Shown: positions 1 through 64,000 of the stretch, in pieces
Layout of the letters: every line of letters starts with the position of its first letter
Numbering within the stretch: position 1 is the first letter of the stretch
NCBI RefSeq assembly: GCF_000015825.1
Contig: NC_009051.1
Location: 2,350,695 to 2,414,694 of the forward strand
DNA: 64,000 nt
From: Methanoculleus marisnigri JR1
GTDB taxonomy: Archaea > Halobacteriota > Methanomicrobia > Methanomicrobiales > Methanoculleaceae
Direction: 5' to 3'
Program-made: the position numbers and the translations under genes
Notes under the pieces: generated by a model
Databases searched by the model: none
Told to the model about the DNA's origin: nothing
What the model saw: the letters and a program-made list of their open reading frames with translations, nothing else

Positions 1-202
1 GTGGATGGTTACTGGTGACCCCCACTACACGATACACCAGAGAGGGGAGCAACCTGACTGAGGGAAAAACCCGGTACACTGGACCGTGGGAGATATCGCG
101 CCTGGGGGTGGTGGGGCTGGCGGGGAGGGGGGAGCATCCCCCATCGCAGTCTCACCCCCCCACAATGTGATGCTCGGTGAGCAGTGGGAGATATGCCCAG
201 CC

Positions 203-215
203 AAAAAAGAAGAAG
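203..215 (-). terminator. oligo-T run after the Trm5-like gene
   Basis: Read on the minus strand, a T-rich run including six consecutive T follows the Trm5-like stop codon after about 50 nt. Archaeal RNA polymerase stops at such oligo-T runs without needing a hairpin. The rest of bases 1-262 shows no convincing gene. It does hold a short direct repeat, GTGGGAGATAT, near 87 and 184. Confidence 0.4.
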
Positions 216-262
216 CATATTTGATTACTGAAAATGCAAGAGCTGCAATCCAAGGGATCCCC

Positions 263-1186
263 TTACTTCTCCACCACGATATCATACACCGCGTGCCACC
301 TCCCCGGCGAATACGACCTGACCTGCCGCTCGGCGACCTCCCCACGGGTAACCTCCCTGATCAGGGGGAGGTATTCGCCCTCCTGCTCCTGGAGCGCGTA
401 GAGGTGGATCGTCCCGCCGTCCCGGCAGAGGGCGGCCGCCGCCGGGAGGAACTCCGGCGCGGCGAGGGGGAGGTTCATGACGACCCGGTCGAACGGGGGA
501 AAGCCGAGCCGGGGGAGGTGGGCGGCGTCGGCGAGCACCGGGATGACGTTTCCGGCGCGGTTGAGCGCGATGTTCTCGATCAGGAGGTGGACCGCGGCGG
601 GGTTGAGGTCCGCGGCGACGACGATTCCCGCCTTCCCGGCGAGGGTGATCGCAAACGGCCCGACGCCGGCGAACATATCGAGCACCCGCTCTCCCCCCGC
701 CATCGCCCCGAGAATCCGCTGCCGCTCGGTCGAGAGCCGGGCGGAGAAGTAGGCGAGGGAGAGATCGACGTCGAAGGAGTGACCGTACTCCGTCACCCGG
801 GTGCGGGTGGTGGGAACTCCCGCAAGGACAGAGAACCGGCGGGTGCGGTACTCCCCCTCGACCGCGGTCTCGGGGAAGAGCACCGTCTCAAGCGACGGGC
901 GGGAGGCGAGCAGCCGCTCCGCGCCCCCGGGATCGTTCTCCTGCATGATGGCAATCCCGCCCACGAGCTCGTGGCGGGGGAGGTCGAGGCGTTCCGGCAC
1001 GGCCTCGAACTCGCACCGGACGGCGCCCGGAACTTCCTCCGTCACCGGGAAGAGGATCACGTCACCCTCCGGACGCGGGCGGAACCGCCGGTCGAGGAGC
1101 CCCTCCTCGAGCAGCCGGCGCCGCCTCTCTTCAGCCTCTCGTCTCGGCACCGCAAGGCACCACTGTTCCTTCCCCACATCGACCAC
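263..1186 (-). CDS. Trm5/TYW2-family tRNA (guanine-N1)-methyltransferase
   Basis: A 307-residue class I SAM-dependent methyltransferase of the Trm5 type. In archaea these methylate G37 beside the anticodon, and some paralogues act in wyosine synthesis. The SAM-binding motif DMFAGVGPF lies at about residues 170-178. The acidic end of strand 2 (AADLNP) is at 191-196, and the catalytic-region motif NLP at 238-240. The conserved FSARLSTER block before motif I is present. The protein is slightly shorter than full-length three-domain Trm5, so the N-terminal D1 domain may be reduced. It diverges from the HMG-CoA reductase gene with only 35 bp between starts. Family is confident; Trm5a/b/c subtype is not. 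Confidence 0.88.
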   Translation of the reverse strand: MVDVGKEQWCLAVPRREAEERRRRLLEEGLLDRRFRPRPEGDVILFPVTEEVPGAVRCEFEAVPERLDLPRHELVGGIAIMQENDPGGAERLLASRPSLETVLFPETAVEGEYRTRRFSVLAGVPTTRTRVTEYGHSFDVDLSLAYFSARLSTERQRILGAMAGGERVLDMFAGVGPFAITLAGKAGIVVAADLNPAAVHLLIENIALNRAGNVIPVLADAAHLPRLGFPPFDRVVMNLPLAAPEFLPAAAALCRDGGTIHLYALQEQEGEYLPLIREVTRGEVAERQVRSYSPGRWHAVYDIVVEK

Positions 1187-1199
1187 CAGCCATCTTTAG

Positions 1200-1215
1200 G
1201 TATGAGTTCTCATAC
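1200..1215. promoter_or_regulatory. inverted repeat between divergent trm5-like and hmgA starts
   Basis: GTATGAG-TT-CTCATAC is a 7-bp perfect inverted repeat with a 2-nt centre. It lies in the 35-bp divergent intergenic region, ending 6 nt before the hmgA start. It could be an operator, or it could overlap both start regions as a promoter element. Function is inferred from position only. Confidence 0.35.
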
Positions 1216-1221
1216 TTATTC

Positions 1222-2430
1222 ATGGATGAGTATATCGAGAGGCTGAAAGACGGGTCTCTCAAACTCTACGCGCTCGAGAAGGAGCTCCCCCCCGAGGAGG
1301 CCGTCCGGGTGCGCCGGGCATTCGTCGAGGGCGAGACCGGCGCCGCCCTCCCGAAGGTCGGGTCGTTTTCCATCGGGCTTGACCGGGTCGTGAAGCGCAA
1401 CATCGAGAACATGATCGGCACGGTGCAGGTGCCGCTCGGTGTCGCGGGACCGCTCCGGGTGAAGGGCGAGTACGCCGACGGGTCCTACTACCTCCCGCTC
1501 GCGACAACCGAAGGGGCGCTCGTCGCCTCGGTGAACCGCGGCTGCTCGCTCGTCACCCGGGCCGGGGGCGCGGACGTGCGGATCATGCGGGACGGGATGA
1601 CCCGGGCGCCGGTCTTCGCCGCCCGGGACGTCGTCCACGCCCGCGAGGTGGCGGCCTGGGTGGAGAGCCACGCCGCGGAAGTCCGCGAGGTCGCAGAGAG
1701 CACCACGAAACACGGCGAGTTCCGTGAAGCCGTCACCTACGTTGCCGGGACAAGCGTCTTCGTCCGGCTCGAGTTCGACACCAAGGACGCCATGGGCATG
1801 AACATGGTGACGATCGCGGGTCAGAAGGTCGGCGAACTCATCGAGCGGGAGACCGGAGCCCGCCTCGTCGCCACGTCCGGGAACATGTGCACCGACAAGA
1901 AGCCGGCGGCGATCAACCTGGTCCGGGGTCGGGGGAAGACCGTGGTCGCGGGCGTGCGGCTCACCGACGCGGCGATCGTGGATCTCCTGAAGACCGACGC
2001 GGAGACGCTCATCGAGGTCAACTACAGGAAGAACCTTGTGGGCTCGGCCCGGGCGGCCTCGTTCGGGTTCAACGCCCACGCGGCAAACGTCGTCGCCGCA
2101 ATGTTCATCGCCTGCGGGCAGGATCCCGCCCACGTCGTAGAAGGGAGCACCGCGATCACCACCGTCGACCGGGTGGACGGCGGGGTCTACGTCTCGGTCA
2201 CCCTCCCGTCTCTCCCGGTCGGGACGGTCGGCGGCGGCACGGGGGTCGACACCCAGCACGAGTGCCTCGCGATGCTCGGGGTCGCCGGGGGCGGCGACCC
2301 GCCGGGAACCCACGCAAAGGCGTTTGCCGAGATCGTCGCCGCCGGGGTGCTCGCCGGCGAACTCTCCCTCCTCGGCGCCCTCGCAGCCCAGCACTTGGCC
2401 CGTGCCCACCAGGAGCATGGGCGGGGGTGA
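1222..2430 (+). CDS. hmgA: Hydroxymethylglutaryl-CoA reductase (class I)
   Basis: Reduces HMG-CoA to mevalonate with two NADPH, the committed step to the isoprenoid chains of archaeal ether lipids. The 402-residue protein has the full set of class I signatures. These are the catalytic Glu in TTEGA (E97), DAMGMNM at 189-195, the DKK motif with the catalytic Lys at 225-227, the Asp in GQDPAH (D301), GGGTG near 338 and the C-terminal catalytic His in ARAHQEH (H396). Length is normal for archaeal enzymes, which lack the eukaryotic membrane domain. No ribosome binding site precedes the ATG, suggesting a leaderless or very short-leader transcript. Two UbiA prenyltransferases elsewhere in the window use products of this pathway. 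Confidence 0.97.
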   Translation: MDEYIERLKDGSLKLYALEKELPPEEAVRVRRAFVEGETGAALPKVGSFSIGLDRVVKRNIENMIGTVQVPLGVAGPLRVKGEYADGSYYLPLATTEGALVASVNRGCSLVTRAGGADVRIMRDGMTRAPVFAARDVVHAREVAAWVESHAAEVREVAESTTKHGEFREAVTYVAGTSVFVRLEFDTKDAMGMNMVTIAGQKVGELIERETGARLVATSGNMCTDKKPAAINLVRGRGKTVVAGVRLTDAAIVDLLKTDAETLIEVNYRKNLVGSARAASFGFNAHAANVVAAMFIACGQDPAHVVEGSTAITTVDRVDGGVYVSVTLPSLPVGTVGGGTGVDTQHECLAMLGVAGGGDPPGTHAKAFAEIVAAGVLAGELSLLGALAAQHLARAHQEHGRG

Positions 2431-2439
2431 CGGTCCGAT

Positions 2440-2470
2440 ACTCCCCGGCACCACAGCAGCGCCGGGGAGT
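2440..2470 (+). terminator. stem-loop after hmgA
   Basis: A perfect 10-bp inverted repeat (ACTCCCCGGC / GCCGGGGAGT) with an 11-nt loop starts 9 nt after the hmgA stop. No T-run follows, so it may stabilise the mRNA end rather than terminate transcription. Confidence 0.5.
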
Positions 2471-2523
2471 AAGAGCGCATGAGAACATTTAAGACACGCG
2501 ATCGTCGTAAGTACTTCTTGGGC

Positions 2524-2826
2524 ATGAATCCGGGAGCAGATATCTATACCCTTCTCATCCAGAAGCGGGATGAGATCCTATCTCTCGCGCACCGGAGGGG
2601 AGCCAGAAACGTGCGGGTGTTCGGATCCGTGGCACGAAACGAAGCCCGGGAAGACAGCGATATCGACCTCCTGATCGATCTCGATCCCGACCGGAGTCTC
2701 CTTGACGTGGGCGGTCTTGCGATGGATCTCTCGCTCCTGCTTGGTCGTTCGGTTGATGTTGTGACCGAAGCGGGACTTCGGGAGCGTATTCGATCAAGGG
2801 TTTTACAGGAAGCGCGGCCTTTATGA
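2524..2826 (+). CDS. mntA: MntA-like minimal nucleotidyltransferase (antitoxin)
   Basis: A 100-residue minimal nucleotidyltransferase. The GSVAR motif at about 34-38 is followed by SDIDLLID at 45-52, whose two Asp residues bind the catalytic metals. In characterised MntA-HepT pairs this protein is the antitoxin, which AMPylates the HepT toxin on a Tyr. The ATG at 2524 is preferred over an in-frame ATG 45 nt upstream, because the family starts close to this point and the extra 15 residues are basic and unconserved-looking. The stop overlaps the next gene by 4 bp (ATGA), indicating translational coupling with HepT. Confidence 0.9.
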
Positions 2827-3152
2827 GAGACGATCGTGAACGGCTGCTGGATGTTATCGAAGCCATCGAACGAATTGAAAGAGTATCGGCCCGAGGACGC
2901 GAGTACTTCTACAATGATGAGATGGCACAGGTTTGGGTGATCCACCACCTTCAGATCATCGGGGAAGCCGTAAGGGGGATTTCATCAGAATTCAGGACCG
3001 AAAACCCGGGAATCCCCTGGACGGACATCATCGGAATGAGGAACGTCCTTATTCACCACTATTTTGGGATCGACCGCGATGCGGTCTGGAATGTGATAGA
3101 ACACGATCTGTTGGAACTGAAAAGCCAGATCCTGTCCAGGGTCGGGGAGTAG
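2823..3152 (+). CDS. hepT: HepT-like ribonuclease toxin
   Basis: A 109-residue all-helical protein of the HepT/DUF86 family. It has the R-x4-H-x-Y signature, here R73-NVLI-H78-H-Y80. In studied systems the Arg and His form the RNase active site, and the Tyr is the residue AMPylated by the partner MntA. The gene overlaps mntA by 4 bp, the usual antitoxin-first arrangement. Together they form a complete type VII toxin-antitoxin module. All key residues of both partners are present, so the pair is probably functional. Confidence 0.9.
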
Positions 3153-3181
3153 GAACGGCCTGGAGCGGTGGTGAGCTGCTC

Positions 3182-3248
3182 CGGTTCTACGAACCGTCGC
3201 AAGTCGAAAACGCTTCGCGTTTTCTCCCGCTCCGCTCCTTGCGGAGCG
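3182..3248. terminator. three consecutive hairpins between hepT and rimI
   Basis: Three short perfect stems follow one another: CGGTTC/GAACCG (3182-3196), AAAACGC/GCGTTTT (3207-3223) and CGCTCC/GGAGCG (3233-3248). They fill the gap between the convergent hepT and rimI genes. The second has A and T runs at its base, so it could stop transcription from either side. Confidence 0.5.
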
Positions 3249-3254
3249 TCGCGT

Positions 3255-3719
3255 CTAAAACCTGAACCACTTCATCATGACCAGAGCATCCTCCTCGTTC
3301 GCGTAGTATGCGGCGACCTGGAAGACCTCCCGGTAGCCGAGACGGCGGTAGAAGTCCTGCGCCCCGGTGTTCGTTACGCGGACCTCGAGCTGGACAGCGC
3401 TCGCGCCTAAAACAACATACTCCCGCTCCAGGCGGCGGACGAGATTCCGCCCGATCCCCCGGCGCCGGTATCCGGGGGCGACCGCGAGGTTCATGATATG
3501 CCCGTACACCTCTTCCCCGGTGTCTTCAACGCCCCCGGCGACGAAGCCGGCCACGTCACCGTTGTTCCTGGCCACGAAGAACGTCTCCGGGTAGTAGGCA
3601 AGGGATTCCTGGAGCGTCTTCTCGTCCCAGGGGTCGGCGAAGGCCATTCTCTCGACGGCAACTACCTGCGAAATATCTGCGGGCTGTGCCCGGCGAATGA
3701 TGAGTTGGAGCGGCATCAT
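3255..3719 (-). CDS. rimI: RimI-type GNAT N-acetyltransferase
   Basis: A 154-residue GNAT-fold acetyltransferase resembling RimI, which acetylates N-terminal amines of ribosomal or other proteins with acetyl-CoA. The acetyl-CoA pyrophosphate loop RRRGIGRNL follows the beta-4 strand (IMNLAVAPGY). The typical C-terminal FYRRLGYRE motif is present. The ATG at 3719 is chosen because an AGGAGG sequence lies just upstream, inside the longer GTG-started frame to 3749. The gene is convergent with hepT and divergent from the DUF1015 gene. RimI-like is the best family match; the real substrate cannot be read from sequence. Confidence 0.85.
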   Translation of the reverse strand: MMPLQLIIRRAQPADISQVVAVERMAFADPWDEKTLQESLAYYPETFFVARNNGDVAGFVAGGVEDTGEEVYGHIMNLAVAPGYRRRGIGRNLVRRLEREYVVLGASAVQLEVRVTNTGAQDFYRRLGYREVFQVAAYYANEEDALVMMKWFRF

Positions 3720-3802
3720 TATTGGCCTCTCCCTCCTGGAGTGCCTCACCTAATTATAGTGTCAGGAGACAAAATAGTAGGCACATACGAGTGGCGGTAT
3801 TT

Positions 3803-5065
3803 ATGGTTCAGATCTATAGTTTCGCGGCGGTCCGTCCGGGGCAGCCGTACTCCGAAAAGATTCCCTCCGTGCCCTACGATGTGGTGACGGCGGAAGAGGC
3901 CCGGGAGTGCATCGAGAAGAACACCATGAGTTTCCTGCGGGTCAGCAGGCCGGATGCCGAACTCCCCGACCTCCCGCCGAACGACGACCGGGTCTACCGG
4001 CGGTCGCGGGAGGTCTTCGACGGGATGCTCGCGGACGGCCTGATGGAGCGTGACCCCGAGCCCGGGGTGTACGTCTACCGGGCAGTCCAGGACGGCGAGG
4101 AGTTCGTCGGGCTGGTCTGCTGCGTGGGAACAGAGGACTACGAGAACAGAACGATCCGGCGGCACGAACTCACCCGGTACGACAAGGAGGAAGACCGGAC
4201 CCGGCACATCGACGTCGTCGGCGCGAATACCGGGCTCGTCTTCCTGCTCTACCGCGACTCGGGCGAGATCTTCTCTCACGTCCGCTCCCTCATCGACGAT
4301 GTGCAGCCCGACGGGAGCACAACGACCGCATCGGGCGTGCTCCACGAGGTCTACCGGATCGCCGACGAGGCCGTCCTCGCCCGCCTTGAGAGCCTCTTTG
4401 CAGCGGTGCCGGAAACCTACATCGCGGACGGGCACCACCGCGCCAAATCGGCGGTGAACGTGGCCGAGCGGCGGCGAAGCGAGGGGAGGTTCACCGAAGA
4501 GGCCGGGAAGTTCATGGCGGTCCTCTTCGCCCACGACCGCGTCCGCATCCACGGCTACAGCAGGCTTGTCACCGACCTCGGCGGCTACACCCTTCCGGGG
4601 CTCATCGATGCGCTCTTAACGGCGGGCTGGACCGTCCGCCCCTACGGGAAGGTCGATGCAGCGGGCTACCAGATCCAGCCGCTCGCGGCCCGGGATGCGC
4701 CGGTGCACGTCATGCACTTCTACCTGGAAGGAACCTGGTATGAGGTCTCCCGGCCGGTCGCGGACCCCGCCGACCTGATCGGGTCCCTCGACGTCTCGGT
4801 CCTCCAGAAAGACGTCCTTGAAGGGATGCTCGGGATCTCCGACCCGCGGGGCGATCCCCGGCTCCATTACATGGGCGGGGCAAAACCCCTCCGTGAACTC
4901 GAGCGGCTCGTGGACACCGGCAAATACGCCTTCGCGGTAGCGATGCAGCCGGTGCCGGTCGAGACGGTGCTCGCGATCGCCGATATGGACGGCGTTATGC
5001 CCCCGAAATCCACCTGGTTCGAGCCGAAACTCCTCTCGGGGCTCGTCGTCCACACCATCGACTGA
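3803..5065 (+). CDS. DUF1015 family protein
   Basis: A 420-residue soluble protein of the DUF1015 family. Its start (VQIYSFAAVRP) and the conserved central motif ADGHHRAKSA, about residues 212-221, are typical. The DGHHR motif resembles the ATP-handling motif of ParB/Srx-fold kinases such as archaeal SerK. A role in small-molecule phosphorylation or serine metabolism is therefore possible but unproven; bacterial relatives often sit beside serine biosynthesis genes. The ATG at 3803 is preferred to the longer frame starting at 3722, whose extra 27 residues read through the divergent promoter region. The gene is followed 48 bp later by hisG. Confidence 0.88.
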   Translation: MVQIYSFAAVRPGQPYSEKIPSVPYDVVTAEEARECIEKNTMSFLRVSRPDAELPDLPPNDDRVYRRSREVFDGMLADGLMERDPEPGVYVYRAVQDGEEFVGLVCCVGTEDYENRTIRRHELTRYDKEEDRTRHIDVVGANTGLVFLLYRDSGEIFSHVRSLIDDVQPDGSTTTASGVLHEVYRIADEAVLARLESLFAAVPETYIADGHHRAKSAVNVAERRRSEGRFTEEAGKFMAVLFAHDRVRIHGYSRLVTDLGGYTLPGLIDALLTAGWTVRPYGKVDAAGYQIQPLAARDAPVHVMHFYLEGTWYEVSRPVADPADLIGSLDVSVLQKDVLEGMLGISDPRGDPRLHYMGGAKPLRELERLVDTGKYAFAVAMQPVPVETVLAIADMDGVMPPKSTWFEPKLLSGLVVHTID

Positions 5066-5113
5066 ACGATCCATATCATCATCTTTAAACTCTTTTTTGC
5101 CCGATCATCTCTT

Positions 5114-5986
5114 ATGATCACGATTGCGCTCCCGAAGGGGAGCCTTGAGGCGCAGACGCTCCAGCTCTTCAAGGAGGCAGATCTCGAGGTCAGGCGGACA
5201 GACCGCGATTACAACCCCCGGATCAACGATTCACGGATCGGGAAGGTGAAGATCCTCCGCCCGCAGGAGATCCCGCTCTACGTTCAGATGGGTTACTTCG
5301 ATCTCGGGATATCGGGGCTCGACTGGGTGCAGGAGAGCGGTGCCGACGTCGTCGAGGTCGCAAATCTCTCCTACAGCAAGACAGGCGACGGGAACGTCAA
5401 GATCGTGGTCGCTGTCCACCGCGACGAGCCGATAGAAGATGTCGCCGCCATCCGCCCGGGCAGCCGGGTGACGACCGAGTACCCGCGGATCACGGAGCGA
5501 TTCTTCGCGGACCTCGGGGTCCCGGTCACCCTCTTTCCCTCCTACGGGGCATCCGAAGCGAAGGTCCCCGACCTGATGGACGTCGTCGTCGACCTCACCG
5601 AAACCGGGAGCACGCTCAAGAAGAACGGGCTCAAGATCGTCGGGCAGATCATGGAGTCGCACACCGCGCTCCTCGCGAACCGTGAGTCCCTCTATGACCC
5701 GGAGAAGCGCCGCGAAATCGAGGAGATCACGACTCTCCTCCTCGGCGTGATCGAGGCGCGCCACCAGGTGCTCCTGACGATGAACGTGCCGTCGGCCGCG
5801 CTCGACCGCGTCATCGAGGTCCTCCCGGCGATGAAGAAGCCCACCGTCGGCAGGCTGCACGGCATCGACTACTTCAGCATCCAGACGGTGGTGCAGAAAG
5901 GGCTCGTCAACGGCCTCATCCCGCCGCTCAAGGCCGCGGGGGCTGAGGACATCCTCGAGATCCCGATTGCAAAAATAGTACGCTGA
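5114..5986 (+). CDS. hisG: ATP phosphoribosyltransferase (long form)
   Basis: Catalyses the first step of histidine synthesis, joining ATP and PRPP to form phosphoribosyl-ATP. The 290 residues match the long HisG form, which carries its own C-terminal ACT-like regulatory domain for histidine feedback, so no HisZ partner is needed. The N-terminus (ALPKGSLEAQTLQLF) and the PRPP-binding loop (DLTETGSTLKKNGL, about 160-173) are clear. The C-terminal domain, from about 215, has the expected MNVPSAALD region. An AT-rich stretch with a TTTAAAC element lies 25-30 nt before the ATG, a possible TATA box. Confidence 0.97.
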   Translation: MITIALPKGSLEAQTLQLFKEADLEVRRTDRDYNPRINDSRIGKVKILRPQEIPLYVQMGYFDLGISGLDWVQESGADVVEVANLSYSKTGDGNVKIVVAVHRDEPIEDVAAIRPGSRVTTEYPRITERFFADLGVPVTLFPSYGASEAKVPDLMDVVVDLTETGSTLKKNGLKIVGQIMESHTALLANRESLYDPEKRREIEEITTLLLGVIEARHQVLLTMNVPSAALDRVIEVLPAMKKPTVGRLHGIDYFSIQTVVQKGLVNGLIPPLKAAGAEDILEIPIAKIVR

Positions 5987-6000
5987 GGGGTGGGCCCTCA
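5984..6000. terminator. shared hairpin overlapping both stop codons of hisG and fmdE
   Basis: TGAGGG-GTGGG-CCCTCA forms a 6-bp stem. Its left end is the hisG stop codon (TGA) and its right end is the reverse-strand fmdE stop codon (TCA). The two convergent genes therefore share one compact stem-loop, probably acting on both transcripts. Confidence 0.5.
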
Positions 6001-6654
6001 CAGGTGCCGGGAATACTCCCGCGAGCAGGCGTAGCAGACGAACTTCCCGTCTTCGACCCTGACGCGGGACTCGGCGGTCATTTCGCCGCATTTTGCGCAC
6101 GGCACCGACCGGAATATCCGGGCCCGTTCGGGGATCTCGGCGTCGACCTCGCGGATGATGAAGAGCTGCTCGGCGGGCGCCTTCATGATGGCTTCGACGA
6201 TCCGCCTCGTCCGCTCGTGAAACTCGGCGTGCTCCGCATCGGTCGCCAGCCCCTGCATCACCCGCGCCCGGAGCGGCGCAAGGTCGGGGTCGAGTGAGTC
6301 GATGTTGAACGACGGGTTTGACACCACGCGAATTGCGGCCCCGGTGTTGCGGTTGATAAACGTAAACGCGTGCTTGCCGTGATCCTTGAAGAGGAGGTTT
6401 CCTTTTCCTGCGGTGCAGCCCGTCAGGACCTGGATGCCATCGACGCCGCAGGCGTCGGTCTCGGCGATGGTGACGAGTTCCTCGTCCTCCGAGCGTCCGG
6501 AGCGGAGCCGCGCGAGGGCGACCTCTGCCGCCCGGTAGCCCGTCGCGAGACCGGGACAGACGTGGCCGTGAAAGGCGGCCGCTTCGGCGAACCGGTCATG
6601 TGCTTCTCCCGGCGTGCCGGGGGGAATGGTATTACACATATGCTTACCCTGCAT
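5998..6654 (-). CDS. fmdE: FmdE family protein (formylmethanofuran dehydrogenase-associated)
   Basis: A 218-residue FmdE-family protein. The diagnostic FHGHVCPG motif is at residues 28-35, followed by TDACGVDGIQ at about 67-76. A C-terminal zinc ribbon has CxxC pairs at C186/C189 and C207/C210. FmdE is named for a gene co-transcribed with molybdenum formylmethanofuran dehydrogenase, but it is not a proven subunit. Many copies, like this one, stand apart from fmd/fwd genes. An in-frame ATG five codons downstream is an alternative start. A CATATAT element about 25 nt before the first ATG on the minus strand could be its TATA box. Confidence 0.9.
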   Translation of the reverse strand: MQGKHMCNTIPPGTPGEAHDRFAEAAAFHGHVCPGLATGYRAAEVALARLRSGRSEDEELVTIAETDACGVDGIQVLTGCTAGKGNLLFKDHGKHAFTFINRNTGAAIRVVSNPSFNIDSLDPDLAPLRARVMQGLATDAEHAEFHERTRRIVEAIMKAPAEQLFIIREVDAEIPERARIFRSVPCAKCGEMTAESRVRVEDGKFVCYACSREYSRHL

Positions 6655-6852
6655 CAGATGTTGTTACTATCTTTCGGATATATGTTACGATAGCGCGCCG
6701 GAACCCGCGGCCCGGAACGCCGGGCATATAAGGGAGGAGCCACTCCGTCCGGCGAGCTTGCATGCAAAATGAAATATTTTTGCGCTAAGTTCTCTGCACG
6801 TTTCCAATATCCCGATTTAGGGGCAAATCTTTGAAGATACAAGAGTGGTGGT

Positions 6853-6861
6853 TATTTATAT
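6853..6861 (+). promoter_or_regulatory. TATA box of the pilin-like operon
   Basis: TATTTATAT is centred about 30 nt before the ATG at 6888. With the usual 25-nt spacing, transcription would begin within a few bases of the start codon, so the first gene is probably leaderless; no ribosome binding site is visible. The 233-bp gap back to fmdE is otherwise AT-rich promoter sequence. Confidence 0.55.
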
Positions 6862-6887
6862 GCCCTCGGGTATAATGACTGCTTTAC

Positions 6888-7451
6888 ATGAGAGTTCCCG
6901 GGGGAGTTCTAGCCCTGCTTGCCGCAGCCTGTATCCTCTGCACCGCGTGTGGTTGTCTCGGCGCATCCTCGCCGCCGCCACCGGGCGGCGGCATCACCTC
7001 CATCGATCTGCCGGAGCCGGAGGGCTATACCCTCACCGAGGCTCTCGCGGAACTCGATATGCTCAGCGTCGAAGGCGGCCTGAACATCACCGGCACTTCG
7101 ATGCGCCAGGTGCTCGGGAACCGCGTAACCCTCGACGGCCGGGCAGCTGCCTGGGCCATCGGCCTTGAGGACGGCGAAGAGGCGCGCTGGTTGACCTCCG
7201 GTGTCACGGGCTGGAGGGAGACCTCGCTTCGTGCCCCCTTGCCCGACGAGGAGGTGAATATGACCGGGATCCTCTCCCCGGAGGATCTCCTCGCGGCGCA
7301 GGAAGAGGCGATCCGGCCGGCGATGGTGCGCCTCGATGCGAGCACGGTCGATCTCGTGCTCGCGGAGGGAATCTACACCATCACGATTCGTTCGGACGCC
7401 GGGGTGGAGGTTCTCACGTTCCGGGCAGATAACGGGGAGGCGATCGTATAA
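6888..7451 (+). CDS. Predicted lipoprotein-like secreted protein, first gene of pilin-like operon
   Basis: A 187-residue protein not recognised as a named family. It begins with a signal peptide of about 20 residues (LALLAAACILCTACGC) ending in a Cys-rich, lipobox-like segment, then a proline-rich spacer. The remaining ~150 residues are soluble, acidic and exported-looking. It leads a co-directional set of five pilin-like genes with a gap of only 20 bp to the next, so it probably works with them on the outer face of the membrane. A lipid anchor is inferred from the signal sequence only. Confidence 0.75.
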   Translation: MRVPGGVLALLAAACILCTACGCLGASSPPPPGGGITSIDLPEPEGYTLTEALAELDMLSVEGGLNITGTSMRQVLGNRVTLDGRAAAWAIGLEDGEEARWLTSGVTGWRETSLRAPLPDEEVNMTGILSPEDLLAAQEEAIRPAMVRLDASTVDLVLAEGIYTITIRSDAGVEVLTFRADNGEAIV

Positions 7452-7471
7452 AACCAGCAACAGATGACGGC

Positions 7472-8503
7472 GTGATGTCGCTTGACTTCCTCGCGGGATT
7501 CACGATCTTCATGCTCGCCCTGATCATGGTGGTGAGCATGGTGCCGGGGCTCCTCGCGAGCCTGGAGAGCAGCGGGATCGACTACGATGCGGTCGCCTAC
7601 CGCACAGGGGTGATCCTGGTGGAGGATCCCGGCTGGCCGGTATACCCACCATGGGAGATGAAGACCGAGGCCTATAAGGACGAGATCGAGCGGATGGGGC
7701 TCGCGGTCTCGAAGGAGACCCCGAACATCCTCCTCTCGACGAAGGTTAACGCCTTCTTCAACGACTCGTTCTTCACAGAGGACGACTACCGCGGCAAGGC
7801 GATCTTCGGCGACATTCCCTACTCTTACAACTTTTCGCTCCGGAGCGGTGGCGAAGTCAAGCAGGTCGGCGACACACCCCCTTCCGGCTACGGCTACATC
7901 CGCCGGGTGGTGAAGATCAAGGAGCCGGGGGTGGCGAATATCAGTTACAACAGCAGTTTCAACGAGACCACGCTCGGCCCTTCGGAACCACGGATGTTCA
8001 CCGTCCAGCTCAACTTCAGCCAGCTGCTTGACCAGAACATCAGCCCGGCCTACCGGATCGACCCGAGGATCGAACCGGTGAACGTCACGATCACGGAATT
8101 CGACAGGTACCTGAACAGGACCGAACCCTCGGTCACGAACGCAAAGCTCAAGAGCGTGGCATTTTTGAAGAAGGATCCGACGAATCCTAACTCGGGGTTC
8201 AGCAATATTCCGTTCTTGTATGCTACACTCGATCCCGATCTCTACACCCTGCGCATCGACGGCACCGACATCCAGCACTCGCTCAGACCAGATGCCGCTG
8301 TCGAATCCAACATCTCTCTGGTGCTGAAACCGGCGGCCATCTCGCTCTTCACCCTGGACCAGAACAGCATTCTGGATATCCGGTTCACCTTCGATGACGG
8401 CAACCCACAGAGAACCTTCATGAACGGCACGTTCCTGTATGACTACAATAACGTCACCCGTCCCGACATGAAGCCCGCTGCCCTGGAGGTGGCGATATGG
8501 TGA
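7472..8503 (+). CDS. Pilin-like membrane-anchored surface protein
   Basis: A 343-residue protein with one N-terminal hydrophobic segment (LDFLAGFTIFMLALIMVVSM). Its short, nearly uncharged lead resembles archaeal type IV pilin/pseudopilin N-termini. The long extracellular part contains several N-x-S/T sequons. The start is a GTG at 7472 or the adjacent ATG at 7475. The gene overlaps the next by 7 bp. Related haloarchaeal proteins form DUF families clustered with pilus-like systems. A pilin-like role is inference from the N-terminus and neighbours; no classical cleavage site is certain. Confidence 0.8.
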   Translation: MMSLDFLAGFTIFMLALIMVVSMVPGLLASLESSGIDYDAVAYRTGVILVEDPGWPVYPPWEMKTEAYKDEIERMGLAVSKETPNILLSTKVNAFFNDSFFTEDDYRGKAIFGDIPYSYNFSLRSGGEVKQVGDTPPSGYGYIRRVVKIKEPGVANISYNSSFNETTLGPSEPRMFTVQLNFSQLLDQNISPAYRIDPRIEPVNVTITEFDRYLNRTEPSVTNAKLKSVAFLKKDPTNPNSGFSNIPFLYATLDPDLYTLRIDGTDIQHSLRPDAAVESNISLVLKPAAISLFTLDQNSILDIRFTFDDGNPQRTFMNGTFLYDYNNVTRPDMKPAALEVAIW

Positions 8504-9027
8504 ACGATGGAGGACAACTCTACACGATGGAGGGGGTCGCGGCCGGGGTCATCATGCTCCTCACCGCGTACATCGTCATCAGCACGACGAGCGTCTACAC
8601 CCCAGGAGATACCCACATCCCGGACATGCAGCTTGAGCAGCTCGGGAGCGACGTGCTCGCGATGATGGATACGCCGGATGCGGATGGGAGCGAGAGTCAG
8701 CTCACCACGCTCGTCCAGGGGGGAGTCCCCGACGGCGAGATACTCAGGGAACAGTTCCTCGACTACTGTAAAATGCGAGCGGGAAGCGACGACAACGACC
8801 TCAGGGCCCAGGTCTACCTTTCCTACAGGACAACGAGCGGCAGCGTAAACACAACGCCTCTCTCTTTACTGGACCCGGAGTTCACCGGGCGTGAGAACAC
8901 GGTGCGGGTGACCCGGTGGGTGCACCTGAATGAGAACCCCCCTGGGAATCCCCCCGGAATTCCTTCGGATATAGGGCCTTTCCGCCCCCGGACAGTTCTC
9001 CTGGAGGTGCTGCTATGGCGTGCATGA
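8497..9027 (+). CDS. Pilin-like membrane-anchored protein
   Basis: A 176-residue protein with one N-terminal membrane span (TMEGVAAGVIMLLTAYIVIS) after a short Gly/Gln-containing lead. This is the pattern of archaeal pseudopilin-like proteins. The rest is polar and probably external. It overlaps its upstream neighbour by 7 bp and the downstream gene by 13 bp, so all three are likely translated together. No enzymatic motif is visible. It is assigned as a minor component of the same surface structure on context. Confidence 0.78.
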   Translation: MVNDGGQLYTMEGVAAGVIMLLTAYIVISTTSVYTPGDTHIPDMQLEQLGSDVLAMMDTPDADGSESQLTTLVQGGVPDGEILREQFLDYCKMRAGSDDNDLRAQVYLSYRTTSGSVNTTPLSLLDPEFTGRENTVRVTRWVHLNENPPGNPPGIPSDIGPFRPRTVLLEVLLWRA

Positions 9028-9398
9028 ACGAGGACGGCCAGTGGATCGTCCTGATGGGGCTTCTCGTCGCCGTGGGGCTGTTCTTCCTCGCGCTGATCAT
9101 CAACCAGTCGGCGCTCGTCGGGCAGACGACCGCGGAAGGAGTGCTCGAGTTCCCGAAGAACGATATCCGGGACCTGCGGTCGGAGATCTTTGATCACTAT
9201 GACCGTTACGAGAGCCTTGGCCCTCTGGATCGTCCAAACAACGTGGAGGACATCGTCAGGATATCCCTTGAGCGGAAGAACGCCGTGGTGTACTTCTGGA
9301 ACGGTACACCAGAGGAGATCTCCGGGCGCACGCTCTGCCCGATACACATCCACTACTACAACGGGGTGACGAAGTACGATGAGACCGTGTATTACTGA
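9015..9398 (+). CDS. Pilin-like small membrane protein
   Basis: A 127-residue protein with an N-terminal GQWIVLMGLLVAVGLFFLA segment, a single membrane span close to the N-terminus as in pilin-like archaeal proteins. An acidic extracellular domain without recognised motifs follows. GGAGGTG lies 7 nt before the ATG and is a strong ribosome binding site that fixes the start despite the overlap with the preceding gene. The 3' end overlaps the next frame by 20 bp. Confidence 0.78.
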   Translation: MACMNEDGQWIVLMGLLVAVGLFFLALIINQSALVGQTTAEGVLEFPKNDIRDLRSEIFDHYDRYESLGPLDRPNNVEDIVRISLERKNAVVYFWNGTPEEISGRTLCPIHIHYYNGVTKYDETVYY

Positions 9399-9825
9399 GC
9401 CGCCGAACGAAGAAGGCGTCACGAGGCTGATAGAGTACGTCATCATCAGCGGCATGCTCCTCCTGCTGATGGTCGTCATGATCTTCACCGTCAACGCCGT
9501 CTTCATGGAAGGGCCGGCGAACAATCTCCGCTACCATGCCTTCGTGGATATCGGGAACGGGGTCAGCACCCGGATCGTCGACCTCTACGTGATCGCACCC
9601 GGGAACGGGACGATAGCGACGAAGTTCGATATCCCCGACGACGTTGCCGGGGCGGACTACTTCGTGAATGTAGACATGACACGTGCAAACCAGGTGATCC
9701 AGGTGCAGGGCGGTGGAATCCAGAGCAAGATCGCCATCGCCGGCATCGGAGCGACGAGAGGCGTCATCGGCAACACCACCGGCGCCGGATGGAACATGAT
9801 CCAGTATGACTCAAGCGGGGTTTAG
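9379..9825 (+). CDS. Pilin-like membrane protein
   Basis: A 148-residue protein with a membrane span at about residues 18-42 (YVIISGMLLLLMVVMIFTVN) and a beta-rich external tail. The first ~15 residues overlap the preceding gene in another frame, and no clear ribosome binding site precedes the ATG, so translation probably depends on coupling. Family not named with certainty. Its position inside the run of pilin-like genes and its architecture support the same assignment. Confidence 0.75.
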   Translation: MRPCITEPPNEEGVTRLIEYVIISGMLLLLMVVMIFTVNAVFMEGPANNLRYHAFVDIGNGVSTRIVDLYVIAPGNGTIATKFDIPDDVAGADYFVNVDMTRANQVIQVQGGGIQSKIAIAGIGATRGVIGNTTGAGWNMIQYDSSGV

Positions 9826-9837
9826 GAGGAGATAACC

Positions 9838-10599
9838 GTGAAGATAAATGAGAAGGCGGTATCAGAGGCGATCGGGTTCATCCTGATCCTCGGGATCGTC
9901 ATCACCGGCATCGGGCTGGTTACGCTCTACGGCTACCCGGTGCTCGTCAAGGAGCAGAGCAACACCGACGTAAGGAACATGGAACGGACAATGATCGTCA
10001 TTCAGAACGACATGAAGAGCCTCTGCTTCAAGAACGTGCCCTACAAGGAGACGGCGCTCCAGGTGAGCGGCGGGACGTTCGAGGTGATCAACGCCAGCGA
10101 TTACGGCGGCTACATCAACGTCACGAACGGCACCACCCTGTTTCAGGAGAACTACACCGTAGGTGCACTGACCTACCGCTCCGACCAGGGCACCGGGGTG
10201 ATCACCCTCGAGAACGGTGCGGTGATGATACGCCAGGAGTGGGCGGCGGGGTCGGCGATGCTTGCCGAACCGCGGTGGTTCTATGACGACGAACTGAGCG
10301 AAAGAACGTTCGTCATCTACATCATGAACATCACCACCGACACGTATATGGCGAAGTCCGGGATGACGACGGTGAGGATGAGCCTGGAGAGTTCGGAGAC
10401 GCAGTCGGTACCTGTTCCCGGAGGCAACGTGACGGTAAAGTATACGAGCGGTTCGTCGGGCGACTACTCGACGGCGTGGGAGAATTACCTGACCGGCAGC
10501 TCGGTCGGGATGCAGAAGACCGCGCCCGACAACTACAAACGGAACGACGTCGACAAACTCGTCATAAAAGAGTACAGGATCAAGATTCACGACATCTAA
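9838..10599 (+). CDS. Archaeal pilin-like protein (DUF7289-like)
   Basis: A 253-residue protein with a textbook archaeal pilin-type N-terminus. A basic lead (MKINEKAVSEAIGF) is followed by the hydrophobic stretch ILILGIVITGIGLVTLYG. The AVSEAIGFILILG pattern matches haloarchaeal DUF7289-type proteins and archaeal pilins. The external part has several N-glycosylation sequons. The start is a GTG preceded by a very strong GGAGGAGAT ribosome binding site. It closes the six-gene run and is followed by a T-run at 10602-10607 that likely ends transcription. No pilus ATPase or prepilin peptidase gene is present in the window. Confidence 0.82.
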   Translation: MKINEKAVSEAIGFILILGIVITGIGLVTLYGYPVLVKEQSNTDVRNMERTMIVIQNDMKSLCFKNVPYKETALQVSGGTFEVINASDYGGYINVTNGTTLFQENYTVGALTYRSDQGTGVITLENGAVMIRQEWAAGSAMLAEPRWFYDDELSERTFVIYIMNITTDTYMAKSGMTTVRMSLESSETQSVPVPGGNVTVKYTSGSSGDYSTAWENYLTGSSVGMQKTAPDNYKRNDVDKLVIKEYRIKIHDI

Positions 10600-10601
10600 A
10601 C

Positions 10602-10607
10602 TTTTTT
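10602..10607 (+). terminator. oligo-T run ending the pilin-like operon
   Basis: Six T residues start 3 nt after the stop codon at 10599, a typical archaeal terminator. A GCCCG/CGGGC stem at 10636-10654 sits between this run and the opposing aIF-1A gene. Confidence 0.55.
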
Positions 10608-10669
10608 AACCCGATACAGCACTTCTGCTGCTGTTGCCCGATTTTTCGCCGGGCAGGGAGATACGATGT

Positions 10670-10675
10670 AAAAAA
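10670..10675 (-). terminator. oligo-T run after aIF-1A
   Basis: Read on the minus strand, six T residues begin 5 nt after the aIF-1A stop, fitting archaeal oligo-T termination and mirroring the run at 10602-10607. Confidence 0.5.
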
Positions 10676-10679
10676 GATA

Positions 10680-11006
10680 TCAGAGGTACCGGTTCTTCCG
10701 GAGCCACTCCACCTGAGGTTTCGTGTATCGGTAGACGATATCGCACTTCTCGTCCTGGAAACTCCAGGGGACGATCACCAGGACGTCTCCCTCCCGGATC
10801 CAGACTTTCTTCTTGATCTTGCCCTTGATCCGCCCGGTGCGCGTCACCCCGTCAAAGCAGCGGATCCGGATGTGGTTTGCCCCGAGCATCAGTTCGGCGC
10901 TCCCGAACATCTCGCGGTTCCTCTTGTTCGGCAGGCGCACACGGATAACTTCATCCCCCGCTTCCCCTCCATTGGACCCGGGTTTGCGCTTCGTAGGATC
11001 TGTCAG
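10680..11006 (-). CDS. eif1A: Translation initiation factor aIF-1A (probable CTG start)
   Basis: Archaeal homologue of eIF1A, an S1/OB-fold factor that binds the 30S A site during initiation. The core (RVRLPNKRN, ELMLGANHIRIRC, KKKVWIREGD, VPWSFQDEK) is highly conserved. The only standard start in frame is a GTG at 10940, giving 86 residues and removing the basic N-terminal tail these factors carry. Reading upstream gives 22 more in-frame codons with a tail-like composition (TDPTKRKPGSNGGEAGDEVI). They end at a CTG at 11006 directly after a TAA stop. GGTTGATT, close to the archaeal GGTGAT ribosome binding site, precedes that CTG. I therefore place the start at CTG; 10940 is the fallback. Confidence 0.9.
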   Translation of the reverse strand: MTDPTKRKPGSNGGEAGDEVIRVRLPNKRNREMFGSAELMLGANHIRIRCFDGVTRTGRIKGKIKKKVWIREGDVLVIVPWSFQDEKCDIVYRYTKPQVEWLRKNRYL

Positions 11007-11206
11007 TTAATCAACCCCATGTTCCAGAGTATTCGGTCTTTTGTGTGTCAAATTTATACAACTGCTAGGTTATCAAATATTCTCCCGCGAGCCCAACGAG
11101 CGGCGGACCCGCTCCGGTTGACCGCGATGGAGCCTGAGCACAATTCCAGGAGATTGCCGGCGGAGCGGTTATGTATATTTGTCTGGAGTATCCATTCAAC
11201 GTCTCC

Positions 11207-11872
11207 ATGGCATGCCCGAACCCCCCGCGCGGGATCTACCTCACCTACATCATCCAGGGTCTCATACTCCTCGCCGCAGTCTCGAGTATCCTGGCAGGCG
11301 AGTACTTCCTCGGGATCTCGGCAGGCACCGCGTTCTTCCTGACGATGACGCCGTCCCTCATGACGAGAAATCTGCGCCTCTGCCTCCCCTGGGAGATCAA
11401 CCTCCTCGTCGCCGTCTCCTTCTACCTCCACGTCATGGGGCACGTCGGGGAGTATTACGTCACCCTCGCGCCCTACTACGACAAACTGACCCACCTCGTC
11501 TCCTCGGTCACCGTCGCACTTATTGCCTTCTTTCTCGCGCTCCTTGCCGACCACCAGGGGGAGATCCGGCTGACGGGTCCGGCAATCGCCGTCTTCATCC
11601 TGACGTCCACGCTGGCAGCGGGGGCGGTCTGGGAGATCTACGAGTTTGCGGTCGACCAGGTCTTCGGCACGAGCCTCCAGCTCGGCAACACCGATACCAT
11701 GTCGGATCTCATCGTCGATCTCGTCGGGGGGGCGATCGTCGCCGCCTTCGCCGCTATCGTCCTCGCGAGGGGCGAAGAACATCGATTTGTCCGGTTCTTC
11801 ACCGAACCGCCCTCCGGTGCGGAACCCTCCGAGATCATGGGCGATCCGATCGATCCGGCTCGCAGCCGCTGA
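11207..11872 (+). CDS. DUF2238/YjdF-like integral membrane protein
   Basis: A roughly 221-residue membrane protein with about six hydrophobic spans. It shows the DUF2238 features YYDKLTHLVSS in the middle and GAVWEIYEF near residue 146. Function of the family is unknown. The ATG at 11207 is chosen over one 36 nt upstream because the shorter protein begins just before the first span. The gap of about 200 bp upstream is AT-rich, with TTTATAC near 11050, but no clear promoter is fixed. It stands alone between aIF-1A and the metallophosphoesterase. Confidence 0.8.
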   Translation: MACPNPPRGIYLTYIIQGLILLAAVSSILAGEYFLGISAGTAFFLTMTPSLMTRNLRLCLPWEINLLVAVSFYLHVMGHVGEYYVTLAPYYDKLTHLVSSVTVALIAFFLALLADHQGEIRLTGPAIAVFILTSTLAAGAVWEIYEFAVDQVFGTSLQLGNTDTMSDLIVDLVGGAIVAAFAAIVLARGEEHRFVRFFTEPPSGAEPSEIMGDPIDPARSR

Positions 11873-11901
11873 CCCGCCCGGATCCGATCCTGCGGATCGT
11901 A

Positions 11902-11909
11902 TTTATATT
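11902..11909 (+). promoter_or_regulatory. TATA box of the metallophosphoesterase gene
   Basis: TTTATATT lies 22-29 nt before the GTG start at 11931. The expected transcription start coincides with the start codon, and no ribosome binding site is seen, so the mRNA is probably leaderless. Confidence 0.5.
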
Positions 11910-11930
11910 CTAAAAGTAGAATAAAATGCA

Positions 11931-12845
11931 GTGAATCTGAAGGCACCCGGTGCGCGACATATGGCGATACTCATGCTTATCGTGCTTCCTTCCATGACGG
12001 GCTACATGGCCTGGGAAGCACGTGCCGTCGAGGTGACCGTTCTTGATATCGAGGGGGCGCCCGAAGGCATCGTCTATATCACCGATCCACACGTCAGGGC
12101 GTCCAACATCGACCACGTCCGGGAGGTGATCGATGAGGTCAACCGCCTGAACCCCTCGCTTGTCCTGATCGGCGGCGATTTCGTCACCGGCGAGGAAGAA
12201 GACTTCGCCTCGCAGGAGGTATGGAACTCGCTCGACGCCCCGGCCTATGCCGTGCTCGGGAACCACGACTACCGGGTGGGGATCGACGGCCCGACGGGCA
12301 TCGAGAGGACGCTCGCCACCCGGGCGTCGGCCGTGGTCACCGCCGACGCCTACGACGTCTCCGCCTTGAACGACGGTTCCGCCGACACCGCGTTTGCCGA
12401 CAATCTCACCGCAGCGCTGGAGGAGAACGGGGTGCGCGTCCTCAGGAACGATTACGTCCGCACCAGTGTCGGAAACGAGGAGATCGTCATCGTCGGCGTC
12501 GACGACGGGTGGGCGGGGATGGCAGACCCGCCCGACGTCCCGGCAACCGATGCATTCACCGTCTACCTCGTTCACGAACCCTCGTGCCGGGCGGACTGGG
12601 ACGCCGACCTCATCCTCGCCGGCCACACCCACGGCGGTCAGTTCCTCTTCCCGGTCGTCAAACAGCTCAACGACTTCGGCGTCATCGAACTTGCCGGCCT
12701 CTTCGACGGCGACGGGAGGACGCCCACCTATATCTCCCGCGGGGTCTGCACCTCGAGTGTTGCAGGAGTGGAACTCCGGTTCAACTGCCAGCCCGAGATC
12801 GTCCTCATCAACCCGACCGGGGAGCAACTCCGGGCGCTCGCCTGA
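11931..12845 (+). CDS. Calcineurin-like metallophosphoesterase, membrane-anchored
   Basis: A 304-residue phosphoesterase of the YkuE/YaeI group. The dimetal site is complete: D52-x-H54 (in TDPH, where most relatives have D-x-H with Leu or Thr before His), GGD at 81-83, GNHD at 110-113, a His in VHEPS and the C-terminal GHTHGGQ. An N-terminal hydrophobic segment (about 11-27) probably anchors it with the catalytic domain outside. Some relatives hydrolyse lipid-linked diphosphates such as UDP-sugars. The substrate here is unknown. GTG start. Confidence 0.88.
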   Translation: MNLKAPGARHMAILMLIVLPSMTGYMAWEARAVEVTVLDIEGAPEGIVYITDPHVRASNIDHVREVIDEVNRLNPSLVLIGGDFVTGEEEDFASQEVWNSLDAPAYAVLGNHDYRVGIDGPTGIERTLATRASAVVTADAYDVSALNDGSADTAFADNLTAALEENGVRVLRNDYVRTSVGNEEIVIVGVDDGWAGMADPPDVPATDAFTVYLVHEPSCRADWDADLILAGHTHGGQFLFPVVKQLNDFGVIELAGLFDGDGRTPTYISRGVCTSSVAGVELRFNCQPEIVLINPTGEQLRALA

Positions 12846-12847
12846 TC

Positions 12848-13678
12848 TCACGCCTCAAGGATGGCACGCGCCCGCCCGGCGATCAACAGCACCTTCTTGA
12901 GGGGGATGCCCGTGTCGCGTGCGATGGCCGCGGCGTCGCCGTAGGCGACCTGTTTTGCCGTGACGAACCCGGCAGCGGCCAGCCTGGCCGAGACCGACCG
13001 GCTCACCCCGGTAACGATGGTGACCGGGTAGGACTGCGTCTTCTCGATCATCGTCCGGAGGTTCTGCTCCTCCGGGTAGTCCCACCCGATATGCCCGATC
13101 CCCCGACAGGTGGCGTAACGCTTCGCATGCCCGGAGAGTTTGGTGTTGCAGACGATCAGGGCGCCGTCGATCGAGACGGTGCACCGTCCCGCCCGGAACC
13201 CCTCCTGAAGGTCCTCGATGATAGCCCGGGCGATCCGGCCTTCGTCCAGGCCGGTCACCCGGTGGTGGCTCGCGTGGTGCTTCACCTCGACAAAGATGGT
13301 GGCGCCGTCTCTCTCTGCGATGGCGTCCACCTCGTGCTCTCCGCACAGTCCGGCGAGAACGCATCCGGTCTCCACCCGGTAGCCGTGCTCCCGGAGGAGG
13401 ACCCGCACGAACTCCTCGAAGTCCGGTTTCGAGCGCAGAAGGCCAAGCGCTCTCCTGAGGTTCGTCCGGTGCCCGGCGGCGGGGCGGACTGCCTTTGCCC
13501 GGGAGCGGATAATCCGGAGAACCGTTGCGGTCTTCACCCCGTCCGGCACCGATTCCTCGATCTCGTGGGCGATCCGTTCTGCATCCTCCGCGCCGACGCC
13601 CATGTTCCGGAGCGTCCGCTGCACCCTCCCCCGGTCGAACGGCTGCCGGGCACCGTTGACCTTCGTGACGTGCTTCAT
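12848..13678 (-). CDS. ATP-cone / PD-(D/E)XK nuclease-like / helix-hairpin-helix protein
   Basis: A 276-residue three-part protein. Residues 1-90 form an ATP-cone, the nucleotide-sensing module best known from ribonucleotide reductases. Residues about 91-200 resemble a restriction-endonuclease fold. The active-site pattern is E116-V-D118 followed by E131-V-K133, the PD-(D/E)XK arrangement, then conserved His residues. Residues about 229-272 look like a helix-hairpin-helix DNA-binding repeat. Together they suggest a DNA-cleaving enzyme controlled by (d)ATP binding. The biological role, repair or defence, is not established. The gene is convergent with the metallophosphoesterase, with a 2-bp gap. 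No methyltransferase neighbours argue for a classic restriction system. Confidence 0.85.
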   Translation of the reverse strand: MKHVTKVNGARQPFDRGRVQRTLRNMGVGAEDAERIAHEIEESVPDGVKTATVLRIIRSRAKAVRPAAGHRTNLRRALGLLRSKPDFEEFVRVLLREHGYRVETGCVLAGLCGEHEVDAIAERDGATIFVEVKHHASHHRVTGLDEGRIARAIIEDLQEGFRAGRCTVSIDGALIVCNTKLSGHAKRYATCRGIGHIGWDYPEEQNLRTMIEKTQSYPVTIVTGVSRSVSARLAAAGFVTAKQVAYGDAAAIARDTGIPLKKVLLIAGRARAILEA

Positions 13679-13796
13679 CAGGTACGGTAGCTCGGCACCA
13701 GGGACGAAAAGCGTTCGCCATCCGGTTCCCGGGGGCTCCGGGCCCGCGATACCGCACCGTTATCATCTTCTGGATCCAACAGCAACTACGGGAAAA

Positions 13797-14741
13797 ATGG
13801 AGTCACTAAAACGCCCGGCCGTCCTGATCCTCGGCGCGGGGGCGGTCGGCCTCTCGCTCGCCGGAAGACTGAGCCAGGTCGCGACGGTCTACGCGGCCTG
13901 CCGACCGGTGCATGCCGGCGCGATCCGGGACCGGGGCCTCGTGATGGAGGGCGTCTGGGGGGACCGCACCGTCGGCACCGTAGCCTGCGTCTCCGGGCCG
14001 GCCGACGTTCCACCTGCGGTCGATGTTGTCGTCGTCACCGCGAAGGGCACCGGCACCCGGGCGATCTGCGAGGAGTACGCCGGGGTGATCCGGGGCCGGC
14101 CGACGGCAAGCCTCCAGAACGGGATCGGGAACGAAGAGATCATCGCTGAGTACACCGATACCGTCATCGGCGGAACCGTGACGACGAACTTCTCGGTCGC
14201 GGGCCCGGGGCACGTCCGGGTCCTGAGCGAGAGCGCCCCGATGCACCTCGGGGTCTGGTCCGGCGGGGGCGGGGAGGCCCTCGGACGGCTGATCGGGATC
14301 ATCCGCTCCGCCGGGATCCCGGTCGAGGCCGACAGCGATATCCGCTCCGGCAAATGGACGAAAGCCCTCCTCAACATCGCGGTGAACCCGATCTGCGCTC
14401 TCCTCCGCGCCCCGGTCGGGGCGGCCGTCGACGAGGAGATCCGCGAGATCGTCGACGGCCTCGTCCGCGAGACCTTCGCCGTCGCCGGCGCCGAAGGGGT
14501 GCGGCTCCCCTGGGCGACCGCCGACGACTACCTCGACTACCTCTTCCGCGTGCAGGTGCCCGACTTCGCCGCGGTCTACCCCTCGATGTACCACGACCTC
14601 CGGCAGGGACGCCGAACGGAGATCGACCTCCTCAACGGGTATATCGCGGCCCTCGGGGAACGCCACGGCATCGCAACGCCGCAAAACCGGTGCATCGCCG
14701 GCCTCGTCCGCTACGCAGAGGCGCACCCGGACGCGCGGTGA
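13797..14741 (+). CDS. panE: 2-dehydropantoate 2-reductase (ketopantoate reductase)
   Basis: A 314-residue ketopantoate reductase, which reduces 2-dehydropantoate to pantoate with NAD(P)H for coenzyme A synthesis. The dinucleotide-binding GAGAVG is near the N-terminus (about 13-18). The second half holds the family catalytic Lys/Asn region (SGKWTKALLNIAVNP). The ATG at 13797 is chosen because it starts the Rossmann fold directly. The long upstream extension of this frame overlaps the divergent ATP-cone gene and looks non-coding. No other CoA genes are adjacent. Confidence 0.92.
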   Translation: MESLKRPAVLILGAGAVGLSLAGRLSQVATVYAACRPVHAGAIRDRGLVMEGVWGDRTVGTVACVSGPADVPPAVDVVVVTAKGTGTRAICEEYAGVIRGRPTASLQNGIGNEEIIAEYTDTVIGGTVTTNFSVAGPGHVRVLSESAPMHLGVWSGGGGEALGRLIGIIRSAGIPVEADSDIRSGKWTKALLNIAVNPICALLRAPVGAAVDEEIREIVDGLVRETFAVAGAEGVRLPWATADDYLDYLFRVQVPDFAAVYPSMYHDLRQGRRTEIDLLNGYIAALGERHGIATPQNRCIAGLVRYAEAHPDAR

Positions 14742-14745
14742 CGCA

Positions 14746-14925
14746 TCACTCCCTGCCGAGGTTCGCGGCGAGCCGCCGGGCCGCCTCTTTTGCCTTCGCT
14801 TCCGTCATCCAGAACCCGGTCTTCCCGACGGGATGTTCGTCCCGGTCATAGAGTTCCACGTAATAGCCGCCGTCCTGGCGGGCAAACCGGACTTCTCCGA
14901 CGATGCCGGGGCCGTATTCCTGCAT
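14746..14925 (-). CDS. Small hypothetical protein
   Basis: A 59-residue unrecognised protein on the reverse strand, starting at MQEYGPG. It has a beta-rich middle (EVRFARQDGGYYVELYDRD) and a helical, Lys/Ala/Arg-rich end (EAKAKEAARRLAANL). A longer frame to 15027 would overlap the flavodoxin start and looks less protein-like. The stop is 4 bp from the panE stop in convergent orientation. The clean strand/helix pattern supports a real small protein; function unknown. Confidence 0.6.
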   Translation of the reverse strand: MQEYGPGIVGEVRFARQDGGYYVELYDRDEHPVGKTGFWMTEAKAKEAARRLAANLGRE

Positions 14926-15016
14926 ACCCTGAGAATGTGGGCGCGAAGGATATGATGGTTCCGCGTCCTGCTGCTCTCTATGGGATGAGTGCACTACCCC
15001 GCCCGGAGGGATGGTG

Positions 15017-15502
15017 ATGATCCTCATCGTATACTACTCCGGCGAGGGGCATACGGAGAAGGTGGCGACGGTGCTTGCAGAAAAGGTCGGGGGCCGGCTT
15101 GCGAGGATAGAGCCGGTATCCGAGGTGGGGATGTTTCGAAAGGGCATGATGCCGATGTTCGGGACGCGGGCGGAGATCCGGCCGATGAAGACGGATCTCT
15201 CCGACGTCGACTTCCTGGTCGTTGCAACCCCCGTCTGGTCGCGGAAGGTTCCGCCCTACGTGAACGAGTACCTCGCCGGGGTCAAGAACGCCGCGGGAAA
15301 ACCCTTCTCGGTGCTCGCGGAGATGGGCGGTTCCGGGGGGGAGAACGCCGTCGAGATCGTGAGAAAAAGCCTTGAAGCAAAGGGGATGCGGTTCGTCTCG
15401 TCGGCCGTGACCGTCGAGAGCGAGGTCGATGCCGGGCGGTTCGGCCCGACAATCGAGGAGTTCGCCCGGACGATCGCGGGGGTTGCCGCCCCGGCTTCGT
15501 AG
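15017..15502 (+). CDS. Flavodoxin family protein
   Basis: A 161-residue flavodoxin-like protein. The FMN phosphate loop is at the N-terminus (VYYSGEGHTEKVA), followed by the second FMN-contacting loop ATPVWSRKVPP and a third (EMGGSGGENA). Length is normal for short-chain flavodoxins. It probably carries electrons or reduces a small substrate. The ATG at 15017 is preferred because GGAGG lies 7 nt upstream; an ATG at 15011 is also in frame. Confidence 0.88.
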   Translation: MILIVYYSGEGHTEKVATVLAEKVGGRLARIEPVSEVGMFRKGMMPMFGTRAEIRPMKTDLSDVDFLVVATPVWSRKVPPYVNEYLAGVKNAAGKPFSVLAEMGGSGGENAVEIVRKSLEAKGMRFVSSAVTVESEVDAGRFGPTIEEFARTIAGVAAPAS

Positions 15503-15505
15503 TTC

Positions 15506-15784
15506 TCAGAGCGTCAGCGGTATCCCGAGGAGGTGCAGCACCACCGTGATGATGACACCGAATATCCCGCCGATTGCACAGATCAGGACGGTGATGATGT
15601 TGATCGGGATGTCGTCGGGCTGACCGAGGAGTTGCATCAGGTCGAGGAGGTTGATCAGCCAGAGCAGGATCACGCCCACGACGGCGTTGATGATGAGACC
15701 GGTCACGCTTTTCACGGCCTTGTAGAGGACGAACGCAAGGACGATCACCAGGATCAGAGCAAGGAGTCCCGTGAGTAAGCTCAT
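15506..15784 (-). CDS. BofA-like small membrane protein
   Basis: A 92-residue integral membrane protein resembling the pro-sigmaK processing inhibitor BofA family. It has three hydrophobic segments and a central GLIINAVVGVILLWLINL stretch characteristic of the family. Archaea have no sigmaK, so the Bacillus function does not transfer; the archaeal role is unknown. An upstream in-frame ATG at 15793 is an alternative start. The next gene upstream on the same strand is the transglutaminase-like gene, about 60 bp away, so the two may be co-transcribed. Confidence 0.75.
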   Translation of the reverse strand: MSLLTGLLALILVIVLAFVLYKAVKSVTGLIINAVVGVILLWLINLLDLMQLLGQPDDIPINIITVLICAIGGIFGVIITVVLHLLGIPLTL

Positions 15785-15841
15785 ACCGCTCATATGACGC
15801 GCCTGGTATTGAACGTTCCTGCGCGAGGGCCAGGAGACCAT

Positions 15842-16390
15842 TCAGAGGTAGCCCAGCGCCTCAAAGACGGGCTGGAAACAGACCCCTTCCCCGATTTTCA
15901 CGCACCGGACCGCAGGATTTCCTTCATAAGCGCCCATTGTCCGGCCGTCGCCGAGTTCGACCCAGTCGTGGACGGCAACGCCCTTCCCGAGGATCTCGAC
16001 GTGGAGGGCGTTTGTCCGGAACGCTTCCGTATCCCAGACCATGATGCCGTGAACCGGCCGGGCAGGGACGCCGTTCCGGCAGAGAACTTCCGCCCTGAGG
16101 AGCGCGAGATCGGTGCAGTCGCCTACCCCGCAGGCAAGGGTCGCGTTGAGACCCGAAGGAAACAGGCGGGGGGAACCGTCGACGCAGGCGAACGTCGTTC
16201 TGTCCACCCGGTCGATGAGGGTGTCCCGGGTTTGCTCCGGGAGGGGTTCGGAAAGAAGGGCAATCCTGTCTATTTCTGCTTCGCTCACAGTGCTGAACCC
16301 ATCACCCCCTTCTCCCCCGTCATAGATCAGGTAACCCTGAGGGATGAGGAGAGAGAGAAGGAAAATCGCGTTAAGAATGCCCCAAACCAC
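15842..16390 (-). CDS. Transglutaminase-like secreted or anchored protein
   Basis: A 182-residue protein with an N-terminal hydrophobic segment (about residues 4-22). Its domain resembles the transglutaminase-like protease fold. The likely nucleophile is C92 in GVGDCTDLALLRAEVL, the usual Cys-helix context. Likely partners are H130 (NALHVEI) or H141 and D142 (VHDWVEL). Such domains can be peptidases or amidases, often acting at the cell surface. The AT-rich ~180-bp region upstream (16391-16572), with several TATAT elements, probably contains its promoter and that of the gene beyond. Confidence 0.72.
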   Translation of the reverse strand: MVWGILNAIFLLSLLIPQGYLIYDGGEGGDGFSTVSEAEIDRIALLSEPLPEQTRDTLIDRVDRTTFACVDGSPRLFPSGLNATLACGVGDCTDLALLRAEVLCRNGVPARPVHGIMVWDTEAFRTNALHVEILGKGVAVHDWVELGDGRTMGAYEGNPAVRCVKIGEGVCFQPVFEALGYL

Positions 16391-16572
16391 GTTATTTTCC
16401 CAATATATTTTAATGATGTCTCAGATATATCAGGCATTCTATTTTTCTTGCAGAGATATATATGGCGGATATATGATTTGCCGGATTATGATCGAGGAGA
16501 GAGGCCCACACGCGCACCCCGCGAGAGATGGATCTTATGATGTACGGTTGAGAGAACCGGGGGTCCCGGAGG

Positions 16573-17805
16573 TCACCGGGAAGCGTAAACGCCGGCGATA
16601 TGCCCTGCGGCAAGCGCTGCCGTGGAGAAGGCGGCCTGGAGATTATAGCCGCCGGTGTCGCCGTCGATATCGAGTGTCTCGCCGATGCAGTAGAGGTTTT
16701 CGACGATCTTTGACGCCATCGTTTTTTTGTTGATTCCCTCGAGAGCGACCCCGCCCCGCGTCGCCATCGCTTCGTTGAACCCGCCGAGCCTCTCCACCCG
16801 GAACGGGTACTCCGCGAGGGATGCGGCGAGCGCGTTCCGGGAATTTTTCCGGAGCTGGGCGCAGGTCTCTCCCGCCGGAATCCCGGCGAGGTCGAGCAGC
16901 CGCCGGACGAACCGTTCGGGGAGGGCGAGATCGCAGAGCACGGTCTTTACCTGCCGGGCCCCGCCCGCCGCAATCGCGTCGGCGAGATGCTTTCGCACCT
17001 CCTCCGCGCTCGCCCCGGGGAGGAACGTGACCCGGAGTTCGTCGCGGGGGCGGATGGAGCGGGAGAGATCGAGAATACCCGGGCCCGAGAGCCCGGTGTG
17101 CGTCAGCAAAAGATCGCCGGCGTGCCGCCCGACCCGCTTTCCGTCGCGGTAGACGGCCAGGGTGAGGTTCTGAAAGGAGATCCCGGCAAGGTCGGCGAAC
17201 GGGTAGTCCTCGACGTAGACCGGGGCAAGCGCCGGGGCGACCTCCGTTGTCGGCTGCCCGAGCGCCCGGGCGAAGGCGTAGCCATCACCGGTCGAGCCGG
17301 TGGCGGGGTAAGAGGCCCCGCCGGTGGCGAGGACGAGGACGCCGGTCCGGACGGCCGCCGTCGCCGTCCGGACGATGAACCCGTCGCCGTCGCGTTCGAC
17401 GGCAAGGACAGGGTCGTTGCACCGTATCTCCACCCCACGGGCGGCGCACTCCGCGAGGAGGACGGCGAGGACATCGGCGGACTTCCGGGTCGCCGGGAAG
17501 ACCTTACCCCCGGGCTCGGTTTCCATCCGAAGGCCGCGGTCGGCAAAAAACGCAATGAGATCCCGGTTCGTGAAGTTCATGAGCGCCGGCCGGAGGAACG
17601 CCCCGTGATCGCCGTAATGGGAGAGGAAGTCAGCGATATCGCCGTCGTGGGTGATGTTACACTGCCCCGACCCGGCAATGAGGAGTTTCCTCCCCGCTAC
17701 GGGCTTCTTCTCGAAGAGGACGACGTTTTTCCCGGCTTCTATCGCCTGCAGGGCGCAGAAGAGCCCGGCAGGGCCTCCCCCGATGATCGCGATGATCTCG
17801 TTCAC
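16573..17805 (-). CDS. HI0933-type NAD(P)/FAD-dependent oxidoreductase
   Basis: A roughly 410-residue flavoprotein of the HI0933/YhiN (BaiN-like) family. The FAD-binding GGGPAGLFCAL is at the N-terminus, followed by EKKPVAGRKLLIAGSGQCNITH, a family hallmark. ATGGASYPATGSTGDGY lies in the middle, and the C-terminal FAD-contacting YCIGETLDIDGDTGGYNLQ is present. The substrate is not established for most members. A GTG at 17805 gives the usual short lead before the FAD motif; a GTG at 17835 is also possible. Confidence 0.9.
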   Translation of the reverse strand: MNEIIAIIGGGPAGLFCALQAIEAGKNVVLFEKKPVAGRKLLIAGSGQCNITHDGDIADFLSHYGDHGAFLRPALMNFTNRDLIAFFADRGLRMETEPGGKVFPATRKSADVLAVLLAECAARGVEIRCNDPVLAVERDGDGFIVRTATAAVRTGVLVLATGGASYPATGSTGDGYAFARALGQPTTEVAPALAPVYVEDYPFADLAGISFQNLTLAVYRDGKRVGRHAGDLLLTHTGLSGPGILDLSRSIRPRDELRVTFLPGASAEEVRKHLADAIAAGGARQVKTVLCDLALPERFVRRLLDLAGIPAGETCAQLRKNSRNALAASLAEYPFRVERLGGFNEAMATRGGVALEGINKKTMASKIVENLYCIGETLDIDGDTGGYNLQAAFSTAALAAGHIAGVYASR

Positions 17806-17907
17806 GGCATTAACCGGTGTACCGTGCTCTTCCACGAAGCATCAGCGTTGGGGTGCGGCAGCCGCTAGTTGCATATAGAAGCGGGTTCCCACGGGGGGCG
17901 GATTACC

Positions 17908-18966
17908 ATGGATGCCATCTGGATTGTTCTCGTCGGAGGGGGCGCCGCTCTGCTCCTCGCGGCCGTTGCCGGGGCTGCTGCAGAGCTCCCGGACGCCGCC
18001 GTCCCCGTTACGGATACACCCGCGGACGTGACCCCGCACTACTGGTTGGGCGGCGATACCCCCGGGGTCTTCACCCACCACCGGACGGTGTCGATCGACA
18101 ACCCCTCCGACGTCGATGGTCTTGCGGTCCTCTTCAACGCAACCCACCTTCCCGGGATGCGGCCGGACTTCGCCGACATTCGCTTTACGGAAAGAGACGG
18201 GACGCCTATCCCCTACTGGATCGAGAACGCGAGCGCCGGCTCCCATGCCCGCATCTGGCTCGCCCTCCCGGCGAACGCGACGGCGGTCACGATGCTTTAT
18301 AGCAACCCAGAGGCCCGGGACGCCGGCGATCCCGACGCGGTCTTCCTCTTCTTCGAGGACTACGAGAGAGGCGGCCTCTCGCGGTGGTCGTTCTGCGGTT
18401 CGAACGCCGGGATTCAGTCCGACGTTGTCCGAGACGGTGCATACGCCGGGGATATCAACGTCTCCGAGCCGGATCTCCCGGAGTTTTCCAACAACCGGAT
18501 ATGCCTTGCAGACATCTCCGCGGGCCCGATGGTCATCGAGGGGGACTTCCAGGTCAGCGAGTTCGGGAGATGGTGCGGTTCGGGCTACATCCAGGCCTGG
18601 AACGGGACCAACCGGCTCTACGCCCTCCACCTCCGGAACGGCTCCGTGCAGCACTACGACGGCGATCACCGGAACTTCTCCGCCGATGCCCGGGCCGAGA
18701 CCGATACCTGGTACCACGTCAGGGTCGTCCTGGATACGCCGAACGCCACCGAACACGCCTGGATGGACGGCGAGTACCTGGGGAGCGCCCCCATGCGGTT
18801 CTCCGACGGGTCACCGGTGCCGAAGGATACGGTCTTTGACGACTTCGCCCTGATCGGGTCTTCGGCGTGGTACTCCGGCAATCCGCACCACTTCTACGCC
18901 GACAACGTCGTCGTCAGGAAGTACGAGCCCGCCCCGCCGGTGCTCTCCTACGCGGACGACGCATAG
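17908..18966 (+). CDS. Secreted DUF2341 domain protein
   Basis: A 352-residue exported protein. A signal peptide or anchor spans about residues 3-25 (IWIVLVGGGAALLLAAVAGAAA). A DUF2341 domain follows, with the marker WIENASAGSHARIWLALP. The last ~180 residues resemble a concanavalin/LamG-like beta sandwich (YHVRVVLDTPNATEHAWMDG). Several sequons suggest N-glycosylation. DUF2341 occurs in archaeal surface proteins, often with carbohydrate- or protein-binding partners. The ATG at 17908 is the start closest to the hydrophobic segment. No C-terminal anchor is visible. Confidence 0.85.
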   Translation: MDAIWIVLVGGGAALLLAAVAGAAAELPDAAVPVTDTPADVTPHYWLGGDTPGVFTHHRTVSIDNPSDVDGLAVLFNATHLPGMRPDFADIRFTERDGTPIPYWIENASAGSHARIWLALPANATAVTMLYSNPEARDAGDPDAVFLFFEDYERGGLSRWSFCGSNAGIQSDVVRDGAYAGDINVSEPDLPEFSNNRICLADISAGPMVIEGDFQVSEFGRWCGSGYIQAWNGTNRLYALHLRNGSVQHYDGDHRNFSADARAETDTWYHVRVVLDTPNATEHAWMDGEYLGSAPMRFSDGSPVPKDTVFDDFALIGSSAWYSGNPHHFYADNVVVRKYEPAPPVLSYADDA

Positions 18967-19316
18967 GGGACAGAAGGCTGCGGCAGACCCATATCCAGGA
19001 AAAGTATACAAGGCCTGCATATGGCGCCCCACCATCGCCCTCGGCGGGGTCGCGGTCCGAGAATGTCACCCCGGGGTGCATCGACCTTTCGCTCCGGCTG
19101 GTCGTCGACAACCCTGGAATCTATCGGAGCCGGAATATGAGTACAGGCTACTTCCAAGTTATTGTCTCACAAAGTGGCTGAGGAGGGATGCATCGCTCCT
19201 AGCGGGGACATCCTGGGATCATCGTCTCGGTCATAACGTTATATTGATTTAAGACTAGCAGTATAGAGGAACAATCAATAAAAAATAGGGGCACCGCCCC
19301 CGCGGAATGGCAAATC
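18967..19316. other. gene-free stretch before the polysaccharide locus
   Basis: No supported gene lies here. The last 100 bp are AT-rich and include TTATATT at 19239-19245, a possible TATA box about 72 nt before the flippase ATG. I see no tRNA or strong repeat. Confidence 0.4.
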
Positions 19317-20588
19317 ATGGTTCATATTATAGCACAACTAAGGGATCTCCATAATTTGTTCAGACATCCCTTGTATCTGAATTCATTTTATATTTTACTT
19401 ACATATCTATCAAGTGCGTTTTTTGGGTTCATTTTTTGGATCGCTGCCGCGAAGATGTATACCCCACAAGAAGTCGGGATCGCTACAGCTCTGATCTCCT
19501 CTATGAGTCTGATCGTTCTCCTAGCAAAAGTGGGTTTGGACTTCTCGATCATCCGGTATTTTCCTGCGCGGGATAAGAGCGTAGTATACAGCACATCTAT
19601 AGTCATCACGACACTATTTTCCCTGATCTTCGGGTTGATCTTCATCCTCGGAGCGGATCTCTTCTCGCCGGAATTAAAAGACATTTATACCCTTGAATCA
19701 GCAGGATTGCTGTTCATATTCATCATTGCAAATGCAACAGCCAACTTAGCGGGAATCGCATTTGTAGCGCTTCGGCGTTCAGAATACTATTTGCTTCAGA
19801 ACCTTCTTGCAGGGTCGAAAATTCTCTTCCTATTCCCACTGGCGTACCTTGGAGCGTTCGGGATCTTTGGTTCCGTTGGTATTTCGTTCATACTCACCGC
19901 CGTATTCTCGTCGTTGCTGATCGCGAAGTCCGGCATAAAGCACTCGTTCCGTGTGGATAGGGAATTTATAGCAGGATCTTTTCACTTCTCATTGGGAAAC
20001 TATCTTGTCGGGCTCTTTCAGACCGCCCCAAACTTGGTCCTGCCAATCATGGTGTTAAACATCCTCGGAGCTGATGCGGCCGCGTATTATTATATTGCAT
20101 TTTCCGTCGCCTTCATTCTGTTCATCGTCCCAAACGCAATCAGCACATCACTGTTTGTCGAAGGCAGCAATGGTGAATCCTTGCGACAGAGCACGATCCG
20201 ATCCTCGATCGCGATCTACGCGCTGCTCATTCCTGCAGTGGTAATCCTATATTTCTCCGGGGATATCATCCTGGGGCTCATCGGAAAAGAGTATGCAGCG
20301 AACGGGTTTGAGCTCTTCCGGGTGATGATCTTCACGAGCCTCGTCCTGCCCGTGACCTACATCTACTCCGCGGTGAAGCGCGTCCAGAACGGGGTGCGCG
20401 ATCTGGTACTGCTGAACGGGGTTGTTTTCGCGTCGCTGATACTTCTTGCCCAGACCTGTACGACGGCGTACGGGATCGTCGGGATCGGCTACGCCTGGGT
20501 GATCAGCTACGCCGTCGGTGTTCTTTTGATCGGTCTGGGCACACTCTGGGAGCGGATTGCAACGGCCGGTACCGGATCGCACGTCTAG
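19317..20588 (+). CDS. Polysaccharide flippase (Wzx/MOP-like)
   Basis: A 423-residue, about 12-span membrane protein of the oligosaccharide flippase type (MATE/MOP superfamily). These move lipid-linked oligosaccharides across the membrane. The N-terminal part has the family-typical FGFIFWIAAAKMYTPQEVGIATAL segment, where an aromatic and a 'GxxxxAL' run follow the first span. It opens the surface polysaccharide locus; the other sugar genes are on the opposite strand. Codon and base use are more AT-rich than in the flanking housekeeping genes. Confidence 0.87.
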   Translation: MVHIIAQLRDLHNLFRHPLYLNSFYILLTYLSSAFFGFIFWIAAAKMYTPQEVGIATALISSMSLIVLLAKVGLDFSIIRYFPARDKSVVYSTSIVITTLFSLIFGLIFILGADLFSPELKDIYTLESAGLLFIFIIANATANLAGIAFVALRRSEYYLLQNLLAGSKILFLFPLAYLGAFGIFGSVGISFILTAVFSSLLIAKSGIKHSFRVDREFIAGSFHFSLGNYLVGLFQTAPNLVLPIMVLNILGADAAAYYYIAFSVAFILFIVPNAISTSLFVEGSNGESLRQSTIRSSIAIYALLIPAVVILYFSGDIILGLIGKEYAANGFELFRVMIFTSLVLPVTYIYSAVKRVQNGVRDLVLLNGVVFASLILLAQTCTTAYGIVGIGYAWVISYAVGVLLIGLGTLWERIATAGTGSHV

Positions 20589-20650
20589 TGAGGCGCGTCC
20601 ATGCATGGGAGGAAGTACCTCCTCACAGATCCGAAGAGCAGCAAACCAAT

Positions 20651-22225
20651 TTATGCATACCTGCTTACACAGCCGATGTCACCGGAAGAGTATATTTTAT
20701 TCAGAAGAGGATTCTCGTCGAGGGTGCTCCGGTAGTTGGACCAGGAGTTGAACGTCACCCAACTCTCGGCGGAAAAGTAGGTCAGCCGATAGTTGATGAT
20801 GAAAACATCGTCTGGATTTTTCAGCCCTTCATCATCATGCAGCAAGAGCAACGCCATCTGGTCTTCAGAGAACGTCCGGGGGTAGTACCTATCGACCAGC
20901 TCCGTCTTCTTCATCCCGGCCGCTATAAGGCCTCCGGTAAATACGTCCGTATACAGAGACCCCTCTACACTTGGGTCATCGTAAGGGGCTTTCTCTACAT
21001 ACCAGTCGGCGGGAACAGTGACGTATCCGAAGCTGTTGTAGTCCCGAATCCCCCGGTACTGATCTTCATATGACATCATCGTAATGTAGCCGTTCAACGC
21101 CAGCAGGACGAGCAGGGAGGCTACAACAAGGTGCCGATGCATCGTTGAGCCTCTCGCTATACTGTATAGCAAGAGGTAACCGATCAACCCCGAGTATACA
21201 AGGTACTCAAAGACGGACAGCCCCAGGAGATTATAAATGCCAAATACGCTGATACCAGCGAGGATAAACCCAAAAGTGACTTTTTCACCGTTCGAAAGTT
21301 CCTCGCCCCGGTAGAATTTATATGCGAGGTACAGCGTGGTCACCAGTACGCTGAGCAGTAGCAGTGCCAGCCAGACGGTCAGGGCATTCCGCACGCCCGC
21401 AGGGTATGTGAAGTAGTATGCGTCGAATGGCGTTGCATTCGGGTTGTAAAACGAAAGAATTAGTTTATCCAAGCCCGAGAACGGCGATTCCGAGGCTTCC
21501 TGCAGTCGGGGGATGAAACCCTGGTATAGGATCTGATTAAAGGCAAAGGTGAACACTATCGAGAAGAGGGCCAGTTTCGTAAGGCCCGGGCGGAAGCGAG
21601 ACTCACCCCTCCACCGGAAGTTATACAGCCAGTCGACGACCAGAACGCCAACTACGAGAACAACACTGAAGAATACCAGTTTGTACGAGATGTAGTTCAG
21701 ACTGAACACGATCAAAATGATGAGTATCGATAACGCCTGCCGTTTTTCGAGAGCGAGCGACTTTAAGTAGAGCAAAAGAGTCAAGCACAGAGTTATTGCC
21801 AGTACAAACCCCAACCCGTGGCAATAATACATGAAATAACTTTTGTTCCCATACTTCGAGACGAACACCAGCATAGCCAGAATGAGGGCGAGGGCAGAGT
21901 AAGATCTCCGGCCGACGACCCCTCTCAGCAGCGCGATAGAGACGATGATGACCGCAACTGCTTGGAGCGGCAACGTCGGCAACGCTTCATAGGGCAGGGA
22001 AGCCAACTCGGCTATCATGACTCCAAAGACGTAGTAGCCCGCATTCTGATAGTCCGGCTCTATATGCCCGCTCATACCAACGGATATTGCCTTTCCCACA
22101 TGCCAGAAGTCGAAGTTGTCGGATACGACAGGGTAGTAGAAGAGATTAAAGAACGATAGGAAGACGCACAACACAATGATTGAGACGTAAGTGATTCTCA
22201 TTGAGGAAAAAGAACTGTTTTCCAT
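20651..22225 (-). CDS. Multi-span membrane protein, GT-C or polymerase-like
   Basis: A 524-residue protein with about 11-12 hydrophobic segments and a C-terminal soluble domain of about 120 residues. An acidic loop after the first span (VVSDNFDFWHVGKA) and the large C-terminal outer domain fit GT-C glycosyltransferases or polysaccharide polymerases. No definitive motif is present. The position between a flippase and cytoplasmic glycosyltransferases supports a role in assembling or polymerising sugars on the outer face. Family not securely recognised. Confidence 0.7.
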   Translation of the reverse strand: MENSSFSSMRITYVSIIVLCVFLSFFNLFYYPVVSDNFDFWHVGKAISVGMSGHIEPDYQNAGYYVFGVMIAELASLPYEALPTLPLQAVAVIIVSIALLRGVVGRRSYSALALILAMLVFVSKYGNKSYFMYYCHGLGFVLAITLCLTLLLYLKSLALEKRQALSILIILIVFSLNYISYKLVFFSVVLVVGVLVVDWLYNFRWRGESRFRPGLTKLALFSIVFTFAFNQILYQGFIPRLQEASESPFSGLDKLILSFYNPNATPFDAYYFTYPAGVRNALTVWLALLLLSVLVTTLYLAYKFYRGEELSNGEKVTFGFILAGISVFGIYNLLGLSVFEYLVYSGLIGYLLLYSIARGSTMHRHLVVASLLVLLALNGYITMMSYEDQYRGIRDYNSFGYVTVPADWYVEKAPYDDPSVEGSLYTDVFTGGLIAAGMKKTELVDRYYPRTFSEDQMALLLLHDDEGLKNPDDVFIINYRLTYFSAESWVTFNSWSNYRSTLDENPLLNKIYSSGDIGCVSRYA

Positions 22226-22295
22226 ACTCTACCTGGCCATCACAGGATCATTCCATGCCAACGACGAACACCTGTCTGTAGAATCAAGTCATATG

Positions 22296-23444
22296 TCAGG
22301 AGCCGGAGTACCGGCGGGCATATATGACCTCTAAATCCGCACAGATCCTCTCCCAGTTGAACTTCTCGGACACGAGGCTCCTGCAATTCTCGCGGAACTG
22401 CGACGTCCGCACATCTTGGCTCAGTATACGTGCCATGGCTTCGCTCACTTCAGTCACAGAATACGCCGTCGAGAACCCCGCGACGCCATCGATCCAATCC
22501 AGGTAGTCTCCCGCATTGGTCGTGACGATCGGGAGCCCGCAGGCGCACGACTCCGCAAACGTTATCGGAAACCCGTAGAATTTGGGCGTCACGAAGACGT
22601 CGCTGTCAATGAACGCCGCATACTTCTCCCGCTCCGGCACAAGCCCGGTAAACCGGACCTTCTCTTCGATACCCAGGTCGGTGATCTGTCTCTGCAGATC
22701 AGACTCGAACCCGCCATCGGGCCCAACGAGCACAAGCCGTGCGTCCTCTATACGCGGCGCCAGATCTGCGAACGCCTCGACGAGGAGGTCAATCCCCTTG
22801 CTCTTATGCAGTCGCCCCAGGTAAAGGACGACCTTCGCATCGGGTTCGATCCCGTACTTCCGCCGGAACTCACCCCGACCGGGTAAGTCCTTGAACCGCT
22901 CCAAGTCGACCCCGTTCGGCAGCACGTGAACCTTCTCCCCGGCAACCCCGAGCCGCCGGTGCGCGTCGGCCTCGCTCTGCGAGAGCGCGATGAAGGCCGA
23001 AGCGCTCGCAAGCAGCCTGCTCCCCCACACCTGGTCGTAGAGCCACTTGATCCCCTTCCGTTCCACAATCCGCATGATCGACCCGTGCGCCTGGAGGACG
23101 ATAGGAACGTCGTTCTTGGTGGCCTGGCTCATGACCACGGAGTTCTGGTAAGAGCGCGCCCCGTTCAGATGCACGACGTCGTATTCGCCGATATGCGTTC
23201 TGCACCAAGCCTTCAGGCTGGGAGAGGGGATGTAAAGGCAGTAGTTGAAGAGGTGCTCGAACGGGATGACCTCGACACCGATCTCCTTGATCGTCGCCGC
23301 GTAGTCCGCATCGAAGAGGTAGTCGGTCGTCGCAATTGTCACATCGTGCCCGCGCAGGGCGAGGTGCTTGGAGAGGTTGTAGGCTACGTCGACGCCACCA
23401 CCGAGGCTCGGGTTGAATCGTGGAATGACCTGCAGTACCTTCAT
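22296..23444 (-). CDS. GT4 family glycosyltransferase
   Basis: A 382-residue GT-B glycosyltransferase. It starts with the donor/acceptor motif MKVLQVIPRFNPSLGGG and has the C-terminal family-4 core. That core includes VVLYLGRLHKSKGIDLL and the catalytic E-x7-E region (ESCACGLPIVTT). It transfers a sugar from a nucleotide donor to a lipid-linked acceptor at the cytoplasmic face. The ATG two codons into the open frame (23444) is the natural start. The pyruvyl transferase gene upstream in the same direction ends 9 bp away, so the two are co-transcribed. Confidence 0.9.
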   Translation of the reverse strand: MKVLQVIPRFNPSLGGGVDVAYNLSKHLALRGHDVTIATTDYLFDADYAATIKEIGVEVIPFEHLFNYCLYIPSPSLKAWCRTHIGEYDVVHLNGARSYQNSVVMSQATKNDVPIVLQAHGSIMRIVERKGIKWLYDQVWGSRLLASASAFIALSQSEADAHRRLGVAGEKVHVLPNGVDLERFKDLPGRGEFRRKYGIEPDAKVVLYLGRLHKSKGIDLLVEAFADLAPRIEDARLVLVGPDGGFESDLQRQITDLGIEEKVRFTGLVPEREKYAAFIDSDVFVTPKFYGFPITFAESCACGLPIVTTNAGDYLDWIDGVAGFSTAYSVTEVSEAMARILSQDVRTSQFRENCRSLVSEKFNWERICADLEVIYARRYSGS

Positions 23445-23453
23445 GACCAAGAC

Positions 23454-24641
23454 CTACCCAATCAACTCGGCAACGAGCCTCGCGTTGAGGAGAGTTCTCT
23501 CGCGGAGTACCTCTGCTGCCTGCCGTTGTTTCGCCGCATAGAGCGCTCTGTTCTCCCAGACCGTCTCGAAGTTCTTGCAGAACTGTCCAGCAAAGGTCTC
23601 GGTACCCAGATCCTCGACATCAAGGTAGAAGCCCTCAAGGCCGACCAACTCCAGATAACTCTTCACCTTACCGCAGTAGGAGATCGGGACGACTGGCACC
23701 CCCATCATGGTGGCGAGGATCAGCGAGTGGAGGCGCATCCCCACCAGGACATCGGCACGGGACAGCGCCGCGAAGACCGCGGTGAAGTGGGGGTTGTACT
23801 CCAAGACATCTGCCTTTTCCGACGAGGGCATGAGGTCCCGGATGGCCGCATAGCCTTCGCGGTCCACCTTTACCGTCGGGACGAGCAGCATCCTCTGATC
23901 GTGTTCGCGGACAATGGACTCGAAGATCCCGGCCAAACTCTCTCTCCGATCCCGAAGATCCTGTGCTGCCTCAACCGCGTTCCGGGAGAGATCTGAATCG
24001 TGCAGCCAGTTGTAGGCAGTACTCGCGATGTAACGGTCGCCGTTGGTTATGTTCAGTGACGTGAGATAGGTGCCGATCACCGTCGGATCGGGCACCTCGA
24101 TCCCGAACGCCGGGTCCGCGGTGCGGATGACGTCCCGGACGCCGCATCTTTCGAGAACCTCCTTCGACATCGAGTCGCGGACGGTCACGAGGTCGGCCTC
24201 GTTCAGGATGGAACTGCACAACTTCCGGCCGAGGTGGGTATCGATGGGGCCTGCACCGATGCCATAGATAACCGTCTTCTTCCCGTATCTCTGCGCCAGT
24301 CTGACGAGGGAGAGGAGGGCGGGAAGATAGTAGACCCTTAAGTCCTGCAGAAGGGAGCCCCCGCCGAGGATGAATATATCGCAGTTTCTGATCTCCCGCT
24401 GGATGGCCGCAAGCTCCCCTTCGAGGATCGTCCTTCCGATGAACCTCAGAACTCCCTTCTTGAAGGACTGCCGCACGGGCCTGACGTTGTGCAGCGTCCG
24501 GGTCTCCTCCAAGTTGTTTGTTATGACCGAGACGTGCGGATCGTCGATGTACTTCCTCAACGAGGTCACCATCCCGGCGAGTATCGCTTCGTCACCGATA
24601 TTGCCGAGCCCATAGTAGCCCGCTATGAGAACATTCGTCAT
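23454..24641 (-). CDS. Polysaccharide pyruvyl transferase (CsaB-like)
   Basis: A 395-residue protein of the polysaccharide pyruvyl transferase family. The diagnostic N-terminal GYYGLGNIGDEAIL is at about residues 6-19, and the GGGSLLQD motif near 95. The C-terminal half has the MRLHSLILATMMGVPVVPISY block. Such enzymes attach ketal-linked pyruvate to cell-wall or exopolysaccharide sugars, giving negative charges that can hold S-layer-type proteins. The ATG at 24641 has GAGAGGG 6 nt before it. Neighbouring glycosyltransferases supply the sugar chain. Confidence 0.9.
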   Translation of the reverse strand: MTNVLIAGYYGLGNIGDEAILAGMVTSLRKYIDDPHVSVITNNLEETRTLHNVRPVRQSFKKGVLRFIGRTILEGELAAIQREIRNCDIFILGGGSLLQDLRVYYLPALLSLVRLAQRYGKKTVIYGIGAGPIDTHLGRKLCSSILNEADLVTVRDSMSKEVLERCGVRDVIRTADPAFGIEVPDPTVIGTYLTSLNITNGDRYIASTAYNWLHDSDLSRNAVEAAQDLRDRRESLAGIFESIVREHDQRMLLVPTVKVDREGYAAIRDLMPSSEKADVLEYNPHFTAVFAALSRADVLVGMRLHSLILATMMGVPVVPISYCGKVKSYLELVGLEGFYLDVEDLGTETFAGQFCKNFETVWENRALYAAKQRQAAEVLRERTLLNARLVAELIG

Positions 24642-24662
24642 CGTCATCCCTCTCAACAGCCC

Positions 24663-26135
24663 TCATACGCTCCGAATCGCCTGGCGCTTCTCTGCACCGA
24701 GGTATTCGAGGAACACTTTTGCAGACATGAGCATGATCTTCAATTCGTGAAGACCATGCCTCCGCAAGATGTTGCTCAACGCGACGGGCACGAACGATGG
24801 GTTTAGATAGTACTCTTTGAGCGCCCTGTTGACGTAGTGCTCGATATCGACCTTGGTGAAATCAGGATACGAAAGGATGCATTTCTGGTAACCACTCTGA
24901 TCAATACTCTCCTCAAGGTTGTCAACCAGCAGGTACCCATTCTCTTTGGCCCAGTCGTAGAACTTCGTTCCAGGTATCGGGGTTGCCACAGCCACCTGAA
25001 GAATATTTGGCTTTAGTTCTCTGATGAACTTAAGCGTCTGCTCTGCGGTCTCGTTTGTCTCACCGGGAAGGCCGATAATGAAGTCACCATGAATCATCAA
25101 CTTGGCTCTCTTTGCATCCCTGGTGAACGCTCTCATCTGCTGGGTACCCACACCCTTCCTGATGGTCTTCAGGATCTCATCATTCCCAGACTCATACCCC
25201 ACGATCAAGAGCCTGCAACCGGCGCTCTTCATCTCTTGCAATGTTGAGTAATCAAGGGTAGCCCGGGCATTGCAGGACCAGGTAATATCTAGTTTTCGTT
25301 CTTTTATTTTCCTGCAAACATCGAGAACCAGATTTTTGTTTATGGTATACGTATCGTCCTCGATGAAGATCTCTTTGACTTCCGGAAGATTCTGACAGAT
25401 ATATTCGAACTCGTCAACGATGTTGTCAGCTGTTCTTGAGCGGTATTTCCTCCCCATCAAATTCTCAGGCCAAGAACAGAACGTACAGTGAAACGGGCAC
25501 CCTCTCCCCGTGAAGATCTGGACTTCCGGGTAGAGAGTCTGGCTCAAATAGTAATCCTTGATGTTCAGGTGCCTCTTATAGACAGACGATACAAAGGGTA
25601 TCCGGTCAAGATCCTCGGAAGTAGTGTACTCTCTGATGGGGTTGTGAGCGATCTGCCCGTTCTCTTTATACGAGATGCCGTGAACGTTCTTTAGTGGCAG
25701 ACCCCGCCCCACAGCTCTGGCAACATCAAGCAACGTAAAATCATATTCATAGAGAGCAAGGATATCTACCCCCCCATTGCCAAGGATCTTCTCCGGGAAC
25801 CGTGCTGTCGGGGGACCGACCATAACTGTCGTTGCACCGCACGCTTCCTTGAGTTTCTGCGTAACGCCGATGTCATTTCCAAGGCTGGAAAAGTTTGTCT
25901 CAACGACGACCAGATCAGGCTGAAACTGCTTCACATCGTTGATAATATCGGCTGTGTGTAACTGACTCGCTGGTGCATCGACCAGTTTTACCGCGTGCTC
26001 CGTCTCCAGTAACCCGGTTGCATATGCAAGCCACTTCGGATAATCAAGGCCGCCACTGCGGGCTGCAGCACCCTGCCATCTGCCGCACCGGACAAAATTT
26101 TCAACGAACGGTGGATTGAGCATGTATATTTTCAT
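24663..26135 (-). CDS. B12-binding domain radical SAM protein
   Basis: A 490-residue radical SAM enzyme with an N-terminal cobalamin-binding-like domain (about 1-140) and the Fe-S motif C213-x3-C217-x2-C220 (CPFHCTFC). The downstream IFIEDDTYTINK and GDFIIGLPGETNE segments are typical of this subgroup, which includes HpnJ-like proteins. Such proteins modify lipids or sugars by methyl transfer or carbon rearrangement. In this locus a sugar or lipid-carrier modification is likely. No classic B12 base-off DxHxxG motif is obvious. GGGGTG precedes the ATG at 26135. Confidence 0.88.
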   Translation of the reverse strand: MKIYMLNPPFVENFVRCGRWQGAAARSGGLDYPKWLAYATGLLETEHAVKLVDAPASQLHTADIINDVKQFQPDLVVVETNFSSLGNDIGVTQKLKEACGATTVMVGPPTARFPEKILGNGGVDILALYEYDFTLLDVARAVGRGLPLKNVHGISYKENGQIAHNPIREYTTSEDLDRIPFVSSVYKRHLNIKDYYLSQTLYPEVQIFTGRGCPFHCTFCSWPENLMGRKYRSRTADNIVDEFEYICQNLPEVKEIFIEDDTYTINKNLVLDVCRKIKERKLDITWSCNARATLDYSTLQEMKSAGCRLLIVGYESGNDEILKTIRKGVGTQQMRAFTRDAKRAKLMIHGDFIIGLPGETNETAEQTLKFIRELKPNILQVAVATPIPGTKFYDWAKENGYLLVDNLEESIDQSGYQKCILSYPDFTKVDIEHYVNRALKEYYLNPSFVPVALSNILRRHGLHELKIMLMSAKVFLEYLGAEKRQAIRSV

Positions 26136-26137
26136 AA

Positions 26138-27325
26138 CTAGCACCCCGCTTTAATCAAAATACGATCTAATTTCTTTGCGATGGCGGCCCACTGATACTC
26201 ATCCGCGACGATGCGGCTACCCTCTGCTCCCAACCTGCTACATAACTTGGGGTCCTGATACAGTTCCATGATCCCCTGTACATACTCGTTGACATCGGAG
26301 ACAAACCGAACCGTCTGACCGAAGCCTTTCTCGATAGCATCTACGTGAGTGGAAATGACCGGTATGCCGCACGCCATGTATTCAAACAATTTCAGGGGGA
26401 GTGAGTTGTTTGAAACGTTATCCTGTTTGAACGGAATCACGCCCACATTCATACACGATATGTATTCAGGTACCTGAGAGTACGGAACCGTGCCGGTGAA
26501 GACAGTATGTTCCTGTATCCCCAGGTCTCTTGCCATCTCGACAGTTTTATCATAACCTGCGCCTCCACCGACAATAAGTAACTTGACATTGCTCTTCGAG
26601 GCTAACTCTCTGATCGCAATGAAAAGCGGCTCCAGATCCAGCCACTCTCTGAGGACACCAACATGACCAACAACGAATGAATCTTCAAGGCCGTATTTCT
26701 CTTTGATATGGCCACAAGGCCGGGGCGAAAATAATTCGATATCAACTCCGTTCGGTAGCAGCTCCCACTTCTCGCACGGAATGTCATAGGTTTGGCAGAG
26801 TGATTCCGTTGTTATCGTGACTCTCTCTGAAGTACGGATACTCCAGTTCAGGATCGCTTTCCCGACCCAGCCGCAAGTAGACCTCATAAATGAGGGAATT
26901 TGGGGAGACGTCCGGACCATTTCCGGCAGATCGTCAGCGATGTCGTATACCGTCGGGATTCCGCGGGAGTGGGTAGATCTTCCAACTGCATACCCAGAAA
27001 CCATGCCATTGTAATTGAAATGCACATCGTAGTCCGATATCCCGATCTTATCAAGGGTGCCTCCCACAGTTGCAACCGATAGAGCTTCCTGGACGACCGG
27101 GCTTACCTGCCTATCGGTTAGGTAAAAAAGATCGATGTTCTCAAAGAGATCCTTAAAGCTCTGATTGTAGTTTTCTGCCGTCCGGTCCCACCTGGCTTTC
27201 CAGCAGTCGTTTACACTTAAGACGGAAATGTCATGATCGCGTGAAAGGTACTTCAAAAACTGGTGGAGCCTGCTGTTATGGACAGAGTTTTTAAGATCGA
27301 TGATCGATGAAACCAGGATTTTCAT
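26138..27325 (-). CDS. GT4 family glycosyltransferase
   Basis: A 395-residue GT-B glycosyltransferase. The acceptor-side domain is N-terminal, with LLPNGVDIELFSP at the hinge. The C-terminal nucleotide-binding core has VGHVGVLREWLDLEPL and the catalytic Glu motif KLFEYMACGIPVIST. It is one of two GT4 enzymes in the locus and shares an apparent transcript with the radical SAM gene, 2 bp downstream. Its AT-richer composition contrasts with wecB upstream. The transferred sugar is unknown. Confidence 0.9.
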   Translation of the reverse strand: MKILVSSIIDLKNSVHNSRLHQFLKYLSRDHDISVLSVNDCWKARWDRTAENYNQSFKDLFENIDLFYLTDRQVSPVVQEALSVATVGGTLDKIGISDYDVHFNYNGMVSGYAVGRSTHSRGIPTVYDIADDLPEMVRTSPQIPSFMRSTCGWVGKAILNWSIRTSERVTITTESLCQTYDIPCEKWELLPNGVDIELFSPRPCGHIKEKYGLEDSFVVGHVGVLREWLDLEPLFIAIRELASKSNVKLLIVGGGAGYDKTVEMARDLGIQEHTVFTGTVPYSQVPEYISCMNVGVIPFKQDNVSNNSLPLKLFEYMACGIPVISTHVDAIEKGFGQTVRFVSDVNEYVQGIMELYQDPKLCSRLGAEGSRIVADEYQWAAIAKKLDRILIKAGC

Positions 27326-27387
27326 TATAATCTCCCTTGACGGCGCTTATTCGTGTTTGAAATCCGGAAAGATTGACGAGGACATGT

Positions 27388-28515
27388 CTAGACCTGGTCG
27401 ATGCAGCTCGGTGTATTGGATTTGATCGGTACCTTCCTCATTCCAGGCAAACCCCCGCAAATCGTAACAATCATCCTGCCCGCCATACCGTCCCCAAAGG
27501 GGTTCTCCCAGGTCCCTGTTCGGGAGAGCATCTGCCCGACAGATGTCAGAATCTTACCGGCCCCCGTCCCGGCCAGGACGTTCGCCCCCACCTCGATCGT
27601 CTCGGGGCGCTCGGTGTTCTCCCGGAGGGTGACACAGGGCACCCCCAGGATGCAGGTCTCCTCCTGGACGCCGCCGGAGTCCGTCATGACGAGGCGGGCG
27701 TTGGACTCGATCTGCAGGAATTCGAGGAAACCGATGGGGTTCATAACGGATACCCCGTCCAGGGACATTCCGAACTGCTCGACCATCTTCCGGGTACGGG
27801 GGTGCATCGGGAAGATGACGGGGAGCGAGTACTCCCGGTGGACTGCCTCCAGCCCCGTGATGATGTTCCGGAGGTTTTCGGGATTGTCGACGTTCTCCTG
27901 CCGGTGGGAGGTAACAAGGAAGTACTCACGGGGCTCCAGTCCAAGAGTATCGAGGATGTTTGCTCTCTTCTTCGAGATCTCCCTGTTCTGGAAGACCGCG
28001 TCGACAATAGTGTTCCCGGTCCTGCAGATCTTGTTCTCCTCGATCCCCTCGTTCAGGAGGTAGCGTCGTGCATTCTCCGTGGGGACGAAGAGGTAATCGG
28101 AGATGTGGTCCGCGACCACCCGGTTGATCTCTTCGGGCATCGTCCGGTCGAAGCTCCGGAGGCCGGCCTCGACGTGGCCGACCCGGATGTGGAGTTTCGC
28201 GGCAGCGAGGGCCCCGGCCATGACAGTGTTGGTGTCGCCCTGGACGAGGACGATATCGGGCTTCTCCTGCATGAGGACCTTCTCGATGCCGGTCAGGATC
28301 TTCCCGGTTTGTTCGGCCTGAGTCCCGGATCCGACATCGAGGTTGTACTTCGGCTCGGGCAGTTCGAGATCCTCGAAGAACGCCCAGTCCATCTCATAGG
28401 AATAGTGCTGCCCGGAGTGGAGGATGAAGTAGTCGAGGTTTCGTGCTTCGCATTCCCGGATGATCGGGGACATCTTGACGATCTCCGGTCGGGTTCCAAG
28501 TACAACCGCAATCAT
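27388..28515 (-). CDS. wecB: UDP-N-acetylglucosamine 2-epimerase (non-hydrolysing)
   Basis: A 375-residue WecB-type enzyme that converts UDP-GlcNAc to UDP-ManNAc, feeding ManNAc or ManNAcA into surface glycans. Typical features are VVLGTRPEIVKMSPII at the start, HSGQHYSYEMD, QGDTNTVMAGALAA, GHVEAGLRS and the C-terminal TDSGGVQEETCILGVP. The start at 28515 is fixed by GGGAGGATC 7 nt upstream, and the longer frame would overlap the GT2 gene. No ManNAc dehydrogenase (WecC) is in the window. Confidence 0.95.
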   Translation of the reverse strand: MIAVVLGTRPEIVKMSPIIRECEARNLDYFILHSGQHYSYEMDWAFFEDLELPEPKYNLDVGSGTQAEQTGKILTGIEKVLMQEKPDIVLVQGDTNTVMAGALAAAKLHIRVGHVEAGLRSFDRTMPEEINRVVADHISDYLFVPTENARRYLLNEGIEENKICRTGNTIVDAVFQNREISKKRANILDTLGLEPREYFLVTSHRQENVDNPENLRNIITGLEAVHREYSLPVIFPMHPRTRKMVEQFGMSLDGVSVMNPIGFLEFLQIESNARLVMTDSGGVQEETCILGVPCVTLRENTERPETIEVGANVLAGTGAGKILTSVGQMLSRTGTWENPFGDGMAGRMIVTICGGLPGMRKVPIKSNTPSCIDQV

Positions 28516-28528
28516 TCGCAGATCCTCC

Positions 28529-29635
28529 CTAGTGGGAGCTCCCCTGCTCAGCCTTTCCGGCCCCCTTTCCAACTGCGGTTCCGACCGCGGGAGCGATTAC
28601 TGCTCCCCCGCCCCCCTGCATCAACTGCACGAGCGAGTACAGGGCGACCCCCATCGTCGCGAGCAGGAGCCCCAGGATCAGCATGGAGAACCCGCCGGTG
28701 AAGACTATGTAGTGGAACTGGGCGGTGCGGTAGTACTCGGAGAACGTGTAGATCTCCGCAATAATCCCGATAAACACAAAGAGCGCCCCGGGAATCCCGA
28801 AGAGGAGGAGCGGTCGGCGGAGACTGATGAGCCGCACAATGTTCATCAGCACCCCGACACCGTGGGAGATCGGGTTCGCGCTTGAGGTCCCTTCGATGTC
28901 GTAGCGCACCTTGATCGGTACCTCGGCGACCTTCAGGCGGTGGTCGCTGATCTGGATCAGGATCTCCGAGCCCGCGCTCATCCCCTCGCCGCTGATTCGG
29001 ATCGCCTCGATCGCTTTCCTCCCATAGGCCCGAAAACCGCTCTGGGAGTCGGTGATCGCGAGGTTGTTTCCGGCCATCGTGGTCACGGTATCGAGGACCT
29101 TCATCCCGACCTTACGGTAGGCCGGGATCTTGCCTGCAGAGCCCTCGACGAACCGGGAGCCGATGACGACATCGTTCCCCTTTCGGAGTTCGGCGAGGAG
29201 CCGGGGTATGTCCCGGGGGTTGTGCTGGCCATCGGAGTCGATGATGACGAGCTCCTCCGCGCCGAGGTCGCAGGCGGCGGCAAAGATCGACTGGAGCGCC
29301 CCCCCGTAACCCTTGTTGGTCTCGTGCCGGACTACGCGTGCCCCAAGGGCCTCCGCAATCGGGACGGTGTCGTCCGTCGAACCGTCGTCGACAACGAGGA
29401 CGGCACTGGCATACTGTCCGGCACCGATGACGGTCTTTGCTATATACGCCTCCTCGTTGTAGGCCGGCATGGCGACGAGGGTTCGGATGCTGCCGGCCTG
29501 TTTCCGGGATTGTTTTCCGGAGGCGTGGCCTGCGTTTTTCCCGAAGGGGAAAGTTGCCCTTCCCCCGTTATCGCCGTATTCGAGGACCGTATCCACACCA
29601 CCCGCTACAGGGGTGGCACTCATGCGGCCGGTCAC
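28529..29635 (-). CDS. GT2 family glycosyltransferase, dolichol-phosphate mannosyltransferase-like
   Basis: A 368-residue membrane-associated GT2 enzyme. The catalytic domain covers about residues 50-270, with MPAYNEEAYI, the first acidic motif VVDDGSTDDT (81-90), the DSDGQ metal-binding motif (133-137) and a conserved SQSGFRAY acceptor segment. Two C-terminal membrane spans follow. This layout resembles DPM1/GtrB-type enzymes that charge a polyprenyl phosphate with a sugar. The first ~46 residues are low-complexity and the true start may be downstream. It is 13 bp from wecB and probably heads the operon. Confidence 0.9.
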   Translation of the reverse strand: MTGRMSATPVAGGVDTVLEYGDNGGRATFPFGKNAGHASGKQSRKQAGSIRTLVAMPAYNEEAYIAKTVIGAGQYASAVLVVDDGSTDDTVPIAEALGARVVRHETNKGYGGALQSIFAAACDLGAEELVIIDSDGQHNPRDIPRLLAELRKGNDVVIGSRFVEGSAGKIPAYRKVGMKVLDTVTTMAGNNLAITDSQSGFRAYGRKAIEAIRISGEGMSAGSEILIQISDHRLKVAEVPIKVRYDIEGTSSANPISHGVGVLMNIVRLISLRRPLLLFGIPGALFVFIGIIAEIYTFSEYYRTAQFHYIVFTGGFSMLILGLLLATMGVALYSLVQLMQGGGGAVIAPAVGTAVGKGAGKAEQGSSH

Positions 29636-30188
29636 CGTGATCCCCCCGCAGATGTGGTGAACCGACCCTGTCCTCGTGATCTCCTGCAGCCGGGTCCCCG
29701 GAGCCTGCGGCTCACCGGGAGTCCGGTGACCTGCCGCTCGTTGCGCACCGACTCTGCAACGTGTGTCGCATGGGTGCTTCCTCTTCGCGAGAGGTGTTTG
29801 AAGTTAACCGACTCTGTCATAGGCCATCCGGGGATACGGGCCTCTCTGAGGGGACCGGACAGTCGCAGGACTCCAGACATGGGCCCGTACCGATATAGGT
29901 GAATACCCGGGCCTTATTAAAAAATTTTTCGATCCTTCCCCAGGAGTCGCCGTTGATTTAGAGGTACGGGATCCGCCCTATAGATAAAAGAAGCTCATAA
30001 AACGATTTACACAATTTGTAAATATAAGCAGATCCGGAACATACAGTATAAATATATTTCCAAATCATTCGAGGACATACCCGTAGCCGATTCGAATAAA
30101 ATTACCTCTAAGGGAACGTTCGCGGAAAATTGTTTCGTTTGCCCTGTCTCGACGGGGCTCTCTGCAGGGATGGCCCGGAAGATAGATG

Positions 30189-30201
30189 TATAACTGTTAT
30201 A
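30189..30201 (+). promoter_or_regulatory. 13-bp dyad TATAAC-T-GTTATA
   Basis: A perfect 6-bp inverted repeat with a single central base, resembling a TATA box or operator. The next bases (30202-30217) form an ACCCGA/TCGGGT stem. If it acts as a TATA box, transcription would start near 30,220, just before a GC-rich hairpin series. Confidence 0.3.
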
Positions 30202-30217
30202 ACCCGAAAACTCGGGT

Positions 30218-30400
30218 CAACAACGATTTTTAGCCGCGGAGCGACGATGAGGGCGGTCCGGTTCATGACCCGGCGGCAGGTTGGCCGGAACCGGCAACCC
30301 GGCGGACCCGCCGGATCCCCCCGTGGGAGCGGAATACGGATTTGCGGGGTTTGATGAGTATGCGCGCCACCGAATCGGCGCCAATCTGAGATGAGACCAA
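30218..30400 (+). ncRNA. candidate structured RNA (unidentified)
   Basis: Four hairpins follow one another in a GC-rich block bounded by AT-rich DNA. They are GGTC/GACC (30255-30270), GGTTG-x-CCGG/CCGGCAACC (30279-30299), CCGGCGG/CCGCCGG with a 2-nt loop (30299-30314, sharing one base with the previous stem) and GCGCC/GGCGC (30364-30381). A TATA-like dyad lies just upstream. No protein frame fits. I do not recognise a known RNA family, and the orientation is inferred from the upstream element only. Ends are approximate. Confidence 0.25.
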
Positions 30401-30870
30401 TATCCAACGATTTTCGGAATGTCCCCGGTGCGGGGAGCCCCCGAGCCCGCGGCATGCCCGTCATCGCCTGCGAGCGGGAGATCGTACCGGCTCGCTCCCT
30501 GCATGCCGGGGTCTGTAGGTTCCCCTGTCGTTCGGAGCCGCACCTTCTCCAGAACCCGTGAGTTAAAAAAAGCGTTCCCGATTCTCATACGCTCCGGTGG
30601 GAGAACACAGGAGGCCTGAACCCTTTTTTACGCAAGGCCGGGAGTGCTCTGGCTGGCTCCCGGGGTTGAACTGCCGCGCTCTCCGGCTCGGGCCGGGCAG
30701 AAAGATCAGAGGGTTCGCTGCCGCGATTCCGGGAAGCCTGTTTATCCCCGGCGTACGGGGTGGAGGGCAGTGGAGGACCGACGATATTGTCCGGGACGCA
30801 CCGGCCCGCACGCATCCGGGACAACAACAATTCAATACCATTATTTGCCGCAGTGAGAATGTAAGGTTCG

Positions 30871-31137
30871 ATGGCGGGTACAAAGAAGTACTCTGCGGTG
30901 GCCGTACTCGCAGCCTGGCTCATGGTCGTGGCCTTCTTCATGGTCCTGAACCGTACGCTCGACCTCGAGGTCTTCTTCGCCCTCTCCCTCATCGGCCTCC
31001 TCGTCGTCGCGGTCCTGATCGATGGGGCCTTCTCGCGCCCGCGTTACATGCGCTACCTCGGGTACCTCATCGCCGCCGAGGTCGCCCTCTTCGCCTACAT
31101 CATCACAGAGAAAATCCTGGAGATCCTTGCTGCATGA
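30871..31137 (+). CDS. Small three-span membrane protein, first gene of MoxR/DUF58 operon
   Basis: An 88-residue protein made largely of three hydrophobic segments (about 8-24, 33-50 and 63-82). No family recognised. Its stop overlaps the next start (ATGA), so it is translated together with the DUF4129-like protein and probably belongs to the same membrane complex. Upstream sequence to 30,840 shows no strong ribosome binding site. Confidence 0.75.
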   Translation: MAGTKKYSAVAVLAAWLMVVAFFMVLNRTLDLEVFFALSLIGLLVVAVLIDGAFSRPRYMRYLGYLIAAEVALFAYIITEKILEILAA

Positions 31138-32732
31138 AAACCTGGACATCGCATGCCATCCTCGCGGTCGCCACCGTCGCGACCCTTCTCCTCCTCGCGG
31201 GAGAAGCGACCGCTCCGGTCCTCTACACTGCGGCAAACATCTCGACCGCTGCCCACGCCGACCCCACAACGATCGAGAAACGATCCCCGGGCGACGCCGC
31301 CGCCGCCGTCCCGCTGATGGACGACCTCCTCGGCGAGACCGGAACCCTCGCTCTCACGATCCGGCTCAAGGACTACGAGAGCGCCGAGCGCGACCTCGCC
31401 CGCTACAGCGAACTGTCGGCCCGGTTCGACCGGCTTGTCGTCACCCTGGACGTCTCCGGCACCGATATCGGCGAATTCCAGCGGAACAACCGACAGAACC
31501 TTGCCTCCCTTGAGACACTCCTCAACGACACCCGGCGGTTCGACGACTTACAAAGGCTTGAGATCGAAGTCCGGGGAGACGACGACCAGCACATGGCCGT
31601 CGTCTACGAGGGCGAGGCCCTCCGGCAGAAGATGCGGGAGGGGTTTGCCGCCTACGCGGATCGCGAGGCCACGATGACCGGGATAGCCGGACACTACAAC
31701 ATCAATGCCACCCCGTATAAGAAGAGCATCGAAGACTTCGCGGTGATCGCCGACGCAGCGGACGACTGGCAGGCGGGGACCAGGGTGGATACAAAGTCTC
31801 CCCTCGACATCGCGGTCGCCCCGGGCGAGGGGCGCTACGGGGACCTCCTCACGATCACCGGGACTTACACCGGCGGTCTCCCGGGGGCCTCCATCGAGAT
31901 CTACGTCGATAGCCGGATCGCAGGTAACGTCAGCCTCGACGAGAGCGGTAACTACATCTACCCCTACCGGATCGACCGGCTCCTCGCCGGGCCACACCTC
32001 GCCTATGCGACCGCAGGTGCGGTCTACTCAGATATCGCGACGTTCCGGGTCCACCCGGGCGATACCGCCATCACCCTTGCCCTTGCAGAGGTGAACCGGA
32101 CGGCATTCGCCTGTACCGGGAATCTCACGACCGGGGGAGATCGGCCGGTCGCGGGCGCCCCCGTCCTCCTCCGGATCGACGAGACAACCCTGGTCAACAC
32201 GGAGACCGATCGAAACGGCACGTATGCCCGGGACATCGTCCTCCCCGCCGGGGAACATACCGTCCGTGCTGAGTTCCACCCTGCAGGATACCCCCTGAAC
32301 GCCTCCGAAAGCCCGATGGAGACGACCGTCGTCCGTGGAGAAGACCTCTCCCCCCTCCCGTTCGCCGCGGCAGTCGGCGCCGTGCTCGGTACCGGCTGGT
32401 ACCTCAGGCGCCGGTATCGTGCGACGGAGGAGAATCCTGCCGTGGAGCCGCCTGACATCGTGGTGGAGGACGAGGCCGTCAAGACCCCGCCGCAGGTGGA
32501 GATCGCGGGGCTTCCTCCCCGCGAGGCCGCGACCATCCTCTTTTGCGCCTTCCGTACCCGGCTCGGCCTCCCCGAGACGAAGACCCCGCGCGATTGCACC
32601 CGACTCTGCCCGGCTCATGCCGGATTCTTCGAGCGCTACGAGCGGATCCGGTACGCGGGAGAGATCCCGTCGGAGGAGGAACTTCACGCGATGGAGGGAG
32701 AAACTCTCGGGAGTGATGAAGGTGCGGCGTGA
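31134..32732 (+). CDS. Secreted/anchored protein with C-terminal DUF4129-like domain
   Basis: A 532-residue membrane protein. A signal peptide is at about 8-25 and a helical, charged outer domain of about 200 residues follows. Two Ig-like beta domains come next (TITGTYTGGLPGASIEIYVD; TTGGDRPVAGAPVLLRID), then a membrane span near 395-411 and a cytoplasmic tail. The tail has a DUF4129-type pattern (TPRDCTRLCPAHAGFFERY). DUF4129 domains usually occur with MoxR, DUF58 and transglutaminase genes, which fits this operon. The ATG at 31134 overlaps the previous stop. Function is unknown; probably outer-surface assembly or sensing. Confidence 0.82.
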   Translation: MKTWTSHAILAVATVATLLLLAGEATAPVLYTAANISTAAHADPTTIEKRSPGDAAAAVPLMDDLLGETGTLALTIRLKDYESAERDLARYSELSARFDRLVVTLDVSGTDIGEFQRNNRQNLASLETLLNDTRRFDDLQRLEIEVRGDDDQHMAVVYEGEALRQKMREGFAAYADREATMTGIAGHYNINATPYKKSIEDFAVIADAADDWQAGTRVDTKSPLDIAVAPGEGRYGDLLTITGTYTGGLPGASIEIYVDSRIAGNVSLDESGNYIYPYRIDRLLAGPHLAYATAGAVYSDIATFRVHPGDTAITLALAEVNRTAFACTGNLTTGGDRPVAGAPVLLRIDETTLVNTETDRNGTYARDIVLPAGEHTVRAEFHPAGYPLNASESPMETTVVRGEDLSPLPFAAAVGAVLGTGWYLRRRYRATEENPAVEPPDIVVEDEAVKTPPQVEIAGLPPREAATILFCAFRTRLGLPETKTPRDCTRLCPAHAGFFERYERIRYAGEIPSEEELHAMEGETLGSDEGAA

Positions 32733-33540
32733 GGTTTGGGCGGTCATCCTCATCCTTCTCCTCGCCGGTGCCGCGGCGTACGTCCACGTCACCACCACCG
32801 CCGAAGAGTACAGCCGCTACAACATCGGCTGGAACGGCACCTCGGGCTTTGCCGGGGAGGAGCTCTCCGACCTCCGGGACCTCGGGCAGCACCCGGAGGA
32901 GACGCTTCTCATCCTCGCGCCTGGGACGGAGTTCACGGCCGACGAGGTGGGGTACTGCCGGGCGTTCCTTGATGCAGGCGGGCGGATTGTCGTTGCTGAC
33001 GAGGAGGGGGCGGCAAACCGATTCCTCACCGATCTCGGGAGCACGATGAGAGTTCGGCCCGGAAACCTCGCGAGCCTTGAGAGGGATCACATCGACCCGG
33101 GCCTCTTCACCACCAGGGTCGTCGGGAACGCAAGTCTCTTTGCCGGGGCCGAGACTGTCCTGGTCAATCGCCCGGCGGCGGTCGAAGGCGGCGACCCGGT
33201 CCTCGAGACCTCGGTCCTCACCTGGGACGACGCGGACGGCGACGGCCGACCCGGTGCCCGGGAAACCTTCGGGACCATGGTCGTCTGCGCACAGGAGGGC
33301 AACCTCACCGTCCTCGGTGACCCGAGTCTCTTCATCAATGCCATGCTCGGCGAAAACCCGCGGTTCATTGAGAACCTTCAGCCGGCCCTCATCGACGGCG
33401 TCCACAGCAGGACCGGCACTAAAAACCCAATCATCAACATGGTCATATGGCTACAGAAGACGCCGCCGGCAGCGGCTGCAATTGTCGGCCTGGCCATCCT
33501 GCCGGTTGCCTACCGGTTCGGGAGGAAGGAAGATGAGTGA
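32716..33540 (+). CDS. DUF4350-type membrane protein
   Basis: A 274-residue protein with an N-terminal span (about 7-22), a soluble domain and a C-terminal span (about 250-266) ending in Arg/Lys-rich residues. The soluble part resembles DUF4350. It has HPEETLLILAPGTEFTADE, then LDAGGRIVVADEEGAANRFL, a glutamine-amidotransferase-like fold without its catalytic residues. The start at 32716 has GGGAGTG directly before it and overlaps the DUF4129-like gene by 17 bp. It is followed, with an 8-bp overlap, by MoxR. Confidence 0.82.
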   Translation: MKVRREVWAVILILLLAGAAAYVHVTTTAEEYSRYNIGWNGTSGFAGEELSDLRDLGQHPEETLLILAPGTEFTADEVGYCRAFLDAGGRIVVADEEGAANRFLTDLGSTMRVRPGNLASLERDHIDPGLFTTRVVGNASLFAGAETVLVNRPAAVEGGDPVLETSVLTWDDADGDGRPGARETFGTMVVCAQEGNLTVLGDPSLFINAMLGENPRFIENLQPALIDGVHSRTGTKNPIINMVIWLQKTPPAAAAIVGLAILPVAYRFGRKEDE

Positions 33541-34507
33541 CGAAAACCTGAGAGAGCGTATCGGAACAATTGCCAGAACTTACGAAGACATCAGACAGAT
33601 CACCCAGCAGGTGGTGGTCGGGAATGCGACCCTCATCGAGGAGATCTTCATCAGCATGATCAGCGGCGGCCACCTTCTCATCGAAGGTGTTCCGGGAACG
33701 GCCAAGACCACCATCTGCAAGATCGTTGCCCGCCTGATAGATTACGAGTTTCGGCGGGTCCAGGGGGCCGTAGACATCCAGCCCGCCGACATCATCGGAG
33801 TCCGGGTCTACGACCGGAACAGGAGTGAGTTTGTCCTCCAGAGAGGCCCGATCTTCACGAACTTCCTGATGGTCGACGAGATGAACCGCCTGACCCCCAA
33901 GACCCAGAGCGCCCTCCTCGAGGCGATGAGCGAGCGCCAGGTGACGATCGACGGGACGACATACCTGCTCCCCGACCCCTACTTCGTCATCGCCACCCAG
34001 AACCCACACGAGGCCGAAGGGACCTTCCCGCTCATCGAGGCGCAGCGCGACCGGTTCATGTTCAGCACCGTCCTCACCCATCTCGACCCGAAGGACGAAC
34101 TCGAGGTCCTCCGGCGGGAGTGCTCCGGGGAACTGGACTGGGGTGTCTACCGGGACCGGATCACGCCCATCCTCGGCCCCGCAGAGATAAAGACCATGGC
34201 CGCGACCATCCGGGAGATCCGGGTCGACGAGACGGTCCTCGGCTACATGCGCGACCTCGTACTCGCCACACGTGCCCACAGCGATATCCGACTCGGTGCG
34301 AGTTCCCGTGCGTCCATCGCTCTCTTCCGGGGTTCGACGGTACGTGCGGCCCTGAACGGCCGGACCTACGTCATCCCCGACGACGCCCGGGCTCTGGCCC
34401 TCCCGGTCCTCCGGCACCGCATCCTCCTCACCCGCGAGGCGTTGATCACGGGGGTCACGCCGGAGGCGGTCGTCAGCGAGATCGTCGAGAGCGTCGGGGT
34501 GTCCTAG
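33533..34507 (+). CDS. MoxR family AAA+ ATPase
   Basis: A 324-residue AAA+ ATPase of the MoxR group. Walker A is EGVPGTAKT (51-59), Walker B MVDEMNR (113-119), sensor 1 IATQNP, and the arginine-containing LIEAQRDRFMF segment is typical. MoxR proteins act as chaperones that insert metals or remodel partner proteins, often working with DUF58/VWA proteins encoded next door, as here. GGAGGAAGG lies 3-11 nt before the ATG at 33533 and sets the start. It overlaps the DUF4350 gene by 8 bp. Confidence 0.95.
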   Translation: MSDENLRERIGTIARTYEDIRQITQQVVVGNATLIEEIFISMISGGHLLIEGVPGTAKTTICKIVARLIDYEFRRVQGAVDIQPADIIGVRVYDRNRSEFVLQRGPIFTNFLMVDEMNRLTPKTQSALLEAMSERQVTIDGTTYLLPDPYFVIATQNPHEAEGTFPLIEAQRDRFMFSTVLTHLDPKDELEVLRRECSGELDWGVYRDRITPILGPAEIKTMAATIREIRVDETVLGYMRDLVLATRAHSDIRLGASSRASIALFRGSTVRAALNGRTYVIPDDARALALPVLRHRILLTREALITGVTPEAVVSEIVESVGVS

Positions 34508-34509
34508 AT

Positions 34510-35757
34510 ATGATCCGGCCGACCCGCACGAGCGTGGGAATTGCGGCCCTCGCGCTCGCACTCACCGTCGTCGCCCTTCTCCTTTTGATGCCGGCTGCAG
34601 CTCTCGCCGCCGGCTCTCTCGCTCTCTTCCTCCTCTGGCGGGGCTGGCGGTTCGAGTGCGACCTCATGTCTGCAGTCGCCTCTCTTGCCGTCGACCGCGA
34701 GGTCGACCGGACGATCCTCCGGCAGGGGGCGACCGTGAACGTCAGGGTGCAGGTTACCCTTGCCGTCCCGACCGGGATGGAGGTCAGGGTGCGCGACCTC
34801 CCGCCGGCGATCGCGGCTGGTGAAGGCGCCCTCTGCGACCCCGGGCGAACCGCGGCCTACACCTTCCGACCCATGGCCCCCGGCGAGACAGCGTTTTGCG
34901 GAGTCGTCCTCGAGGCGAGCGACGCTTTCTTCTCGCGGGATCTCGTCTGCCGCCGGTTCGGTGCCCCGCATCTCCGGGTCTTCCCTGCAGGAGCCACGGA
35001 AACCGGCCGGGGTAAGGGTTCCAGCGGCGGGGACGCCGAGGTGGACCGGCAAGCGGAACTTTCCGGCCAGAGCGTACGCGGGTTCCGGCCCTACCAAACA
35101 GGCGACGATCCGGGGCTGATCGACTGGAAACTCTCTGCGCGGCGCAACGCACCCTACATACGCCAGTTGACCGCCCTTGAAGGCGGCACGCCCCTCATCG
35201 TCGTCGACCTCCCGGCCCGGATCGAGGATGATCCGGAGGGCTTCGCCCGCTTCTCGATGGCCGCCTGCAGCGCGGTCGAGGGTGCGATCGATTCCCATGA
35301 CGGCTGTTCCCTCATGGTCGTCGCCGGCGGAGAGATTGTCAGGTACCTTCCCCTGACACAGGATCTCCGGGAAGCGCTCGCTGTTCTCGGCGGGCTTGCC
35401 CCGGTCGAGCCCCGCACTCCTCTTTACCGGGCGCCGGGACCCGCCGTCCTCGCAGCCCGGGTCCATCGTTCCGGTGCAAAGGGCAGCCCGGGGGAAAGGA
35501 CATACGGGGAGAGGCTCGGCGGCGTCCTTTCGGCGTTTGCAGCAGAAAGCCCGGCGCCTTTCACGGCGGCGGTGCGGTCGGCGCTCGGCCGGGCGGGGAC
35601 CACGGAGGCCTGGATCTACTCCCTCCTCCCGGCCGGAGACATGAGTCACCTCATCCAGATTACCTATGAGGCGAAGGTCCGGGGGATGCGGGTCGTCCTG
35701 AAGGCTCCCTCCGGCGCTGGTACAATTCCCGGAATCGATGCCGTGGAGGCGCTCTGA
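34510..35757 (+). CDS. DUF58 domain protein
   Basis: A 415-residue protein with two adjacent N-terminal spans (about 8-42) and a large soluble region. The DUF58 signature is FRPYQTGDDPGLIDWKLSAR, followed by a VWA-like fold (GTPLIVVDLPARIEDD) without an obvious complete MIDAS site. DUF58 proteins regularly pair with MoxR, whose gene ends 2 bp upstream. The pair probably acts on the membrane proteins of this operon. The stop overlaps the next start by one base (TGATG). Confidence 0.92.
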   Translation: MIRPTRTSVGIAALALALTVVALLLLMPAAALAAGSLALFLLWRGWRFECDLMSAVASLAVDREVDRTILRQGATVNVRVQVTLAVPTGMEVRVRDLPPAIAAGEGALCDPGRTAAYTFRPMAPGETAFCGVVLEASDAFFSRDLVCRRFGAPHLRVFPAGATETGRGKGSSGGDAEVDRQAELSGQSVRGFRPYQTGDDPGLIDWKLSARRNAPYIRQLTALEGGTPLIVVDLPARIEDDPEGFARFSMAACSAVEGAIDSHDGCSLMVVAGGEIVRYLPLTQDLREALAVLGGLAPVEPRTPLYRAPGPAVLAARVHRSGAKGSPGERTYGERLGGVLSAFAAESPAPFTAAVRSALGRAGTTEAWIYSLLPAGDMSHLIQITYEAKVRGMRVVLKAPSGAGTIPGIDAVEAL

Positions 35758-36053
35758 TGGAGGTCGATCGTCGATTTCTCCTCCTCTGCGCGGGTGAAGT
35801 GCTGGTCGTTGCCGCGGGCAACCTTCTTCTTTTAACGCTCTTCCTCCAGGCGCTTGTCCTCGGTGCATTCCTCGAAGACCGGCGGGGCTACCCGATCTTC
35901 GTCTTCGGAGTGAGTCTGATCGGTGTCGTCCTCGCCGTCAGCGGCACCGTTTTCCTCCCCCTTCTCGCTCTCGCAGCCGCCCTCGGGTGCGGCTACGTTG
36001 TCCTCGCCCTCCGGGACTACCGACTCGTCCGGTGGGCGGGAGGTGAGACATGA
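35757..36053 (+). CDS. Small membrane protein in MoxR operon
   Basis: A 98-residue protein with three predicted spans (about 8-35, 42-60, 62-82). No family recognised. It is translationally coupled on both sides (TGATG upstream, 4-bp overlap downstream), so it belongs to the operon and probably to its membrane complex. Confidence 0.75.
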   Translation: MEVDRRFLLLCAGEVLVVAAGNLLLLTLFLQALVLGAFLEDRRGYPIFVFGVSLIGVVLAVSGTVFLPLLALAAALGCGYVVLALRDYRLVRWAGGET

Positions 36054-36835
36054 TTGTAAACAGCCCCTATCGGGCGGCCTTCCTCCTCATCGTCGCGGCC
36101 GCAGCCCTCCTCGCCCTTGCGACCGGGACGGGCCGGGGTGACCTCACCACCGCGACCCTCGTCCTCGCAGGCACGGGGTGCTTCATAGCCGGGGTTTTTC
36201 TTCTCGCGCTTCACAAAGGCGAGCCCCTCGACCCCGAGATCACAGCTCTCCTCCCCGTCCAGGGGACGATCGGGATCGCCACCCTCTGCGCGGACCTCGG
36301 GGTCCAGGGAGACGCCTGGTTCGTTCCGGAGGGGGAAGCGGTCATCGAGATCGTTCCGGTCGCGACCAGCCTCCCGGCGGCGGCCGATGACGACTACTCC
36401 TACATCACCGGTGAGGGCGGATGCGCCGTCCGGCTCGTCCCGACATGCGCCCCGCTCCTCGCGCGGCTCCGGGAGAAGCACGCTCTCGAGATCCCCAAAG
36501 AGGAGGAGGACCTCCTCGCCTGCATCACCGAGGTCTGCGACGACCTCCTCGAGATTGCAGGCAAGACCGGGGCCGTGAAAGACCGCGCAAACATCGTCGT
36601 CACCCTCGCCGGCTACCGGCTCGTGCCCGGATGCCGGGCGGTCCGGGCGGCATCCCCGAAGTGCTGCACCATGGTCGGCTGCCCGGTCTGCAGCCTGCTT
36701 GCCTCGATCGCCGCCCTTGGGACCGGAGCCCCGACAAAGATCGAGCACGCCGCCGTCGATGAAAATAGGGGAGTACTCCGGGTTATTCTCACCGGACCCG
36801 CACCCAGAGATGCAGGTCCCGGTAACTCGCGTTGA
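36050..36835 (+). CDS. Membrane-anchored protein of unknown function, last gene of MoxR operon
   Basis: A 261-residue protein with two N-terminal spans (about 8-25 and 32-52) and a soluble domain of about 200 residues. The end of that domain holds a Cys cluster (SPKCCTMVGCPVCSLL, about 203-218), a possible metal or Fe-S site. No named family is certain. Its 3' end overlaps the opposing DUF1616 gene by 47 bp in different frames, so the two transcripts are complementary there. Confidence 0.75.
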   Translation: MIVNSPYRAAFLLIVAAAALLALATGTGRGDLTTATLVLAGTGCFIAGVFLLALHKGEPLDPEITALLPVQGTIGIATLCADLGVQGDAWFVPEGEAVIEIVPVATSLPAAADDDYSYITGEGGCAVRLVPTCAPLLARLREKHALEIPKEEEDLLACITEVCDDLLEIAGKTGAVKDRANIVVTLAGYRLVPGCRAVRAASPKCCTMVGCPVCSLLASIAALGTGAPTKIEHAAVDENRGVLRVILTGPAPRDAGPGNSR

Positions 36836-37757
36836 TCCGGTCCTGCTCCGTGACCCCCTCCCCCGGCACCGTCTCGTTGAAGAGCAGGAACTCGATCCGG
36901 TTGTATTCCGGCGAAGAGACGGAGAAATTCCAGATGACCTCTTCTGTCTCGTTGTGCGGGACCGTGATCGCGAACCGATCGAGCGGCACGGTCGCGTGAA
37001 TCGTAGACGTATTCGTCACGGGATCGAAAGTCCGGTTCATGGCGAGCACCTCGACCGTGTAGGGAACCTCCCGATGCTCGTGGTTTCCGACCCCGACGAT
37101 CAGCGTCTGCGTCGAGCCTGCCGGGAAGTCAGTCGGGTAGTCTGCGGCCTTCCCACCCGGGCCGAGGATGTAGAACTCGGTAAAGTGTTCTCCCTCCTTC
37201 GGCACCGCGACGACGTAGACCGTCGTCGCGAGTGCCGTCACGATCGAGACCACGAGGAGAACGGAGAGCCCCCGGTCGAGCCGGGATGCCGCGGGGTCAT
37301 ATAACTCAGCCCACGCCCCGCCGATCATCTCCCTCGCCGGAACCGCAAAACGCTCGTCGGCCGGGAGAAGGAGCCGCCGGTACCAGGCGATCAGGGTCAT
37401 CGCGAGGGTGAAGAGGGTCAGCGATACAAGGATCGGGTCGAGCCGGATCCCCCAGGGGGTGTAGTTCAATGCAAACCCGATCAGGGGGGATACGGCGATC
37501 GAGAGCCCGAACGAGAGGGCGACCCGCTCGATCCCGTCGAGATCCCCGCGCGCCGGGAAGAGCGCGGCGATCAGGGCGTAGCCGGGGATGAAGAGAACCA
37601 TCGTCACGCCGAGGAGAATCCGGAGAAAACTCTCGTTCAGCACCGGGACGTAGACGCAGGCAAGGGCCGCGACCGTGACGGCAACGACCGTAAGGAGGTC
37701 ACCGGGACGGTACCCGGCGATCTCGAGGAACAGGGGGTTCTGGTCTTTCGTAGTCAT
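36789..37757 (-). CDS. DUF1616 family membrane protein
   Basis: A roughly 322-residue protein of the DUF1616 family. Four spans fill the first half, with the family-typical VLFIPGYALIAALFP and DGIERVALSFGLSIAVSPLIG. A fifth span (about 160-180) leads to an external beta domain with several sequons. DUF1616 is found in archaeal surface-protein contexts; function unknown. A GTG at 37787 is an alternative start, but it would overlap the neighbouring gene. It converges on the MoxR operon with a 47-bp coding overlap. Confidence 0.85.
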   Translation of the reverse strand: MTTKDQNPLFLEIAGYRPGDLLTVVAVTVAALACVYVPVLNESFLRILLGVTMVLFIPGYALIAALFPARGDLDGIERVALSFGLSIAVSPLIGFALNYTPWGIRLDPILVSLTLFTLAMTLIAWYRRLLLPADERFAVPAREMIGGAWAELYDPAASRLDRGLSVLLVVSIVTALATTVYVVAVPKEGEHFTEFYILGPGGKAADYPTDFPAGSTQTLIVGVGNHEHREVPYTVEVLAMNRTFDPVTNTSTIHATVPLDRFAITVPHNETEEVIWNFSVSSPEYNRIEFLLFNETVPGEGVTEQDRINASYRDLHLWVRVR

Positions 37758-37768
37758 GGGCAGGTCTG

Positions 37769-38926
37769 TTAGTCTCTTCTCTTCCACCCGAACATCAATA
37801 TGGCGAGAGCGATGGCGGGGAGGAGAGGGGTGACAGGTGCGGCGGCGGGGGTCGTCGTTACGGGGGGTGCCGAAGTCGTCGTCACAGGTGCGGCCGGCTC
37901 AGCCGCCGATACGGGGACGAGGAGGAGATAGGATCCCGCCCGGGAGACTGATGCCGTGATCCGGTCGCCCCCGATCTTCGAGGGGATCGGCGTCCAGGCA
38001 CCGTTCTCGTAGCGGGCGAGGGTTGCCGTCGCGTCGGCCGACAGGAGCCGGAAGGAGAGGGTCGCGGCGGGGTCGAACACCCGGCCCTCCGGAGTCACGG
38101 CGTAGGCGCTCTCGGGAGCGGACCAGCCGCCGGGGACGATGCCCTCCACGGCGAGGGGGAGGAGGCCGACGTCCTCGAGATCGGTTCCGGTGAGGGAGAC
38201 CTTCCCGTCGGTTGAGGCCACCGTCGCGGACCCGGCAGCGGGCGCGGGGGTGCTGCTGCCGTTACTGATGCCGTTGCTGCTGCCGGGAGAGCCGCCACTG
38301 CCGCTGCCGCCGCCCTGCGTGGTGGGCGGTCTCGGGGAGGTCCCGATCGCGATCGTCCGGGCAAGGGTTTCGCTCCCGTCGACGTAGACGGTGACCGTCG
38401 CGGTGCCGTGTTCGATCCCCTCGACGGCAAAGGAGATTGTGCCATCGTCAGGCCCCTGCTTAACGCCCTGCATCACCACCTCGGCGATGACGCGCTCGGT
38501 CGTGGGCGCGGCCCGCCCATCCAGGGTGATCGCCGCGTAGGTTCCGCTGGAGATGTTGTAGGCCTGGGTGGTCCGGAACTCGCCGTTCGCGTCGGCGTTG
38601 TTGCTCAGGCTCACCGAAGCCCCGTCCGGCATCTGCACCGCAAGCCCGGTCCACTCCGTACCCCTGCTGTAGGCGCTCACCTCGCCCGAGCCGAGGGAGA
38701 AGGGGAGAACGAGGTTTCGGGCCGTGAACGCAAACCGCTCGCCGGGGATCACGGTGAACTCACCGCGGATCCCGAGTGAGAAGGCGGCGCCGTCGGGAAG
38801 GCTCTGCACGTCCACGGTAACCACGTCACCGGGGTCGATCGCGTCGGGGGTGATGGAGATCGTCGCCGCTGTTGCGGCGGGAATCAACAGAACAAGCACC
38901 AATAGAGGCAAACCAAGTCTAGACAT
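37769..38926 (-). CDS. Secreted protein with C-terminal membrane anchor
   Basis: A 385-residue surface protein. A signal peptide is at 1-20 (LPLLVLVLLIPAATA). A beta-rich N-terminal domain is followed by a Gly/Ser linker (about 200-222) and a second domain resembling the ZU5-like module of the next gene. A Thr/Pro-rich stalk leads to a final hydrophobic segment ending in KRRD. This anchor layout resembles archaeal C-terminal sorting tails, though no PGF motif is seen. It is divergent from the larger protein at 39012, and the two share architecture. Confidence 0.78.
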   Translation of the reverse strand: MSRLGLPLLVLVLLIPAATAATISITPDAIDPGDVVTVDVQSLPDGAAFSLGIRGEFTVIPGERFAFTARNLVLPFSLGSGEVSAYSRGTEWTGLAVQMPDGASVSLSNNADANGEFRTTQAYNISSGTYAAITLDGRAAPTTERVIAEVVMQGVKQGPDDGTISFAVEGIEHGTATVTVYVDGSETLARTIAIGTSPRPPTTQGGGSGSGGSPGSSNGISNGSSTPAPAAGSATVASTDGKVSLTGTDLEDVGLLPLAVEGIVPGGWSAPESAYAVTPEGRVFDPAATLSFRLLSADATATLARYENGAWTPIPSKIGGDRITASVSRAGSYLLLVPVSAAEPAAPVTTTSAPPVTTTPAAAPVTPLLPAIALAILMFGWKRRD

Positions 38927-39011
38927 AGGGGAACTCCGTTTTGGTTGAACAACCTATAGACAACCGATTCAAATAAAAAGGTTTATGTTATGGGAAAGAA
39001 AAGCGAGGCTC

Positions 39012-40949
39012 ATGACTCAGCAACGTAGGTATCTCCTCCCGGGCGTTATCCTCGCCCTCCTACTCCTCCCCGTGGTGGCAGCAGCCACGGGAGGGACTTA
39101 TATCACAGTGGAGGGGGACGTCAAGGAGTATAAAAAACTGTGCATCGGCACTGTCGATGCCCTCGATCCTCTGCATGTAAGCAACACACTGGTGACCCTT
39201 GGCAGCACCGAAACGGGCGACCTCGACGAATTCGAGTACCCGCTGTTCGGGGACATCGTCCGTGAGTTCGATCCGGCAAGCGGCACCTACCACGGTGTGG
39301 ACGTGACCGTGCACTATCCGGAAAAGACCGTCGACGGGCGCACCCTCCCGTGCGAGTACCGGGTTTATGTCAAACCGACGATCCCGAGCTTCACCGTCAA
39401 GGTTCCCGGCCGGTGCGGCAACGTCCTCCTGATCAAAGTCCCGGAGAACCTTCCTGAAGGCGCCACCTTCACCGAGCTCTTCAAGGCCGCGTCGAAGGAA
39501 GGCTACCTCTTCAAGAGCGACGCCATCATCTACATGAACCAGACGGGCATCACGGCCCACGGCACCATCTCCAGCGATGACTACGACGTGAACAACCTGA
39601 CCTACACGCTGCTCAAGAACGAGGTCAATCTCAACTGCTTCCAGACAAGAGCGAACCTCGCGCGGAGCATGATGGACGCCAAGCCCTACACGCGGCCCGA
39701 GGCCGGGGAGTACCTCATCGCGGCGGTGGAGTATGACAGTGACTGCGACACGATGCATCTCCTTGCCGCCATGCCGGTCGTCATCCTCGATGGGAACCAG
39801 GCCGTCGGCTGGGACGGTGGCGACCCCTACTACCAGGACCAGAACAAGGACGTGAACGTCTCCTTCTCCGGCGCGGACAAGGTCGCCTACGCCCTGGTCA
39901 AGGAGGGGACAAGGTACGCTCTCTCGATGACGGTCGATACCGGGAAACTCGCAGAGCAATCCATCCCGGTCTCGGCTGCAGATCTGGTAGAGATGCTGAG
40001 AACGATCGCGGGTGAGGCGAGCCCGGTCACCTACACCCTGTGCTGCGACGGCTCCCCGGTCGACGTCGACGTACACTCCGGCTTCGTCACCGCCGAAGGT
40101 TACGGATGCTCCGGGTATGCGAACGCGTCTTCGGTGACCGTTGCGGCAGCGACCCTCAAGACACTCAAACCCGGTACTTATTCTCTCTACGCCCAGGGCC
40201 TGGACGACAACAGGGTCATTGCAATCGACCAGAAGTCCATAACCATCGCTGCCGTCGCACCGACACCGACACCGACATCCACCCAGCACCACGGCGGTGG
40301 CGGTGGCGGTGGCGGCAGCGCACCCTCCTCTTACACGGAGACCGGCACCCTGAAGATCAGTAGTTCAGGCACCGTGCTGCGGTCCATCATAGTTAAGGCC
40401 GGGGACAACGTCGGGAGCCTCCTCGTTCCGATCGGTGTCAAAGCGCTCGACGCGAACGGCAACCCACTCACCAATATCTCCCTCACCCCCCTCAGCAGCG
40501 ATACGATGCCCGCAGTCCCGGGCGGAGCGGTGTTCCAGTTCGCCGGATTCGTCTACGAAGCCAAACCCAAAGCCGCAACCTTCGGCCCGGGGATCACCCT
40601 GACCCTTAAGCTCCCCGAGGATGTCTGGAACACGCTCGACCTCCCCGACCAGCAACTCACGGTGAAGTGGTGCAACAAGGAGACCGGCCAATGGGAGGAC
40701 GTCCCGACAACCACCTCTCAGAGCACAAGAAGCGTTGATGCAACGTTAACTCACTTCAGCATCTTCGCGCTCTTCACCGAACCGGTGACGACGGCCACGC
40801 CAGTTGATACAGGGACCTCAGCAACCCCGACAACAGCAACGGGCGAAGAACAGCCTGCTGAAGGACTGCCCATTACAATGATCCTCTTCGTCGTCACCGC
40901 CGTCATCATCGTCGCGGCGGTTGGCTACTACTTCATGACGAGGAAGTAA
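39012..40949 (+). CDS. Large anchored surface protein (methanogen extracellular type)
   Basis: A 645-residue exported protein. A signal peptide is at about 7-26. A long Cys-containing N-terminal region of about 400 residues is followed by a PTPTPTS-histidine-polyglycine linker and a domain with the pattern LTLKLPEDVWNTLDL. A Thr-rich stalk and a C-terminal span ending in TRK close the protein. This matches a class of methanogen extracellular proteins in which a ZU5-like domain precedes a membrane anchor. Several sequons suggest glycosylation. The ATG at 39012 is chosen as closest to the signal peptide. The intergenic region holds the dyad GGTTG-AA-CAACC at 38943-38954. Confidence 0.82.
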   Translation: MTQQRRYLLPGVILALLLLPVVAAATGGTYITVEGDVKEYKKLCIGTVDALDPLHVSNTLVTLGSTETGDLDEFEYPLFGDIVREFDPASGTYHGVDVTVHYPEKTVDGRTLPCEYRVYVKPTIPSFTVKVPGRCGNVLLIKVPENLPEGATFTELFKAASKEGYLFKSDAIIYMNQTGITAHGTISSDDYDVNNLTYTLLKNEVNLNCFQTRANLARSMMDAKPYTRPEAGEYLIAAVEYDSDCDTMHLLAAMPVVILDGNQAVGWDGGDPYYQDQNKDVNVSFSGADKVAYALVKEGTRYALSMTVDTGKLAEQSIPVSAADLVEMLRTIAGEASPVTYTLCCDGSPVDVDVHSGFVTAEGYGCSGYANASSVTVAAATLKTLKPGTYSLYAQGLDDNRVIAIDQKSITIAAVAPTPTPTSTQHHGGGGGGGGSAPSSYTETGTLKISSSGTVLRSIIVKAGDNVGSLLVPIGVKALDANGNPLTNISLTPLSSDTMPAVPGGAVFQFAGFVYEAKPKAATFGPGITLTLKLPEDVWNTLDLPDQQLTVKWCNKETGQWEDVPTTTSQSTRSVDATLTHFSIFALFTEPVTTATPVDTGTSATPTTATGEEQPAEGLPITMILFVVTAVIIVAAVGYYFMTRK

Positions 40950-40963
40950 AACACCCCTCTTTT

Positions 40964-41887
40964 TCAGGCCGAAACGGCCGCGTAGATGAAATAGATGACG
41001 ACAAGCCCCTGGAAGAGGAAGTAACCCACGATATTCGCGACTGCGAAGGGAAGGGTACACGCCCGTCCGGCGCACCGGTGCAAGAACCCCCACAGAGCAA
41101 TCCCGAGCGGGATGAGGGATACGAGCGCGACCGGCCAAAAGTCCACGGGCGCGAAGAAATCGGTGAGGGCGAAAACGGCGAGCGACGCGGTCGCGAGGGT
41201 CGCCGCGAGGGCGATGAGCCAGAACCCGAAGACGCGGCCTTTCCGGACGACGAGCGTCCGCTTGCCCCCGGCGATGTCGCCTTCCCTGTCCGGGATCTCG
41301 ACGCTCGTGATGAAGACGAGCCCGTAAAGGCAGAGCGGAACGGCAAAGGCAAAGAAGGCGGCATCAAGCGTTCCCATCGCGACGAAGTAGCCCGCCCCCG
41401 GCATCAGGAGGCCGAAGGTGATCATGTTCGTGACCTCGCCGAGGTTATGGTAGGCGAAGGCGAGCGGCGGCGCCGTGTAGAACCAGCCGAGCAGGTTGCC
41501 CGCGATGCCGAAGACCAGGAAGACAACCGGGTAGGCGTAGACAGTCACGAAGAAATACCCGATCAGGACCGAGACCGCCATCAGGGCGACGGCCGCCCGG
41601 AACGCAACGGGTTTCAGGTCCGGGTTGGCGGCAAGGACGCCGCTCCCCCCGGATATCGGCGTCGTCTCGACGAACCGGTCGGCGTCGGCGTCGAAGTAGT
41701 CGTTGCTGTAGTGGACGGAGAGGTGCGCCGCCGCCATGGCCGCGTAGCCGATAAGGAACTGGGCCGGGGTGAACCGCGCCCCGAGGAGGAACGCGAGGAG
41801 CGCCCCGGCGGTGAACGGGATAAAGCCCGAGAGGAGGAAGGGGAACCGGCCGAGCCGGATGAACTCGCGGAGGGAACGGGTGTCCAT
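40964..41887 (-). CDS. UbiA family prenyltransferase
   Basis: A 307-residue, eight- to nine-span UbiA prenyltransferase that joins an isoprenyl diphosphate to an acceptor. The first Asp-rich motif is NDYFDADADR at about 62-71 and the second is the DREGD region near 175-185. Both coordinate Mg and the diphosphate. The ISGGSG motif between them resembles the MenA-like branch. The acceptor cannot be read; methanogens use such enzymes for lipids or methanophenazine-like carriers. The ATG at 41887 starts the first span properly. Confidence 0.88.
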   Translation of the reverse strand: MDTRSLREFIRLGRFPFLLSGFIPFTAGALLAFLLGARFTPAQFLIGYAAMAAAHLSVHYSNDYFDADADRFVETTPISGGSGVLAANPDLKPVAFRAAVALMAVSVLIGYFFVTVYAYPVVFLVFGIAGNLLGWFYTAPPLAFAYHNLGEVTNMITFGLLMPGAGYFVAMGTLDAAFFAFAVPLCLYGLVFITSVEIPDREGDIAGGKRTLVVRKGRVFGFWLIALAATLATASLAVFALTDFFAPVDFWPVALVSLIPLGIALWGFLHRCAGRACTLPFAVANIVGYFLFQGLVVIYFIYAAVSA

Positions 41888-41943
41888 GAAAGAGTCTCCC
41901 GTTGCGGGATGGGCGGAGCGGGTATATAGCCTTTTTCCGGTCC

Positions 41944-42603
41944 CTACCCAGTCCGGCCGTACGCGAGGAGCGGCACCACGGCCCGCAACGCATCGACACC
42001 CCCTTCGACGTAGATAAGGCCGAGAACCGCCCGGGCAAGGGTCTCCTTCTCTTGCTCGAGTTTCTCGCCGTCCGGAGAGCAGCGGAACCCGGAACCGATC
42101 CGGCTCTCGTGAAGACCCCACCGGTCGCAGAGAGCGGCGAGGCCTGCCGCCCCGACGTCTCCGCCGGGGAGGACCTTCAGCCGCAGGGTGACGTCACCGA
42201 TGAGAGCAAGGGCGTGAGAATCGTCGGCGAAGTTCCCGAGCATTGCCAGGTCGTTTGCACAGATCGGGAGCGCATCTTCGGGGAACCCGGCAAGTATCTC
42301 CGAAAAGAGCTGCTTTGTAGGAGGGGCCATCAGAACCCGGGCAAGCCCGTCCGGGCCGCGGAAGGCATGCCCGGTCTCCTGCTCGATGCGGGGAAGGGTG
42401 CGCTGTGTCACACAGGCGGCCTGCTCCGCCAGGCGGCCGGTCGCCCTCCACCACCCGCGTATCCGCCGGAGCCGCCGCGATCGGCGGGCCGAACGCCGGT
42501 GAGCGGGGAGGTAATCCAGACGGTACTCGCGCATGAGCCCCTCCTGCAACGCCGCGAAGACCTCCTCGAGCGGGCGGGAGAGCGCCCCGTACTCGTACGC
42601 CAT
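41944..42603 (-). CDS. RNase III-fold protein lacking most catalytic residues
   Basis: A 219-residue soluble protein whose second half resembles an RNase III domain. HALALIGDVTL (130-140) aligns with the ERLEFLGDAVL signature, and LARAVLGLIYVEGG (189-202) aligns with the second motif, LADxxEALIGAxYLDGG. Of the usual acidic residues only D137 remains; the first-motif Glu positions are H130 and A133, and the second-motif Asp and Glu are R191 and L194. The N-terminal half is Arg-rich (about 36-50), suggesting RNA binding. It is probably a non-cleaving RNA-binding relative. It stands alone between UbiA and DUF1294. Confidence 0.6.
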   Translation of the reverse strand: MAYEYGALSRPLEEVFAALQEGLMREYRLDYLPAHRRSARRSRRLRRIRGWWRATGRLAEQAACVTQRTLPRIEQETGHAFRGPDGLARVLMAPPTKQLFSEILAGFPEDALPICANDLAMLGNFADDSHALALIGDVTLRLKVLPGGDVGAAGLAALCDRWGLHESRIGSGFRCSPDGEKLEQEKETLARAVLGLIYVEGGVDALRAVVPLLAYGRTG

Positions 42604-42672
42604 ACGATATGGTGGGATAACGGATTGATTATAACTTTGTCCCCATGTAAACCCTCATCAGTTGATGAGAGG

Positions 42673-42945
42673 TTACACAAATCCCGTGACGAGCGCGGTG
42701 GCAAGCACGAGGTGGAGGAAGAGGAAGAAGGGGACGAGCCGAAAGAGCGGCTTCTGGGTCTTGTGCCGGAAGGCACGCATCGCGGCAAAGGCCCCGAACG
42801 GCCCGAAGAGAGCGATGACGAGGAGCGTCTTCTCCGGCGTTCTCCACGCCGATCGTTTCGCCGACCGTTTGTCGCGGTAATAGGCGATGAACGAGACGGC
42901 GTTTGCAAGGAGGTAGACCGCGATCGCGGCGAGAGCAGGGGTCAC
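42673..42945 (-). CDS. DUF1294 membrane protein
   Basis: A 90-residue protein with three spans. The DUF1294 signature is FIAYYRDKRSAKRSAWRTPEKTLL followed by GPFGAFAAMRAFRHKTQK. Function of the family is unknown. It overlaps the upstream DtxR-type regulator gene by 4 bp, so it is co-translated with it. This suggests, but does not prove, a link to metal homeostasis. Confidence 0.88.
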   Translation of the reverse strand: MTPALAAIAVYLLANAVSFIAYYRDKRSAKRSAWRTPEKTLLVIALFGPFGAFAAMRAFRHKTQKPLFRLVPFFLFLHLVLATALVTGFV

Positions 42946-43394
42946 GCAGATTGTTTCTCCTGCCCGGGCGTTTTTCGCCGGATACGTTCGCAGATCCCGG
43001 AATCCGATTGAAGTACCTCGACCAGAAGCCGGATCTGCCGTATCGTCTCCGGGTGGAGTTCGTGCTCCATATAACAGGCGTCGGAGTTGGCAATCTTCTC
43101 CGGGACGTTGATGGCCATCAAGAACTCCTTTAAGGTATCGTGACGGAATTTGACGGCCTCGGCAACCTCGCGCCCGGTAGGGGAGAGCACCACCCCTTCG
43201 TAGCGCCGGTACTCGACAAGGCCCATACCGTCAAGTTTCTGGAACATCTCCACGACTGTGGACGGGCTGATATCCAGCTCGCACGCCACGTCCTTGGTGC
43301 GGGCGTATCCTTTCTCCAGCGTGACGTTGAGGATGGCCTCGAGGTAATCCTCGACCCTCCTGCTGAGGTTTACTGCACATCCCCGGTGTCTCAT
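42942..43394 (-). CDS. DtxR/MntR-type metal-dependent repressor
   Basis: A 150-residue transcription regulator of the DtxR family, which senses Fe(II) or Mn(II). The N-terminal winged helix has SRRVEDYLEAILN and the recognition region DISPSTVVEMFQKLDGMGLV. Metal-site features include a Cys/His-rich stretch (SDACYMEHELHPETI). The SH3-like C-terminal domain is absent, as in MntR-type short members. Three in-frame ATGs lie close together (43412, 43403, 43394). The last is chosen because the first two fall within a repeated TGCCGTATGA motif. The Feo iron-uptake operon begins 3.7 kb away and is its likely target. Confidence 0.9.
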   Translation of the reverse strand: MRHRGCAVNLSRRVEDYLEAILNVTLEKGYARTKDVACELDISPSTVVEMFQKLDGMGLVEYRRYEGVVLSPTGREVAEAVKFRHDTLKEFLMAINVPEKIANSDACYMEHELHPETIRQIRLLVEVLQSDSGICERIRRKTPGQEKQSA

Positions 43395-43421
43395 ACGGCA
43401 CATATGTTTCATACGGCAAAC

Positions 43422-43454
43422 GATATATGATCTTTTGGGACGAACCCATATATC
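43422..43454. promoter_or_regulatory. inverted repeat and TATA region upstream of the DtxR-type gene
   Basis: GATATATG and CATATATC form a perfect 8-bp inverted repeat spaced by 17 bp. Each arm contains an ATATAT element, so either could serve as a TATA box. The motif TGCCGTATGA also occurs twice nearby (43392-43401 and 43410-43419, minus strand). Their position suggests autoregulation. Confidence 0.35.
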
Positions 43455-43632
43455 AGCATTCCATCAGTTTGATGAAACGTAATCTGTTTTCAGTGCATTT
43501 TGTCAGGGCACGATCCGAGATCCCTCTACCGGGTCATCTCCACCCGCCTTTCTATCCGATCCCTTTCGGAATTGTTGCGTTAAAAAGAGGCGGCGATCCT
43601 GTGGACCCCCTCATCCAGGGTATCCATGCACA

Positions 43633-44427
43633 CTACCTGCGCTTCTTCCCCATCAGCACGATACCTGCACCCATTATGCAGAGCAGGGCCAGAAATACCC
43701 CGCCGCCCAGGACATCCAGTTCCTCCTCTTCAGGAGGCTCGATCTCGATGAACAACTCATAGTCCGGTTTTTGCAGGAGATCGGCCCTGAGAGAAGACCA
43801 CTTCTCCAGGAATTCGGCACTCTCGGCCTCGGTCGCAGTCTTATCAACGTTCACCGCCCTGCGCAGTTCAAGAAAGTCTTCCGGGAAGACGTCCTCGCGG
43901 AGCGTGAGCGTCGCGGACTCACCCGTGGAAAGCCGGGTTACTTCAAACCGGTAGTCGTCAAGGCACCGGTTCTTTGCAATCCCCATCCTCGCCTGTGTTG
44001 AATAGTCGGTCAGTGCAGACCCGTTGGGGGCAACCAGCGTCAACCGACCGGCGGAACCGGCGTCCATCCCGGGGCCGGTGCCGGTCACGTACCAGGCGGT
44101 ATGGAGAGCTCCGTCCGAAACCAGGCGGCTCTGCACGCCGATATCGGACCGTTCGGGGATTTCATCGCCCCAAACCTCGCTAATACCGGCCAGCAGGACC
44201 CTGTACATGCAGACGCAACAGATACAGGCATCGGGCTCTTTTCCTTCCAGCCCACCATGGTATGCCGCAATATCGTCGATGCCGATCTCCACCGGGACAC
44301 CGTTATCCAGAACAACAATCGGACCGAGATCCGCCTCGGGCGCCGGATCGGCGCCGGGCATGTGGGCAAGAGCGCCCTGGCAGAGCACCAGGGCGGCAAT
44401 CAACACAATGAATCCTTCTCTCCTCAT
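43633..44427 (-). CDS. Secreted Cys-rich protein of the Feo operon, FmdE-like
   Basis: A 264-residue exported protein with a signal peptide (5-21), a C-terminal span (about 240-259) and a basic end, so the main domain is outside. It has H57-GG, then the cluster C68-x-C70-C71-x-C73 (CICCVC), followed by YRVLLAGISEVWGDEIPERSDIG. The histidine-glycine-cysteine order and following helix resemble the FmdE metal-binding region, but the match is weak. It closes the Feo operon, with a 4-bp overlap. It may bind or reduce iron outside the cell before FeoB transport; this is inference. Confidence 0.72.
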   Translation of the reverse strand: MRREGFIVLIAALVLCQGALAHMPGADPAPEADLGPIVVLDNGVPVEIGIDDIAAYHGGLEGKEPDACICCVCMYRVLLAGISEVWGDEIPERSDIGVQSRLVSDGALHTAWYVTGTGPGMDAGSAGRLTLVAPNGSALTDYSTQARMGIAKNRCLDDYRFEVTRLSTGESATLTLREDVFPEDFLELRRAVNVDKTATEAESAEFLEKWSSLRADLLQKPDYELFIEIEPPEEEELDVLGGGVFLALLCIMGAGIVLMGKKRR

Positions 44428-44888
44428 ACCTCATCAAACCTCCCGTTGAAGAGGAAGTAGACGATCCCCAGCGTAAACGGCAGGAGGAGGATCGCCGGCG
44501 AGTAGGGCGGGGCAAACCCGCCGACGAACCCGGCAACCGAGTTGAAAAACTCCGGCGCCTCCTCGCCGGCGGGAATGCTCTCGCATAACCGGGCGAAGAT
44601 ATCGGTGCCGGCAATGATCCAGATCATGATCGCGCCGAGCACCGTCTTCCCGAACTGTTCCATGGTTCCACGGCCCCTCAGGCTGCCGAGCATGAACAGG
44701 CCGCCGAAGACCAGAATGGCGCCTCCCCATGCCCAGCGGAAGAAGTCGCCGCCGGCGATCTCAAGAATGCCGATTGAAAAGCCGGGACTCGCCCCGGCCC
44801 AGACGAGGATGTCGGCGAGGCCGAACGCAAGCGTAACGAGGCCGAGCAGCCCGGTGTAGAGTGTAAACATACTGGAATTCCGGTTCAT
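44424..44888 (-). CDS. Membrane protein of the Feo operon
   Basis: A 154-residue protein with four predicted spans (about 9-31, 49-68, 84-100 and 127-146). No family recognised. It begins directly after the FeoB permease stop (TAAATG) and overlaps the secreted FmdE-like gene by 4 bp, so all are on one transcript. Its placement suggests an accessory membrane partner for iron uptake. A second in-frame ATG six codons in is possible. Confidence 0.75.
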   Translation of the reverse strand: MNRNSSMFTLYTGLLGLVTLAFGLADILVWAGASPGFSIGILEIAGGDFFRWAWGGAILVFGGLFMLGSLRGRGTMEQFGKTVLGAIMIWIIAGTDIFARLCESIPAGEEAPEFFNSVAGFVGGFAPPYSPAILLLPFTLGIVYFLFNGRFDEV

Positions 44889-46103
44889 TTATGCAACCCC
44901 CATGAGGATGCCGACGGCATGGATCAGTCCGCCGTAGATGAAGACCGTCGCCACGAGCACTGCAACCGCCGCGGCAAGTTCCTTCCACCCCTCCCGCAGC
45001 ATCACCACGAAGGTGGCCACGCAGGGGAAGTAGATGGAGACGAGCACCACGGCGGTGATCATCTGATACGGCGTCATGGCGATGGCGGAGAGCTGAGCGA
45101 CAGCGAGGTCTTTCCGGAGGAAAGCCGCAATGAGCGGCCCCACCGTCTCTTTCGGCACCCCGAACCAGGTGACGAAGAGCGGTTCGAAGAGATCGGCGAG
45201 TGCGCCGATGATACCGGCCAGATAGAGAACGTTGACGACCAGTACCCCGAAGAGGACGAACGGAACCGCATCTTTGAGGAAACTCTTCGTCCGGTTCATG
45301 AGCTTTTTAGCGACGTTCTCCCACAACGGCCAGTGATAGGGCGGGACGTCGATGAGGATCTCGGGGTTGCTGCCGGGGATGATCCGGTCGAGGATAAACC
45401 CGAAGATTCCGAATCCGATAAGCAGGAAGAGCATGACCCACCCTACCGCATCGGGAATGACCTCGAGCATCACGCCGAGCTGGGCGCCGCAGGGGATGAA
45501 TATGGCAAGCAGGGTCATCATGATGAACCGCTGTTTCCGTGTCTCCAGGACACGGGTCGCCGTCACCGCCGGGGCGTTGCACCCGAGCCCGAGGATCACC
45601 GGGACGATGGCGTAGCCGTGCAGCCCGATCCGGTGGAAGACAGTGTCCATCAGGACGGCGAGGCGCGGGAGGTAGCCGGAGTCCTCAAGGACCGTCATCA
45701 TCAGGTAGAAGATGAGGACGGCCGGCAGAACCACCCCGATCGAGACGAAGAGCCCCGACGTGAGCATCCCGAACGCCTCGAAACAGTTTTCCGCCAGCGG
45801 GTCACCGACGAAGAGGAAGTAATGGATGCTTGCCGGATCGGGCCAGACTTCCTGGAGCCACGGAAGCCAGTAGTTGTCGAAGGCCTTGACCATGAAACCG
45901 TCCGTGACGAGGGCACCCGCGAACGAGGAGAAGATACTCCAGAACGCGTAGAGCACCGCAACCGCGACGGAAATGCCGGTGAGCGGCCTGACGGTGAGGT
46001 CACCGAGAACGTCGCCGAGGTTCTGCCGGTAGACCCCGGCGGTCACCGTTTTTCTGGCGATTGCATCGACAAGGTCCCACCGTTCCTGCACGGGAAGCGC
46101 CAT
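44889..46103 (-). CDS. feoB: FeoB permease domain (split FeoB)
   Basis: A 404-residue membrane part of the ferrous iron transporter FeoB. The two conserved Cys-bearing gate regions are present: GYLPRLAVLMDTVFHRIGLHG with GLGCNAPAVTATRVLE, and the C-terminal Gate2-type IYFPCVATFVVM. The GTPase domain is a separate gene ending 1 bp upstream. The TAG stop of that gene and a GGGGGATGC sequence precede the ATG at 46103. FeoB is normally one polypeptide, so this is a true split form, with each part intact. Confidence 0.93.
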   Translation of the reverse strand: MALPVQERWDLVDAIARKTVTAGVYRQNLGDVLGDLTVRPLTGISVAVAVLYAFWSIFSSFAGALVTDGFMVKAFDNYWLPWLQEVWPDPASIHYFLFVGDPLAENCFEAFGMLTSGLFVSIGVVLPAVLIFYLMMTVLEDSGYLPRLAVLMDTVFHRIGLHGYAIVPVILGLGCNAPAVTATRVLETRKQRFIMMTLLAIFIPCGAQLGVMLEVIPDAVGWVMLFLLIGFGIFGFILDRIIPGSNPEILIDVPPYHWPLWENVAKKLMNRTKSFLKDAVPFVLFGVLVVNVLYLAGIIGALADLFEPLFVTWFGVPKETVGPLIAAFLRKDLAVAQLSAIAMTPYQMITAVVLVSIYFPCVATFVVMLREGWKELAAAVAVLVATVFIYGGLIHAVGILMGVA

Positions 46104-46104
46104 C

Positions 46105-46701
46105 CTAGCATCCCCCGCACAGGCCGCACCCGGCACACTTGCCGGACCGTTCCGGCTCATCGAACCGTCCGTCGGCCCGAGCCCGTACCTTCTCTATATC
46201 GGCCTTCTGCGCCTTGCGGATCATCTCCGCAAGGTCCCGGACGCCTTCGCCGCTGACGGCCGATGTCGGCACCACCGGCACGCCGAGGATCTTCTGGAGC
46301 ACGTGGGTATCGACCACGATCTGCCGGTCGCGTGCGGCGTCGATCATGTTCAGCGCGATGACCGCCGGACGGCCCCGTTCGATCACTTCCAGAGCCAGGT
46401 AGAGCCCCCGTTCGACGCGCGTCGCATCGAGGACGACCAGAACCGCCGCATCCGAATTCTCCGAGATCAGCCGGACCGTCACGCTCTCGGCGGCGTCCCG
46501 TGCCTCCAGGGAGTACGTCCCCGGTGCATCGATGACCTTGTATTCCCGCCCGGCGACGACGAGGACTCCCTTCGTGTAGTCGACCGTCGTTCCCGGGTAA
46601 TTGGAGACGACCGCGTCTCCCCCGGTGAGCCTGTTGAAGAGCGCGCTCTTCCCGACGTTCGGGTTGCCGACCATCAGCAGTGTTCCGAACGGTTCCGTCA
46701 T
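46105..46701 (-). CDS. feoB: FeoB GTPase domain with Cys-rich tail
   Basis: A 198-residue G protein equal to the cytoplasmic part of FeoB. G1 is GNPNVGKSALFN (about 12-23), G2 the NYPGTTVDYTKG segment, G3 DAPGTYSL, G4 NMID and G5 TSAVSGEG. It powers or gates the permease encoded next. The C-terminus ends in C189-x2-C192-x2-C195-x2-C198, which could bind iron or an Fe-S cluster and let iron status control transport; that role is inferred. Start overlaps the FeoA stop by 4 bp. Confidence 0.93.
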   Translation of the reverse strand: MTEPFGTLLMVGNPNVGKSALFNRLTGGDAVVSNYPGTTVDYTKGVLVVAGREYKVIDAPGTYSLEARDAAESVTVRLISENSDAAVLVVLDATRVERGLYLALEVIERGRPAVIALNMIDAARDRQIVVDTHVLQKILGVPVVPTSAVSGEGVRDLAEMIRKAQKADIEKVRARADGRFDEPERSGKCAGCGLCGGC

Positions 46702-46937
46702 ACCCCGGCCTCCCCGTGGCCATCGGTCTCAATGACGACCCCTTCGGCGATCTCCAGCCCCATCGCCACTTCCATGTCGTCGACGACGACGACAACGGGA
46801 CCTTTGATAGGCTGGCGGGTGACCATCTTCACCTGTTTTTTCATCCTGATGCCGAGACAGTTGAGTTCGTGTTGCGAGGCTCGAATCTCCCGGACCAACC
46901 CGGATTCGCCATATTCCAGTTCGGACAATCTTTTCAC
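46698..46937 (-). CDS. feoA: FeoA-type SH3-like protein (proximal to FeoB)
   Basis: A 79-residue FeoA domain, a small beta-barrel that interacts with FeoB. VKRLSELEYGESGLVREI at the start, an ELNCLGIRMKKQVKM middle and a GPVVVVVDDMEVAMG end fit the family. The start is a GTG at 46937, supported by GGAAGGTG 7-14 nt upstream. The longer frame to 47135 overlaps the second FeoA and is not credible. It overlaps the GTPase gene by 4 bp. Confidence 0.88.
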   Translation of the reverse strand: MKRLSELEYGESGLVREIRASQHELNCLGIRMKKQVKMVTRQPIKGPVVVVVDDMEVAMGLEIAEGVVIETDGHGEAGV

Positions 46938-46941
46938 GAAA

Positions 46942-47160
46942 TTACACCTTCCGTACCTGAATTTTCCGCGCCATCCCCCGGCCGAGGACGAGCGTCTCAT
47001 CGCTAATCCGAACGACAACCGGGCCGAATCGGCCGGAGAGGGCGGTGAGGGTGCACCCCCCGGCAAGCCCGCGCAGCGCGAGGTGCTGGCAGAGGCACTG
47101 CCCGCCTTCGATCGCAACAACCCGGGCACGTTCATTCGGAAACAAGTCAGTCAGTTGCAT
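46942..47160 (-). CDS. feoA: FeoA-type SH3-like protein (operon leader)
   Basis: A 72-residue FeoA domain with MQLTDLFPNERARVVAIEGG, LCQHLALRGLAGG and GPVVVRISDETLVLGRGMARKI. It is the first gene of the Feo operon and lies 4 bp from the second FeoA. Two FeoA copies before a split FeoB are common in anaerobes. The upstream region has TTCGGC/GCCGAA arms at about 47184-47209, a possible repressor site. Confidence 0.9.
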   Translation of the reverse strand: MQLTDLFPNERARVVAIEGGQCLCQHLALRGLAGGCTLTALSGRFGPVVVRISDETLVLGRGMARKIQVRKV

Positions 47161-48159
47161 TTTCTCGTAAAACGGGTATCCAATTCGGCCGTAATCAACC
47201 AGAGCCGAACACTTTTCGGAAAACCGGGGATTCCCCGGAGAGGTTTCGGAAGAAGATGGTGAACCGAAAGCCGACCGGCTCTCTGGCGAGCAGCGCCACA
47301 CGCCCTTTCATGGGAATGCGATGCGCTCAACAAGATATGAAACAGGATCCCGTCCACCCTGCAGCGTGAGTCTCAGCCTCACGGGAATTCAAAAAAGAGT
47401 CGTTTATCGGATGATGTAAGATCTGGTACGTTGTACAGAGTGAGGCTCTACCATGGTTATTCTATCCTCTCCCTGACCCGAGTGATAACCTGGGAGAATG
47501 CTGACTTCAGCGAACAGCTACACCGGATCACCTCCGGGGTTTCGGCCTGCATGGTTCGGTGCCGGACAGGTTCCCTCCTCCAGGGGAACGATCCGGAGGG
47601 ACTCCGGGCCAGAGAATGCCGCGCAACCGTCACCCGTCTCGAGTCGCGCGATCACGGCGAACGCCTGCGCGGGTTCTCCGCCCCTCTGTGGGGCTGCTTT
47701 TTTCGGCTTCATCACTTTTTGTCTCCTGGCGGACTCCGCCGCCACATACCCTGTGTGTTGTTCGGGGGGCATGTACTCTCCCCGCATCCTGTTCGGTTTT
47801 GCCCTGAAAACGAGAGAACTGTTCGGTTCATCGCCAAAACCAAAACCCCCGGAGGCAGGGGTTCGACCCGGGCTACCCGGCCCGTGGTTCTTCCCGCCGC
47901 TCCGGGTCCAGGCAGGAGAGGCGTCGGACGAACTCCTGGATCGCCTCTGGATCCCGGACACCGCGGATCGAAGCGCCGCTGCTCATCTCAACCCCCCCTG
48001 AACAGGAATTCCGACTCTGTATCAGCGGAAAACTCTTCTTCGTCTTCTCATATCTCGTGCCTTTCATCTTCATGGCCTCCCGTTCCCGGTATATCCGGTA
48101 AGGTGTTCGGGAGAGATGATTCTCACCCGAAATGAGTTTGGATCCGTACAAATGCCCGG
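47161..48159. other. region without supported intact genes
   Basis: Between the Feo operon and the rubredoxin remnant no clear intact gene is visible. A 37-codon frame on the minus strand (47873-47986) with a GGGGTTGAG sequence before its ATG looks protein-like but is unrecognised. A CGTGAG/CTCACG stem lies at 47365-47383. The region looks like decayed or non-coding DNA. Confidence 0.4.
47680..47703 (+). terminator. stem-loop followed by T-run
   Basis: GCCCC-TCTGT-GGGGC followed by TGCTTTTTT has the form of an intrinsic terminator on the plus strand. No plus-strand gene ending here was identified, so it may be a relic or end a non-coding transcript. Confidence 0.4.
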
Positions 48160-48313
48160 AAAACGAGACGAACTGGAGAGCCCACCCGGCAAGAGGGGGC
48201 GGGAAGCGCCAGTCCCCCGGGAGGACTTCAAACGCGGCTCACGGCGGAGAGCCCGCATCACCGGTCATTTCGTCATAGATGTGCCCGCATATCGAGCAGC
48301 GGCAGGTCTGCAT
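48160..48313 (-). pseudogene. rubredoxin pseudogene
   Basis: Translating the minus strand from the ATG at 48313 gives MQTCRCSICGHIYDEMTGDA, matching the first half of rubredoxin, including the first Cys pair. An in-frame TGA then stops it at codon 25. Reading through, AAFEVLPGDWR follows, matching the conserved F-E-x-LP-x-DW segment, but the second Cys pair is lost: DWRC has become DWRF and the rest is altered by a short insertion-like change. Rubredoxin is a small one-iron electron carrier. With one stop and a missing iron ligand pair, this copy cannot be functional. Confidence 0.75.
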
Positions 48314-48373
48314 GGTCGTGGGGTGTGCCTGCAACGCTTTTTAACCCGGAACGTAGATCTCAGGAGGTAGATC

Positions 48374-49315
48374 ATGAGAGAGACCCTCGCGGCGTTCGCG
48401 GACCTGACCCGCGCCCACTTCTTCTTCGTCTGGCCCCTGCTCTTCTGCTCGGGGCTCGCCCTCGCGTTCGCCAACTACGGCGGGTTCTCGTGGGAACTCG
48501 TCGGCCGTGCGGCGCTGATCGGCCTCTTTGGGTTCGAGGCCGGGTTCGTCCTGAACGATTACGTCGACCGGGAGTACGACAGGAGAGATGTTGACGGCTC
48601 GCTCACCCGCTACTGGCGGCCGTTCGGCGAACGGCCGATACCGGCAGGGAAACTCTCCCCCGGGGCGGCATTCGCCGTCTTTCTCGTCCTCGCCGGCCTC
48701 GCGGCCGCGCTCGCCGCAACCCTTCCTTCGCCGCACAACCTCTACGTCCTCGGGATCATGGGCTATTCATACCTGGTCGAGTACTTCTACCAGACAAAGA
48801 AACGGAATCAGACCGTTCCCGTCGCCCAGATGGTCGGGCGGACGGATTTCGCCCTCTTCCCCGTCGCCGGCTACCTGGTGTACGGGAATCCGGACGCGAC
48901 CGCTCTCCTCTTCTTCCTCTTTTTCTACCCCTGGACGCTGGCGCACCTCGGGGCAAACGACATCGCCGATATCGTGAACGACCGCGCCCGGGGGATGGCG
49001 ACGATCCCGAGTCTGACCTTCGGTCTGACCGGGTCGGCTCCGGAGGACCCGACTCCGGTCCTCTACGGCATGAAGGGCGCGGCCGCCTGGGTTCTCGGCT
49101 TCTCGGCCATTCACGCGGGTATGGCGCTCGTCTTCGGCCTCACGCTCGGGCCGATCGCCATCGCCGGGTTCGGTGCGGGGCTCATCCTCCTCGGGGCTGC
49201 AAACTACCTCATCCTCCGGGGGAAGACCGCGGACGCTGCGATGCGGGCGCTCCCGCTCATGCACGCATCGCTGCTCATCTACGCCGCGGCGATCATCGCG
49301 GGTGCCGTTCTTTAG
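48374..49315 (+). CDS. UbiA family prenyltransferase
   Basis: A 313-residue UbiA prenyltransferase with about nine spans. The first Asp-rich motif is NDYVDREYDRRD (61-72), followed by ERPIPAGKLS. The second is NDIADIVNDRARG near 196-208. The RPIP-G feature recalls archaeal digeranylgeranylglyceryl phosphate synthases, but an intervening insertion (about 73-85) makes the substrate uncertain. AGGAGGTAGATC, one of the strongest ribosome binding sites in the window, lies just before the ATG. It is one of two UbiA genes here. Confidence 0.88.
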   Translation: MRETLAAFADLTRAHFFFVWPLLFCSGLALAFANYGGFSWELVGRAALIGLFGFEAGFVLNDYVDREYDRRDVDGSLTRYWRPFGERPIPAGKLSPGAAFAVFLVLAGLAAALAATLPSPHNLYVLGIMGYSYLVEYFYQTKKRNQTVPVAQMVGRTDFALFPVAGYLVYGNPDATALLFFLFFYPWTLAHLGANDIADIVNDRARGMATIPSLTFGLTGSAPEDPTPVLYGMKGAAAWVLGFSAIHAGMALVFGLTLGPIAIAGFGAGLILLGAANYLILRGKTADAAMRALPLMHASLLIYAAAIIAGAVL

Positions 49316-49423
49316 AGGCTCTTCTGCATCCAGACGACGTCGAAGAGGGAACTTCGCGCCCGGCTCCGACGTTCTGGAACCGGGTGCGATCGCCGCGAAC
49401 CCGAAGGTTGCCGGCGGGGCCTC

Positions 49424-49788
49424 CTACGTCACGATGAACGCCCCGTGCATCGCAGGATGGACGTCACACCGGAAGAAGTAGTTTCCCGGGGTCTCGGGCG
49501 CCGTGAGGGTGTAGGTGGCGCGGGTGGGGCCCATGACGATCTCGCCGACGAAGATCGCATCGCTTGCTGAGGAGTCCGTGTAGACCGCGACGTTGTGCGG
49601 AACCCCGTCATCCCGGTTGTCGAACTCGATCGTCACCTCCGCGCCTGCGGGGACCGTTATTGTCTCCGTACTGAAGCCGAAGTTCTCGGCCGCGATTGCG
49701 ACGGTCACCCTCGCGACGACGCGGGCCGCTTCCGGGGTCACGCCCGCACCCCCGTACCGGACGCCATGACTACGGTTATTCGTGCCAT
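49424..49788 (-). pseudogene. decayed partial copy of the cupredoxin-fusion gene
   Basis: The first codons from the ATG at 49788 read MARITVVMAS, matching MTRVTAVMIS at the start of the neighbouring sugar dehydrogenase gene; the bases upstream of the two ATGs also match. The frame then meets a TGA at codon 17. In a shifted frame the sequence continues as an intact cupredoxin domain (FGFSTETITVPAGAEVTIEF ... YFFRCDVHPAMHG) very like the C-terminal domain of that neighbour. The hydrophobic signal core, the dehydrogenase and the linker are missing. This is best read as a duplicated gene with a large internal deletion and a frameshift. A cytoplasmic 105-residue product from a GTG at 49741 cannot be excluded. 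Confidence 0.7.
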
Positions 49789-49892
49789 GAGTCCCCCTCC
49801 AGGCGGCCGGGAGGCATAAAGGTTGTCTTGCCTGCGCTATAGCAACCCCCCGGTGCGGCGACCACGCTCTAAAAAGGAGAGGGAGGCTCCCT

Positions 49893-51944
49893 CTACTCAA
49901 CAACGAACTCTCCGTCCATCGGGGGATGGACGTCGCACCGGAAGTAGTAGGTTCCGGACTCCTCCGGCGCCGTGAAGGTGTAGGTCACCTGGCCCGGGCC
50001 GTCGATGATCTCGCCGACGAAGATCTCCTCGGCCACGGAAGAGTCCGTGTAGACCGCGACGTTGTGCGGGATGCCGGTATCCTGGTTATCGAAGACCATC
50101 GTCACGTTCGCCCCCGCCGGGACGGTGATGGTGGACGTGTTGAAGGCAAAGGCTTCGGCCACAACCCCCACGGTCACGTTCCCGGCCGCGGCCGGCGTAA
50201 CGTTTCCAGTCGGGATTGCGGTCACGTTCGTGGTCACGGCAGGTGTCGTGGTCACGTTCGCAGTCGGAACCGCCGTAACGTTTTCAGTCGGCGTTACGGT
50301 CACATTCCCGGTCACGGTCGGCGTTGCAGTCATATCCGCACCCGGAACCATCGTCACGTTCGCCGTCGGAGTCGGCGTCTCCGTCACGTTCGCCGGGACG
50401 ATCTTCCAGACCGTCCCGGTCGCATTGGCGGCGTCCGGGCCCGCGTCTTTGGACGTGAGCGCGTAGAGTTCCGACTCTCCATCCTCACCGAATCCCAGGA
50501 GGTAGGCGTCCAGGGTTCCCGCGGGCGTCCCGGTCACGTTGAGCCTCTGCAGGCTCCACATCGCGACGTCTTCGGGAGTGAGGTTCTCCGCGGAGTCCGG
50601 GAACGCCGATGCGTTCCACCCCGCCGGGGGTGTCGCGACGAGCAGGGTGGCGTTCCCGACGCCGAAGCCGGTGCTCCAGTAGCCGAAGATGTAGCGTCCC
50701 ATAAGATCCGGGAGCGCCGTGCCGTTGTAGACCCGGCCGCCGACGAAGACGACACCCAGGTCATGCCCGCCCTCGATGACGGGGCCGATCAGGGGTTCGC
50801 CGGAGGAGCCGTTTGCCGGGCAGGTCGCCGGGGGCGTTTGGGGGTTTTCCGGATCGAAGCAGTGGGTTCCCTCCCGGAGGCGCCACCCGTAGTTGCCGCC
50901 GTTCACCACAAGCGAGACTTCCTCAAAGAGATTCTGGCCGGCATCCCCCACAAAGAGGTTGCCTTCGGCGTCGAACGTGATGTACGCCGGGTTCCGGAGA
51001 CCGTAGGCGTAGATCTCGGGCGGGATGCTTTCGTTCGCGACGAACGGGTTGTCCGCCGGGATTCCGTAGAGGGGACCCGCCGCCGTCGTCCGGGTGGCGT
51101 TCTCCAGCGGCTCCGTCACGTTCCTGGCGGTGACGTTGTCCACGTCGATCCGGAGCACGCTGCCGTAGATCTTCGTCAGGTCCTGGGCGTTCCCGATCTC
51201 CGGGGTGTGGCCGGTGCCGTTGTCGTTCGCCGCGCCCCCGTCCCCGAGCGGCACGTAGAGGTAGCCGTCACGCGGGCCGAAGGCGATGCTCCCGCCGTTG
51301 TGGGTGGACTGCGGTTTGTCGATCTCCATTAAGATCTTCTCCGAGGTCGCGTTGACCTGGTCGGGGTTTGCGGGGTCGACCTTGAACTCGGAGAGGCGGT
51401 TCGTGCAGTCCCAGTCATCAGGCGCCTCCTCGCGGAGGGGCGTGCTGTAGAATGCAAATACCCGCCCGTTCTCCCCAAAGTCGGGGTGGAAGGCGATCGA
51501 GAGGAGCCCGCGCTCGTCGAACGACGGGGTGAGGTTGACCATCCGGTCGCGGACGTCGAGGAACGGTTCCTTGATGAGTGTGCCGTTCTCGTCGATGATC
51601 GAGACCGTCCCGACCTGGTCGACGACAAAGAGCCTGCCCGTGCCGTCGCCGGCATCCGTGAGCATCAGCGGCGCGACGAGGCCTTCGGCTACGAGTTCGA
51701 GACTCACGTTAATCGTCTCGTTCTCCCCGGCAAATCGGGTGAACGAGGTGTTGTTCAGGAGTTCCGCCGCGTACGCCGACCCGGCGTTCGTCAGGTTTCC
51801 GGCAAAGGCCGTTATATCCTCTTCTTCGGGAGCGGAAGTCTGCGTGAGGCCGGTTCCACCGTCCGGGTACACCCCGGCCCCGGCAACGCCTGCCAGGGCA
51901 AGGAGCACGAGGACGGATATCATGACTGCAGTTACTCGTGTCAT
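49893..51944 (-). CDS. PQQ-type soluble sugar dehydrogenase fused to a cupredoxin
   Basis: A 683-residue exported protein. A signal peptide (1-23) is followed by a six-bladed beta-propeller of the soluble aldose/sorbosone dehydrogenase family, about 60-500. Typical features are GLLSIAFHPDF, the HNGGSIAFGP segment and YVPLGDGG. Next is a linker of about 80 residues built from TPT/NVT repeats rich in N-glycosylation sequons. A plastocyanin-like cupredoxin closes the protein (about 590-683) with Cu ligands in VPHNVAVY and YYFRCDVHPPM. The fusion suggests oxidation of a sugar with electrons passed to the copper domain. Whether PQQ is available in this organism is unknown. Confidence 0.87.
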   Translation of the reverse strand: MTRVTAVMISVLVLLALAGVAGAGVYPDGGTGLTQTSAPEEEDITAFAGNLTNAGSAYAAELLNNTSFTRFAGENETINVSLELVAEGLVAPLMLTDAGDGTGRLFVVDQVGTVSIIDENGTLIKEPFLDVRDRMVNLTPSFDERGLLSIAFHPDFGENGRVFAFYSTPLREEAPDDWDCTNRLSEFKVDPANPDQVNATSEKILMEIDKPQSTHNGGSIAFGPRDGYLYVPLGDGGAANDNGTGHTPEIGNAQDLTKIYGSVLRIDVDNVTARNVTEPLENATRTTAAGPLYGIPADNPFVANESIPPEIYAYGLRNPAYITFDAEGNLFVGDAGQNLFEEVSLVVNGGNYGWRLREGTHCFDPENPQTPPATCPANGSSGEPLIGPVIEGGHDLGVVFVGGRVYNGTALPDLMGRYIFGYWSTGFGVGNATLLVATPPAGWNASAFPDSAENLTPEDVAMWSLQRLNVTGTPAGTLDAYLLGFGEDGESELYALTSKDAGPDAANATGTVWKIVPANVTETPTPTANVTMVPGADMTATPTVTGNVTVTPTENVTAVPTANVTTTPAVTTNVTAIPTGNVTPAAAGNVTVGVVAEAFAFNTSTITVPAGANVTMVFDNQDTGIPHNVAVYTDSSVAEEIFVGEIIDGPGQVTYTFTAPEESGTYYFRCDVHPPMDGEFVVE

Positions 51945-51977
51945 GGGCCCCTCCTGTCGGGGACGAGCATATATTCG

Positions 51978-53981
51978 TTACCCTCCCCGTTCGTATATCC
52001 TGACACCCCCCTCGTCGTAGATGAGACGAAGCTCCCGGTCCGGCAGCCGGACGTCGTAGCGCTCGTGCTCGGGCTCGCCGACGTAGAGGAGGGTCGCGTT
52101 GTACTTCTCCATCAGCGCGACGGTCTCCTCCGGATTCTCATAGATCGCCCGAATATCAGCCGGACGCTCCGTGTACCAGGCGCCGTTTCCCCGCCACGTC
52201 AGTTCGTGGCCGATCTGCCCGAGAATCGTCGGGATGCCGGAAAAAGACGAGACCCTCGAGTAGTAGCCGTAGTCGCCGTTCTCCGCCTCGACGATCCGGT
52301 GATCGCCGTCGAGCGTCCGGAGGAAGTCGATCGCCGCGGCTTCACCCGGCCGCGTGGCCTCGAGGTAGGCAAGCCCGTCCAGAGTGGTGTAGCCCGCCGG
52401 GGGGTAGTCGATCCCGAGGAGGCCCCGGCCGATATCGACGTCGAGAGCGAACGGGGCGACGATGAGGGCGACGGCTGCGGCGACGGCAAGCCACCGCCCC
52501 GCCGGGAGGGCCGGCCGCCGTCCTGCAAGCCACTTCCCGGCGAGGAGGAGGGAGCCCGTGCCGAGAAGGATCCAGGCGTCGAAGTAGAACTTGAAGATGG
52601 TGTTGAACCGGCTGTAGTCGCCCCCGAGCATCTCCTCAAGGTAGAAGACCTCGCAGAAGATGAGCACCGAAAGACCGGCGATACAGAGGAGGTCCGGGAA
52701 CGCGTGACGCCTCCGCAGGAGAAGGTAGGCGAGCGGCACCAGGAGAATCGCGAGCGCGGCGTAGCCGGCGACGAGGGGCGGGACGGCGACGGCGAGCGCC
52801 ACCGGAAATCGCCGGATATCCCGGACGACGGCTGCGTAGACGATTGCGAGGAACCCGCCCCAGACCGCGAGGAAGGCGAGCGGGTCGGTGGGAGGAAGGC
52901 CCCACCCGATCCCGCCGATACCCGCGGGTTCGAGGTACAGGTAGTAGGGGAGATAGATGAGGAAGGCGACCGCGGGGACCACGGCGGCGGCGACGAGGGG
53001 GGAGCGGTCGCGGAGAGAGAGCACGAGGAGGAAGGCGGCGACGATGGGGCCGTAGACGAGGGCGTCCCAGGAGGAGAGGAGCGGCATCGAGCCGATGGAG
53101 AGGGCCAGGAGAAGGGCGAGGGTCCCACGCGCCCGAAGATCGAGCCCGCCCCACCGGCACCATGCAAACCCGAGGAGGAGGAGAAGGAAGGCCTGGTTGA
53201 ACACGGCCATCTCGAAGGCGTGGACGTTCCCGAGAAGGAGTGAGAAGGCCGGAAACTCGAACCGGGCGCCGGCAATGATCCAGTTGGCGTCCTGCAACGC
53301 GTTATAGAGGTCGGCGCCCGCGGCGAGGAACCAGACGACCGACGGCGGGACGAGGAGGAGGGGCGCGAGGGGGAGCCACCGCCACCGCGAAAGAAGGAGA
53401 TGCCCGAGGGCATAGAGCGCGACAAACGACGTCCCGTAGACCGTGGCCGGGATGAGGTTGAAGGCCACCTCCGACGGTATGGCGGTGACGATTGCAAGGC
53501 AGCCCATCAGCCAGTGCCCGAGGTAGTAGTAGACCGTAAGGTGCCCGCCTGCAAACCAGGGATCGAGCGGCGGCACCACGGGCTCCCGGATGACGCTCGC
53601 GAGGAAGGCGTGGTTCATGTACTGCTCGCTGAAGTAGCCGATGGGCGGGTTTACGAACCGGACCGCAAGCGCAAATAAAAAGCCGACAAGGAAGACCGCG
53701 TCCCAGAAAAGGAGGCTCCGAAGCTCCCCTAACCGGTAATCGCCCCGCTGGATGCCGTATACGGCGAGACCAACGAAGAGGAGGAGGGCGAGGGCGACCG
53801 GGACGCGGAGGAGGCCGCAGTACCAGGTCGCGAGGGCGAAGAGGAGGAGGGAGGCCGGGTAGGCCGCCGGGTAGGCATGGTCCCCGAGTGCCGGGCGGAG
53901 CCGGGGCCAGAGGGCGAGCTGGAGGCCTTTGAGGAGGGCGGCCCAGAGGAGCACGTCGTACGCCTGCAGGATGAGTTCCAC
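51978..53981 (-). CDS. DUF2298 (Chlor_Arch_YYY-type) membrane protein
   Basis: A 667-residue protein with about 14-16 spans and a C-terminal soluble domain of about 130 residues. The LTVYYYLGHWLMG motif near residues 149-161 is the YYY signature of the family, found mainly in Archaea and Chloroflexi. The layout, with an acidic loop and C-terminal external domain, resembles GT-C glycosyltransferases. A role in protein or lipid glycosylation is plausible but unproven. It is 33 bp upstream of the sugar dehydrogenase gene on the same strand, so both may be co-transcribed. Confidence 0.88.
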   Translation of the reverse strand: MELILQAYDVLLWAALLKGLQLALWPRLRPALGDHAYPAAYPASLLLFALATWYCGLLRVPVALALLLFVGLAVYGIQRGDYRLGELRSLLFWDAVFLVGFLFALAVRFVNPPIGYFSEQYMNHAFLASVIREPVVPPLDPWFAGGHLTVYYYLGHWLMGCLAIVTAIPSEVAFNLIPATVYGTSFVALYALGHLLLSRWRWLPLAPLLLVPPSVVWFLAAGADLYNALQDANWIIAGARFEFPAFSLLLGNVHAFEMAVFNQAFLLLLLGFAWCRWGGLDLRARGTLALLLALSIGSMPLLSSWDALVYGPIVAAFLLVLSLRDRSPLVAAAVVPAVAFLIYLPYYLYLEPAGIGGIGWGLPPTDPLAFLAVWGGFLAIVYAAVVRDIRRFPVALAVAVPPLVAGYAALAILLVPLAYLLLRRRHAFPDLLCIAGLSVLIFCEVFYLEEMLGGDYSRFNTIFKFYFDAWILLGTGSLLLAGKWLAGRRPALPAGRWLAVAAAVALIVAPFALDVDIGRGLLGIDYPPAGYTTLDGLAYLEATRPGEAAAIDFLRTLDGDHRIVEAENGDYGYYSRVSSFSGIPTILGQIGHELTWRGNGAWYTERPADIRAIYENPEETVALMEKYNATLLYVGEPEHERYDVRLPDRELRLIYDEGGVRIYERGG

Positions 53982-54074
53982 ACCCTGCTATCGGGGGCCC
54001 GGGTATATGCGGTTTGCGCTCGCCCCCAACGGGATGATTTAACCAGGGGTCCCGCCATACCACTCAGCCAGGAT

Positions 54075-54926
54075 ATGATCGACACAAAGAAGACCAGGAC
54101 TTCGGGGGTCATCAGCCTCCGGGAGAGGGGGAAGATCGCCATCCGGGGAAAGGTTCTCGCCGGCGTGATGACCGCGCCGCAGATGGCGGCAGTGTCCCGG
54201 ATCGCAGAGGAGTTCGGGGACGGCACGGTCGGGCTGACGGCCCGGCTCAACGTGGAACTCCCCGGGATCGACCGGCGGGACGCGGGAGTGGTTGCAGAGC
54301 GGCTCCGGCAGGCCGGGATAGAGCCGGGGAGCACCGGGGCCACCCTTCGATCCGTCGTCGCCTGCAAGGGTACCGTCTGCAGGCACGGGTGTTACGATAC
54401 CCAGGGGCTCGCCCGGGCGATCGAGGAGCGTTACGGGGGGTGCGACCTCCCCCGGAAACTGAAGATCTCCGTTGCAGGGTGCCCGAACAACTGCGCAAGG
54501 GTTCAACTCAACGATATCGGGATCATGGGGAGGCGGTTCCCCCTGTTTGCCGATGAATGCGAAGGCTGCGGGGCGTGCGAGAAGGTCTGCCGGGAGGGAG
54601 CCGTCCGGGTCACCGACGGCAAGGTTCTCTTCTCGGAGGAGGCCTGCATCGGTTGCGGCGACTGTATCACAATCTGTCCAGGAGAGGCGATCGGTACCGC
54701 TTCGGAGGGAGTGCGCTTCTTCCTCGGCGGGAGGTCGGGCAGGGTGCTCCGGGTCGGCACCGGGGCCGACGATCTCGTCGCCGAAGAAGAGGCGGTCGCG
54801 ATCGTCGGAAGGTTGATTGACTGCTTCCGGGAGAACGCATTGCCGGGCGAACGGCTCGGGGAGATGATGGAGCGCGTGGGGACGGGGATCATCTTCGCAG
54901 CCGCCGGGATGAGGCCGCGGGAGTGA
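54075..54926 (+). CDS. Small siroheme sulfite reductase-like protein (Dsr-LP type)
   Basis: A 283-residue protein like the small dissimilatory sulfite reductase-like proteins of methanogens. It has an N-terminal ferredoxin-like half-domain and then the siroheme/Fe-S motif C97-x4-C102 with C136-x3-C140 (CPNNC). Two ferredoxin clusters follow at C162/165/168/172 and C191/194/197/201. It may reduce sulfite or nitrite or act in assimilation; most methanogen members are untested. The first motif has only four residues between its Cys, with another Cys (C106) nearby, so the exact ligand set is uncertain. The ATG at 54075 follows a CCAGGAT sequence. Confidence 0.88.
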   Translation: MIDTKKTRTSGVISLRERGKIAIRGKVLAGVMTAPQMAAVSRIAEEFGDGTVGLTARLNVELPGIDRRDAGVVAERLRQAGIEPGSTGATLRSVVACKGTVCRHGCYDTQGLARAIEERYGGCDLPRKLKISVAGCPNNCARVQLNDIGIMGRRFPLFADECEGCGACEKVCREGAVRVTDGKVLFSEEACIGCGDCITICPGEAIGTASEGVRFFLGGRSGRVLRVGTGADDLVAEEEAVAIVGRLIDCFRENALPGERLGEMMERVGTGIIFAAAGMRPRE

Positions 54927-54937
54927 GCCCCTCTCCC

Positions 54938-55180
54938 TTACTGCGGCGGCGCCTCCGCTCTCGGCCCGCCGTCCCAGTCACCGCACTCGGTGACGGTCAG
55001 CCATGTCTCCCTGAACCTCTCCTCCTCCAGCCGCACGATCCGGGCGGTCCCGCCGAGGCTCTCCTCGACCTCGAAGAACTCCCGCGCCTTCTGCGCGTTG
55101 AACGGGCCGTAGCGCCTGATGCCGTCACGGTCGTCGAGGACCTCGACCCTGTACTTCAGTCGGGAAACGTTCATCGTCAT
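54938..55180 (-). CDS. Small hypothetical protein
   Basis: An 80-residue charged soluble protein, unrecognised. A beta start (KYRVEVLDDRDG) precedes a helix (NAQKAREFFEVEESLGG) and a further strand pair, a compact alpha/beta pattern. It is convergent with the sulfite reductase-like gene, 11 bp apart. An in-frame ATG two codons downstream (55174) may be the true start. Function unknown. Confidence 0.65.
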   Translation of the reverse strand: MTMNVSRLKYRVEVLDDRDGIRRYGPFNAQKAREFFEVEESLGGTARIVRLEEERFRETWLTVTECGDWDGGPRAEAPPQ

Positions 55181-55415
55181 TCACCGGACGGGAGAATCGC
55201 CTGCGGATCCATAAACCTTGGGGCGTCCTGCCGGAATCCAGTGGGTCGGGAAAGTGTCGGGGGCAGATTGGAGAGGGCGATCCGGATTCCACCGCGCGGC
55301 ATCGCCCCGAACACCAATCATCTCCCGGCGTAACGCTTGATGAGAGAAGCTCAAGGGGATTGACTGCGCATTCTTTTTACGGCTCTCCTGCTGTCTGCCC
55401 GTCCCGATGAGCTAC

Positions 55416-55423
55416 AATATATA
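55416..55423 (+). promoter_or_regulatory. TATA box of the zinc-ribbon gene
   Basis: AATATATA lies about 40 nt before the ATG at 55462, inside an AT-rich stretch, and no ribosome binding site is seen. Transcription would start about 15 nt before the ATG. Confidence 0.4.
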
Positions 55424-55461
55424 CTATCCAGTCATATCTCTACAGGCAGTGTTCTATCTGC

Positions 55462-55656
55462 ATGAGCAATCCAATGGATTATAACAGAGGAAACAGAAAT
55501 TTTGGCGGTCCCAGAAACTTCGGCGGCCCCCGTGAAATGACGAAGACCGTTTGTTCGGACTGTGGAAAAGAGTGCGAAGTCCCCTTCAAGCCGACCGAAG
55601 GCAGACCCGTGTATTGCCAGGACTGCCTCCCGAAGCACAGAAAACCCCGGTTCTAA
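55462..55656 (+). CDS. CxxC-x17-CxxC zinc-ribbon protein
   Basis: A 64-residue protein with a Gly/Asn/Arg-rich N-terminal tail (two NFGGP repeats). A single zinc-ribbon follows: CSDCGKECEVPF then VYCQDC, the CxxC-x17-CxxC type with an extra Cys in between. Such proteins occur widely in archaea and may bind nucleic acid; function unknown. It stands alone downstream of a strong TATA-like element. Confidence 0.85.
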   Translation: MSNPMDYNRGNRNFGGPRNFGGPREMTKTVCSDCGKECEVPFKPTEGRPVYCQDCLPKHRKPRF

Positions 55657-55807
55657 ACCAATACATTCTTCTTTTTCGAGAATCGTTAGAGTGAGGTTCC
55701 GGTCGAGACCGGAGAGTCACGAGACAGTCTTGCCGGATCACCGGCAACACCCAATTCCTCCGGAGCGGAGCGTCCCGGGGTACCGTGACAACCCCGGGAG
55801 AGCGGGC

Positions 55808-56677
55808 TCACCGGAGCCCGAGTTCAGAGAAGAGATTGTCCCGGAGCGCCCGGAGAGCATCCCCCGCCGCCGAGTCACCCCGGGTCACGGGGCGGCCGTT
55901 CCGGACGGCGTCGACTACTGCCGGATCGAACGGGATCTTCCCGGCCACCGCGATACCTTCTTTCTCGCAGTAGTCCTCGATCCTTGCACAGATATCCTCC
56001 GCAAGGTCGAACCGGTTGATGGCGACGAAGATCCGGACGCCGAACCGGCGGCAGACCGTCACCAGCCGCTCGAGGTCGTGGAGCGCCGAGACCCCCGGTT
56101 CCGTGACGATGAGAACCGCGTCCATGCCGCTGATCGTCGCGATCAGCGGGCAGCCTATTCCCGGCGGGCCGTCGGCAAGCAGCAGGTCGGCGCCGTCCGC
56201 AAGGCTCGCGGCCCGCTTCTTCACCTCGGTGACGAGCAATCCTGAGTTCCCGGAGCCCGGGAAGAGCCGGGCATGGGCGAGGTTGCCCCGGTCGGTCGCC
56301 GAGGTGTAGATCTCGCCGCAGACACGGGGTTCCATCGAGATCGCTCCCGTGGGGCAGACATACGTGCAGACAGCGCAGCCCTCGCAGTGCATCGTGTCCA
56401 CCTCCCAGGCGTCGTCGCGGCGCACGATTGCCCCAAACCGGCAGTGGTCGGCGCAGATACCGCAGTCGCGGCACCGCTCCGGGTCGATCCGGGCCGCCGC
56501 AAGCCCCCGGAACTCTTCCGTGGTGAGCCGCCGGGGCTCGAAGAGGAGCTCCAGGTTCGCGGCGTCCACGTCGCAGTCAGCGAGAACCTGGGGCACAGCG
56601 CTCACATCCGCGAGCGCCGCGGCCACCATCGTCTTCCCGGTGCCGCCCTTGCCGCTGACGACCGCAAGCCGGATCAC
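55808..56677 (-). CDS. Ferredoxin-containing MinD/ParA-like ATPase (second copy)
   Basis: A 289-residue deviant-Walker ATPase. SGKGGTGKT is at about 9-17 and a two-cluster ferredoxin insert lies at about 66-115 (CRDCGICADHC; CEGCAVCTYVC). The DGPPGIGCP switch region is typical of the Nbp35/Mrp branch with ferredoxin insertion. Such pairs occur next to NifX-like genes in anaerobes and probably take part in Fe-S or metal-cofactor assembly. It overlaps the companion ATPase stop by 4 bp and is the last gene of this cluster. Confidence 0.92.
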   Translation of the reverse strand: MIRLAVVSGKGGTGKTMVAAALADVSAVPQVLADCDVDAANLELLFEPRRLTTEEFRGLAAARIDPERCRDCGICADHCRFGAIVRRDDAWEVDTMHCEGCAVCTYVCPTGAISMEPRVCGEIYTSATDRGNLAHARLFPGSGNSGLLVTEVKKRAASLADGADLLLADGPPGIGCPLIATISGMDAVLIVTEPGVSALHDLERLVTVCRRFGVRIFVAINRFDLAEDICARIEDYCEKEGIAVAGKIPFDPAVVDAVRNGRPVTRGDSAAGDALRALRDNLFSELGLR

Positions 56678-57525
56678 GGGCTCACCCCCGCGATCTTTAC
56701 GATCGCTTCAAAGAGGGCGGCGAACCGCTCCTCCCACCCGGGAAGGTCGCGGCAGATGAGGCCGCCACGGTTCTGGACGGCGGCGATCTCCCGCGAGAAC
56801 GGGATGGTCATGATGACGGGAAGCCCGCGCTCCCGGCAGAAGTCGAGGGTCTCCTCGTCCTTTCCGTCGCTGCGGTTGATCACGACGCCAGCGGGAATAC
56901 CGACCCTCTCCACCACCTCGGCCGCGAGGCGGAGGTCGTGCAGCCCGAACGGGGTCGATTCCGTCACCAGGATGCAGGCATCGCTCCTCTCGAGGGTCTC
57001 GATCACCGGGCAGGCGATCCCCGGGGAAGCGTCGTAGAGGGTGAGCGGGTGCCCCTCCGCGAGCAGTTTTGCCGCCCTGATGACCGCCGGGGCCATCACC
57101 TCACCCTCGTTCAAGACGCCGCTGATCAGCGTGAGGGCGGGCAGCGGGCGGGAGCACGCGACCCGGCCGACGGTGCGCGGGACCTCCCGGACGGCTCCCT
57201 GCGGGCAGACAAGGGAACAGCCCCCGCACGAGTGGCAGAGTTCCGGGAAGACGAGGACGCGGTCTTTGAGGACCGAAAGCGCCCCGAACCGGCAGAACTT
57301 CCCGCACTCACCGCAGAGATTACAGCGGGCGGGATCGATCTCCGGGACCGGTGTCGTCACCGGCACGTCCACGGCAGGAGCCGGAAAGAAGAGGTGGAGG
57401 TTCGGCTCCTCGACGTCGCAGTCGACGAGTGCCACCTCGCGGGAGCAGGAGAGCGTGCAGGCAAGGTTCGCCGCCACCGTGCTCTTCCCGGTGCCGCCTT
57501 TCCCGCTTGCAATCGCGATCTTCAT
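56674..57525 (-). CDS. Ferredoxin-containing MinD/ParA-like ATPase (first copy)
   Basis: A 283-residue paralogue of the downstream ATPase, with SGKGGTGKST at about 7-16 and a ferredoxin insert (CNLCGECGKFC; CHSCGGCSLVC) at about 67-105. DASPGIACP marks the switch II region. The ATG at 57525 gives a start at MKIAIASGKGG, as normal for the family. Two such ATPases side by side likely form a heterodimer. Genes for two NifX-like proteins precede it on the same strand, 13 bp away. Confidence 0.92.
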   Translation of the reverse strand: MKIAIASGKGGTGKSTVAANLACTLSCSREVALVDCDVEEPNLHLFFPAPAVDVPVTTPVPEIDPARCNLCGECGKFCRFGALSVLKDRVLVFPELCHSCGGCSLVCPQGAVREVPRTVGRVACSRPLPALTLISGVLNEGEVMAPAVIRAAKLLAEGHPLTLYDASPGIACPVIETLERSDACILVTESTPFGLHDLRLAAEVVERVGIPAGVVINRSDGKDEETLDFCRERGLPVIMTIPFSREIAAVQNRGGLICRDLPGWEERFAALFEAIVKIAGVSP

Positions 57526-57538
57526 GCTGAATCCCGGC

Positions 57539-57880
57539 TCAGGCGAGGGGGAGCGGCTGCAGGTTCCCGGCGGTATATTCCGCGAGGGCATCGGCCACGC
57601 TGCCGCTTCCGCGGTAGGCGTAGACTTTGAGCCCGCCCACTTCGAGCGCTTTCGCGGCGTTCCCGCCGACCTGACCGGTGATGACCACCGTCGCGCCGTG
57701 CTCCGAAAACATCTGGACCGCCCGGGGGCCGACCCCCCCGGCAGCGTCAACGAGGGGGTTTTCGATCGATTCCGCTTTCCCCGTCTCCGTGTCGACGAAG
57801 ACGAAGTAAGGTGCCCGGCCGAACCGCTGCTCGACCGGGGCGTCCGTGCCTGCTGCACGTGCCGTGATACCGACTATCAT
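57539..57880 (-). CDS. NifX/NafY-like dinitrogenase cofactor-binding family protein
   Basis: A 113-residue protein of the family that binds iron-molybdenum cofactor or its precursors. It has VEQRFGRAPYFVFVDTETG, GGVGPRAVQMFSEHGATVVITG and GGNAAKALEVGGLKVYAY. No nitrogenase genes are in the window, so a general iron-sulfur or metal-cofactor carrier role is more likely. The ATG at 57880 starts just before the domain. It lies between a second NifX-like gene and the ATPase pair, forming one transcript. Confidence 0.9.
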   Translation of the reverse strand: MIVGITARAAGTDAPVEQRFGRAPYFVFVDTETGKAESIENPLVDAAGGVGPRAVQMFSEHGATVVITGQVGGNAAKALEVGGLKVYAYRGSGSVADALAEYTAGNLQPLPLA

Positions 57881-57944
57881 GCTAATACACTCCTCTGTTG
57901 CTTTTTGCTCATATGAGCATAATACTATGGTTGGTGCACCCGCC

Positions 57945-58304
57945 TCAGTGGTGCCCGTCGCACTCGCCGCCGTCTTCGTGGTGGCAGGAGCTCTTCCCCG
58001 GAGAAAGACGGCCAGCAATATAATCCTGTGCCACGTAATCAGTGTTTCCACTGACGCCGAGGAGAACCTGAATACCGTTTTCGTTGAAGAGTTCGACGGC
58101 CCGCGGCCCCATCCCGCCCGCGAGGATCAGGTTGACACCGTGCTCCGCGAGAAAGACCGGGAGCCGCCCGGGTTCGTGACCGGGGTTCGGGAGATCGTCC
58201 CTCCTGTAGATGATCGAATCTTCGACGTCGAATATGGCGTAACCCTGGCAGTGCCCGAAGTGTTCGGATACCCTGTTTTCGTCCTGTGCAATTGCTATTC
58301 TCAT
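57945..58304 (-). CDS. NifX-like protein with His/Cys-rich tail
   Basis: A 119-residue NifX-family protein (VSEHFGHCQGYAIFDVED; LAGGMGPRAVELFNENGIQVLLG). Its C-terminal tail is CHHEDGGECDGHH, rich in His and Cys and likely metal-binding. It leads the four-gene cluster of two NifX-like and two ferredoxin-ATPase genes. The tail distinguishes it from its downstream paralogue and suggests a metal-delivery role. Confidence 0.9.
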   Translation of the reverse strand: MRIAIAQDENRVSEHFGHCQGYAIFDVEDSIIYRRDDLPNPGHEPGRLPVFLAEHGVNLILAGGMGPRAVELFNENGIQVLLGVSGNTDYVAQDYIAGRLSPGKSSCHHEDGGECDGHH

Positions 58305-58478
58305 AATATCTCCTGTTCCTTGCGACTTCGTGCATACCGCCGGCCGCAGACAAACGTACTACACATATGCGCGAAAGAAAGTAAAACCACCTATCGTACC
58401 ATCCGGTGCCGGGCCGGGGAACCTTTTTTAAGGGGAGCGACATCCTGCGGTGTGAGTTGCAGAAACCTGGTGAGATTG

Positions 58479-60875
58479 ATGATTCAGCCCTTGGATATCG
58501 GAGAGTACCGGAACGTCTACGAACCGGGAAAGGTGGAGTGCGCCAGCACCGAGGAGATGCGGCCGCTCGAGGAGATCATCGGCCAGGAACGGGCGCTCCG
58601 GGCGCTGCAGTTCGGCCTTGAGATCCGGGAGGCCGGGTTCAACGTCTACGCCGCGGGCGCTCAGGGAACCGGCAGGATGAGGGCCGTCCGGAGTTTCCTC
58701 GACGAACTCGCGAAGGCCAAGCCCCGGGCGCGTGACTGGGTCTACGTTCATAACTTCGAGAACCAGTACGAGCCCAACGCCGTCGCCCTCCCTGCCGGGA
58801 GAGGAACGGAGTTCCGGGAGGAGATGAAACGATTCATCGAGGAGGCGCGGCAGGCGCTTCCCCGGGCGTTCCAGAGCGAAGAGTACGCCAAACGGCGGGA
58901 CGAAACGCTTCAGGCGCTCCAGGGGAACAGGACGGATCTCATCGCCCGGATCAACCAGAAAGCCCAGGAGGCGGGGTTCGTCATCCAGATGAGCCCCATC
59001 GGCCTCCTGACCATCCCGGTCATCGACGGGAGGCCGGTCCCCGAGGAGGAGTTCATCACCCTTCCCGACGACGTGCGGGCGGAGGTCCAGCGGCGGCGTG
59101 ACGCGTTGAACGCCGACCTCCGGAGCACGCTCCGGCAGGTACAGGATATCGAGCGGCAGGGGGCCGAGACGGTCAAGGACTTAAACCACGACATCGCCCT
59201 CTACGCGATAGGCAACCTCGTCGCCGAACTCAAGGAGAAGTATGCCGACGTCCCGGAAGTCCCCGGGTACATCGACGCCGTCCAGAACGACATCCTCGAG
59301 AACACCCAGCTGTTCCTCGGTCTCCCCGAGCAGCAGGGCGTCCCGCCCCAGTTCCAGGCCCTCATGCGTGAGATTCCGTTTCGGAAGTACGAGGTGAACG
59401 TCGTCGTCGAAAACGCCGCGACAGAAGGCGCGCCGGTGATCTTCGAGCAGAACCCCACCTACCAGAACCTTCTTGGAAAGATCGAGAAAGAGGTGCAGTT
59501 CGGGATCTTCACGACAGACTTCACGATGATCCGGCCGGGCTCGCTGCACCGGGCCAACGGCGGCTATCTCGTCCTCGACGCCGAAGACCTCCTGCGTGCC
59601 CCGCTCTCCTGGGACGGGCTCAAGACGGCTTTGAAGACCGGGGAGGCCGTCATCGAGGAGCCGGGAGAACGGATGGGGTTCATCACGGCAAAGACGATCA
59701 AGCCCGAACCCATCCCCCTCGACATCAAGGTGGCCCTCATCGGGACACCGATGATCTACCAGCTCCTCTACCGGATGGACACCGACTTCAAGGAGCTCTT
59801 CAAGGTCAAGGCCGACTTCGACATCGTGATGGAGCGAAACAATGAGAACGCCAATAAATACGCCGACTTCATCTGCAACCTCGTCAGGGAGGAGAACCTC
59901 CGGCACCTCGAGCGGGAGGCGATCGCCCGGGTGATCGAGTACGGATCGAGACTCGCTGCTGACAGGGAGAAACTCTCGACCCGGTTCTCGGCGGTTGCCG
60001 ACCTCATCCGCGAGGCGAACTTCTACGCCGTGAGCGACGGGACCGATCGGATCGAGAGGAGGCACGTCACGAAGGCGATCGAGGAGAAGATCTACCGCTC
60101 GAACCTGATCCAGAAAAAGATCGAGGAGGCGATCCGGCGGGGGATCTTCCTCATCGATACCGAGGGCGAGAAGGTCGGGCAGGTGAACGGCCTCTCGGTC
60201 ATCGGGCTCGGGGACTTCGCGTTCGGCCGGCCATCGAAGGTGACCGCGAGTATCGGGGTCGGCCGCGAGGGGATCATGGACATCGAGCGGGAGGCTGCGC
60301 TCGGCGGGCCGATCCACACGAAAGGCGTCCTGATCATCAACGGTTACCTCAACAACAACTATGCACACGATAAGCCGCTTTCCCTCTCCGCCCGGCTCGT
60401 CTTCGAGCAGAGCTACGAGGGGATCGAGGGGGACTCCGCGTCGAGCACGGAGCTCTACGCCCTCCTCTCGGCGCTCTCGGGGCTTCCGCTGAAGCAGTAC
60501 CTCGCCGTCACGGGCTCGGTGAACCAGAAGGGCGAGGTGCAGGCGATCGGGGGCGTGAACGAGAAACTGGAAGGGTTCTTCGAGGTCTGCAAGGCCAAAG
60601 GGCTCGACGGGAACCAGGGGGCGCTGATCCCGGCGAGCAACGTCCAGAACCTGATGCTGAAAGAGGAGATCGTCGAGGCCGCGAAGGCCGGAAAGTTCCG
60701 GATCTACCCGGTGCGGACGATCGACGAGGGGATCGAGGTCCTCACGGGAGTTCCGGCGGGCGTGCGCCAAAAAGACGGCACCTACGAGGAGGGGACGGTG
60801 AACTACCTGGTGGACCGGCGCCTGAGGGAGATGGCCGAGACGATGCGCGGGTTCCAGCCGACGATGGCGAAGTGA
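58479..60875 (+). CDS. Lon-like AAA+ protease (AAA_32, peptidase S16)
   Basis: A 798-residue ATP-dependent serine protease of the AAA_32/LonC-like group. The nucleotide-binding motif AGAQGTGRM near residue 60 has Arg where Walker A has Lys, as is typical for this group. The C-terminal S16 domain has the catalytic Ser in EGDSASS (S653) and Lys in GGVNEKLEG (K696), with the same 43-residue spacing as in Lon. It degrades damaged or regulatory proteins. GGTGA lies 8 nt before the ATG at 58479. It is divergent from the NifX cluster and overlaps or abuts the cysteine desulfurase gene. Confidence 0.93.
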   Translation: MIQPLDIGEYRNVYEPGKVECASTEEMRPLEEIIGQERALRALQFGLEIREAGFNVYAAGAQGTGRMRAVRSFLDELAKAKPRARDWVYVHNFENQYEPNAVALPAGRGTEFREEMKRFIEEARQALPRAFQSEEYAKRRDETLQALQGNRTDLIARINQKAQEAGFVIQMSPIGLLTIPVIDGRPVPEEEFITLPDDVRAEVQRRRDALNADLRSTLRQVQDIERQGAETVKDLNHDIALYAIGNLVAELKEKYADVPEVPGYIDAVQNDILENTQLFLGLPEQQGVPPQFQALMREIPFRKYEVNVVVENAATEGAPVIFEQNPTYQNLLGKIEKEVQFGIFTTDFTMIRPGSLHRANGGYLVLDAEDLLRAPLSWDGLKTALKTGEAVIEEPGERMGFITAKTIKPEPIPLDIKVALIGTPMIYQLLYRMDTDFKELFKVKADFDIVMERNNENANKYADFICNLVREENLRHLEREAIARVIEYGSRLAADREKLSTRFSAVADLIREANFYAVSDGTDRIERRHVTKAIEEKIYRSNLIQKKIEEAIRRGIFLIDTEGEKVGQVNGLSVIGLGDFAFGRPSKVTASIGVGREGIMDIEREAALGGPIHTKGVLIINGYLNNNYAHDKPLSLSARLVFEQSYEGIEGDSASSTELYALLSALSGLPLKQYLAVTGSVNQKGEVQAIGGVNEKLEGFFEVCKAKGLDGNQGALIPASNVQNLMLKEEIVEAAKAGKFRIYPVRTIDEGIEVLTGVPAGVRQKDGTYEEGTVNYLVDRRLREMAETMRGFQPTMAK

Positions 60876-60880
60876 CCGGG

Positions 60881-62053
60881 ATGGAGCGGAAACGGTCGGT
60901 CTACATGGACCATGCGGCGACGACGCCGGTGCGGCCGGAGGTCGCCCGGGCGATGCTCCCCTACTTTTCGGAGCGGTTCGGGAACCCCTCCTCGCTCTAC
61001 TCCCTCGCCCGCGAGGCGGAGGAGGCGGTCGAGGAGGCACGGGGACGCGTGGCGGCCGCGATCGGGGCAAACCCGGAGGAGGTCTTCTTCACGTCGGGCG
61101 GGACGGAGGCCGACAACTGGGCGATCAAGGGGGCGGCGGCGGCGAGCCGGAAGAAGGGCGACCATATCGTCACCTCCGCGATCGAGCACCACGCCGTCCT
61201 CCATACCTGCCGGAGCCTCGAAAAACAGGGCTACCGGGTCACCTACCTCCCGGTCGACGAGTTCGGGCGAGTGGAGCCGGGATCCGTCGAGGAGGCGATC
61301 ACGGATGCGACGATCCTCGTCTCGGTGATGGCCGCGAACAACGAGATCGGGACGATTCAGCCAATCAGAGCGATCGCGGAAGTCGCGCACGACCACAAAA
61401 TCCCGTTCCATACCGACGCCGTCCAGGCGATCGGGGCCTTCCCGGTGGACGTGGACGAGATGGGAGCCGACCTCCTCGCCCTCTCCGCCCACAAGTTCGG
61501 CGGCCCGAAGGGGACGGGAGCACTCTACATCAGAAAGAGAACCCACATCGGGACGTTCATGGACGGCGGGGCGCAGGAGCGGGGGAAGCGGGCCGGAACC
61601 GAGAACGTTCCCGGAATCGTGGGGCTCGGGCGGGCGATCGAACTCGCGGTCGCCGGGATGCCCCGGAACGCCCCCAGGCTCGCCGCGATGCGGGATAGGC
61701 TGATCCGGGGGATCCTGGACGCGATCCCGGACACCCGGTTGAACGGCCACCCGACCGAGCGGCTGGCAAACAACGTGAACGTCGCGTTCCGCTACGTCGA
61801 GGGGGAGTCGATCCTCCTCATGCTCGACGCCCTCGGGGTTGCCGCCTCGACGGGAAGCGCCTGCACCTCGGCGTCGCTCGAGCCCTCCCACGTCCTGACC
61901 TCGTGCGGTCTGGCGCCGGAGCACGCCCACGGCTCGCTCCGGCTCACCCTCGGGTACGCGAACACCGAAGAAGACGTCGACTACGTTCTTGAGGTGCTCC
62001 CCGGGATCATCGAGCGGCTGCGGGCTATCTCGCCGCTCCGGGGGGAGGCGTGA
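60881..62053 (+). CDS. nifS: Cysteine desulfurase (NifS/IscS type)
   Basis: A 390-residue PLP enzyme that takes sulfur from cysteine for Fe-S clusters and tRNA thiolation. YMDHAATTPV opens the fold. HTDAVQAIG lies in the PLP site and the PLP Lys is K205 (SAHKFGGPKG). The catalytic Cys is C328 in GSACTSASLEPSHVL, the short-loop NifS type. A GTG at 60872 overlapping the Lon-like stop is a possible alternative start; the ATG at 60881 fits the family. It is cotranscribed with phosphomannomutase. The NifX/ParA cluster opposite suggests a joint role in Fe-S assembly. Confidence 0.95.
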   Translation: MERKRSVYMDHAATTPVRPEVARAMLPYFSERFGNPSSLYSLAREAEEAVEEARGRVAAAIGANPEEVFFTSGGTEADNWAIKGAAAASRKKGDHIVTSAIEHHAVLHTCRSLEKQGYRVTYLPVDEFGRVEPGSVEEAITDATILVSVMAANNEIGTIQPIRAIAEVAHDHKIPFHTDAVQAIGAFPVDVDEMGADLLALSAHKFGGPKGTGALYIRKRTHIGTFMDGGAQERGKRAGTENVPGIVGLGRAIELAVAGMPRNAPRLAAMRDRLIRGILDAIPDTRLNGHPTERLANNVNVAFRYVEGESILLMLDALGVAASTGSACTSASLEPSHVLTSCGLAPEHAHGSLRLTLGYANTEEDVDYVLEVLPGIIERLRAISPLRGEA

Positions 62054-63388
62054 ATGACCGGGATCTTTCGGGCCTACGACATCCGGGGGCGCTACCCGGA
62101 CGAGCTCGATGAGGCGACGGCGAAGAAGATCGGGAACGCATTTGTAGCCCTTCTTGCGGCGGAGCGGATCGTCGTCGGGCGGGACATGCGCCCATCCTCG
62201 GAGCCGCTTTCGCGGGCGTTCATCCGGGGTGCGGTCGAAGCCGGGGCGGAGGTTGCGGATATCGGGATGGCGAGCACGCCGCTCCTCAACTACGCGATCG
62301 CTGCCGGGGGGTTCGACGGCGGGGCGATGGTGACGGCCTCCCACCTGCCCGGAGAGATGAACGGGTTCAAGCTCGCCCGCGAGAACGCCGTCCCCCTCTC
62401 CGGCGACCGCGACTTGCCGCTCCTCGAAACACGAACCGGGGAGGAGGAGGTCGCCCGCGCCGGGGGGTCGTGCCGCGGGACCGGGATGCTGGACGCCTAC
62501 ATCGGGACGATGGCCGGGTTCGTCCGGGCGCCGAAGCCGCTCACGGTCGTCGTGGACGCGGGGAACGGGATGGCCGGCCCGGAGGTCCCCCGGCTCTTCG
62601 ACCGGATCCCTGCGTGGCGGCTTGTGCCGATGTACCTCGAGCCCGACGGCCGGTTCCCCCACCACCACGCAAACCCGCTCGACCCGGAGACCACCCGGGA
62701 ACTGCAGGAACGGGTCGTGGCCGAGGGCGCGGATATGGGGGTGGCGTTCGACGGCGACGGCGACCGGTGCGGGCTCATCGACGAGCGGGGCGAGCGCGTC
62801 CGGGAAGACCTGGTGACCGGGCTTATCGCGGAGTTCCTGCTTGAAGAGAACCCGGGGGCGACGATCCTCTACGATCTCCGGTCGAGCCGGGCGGTCCGCG
62901 AGGCGATCGAGCGGGCCGGGGGCCGGGGCGTCCGCTCGAGGGTTGGCCACGCCTTCATCAAGGCCGCGATGCGCGAGGAGGACGCCCTCTTTGCCGGGGA
63001 ACTCTCCGGGCACTACTACTACCGGGACATGGGGTTTTCCGACAACGGGCTTCTCACGCTGGTCATGGCTGCAAACATCCTCGCCGCGAGCGGTCGGACG
63101 CTCTCCGAGCTCATCAGGCCTCTCGACCGCTACCCCTCGACGGGGGAGATCAACCTCGCGGTGCGCGACCCCGCGGCGGTGCTCGCGGTGCTTGCGGCGC
63201 GCTACCGGGACGCGGAGCTTGACCGGCTCGACGGGCTGACGGCGACCTATCCCGACTGGTGGTTCAACATCCGCCGCTCCCACACCGAGCCGGTGGTGCG
63301 GCTGAACATCGAGGCGGACACGAGGAGCCTCCTCGACGAGAAGGAGCGGGAGGTGCTCGCGGCCATCCGGGAGGCCGAAGGTGCGTAA
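62054..63388 (+). CDS. manB: Phosphomannomutase/phosphoglucomutase
   Basis: A 444-residue alpha-D-phosphohexomutase that interconverts hexose 1- and 6-phosphates for sugar-nucleotide synthesis. The phosphoserine loop is TASHLP with S96, the metal site D233-G-D-G-D-R238, and the sugar loop GELSGHYYYRD. The phosphate-binding segment RRSHTEPVVRLNIEA is at the C-terminus. It starts directly after the cysteine desulfurase stop and could supply the polysaccharide locus. The exact sugar (Man, Glc or GlcN) cannot be told. Confidence 0.94.
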   Translation: MTGIFRAYDIRGRYPDELDEATAKKIGNAFVALLAAERIVVGRDMRPSSEPLSRAFIRGAVEAGAEVADIGMASTPLLNYAIAAGGFDGGAMVTASHLPGEMNGFKLARENAVPLSGDRDLPLLETRTGEEEVARAGGSCRGTGMLDAYIGTMAGFVRAPKPLTVVVDAGNGMAGPEVPRLFDRIPAWRLVPMYLEPDGRFPHHHANPLDPETTRELQERVVAEGADMGVAFDGDGDRCGLIDERGERVREDLVTGLIAEFLLEENPGATILYDLRSSRAVREAIERAGGRGVRSRVGHAFIKAAMREEDALFAGELSGHYYYRDMGFSDNGLLTLVMAANILAASGRTLSELIRPLDRYPSTGEINLAVRDPAAVLAVLAARYRDAELDRLDGLTATYPDWWFNIRRSHTEPVVRLNIEADTRSLLDEKEREVLAAIREAEGA

Positions 63389-63432
63389 GGACCGGCCCGG
63401 CACGGAACGAGGGGCGGCGCGAACTGCCTACT

Positions 63433-63515
63433 CACGCGAAGGCGCGAAGGCGCGAACCCCCCCGGGTTTCTTGAGCCCGGGCCGTCGCGCTTCGCGTTCT
63501 TCGCGGCTTCGCGTG
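63433..63515. repeat. imperfect inverted repeat of CACGCGAAG-type units
   Basis: Left arm 63433-63466 and right arm 63476-63515 match in reverse orientation over roughly 35 bases, built from CGCGAAG units and ending in CCCGGG. Repeats of this composition are often dispersed in bacterial and archaeal genomes. The arms would form a strong hairpin after the phosphomannomutase gene. Confidence 0.6.
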
Positions 63516-63527
63516 TGGCCGAAGAAA

Positions 63528-63567
63528 TGTAAAGCAGGAAGCCCCCCTTCAGGGCGGGGTGGTTCAC
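63528..63567 (+). mobile_element. IS200/IS605-type right end remnant
   Basis: GTAAAGCAGGAAG followed by an imperfect hairpin (CCCCCCTTCAGGGCGGGG) and TGGTTCA closely resembles the 3' end found after TnpB genes in IS200/IS605/IS1341 elements. No tnpA or tnpB reading frame is nearby, so this is an isolated end or a small palindrome-associated derivative. Confidence 0.5.
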
Positions 63568-63744
63568 CAGCGCTGTCATTCCCGGATTCTGTGGATCGGA
63601 CGTTTGTTCCCGGGCGGTCGCGGATCGGGATCGCAGCGCCGCCGGCATGCCCCACGAAAAAGAGCCGTTCGATTCTTCACCGCCCAAGAAGGCGCCGTTA
63701 ATCCATTGCTTCGACGGGAAGAAGACGATGGCCGGTGGCCGCAA

Positions 63745-63752
63745 CTTATAAG
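63745..63752 (+). promoter_or_regulatory. TATA box of the ATP-cone gene
   Basis: CTTATAAG lies about 150 nt before the ATG at 63900. A start about 25 nt downstream would leave a leader of roughly 120 nt, unusual among the mostly short-leader genes here. Confidence 0.4.
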
Positions 63753-63899
63753 TACCCGATATCCCACTGTTGCCCGGCAGGCTGCAGCTTGCAACCGAAA
63801 CGGGGCCGGGCGGAGCTCCCGGAAACCATTATCCGGGGTGCAACGGGCACCCGGGCCTCGAGCGGGAAGAGAGAACGGGTAATTGATGTGGTGATGAAA

Positions 63900-64000
63900 A
63901 TGGCAGGACAGCAGATGGAGTCCCGGCCCTGGCAGCAGACCATGGTCCGGAAGACCAACAACCAGGAAGAGCAGTTCAACCCTGACAAGATCAGGAGGTC
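63900..64000 (+). CDS. Start of ATP-cone protein, probably ribonucleotide reductase (partial)
   Basis: The frame from the ATG at 63900 runs off the window. The visible residues include VRKTNNQEEQFNPDKIRR, matching the opening of an ATP-cone domain. This module starts anaerobic (NrdD) and B12-dependent ribonucleotide reductases and NrdR. Without the rest of the gene the subtype cannot be told, but the layout favours a ribonucleotide reductase. GGTGAT lies 4 nt before the ATG; an in-frame ATG at 63894 is an alternative start. Confidence 0.6.
   Translation, partial: MAGQQMESRPWQQTMVRKTNNQEEQFNPDKIRR

Follow-up and report, generated by a model that had tools for sequence, protein, structure and literature searches.

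The window analysed here is a stretch of 64,000 nucleotides from Methanoculleus marisnigri JR1 (contig NC_009051.1, forward-strand positions 2,350,695 to 2,414,694). Among its genes is one uninterrupted reverse-strand frame encoding 683 aa, P0001, which starts with ATG and is preceded by a purine-rich stretch that looks by eye like a ribosome-binding site. The features of the locus are collected in Table 1. In Pfam searches, the GSDH family PF07995 matches the first domain of P0001 (E 1.9e-30, 106.8 bits against a cut-off of 25), while Cupredoxin_1 (2.1e-8) and Copper-bind (4.9e-8) both match the C-terminal domain above cut-off. An AlphaFold2 model computed from 81 sequences has a mean pLDDT of 81, mostly above 90 in the propeller. 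In this model the propeller and the cupredoxin are both confident and lie cleanly apart, and residues 1–74 and 522–586 fall below 50.

Table 1. Features of the P0001 locus (window coordinates)
Feature	Position	Strand	Basis or remark
P0001 gene, 683-aa GSDH propeller–cupredoxin fusion	49893..51944	-	ORF, Pfam, AlphaFold2 model, dN/dS
Probable Sec signal peptide, residues ~1–27	51864..51944	-	Sequence read by eye
Six-bladed propeller, residues 79–521 (PF07995; HHIP/Asd fold)	50382..51710	-	Pfam, profile, model, structure comparison
Disordered TPT/NVT linker, residues 522–586, sequon-rich	50187..50381	-	pLDDT <50, sequon count
Cupredoxin domain, residues 587–683	49896..50186	-	Ligands H627, C670, H673, M676; Pfam, model, alignments
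His215 codon, equivalent of sGDH catalytic His144	51300..51302	-	hhalign to E. coli YliI; H in 108/108
Arg317-Asn318 codons, equivalent of sGDH Arg228-Asn229	50991..50996	-	hhalign to YliI; R 108/108, N 107/108
DUF2298 (chlor_Arch_YYY) membrane protein, probable operon partner	51978..53981	-	33 nt upstream of P0001, same direction
Second, signal-less cupredoxin (105 codons, starting at GTG)	49424..49741	-	Remnant of tandem copy, propeller lost
16-codon ORF resembling the start of P0001	49738..49788	-	Ends in GTGA overlap with second cupredoxin

The initial annotation of this gene had described a secreted protein in which a six-bladed sugar dehydrogenase domain, a linker full of N-glycosylation sites and a plastocyanin-like copper domain are joined. 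The single frame, the Pfam matches and the model agree with this description, and structure comparison of the propeller with HHIP, Asd and sGDH (introduced below) gives VIA Z scores of 33–42. The hydrophobic N-terminal stretch reads by eye as a Sec signal peptide, in line with secretion. The linker contains 6 N-X-S/T sequons in 64 residues against 1.8 ± 1.1 expected, and the whole protein contains 30 against 6.3 ± 2.3 (shuffle maximum 14), the expectations being drawn from 2000 composition-preserving shuffles. The TPT/NVT linker is not peculiar to P0001 because other surface proteins of the M. marisnigri genome carry such linkers. Comparison with three close species indicates purifying selection on both domains, with dN/dS of ~0.21–0.27 for the propeller and 0.20–0.33 for the cupredoxin. 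The architecture is real, conserved, and recurrent in related microbes.

The pairing of the DUF2298 gene with the fusion gene is kept in 14 of the 14 clade A genomes with loci examined, a count that leaves out four loci (L068–L071) possibly from the same genomes. A UbiA prenyltransferase gene lies on the other side in most loci of clade A, to which P0001 belongs. As an idea only, the DUF2298 protein is possibly a glycosyltransferase acting on the sequon-rich P0001. Elsewhere in the window, the reverse-strand interval 22296–27325 is a lower-GC stretch (~52–58%) of surface-polysaccharide genes, comprising two glycosyltransferases, a pyruvyl transferase and a radical SAM protein. Downstream of P0001, the arrangement of 16-codon remnant, GTGA overlap and signal-less cupredoxin is common to four species, and in two other genomes (G028 and G120) the second tandem copy retains its propeller. 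The dN/dS of the second cupredoxin is 0.13–0.21 in the six pairs of the four species, which opposes its classification as a dead pseudogene. The initial annotation makes no mention of this second cupredoxin ORF, which directly follows P0001.

The closest match to the propeller in the PDB is Hedgehog-interacting protein (HHIP). A phmmer search of PDB sequences returns HHIP first (~4e-38), followed by the aldose sugar dehydrogenases (Asd) and the soluble glucose dehydrogenase sGDH at 1e-12 or weaker. A profile of 23 sequences gives the same first hit at 6e-60, followed by 3a9g (5e-20), sGDH (1e-19) and 2g8s (4e-17). In structure comparison, the P0001 propeller superposes on HHIP with a VIA Z of 41.6 (354 aligned residues, 2.8 Å, 32% identity), and the corresponding scores are 35.5–38.8 for Asd, 32.4–33.6 for sGDH and ~27 for the fungal AA12 family. 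Foldseek matches to NosZ, which also combines a propeller with a cupredoxin, were set aside as evidence (rmsd ~25 Å). Fold alone does not separate an enzyme from a binder, because HHIP, Asd and sGDH all fit the propeller with close Z scores.

HHIP (PDB 7pgm, 2wft, 3ho4) shares with P0001 the six-bladed fold, the DERGLL sequence and the blade His motif. HHIP is not known to carry a cupredoxin or to have a redox role. Its nearness raises the possibility that the P0001 propeller is no enzyme and, as is possible for HHIP-type domains, binds foreign glycans or those of the surface, with the cupredoxin as a structural or copper-holding module. The PDB titles of HHIP-C structures with heparin and a glycosaminoglycan mimic, the relatives fused to CBM6/35 and fasciclin domains, and the sequon-rich linker of a type found in other surface proteins are consistent with such a role, as is the gap between the profile scores of HHIP and the best PQQ enzyme. 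On the other hand, the PQQ enzymes fit the propeller only ~3 Z units below HHIP. While HHIP keeps the His, it has a degenerate His-Asp at the place of Arg317-Asn318, yet P0001 retains Arg-Asn, and so do 107–108 of 108 prokaryotic propellers. That propellers are joined again and again to a copper site complete for electron transfer also argues against a pure binder, and we consider this reading rather unlikely, though still a serious rival.

The initial annotation had proposed a PQQ-type enzyme, and the residues of the cofactor site bear on this proposal in both directions. The equivalences between P0001 and sGDH are alignment-based (hhalign through E. coli YliI, an Asd). The catalytic His and the Arg-Asn pair (Arg228-Asn229 in sGDH) are retained as His215 and Arg317-Asn318. 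The aldose sugar dehydrogenases (E. coli YliI 2g8s, Pyrobaculum 3a9g, Streptomyces 3das) share the fold and these three residues with P0001. The same holds for Acinetobacter sGDH (1c9u; Z ~33), with His144, Arg228 and Asn229. In contrast, P0001 lacks the carboxylate-clamp Lys/Arg of the aldose sugar dehydrogenases and has extra family motifs and a fused copper domain. Relative to sGDH, the positions of K377, R406 and R408, which clamp the PQQ carboxylates, are occupied in P0001 by S424, Y481 and L483, in a region where the alignment is weaker than in the N-terminal blades. P0001 may still bind Ca, because its G336-Q337, which aligns with the Ca-site GP, has a counterpart in 3das, solved with PQQ and also GQ at this site.

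The pattern extends to the family. Among 108 propellers, a set from which short, partial and duplicate matches were first dropped and in which the fusion state of L119 and L140 was labelled from Pfam, none has Lys at the position of 424. Arg occurs at the position of 483 in 35 of 108, and Leu in 15 of 15 clade A rows including P0001. An association of Arg483 with cupredoxin fusion was considered and rejected, since none appears in independent pairs. E144, R145, W354, E358 and W463 are each present in 108/108; the invariance of E144-R145 is partly imposed by the retrieval patterns (YDERGLL), and both residues also occur in 37 propellers gathered without these patterns. The NCBIfam model TIGR03606 scores P0001 at 63.2 bits, below its cut-off of 434.55.

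Among the genes for PQQ synthesis, PqqC is likewise scarce in the genomes searched. PqqC (TIGR02111) has no match in 150 genomes of the order, a search with no control match of its own. Among 41 genomes of wider relatives, reached via 41 of 80 wider loci, one (G159) matches above cut-off and one further match is weak. Since G159 was matched above cut-off, the PqqC search is able to detect the gene; the propeller family mostly lives without PqqC. PqqE (TIGR02109) gives no match above cut-off, and its sub-cut-off matches occur in 150/150 genomes and also in 14/14 controls. With the clamp gone and nearly all searched genomes without PqqC, the PQQ name is doubtful, and in its usual sense it is probably misleading for this subgroup. 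Canonical PQQ binding by P0001 is unlikely on these alignments. The proposal of a PQQ enzyme is therefore not upheld, and the accompanying suggestion of another ligand for the propeller gains support.

PQQ can be scavenged, so that a genuine PQQ enzyme could take its cofactor from the surroundings and bind it in an altered way, as fungal AA12 does. The retained His and Arg-Asn and the GQ at the Ca site shared with PQQ-bound 3das fit this reading. The AA12 enzymes are reported to hold PQQ through residues that differ in part from those of sGDH and do not include its Lys377 (PMC6881789, PMC4133262). Absence of PQQ-contacting residues had been named as an argument against a PQQ enzyme, and it applies only in part: the clamp is missing, whereas H215, R317 and N318 are kept and AA12 manages with partly different residues. 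The concurrent loss of K377, R406 and R408, the lack of Lys at the K377 position throughout the 108 propellers and the scarcity of PqqC make scavenged PQQ improbable. The AA12 pyranose dehydrogenase CcPDH resembles P0001 in another respect, as it is described as a six-bladed propeller fused to an electron-transfer domain, which carries heme b in CcPDH and copper in P0001 (PMC6881789). CcPDH is farther from P0001 than the other enzymes, has its own PQQ residues and is compared here at the level of the fold.

The cupredoxin domain retains the complete type-1 copper set (H627, C670, H673 and M676), and thus the plastocyanin-like character given to it holds, with no ligand lost. In the order-wide cupredoxin alignment, H627 is found in 32/32 sequences and C670, H673 and M676 in 31/32 each. 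The ligands align with those of plastocyanin and with the PHN and C-x2-H-x2-M motifs of amicyanin. P0001 shares the fold and all four ligands with amicyanin/plastocyanin-type cupredoxins, and the C-x2-H-x2-M spacing with amicyanin, but is archaeal and tethered to a propeller. In the M. marisnigri genome, only P0001 and its downstream copy match Copper-bind above cut-off. Proteins of the same Pfam family, PF07995, are present in ammonia-oxidising Thaumarchaeota, where they have been proposed as PQQ enzymes and cupredoxins are named among the proposed acceptors; the part of this source available describes no fusion (PMC6657660).

The initial annotation had called copper proteins and PQQ enzymes unexpected in a strict anaerobe. 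This surprise is tempered by the distribution of the two domains, as the P0001 query matches somewhere in 68 of 150 genomes of the order and 21 of 35 genera, many of the matches being cupredoxin-only. The M. marisnigri genome (a single contig of 2,478,101 bp) holds the fusion, the adjoining second cupredoxin, small fragments and a propeller-only paralogue (1108395–1109612, 55% identity over the match). In a wider pattern search of contigs, at least 550 of at least 592 matches encode relatives, of which 80 were retained; among the matches listed are Methanothrix, Methanoperedens, a haloarchaeon, Chloroflexota, Verrucomicrobiota, Planctomycetota, Bacteroidota and others.

The same fusion had been suggested for a search in other archaea, and it does recur, at both ends of the propeller and in several lineages. 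A C-terminal cupredoxin is present in 19 of the 108 propellers and an N-terminal one in 9, and the other 80 have none in the same ORF. The minimum number of changes of fusion state on a quick tree is 12, of which the C-terminal label accounts for 7 and the N-terminal label for 5; this count does not distinguish gains from losses, and many deep forks are weak. Within one Methanoculleus clade, the fused form and the split-adjacent form make up separate groups; several Methanoculleus encode propeller and cupredoxin side by side in different genes, or have a fasciclin domain in the cupredoxin's place. One family member carries CBM6/35, and one Methanoperedens relative has added CxxCH motifs with a weak cytochrome c match. 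Two Methanoperedens loci (L086:2063-7885 and L105:4153-8781) encode proteins of 1542–1940 aa that combine a cupredoxin, a GSDH propeller, surface domains and CxxCH motifs. The literature searched, from which subscription papers were excluded, contained no description of a propeller–cupredoxin fusion in Methanoculleus.

A second clade in other Methanoculleus consists of propellers ~56–61% identical that are clustered with cupredoxins. These paralogue clusters vary in their parts and include an eight-bladed propeller of the PF01011 type to which the same cupredoxin is fused (L038:2450-4768, L045:2432-4939), a Prismane/CODH protein, and AhbA/AhbB and AhbC/D-like genes. The alignment of the L038 PF01011 propeller has Pro in place of the Asp of the conserved GDN motif (RPGPNLY) and lacks the Cys pair, which suggests a non-canonical quinoprotein. 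Cytochrome bd I-like proteins accompany the paralogue in four Methanoculleus genomes (G092, G124, G142, G145), and a search of the M. marisnigri genome for the cytochrome-bd-like protein gives no match. The clusters at L048:8086-15422 (G092) and L054 (G145) hold a siroheme decarboxylase, AhbC/D-like radical SAM proteins, cupredoxins, two cytochrome bd I-like proteins of PF01654 and a GSDH propeller, and could possibly form a heme-copper oxygen-reducing module in a methanogen. The radical SAM genes beside the paralogue clusters are PqqE-like, and their assignment to PQQ synthesis was rejected. In the three genes scanned, AhbC, AhbD and NirJ outscore PqqE, with all these matches below cut-off, and L048 and L054 each contribute one of two neighbouring genes identified above cut-off as AhbA and AhbB, so heme synthesis is likelier than PQQ synthesis. 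A short cupredoxin fragment (L037:14787-14891, at position 1186786 of the M. marisnigri genome) lies at the site that the paralogue cluster seems to occupy in relatives, which suggests that the cluster has been lost in the M. marisnigri strain.

The paralogue loci could also point to copper or oxygen defence, in which the copper domain would quench oxidants or hold Cu and the propeller would supply electrons or an anchor. The cytochrome bd I-like pair, the heme-synthesis genes and the Prismane/CODH protein adjoining these loci in relatives are what suggests it. The redox cluster, however, belongs to the paralogue and is represented in the M. marisnigri genome by a cupredoxin fragment only, and P0001 is located elsewhere, with DUF2298; for P0001 we regard defence as very improbable. 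The paralogue cluster supports a redox setting for the family, as evidence about the paralogue rather than about P0001.

With the gene structure, fold, linker, copper ligands, invariant His/Arg/Asn set and recurrent fusion computed for P0001, an electron-transfer reading is plausible. Our best reading, held tentatively and with slightly less than even confidence, is a secreted oxidoreductase-like propeller that passes electrons to its own copper domain. P0001 would be a secreted, probably N-glycosylated two-domain protein. Its GSDH propeller, of the HHIP-like subfamily, would either act on or redox-sense some extracellular substrate, for which a carbohydrate is the likeliest candidate. The tethered blue-copper domain would carry single electrons from the propeller to an acceptor outside the membrane. 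This supposes a propeller that works as a redox enzyme on a sugar, a loaded copper site and the passage of electrons between the domains; the propeller cofactor may be a scavenged quinone held in another way, or there may be none. The complete copper ligands and the strict retention of H215 and R317 (108/108) and N318 (107/108), where HHIP has His-Asp, speak for an oxidoreductase, together with the recurrent cupredoxin fusion, the CxxCH relative, the CBM6/35 member and the redox genes of the paralogue clusters. Against it stand the best PDB match, which is a non-enzyme, the absent clamp, the 80 of 108 propellers without a fused cupredoxin, the lack of an acceptor found in the organism's own genome, and the split or fasciclin-partnered domains in several Methanoculleus. 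We know of no activity for the HHIP-like propeller subfamily.

We place P0001 within a known superfamily; its cofactor site is altered and a copper partner is fused to it. The usual label for proteins of its group is PQQ-dependent sugar dehydrogenase, which the missing PQQ clamp makes probably misleading here; even so, these propellers strictly retain the catalytic half-site and are repeatedly joined to copper carriers. At stake is the enzymatic or non-enzymatic nature of a large family that spans archaea, bacteria and, more remotely, animal HHIP, and also the question of extracellular copper electron transfer in some methanogens. In the widest version, which we consider quite unlikely, the widespread prokaryotic HHIP-like propellers would be oxidoreductases that keep the His/Arg/Asn half-site without canonical PQQ and are wired to fused copper domains, methanogens would have an extracytoplasmic copper electron chain, and animal HHIP would be derived from such an enzyme.
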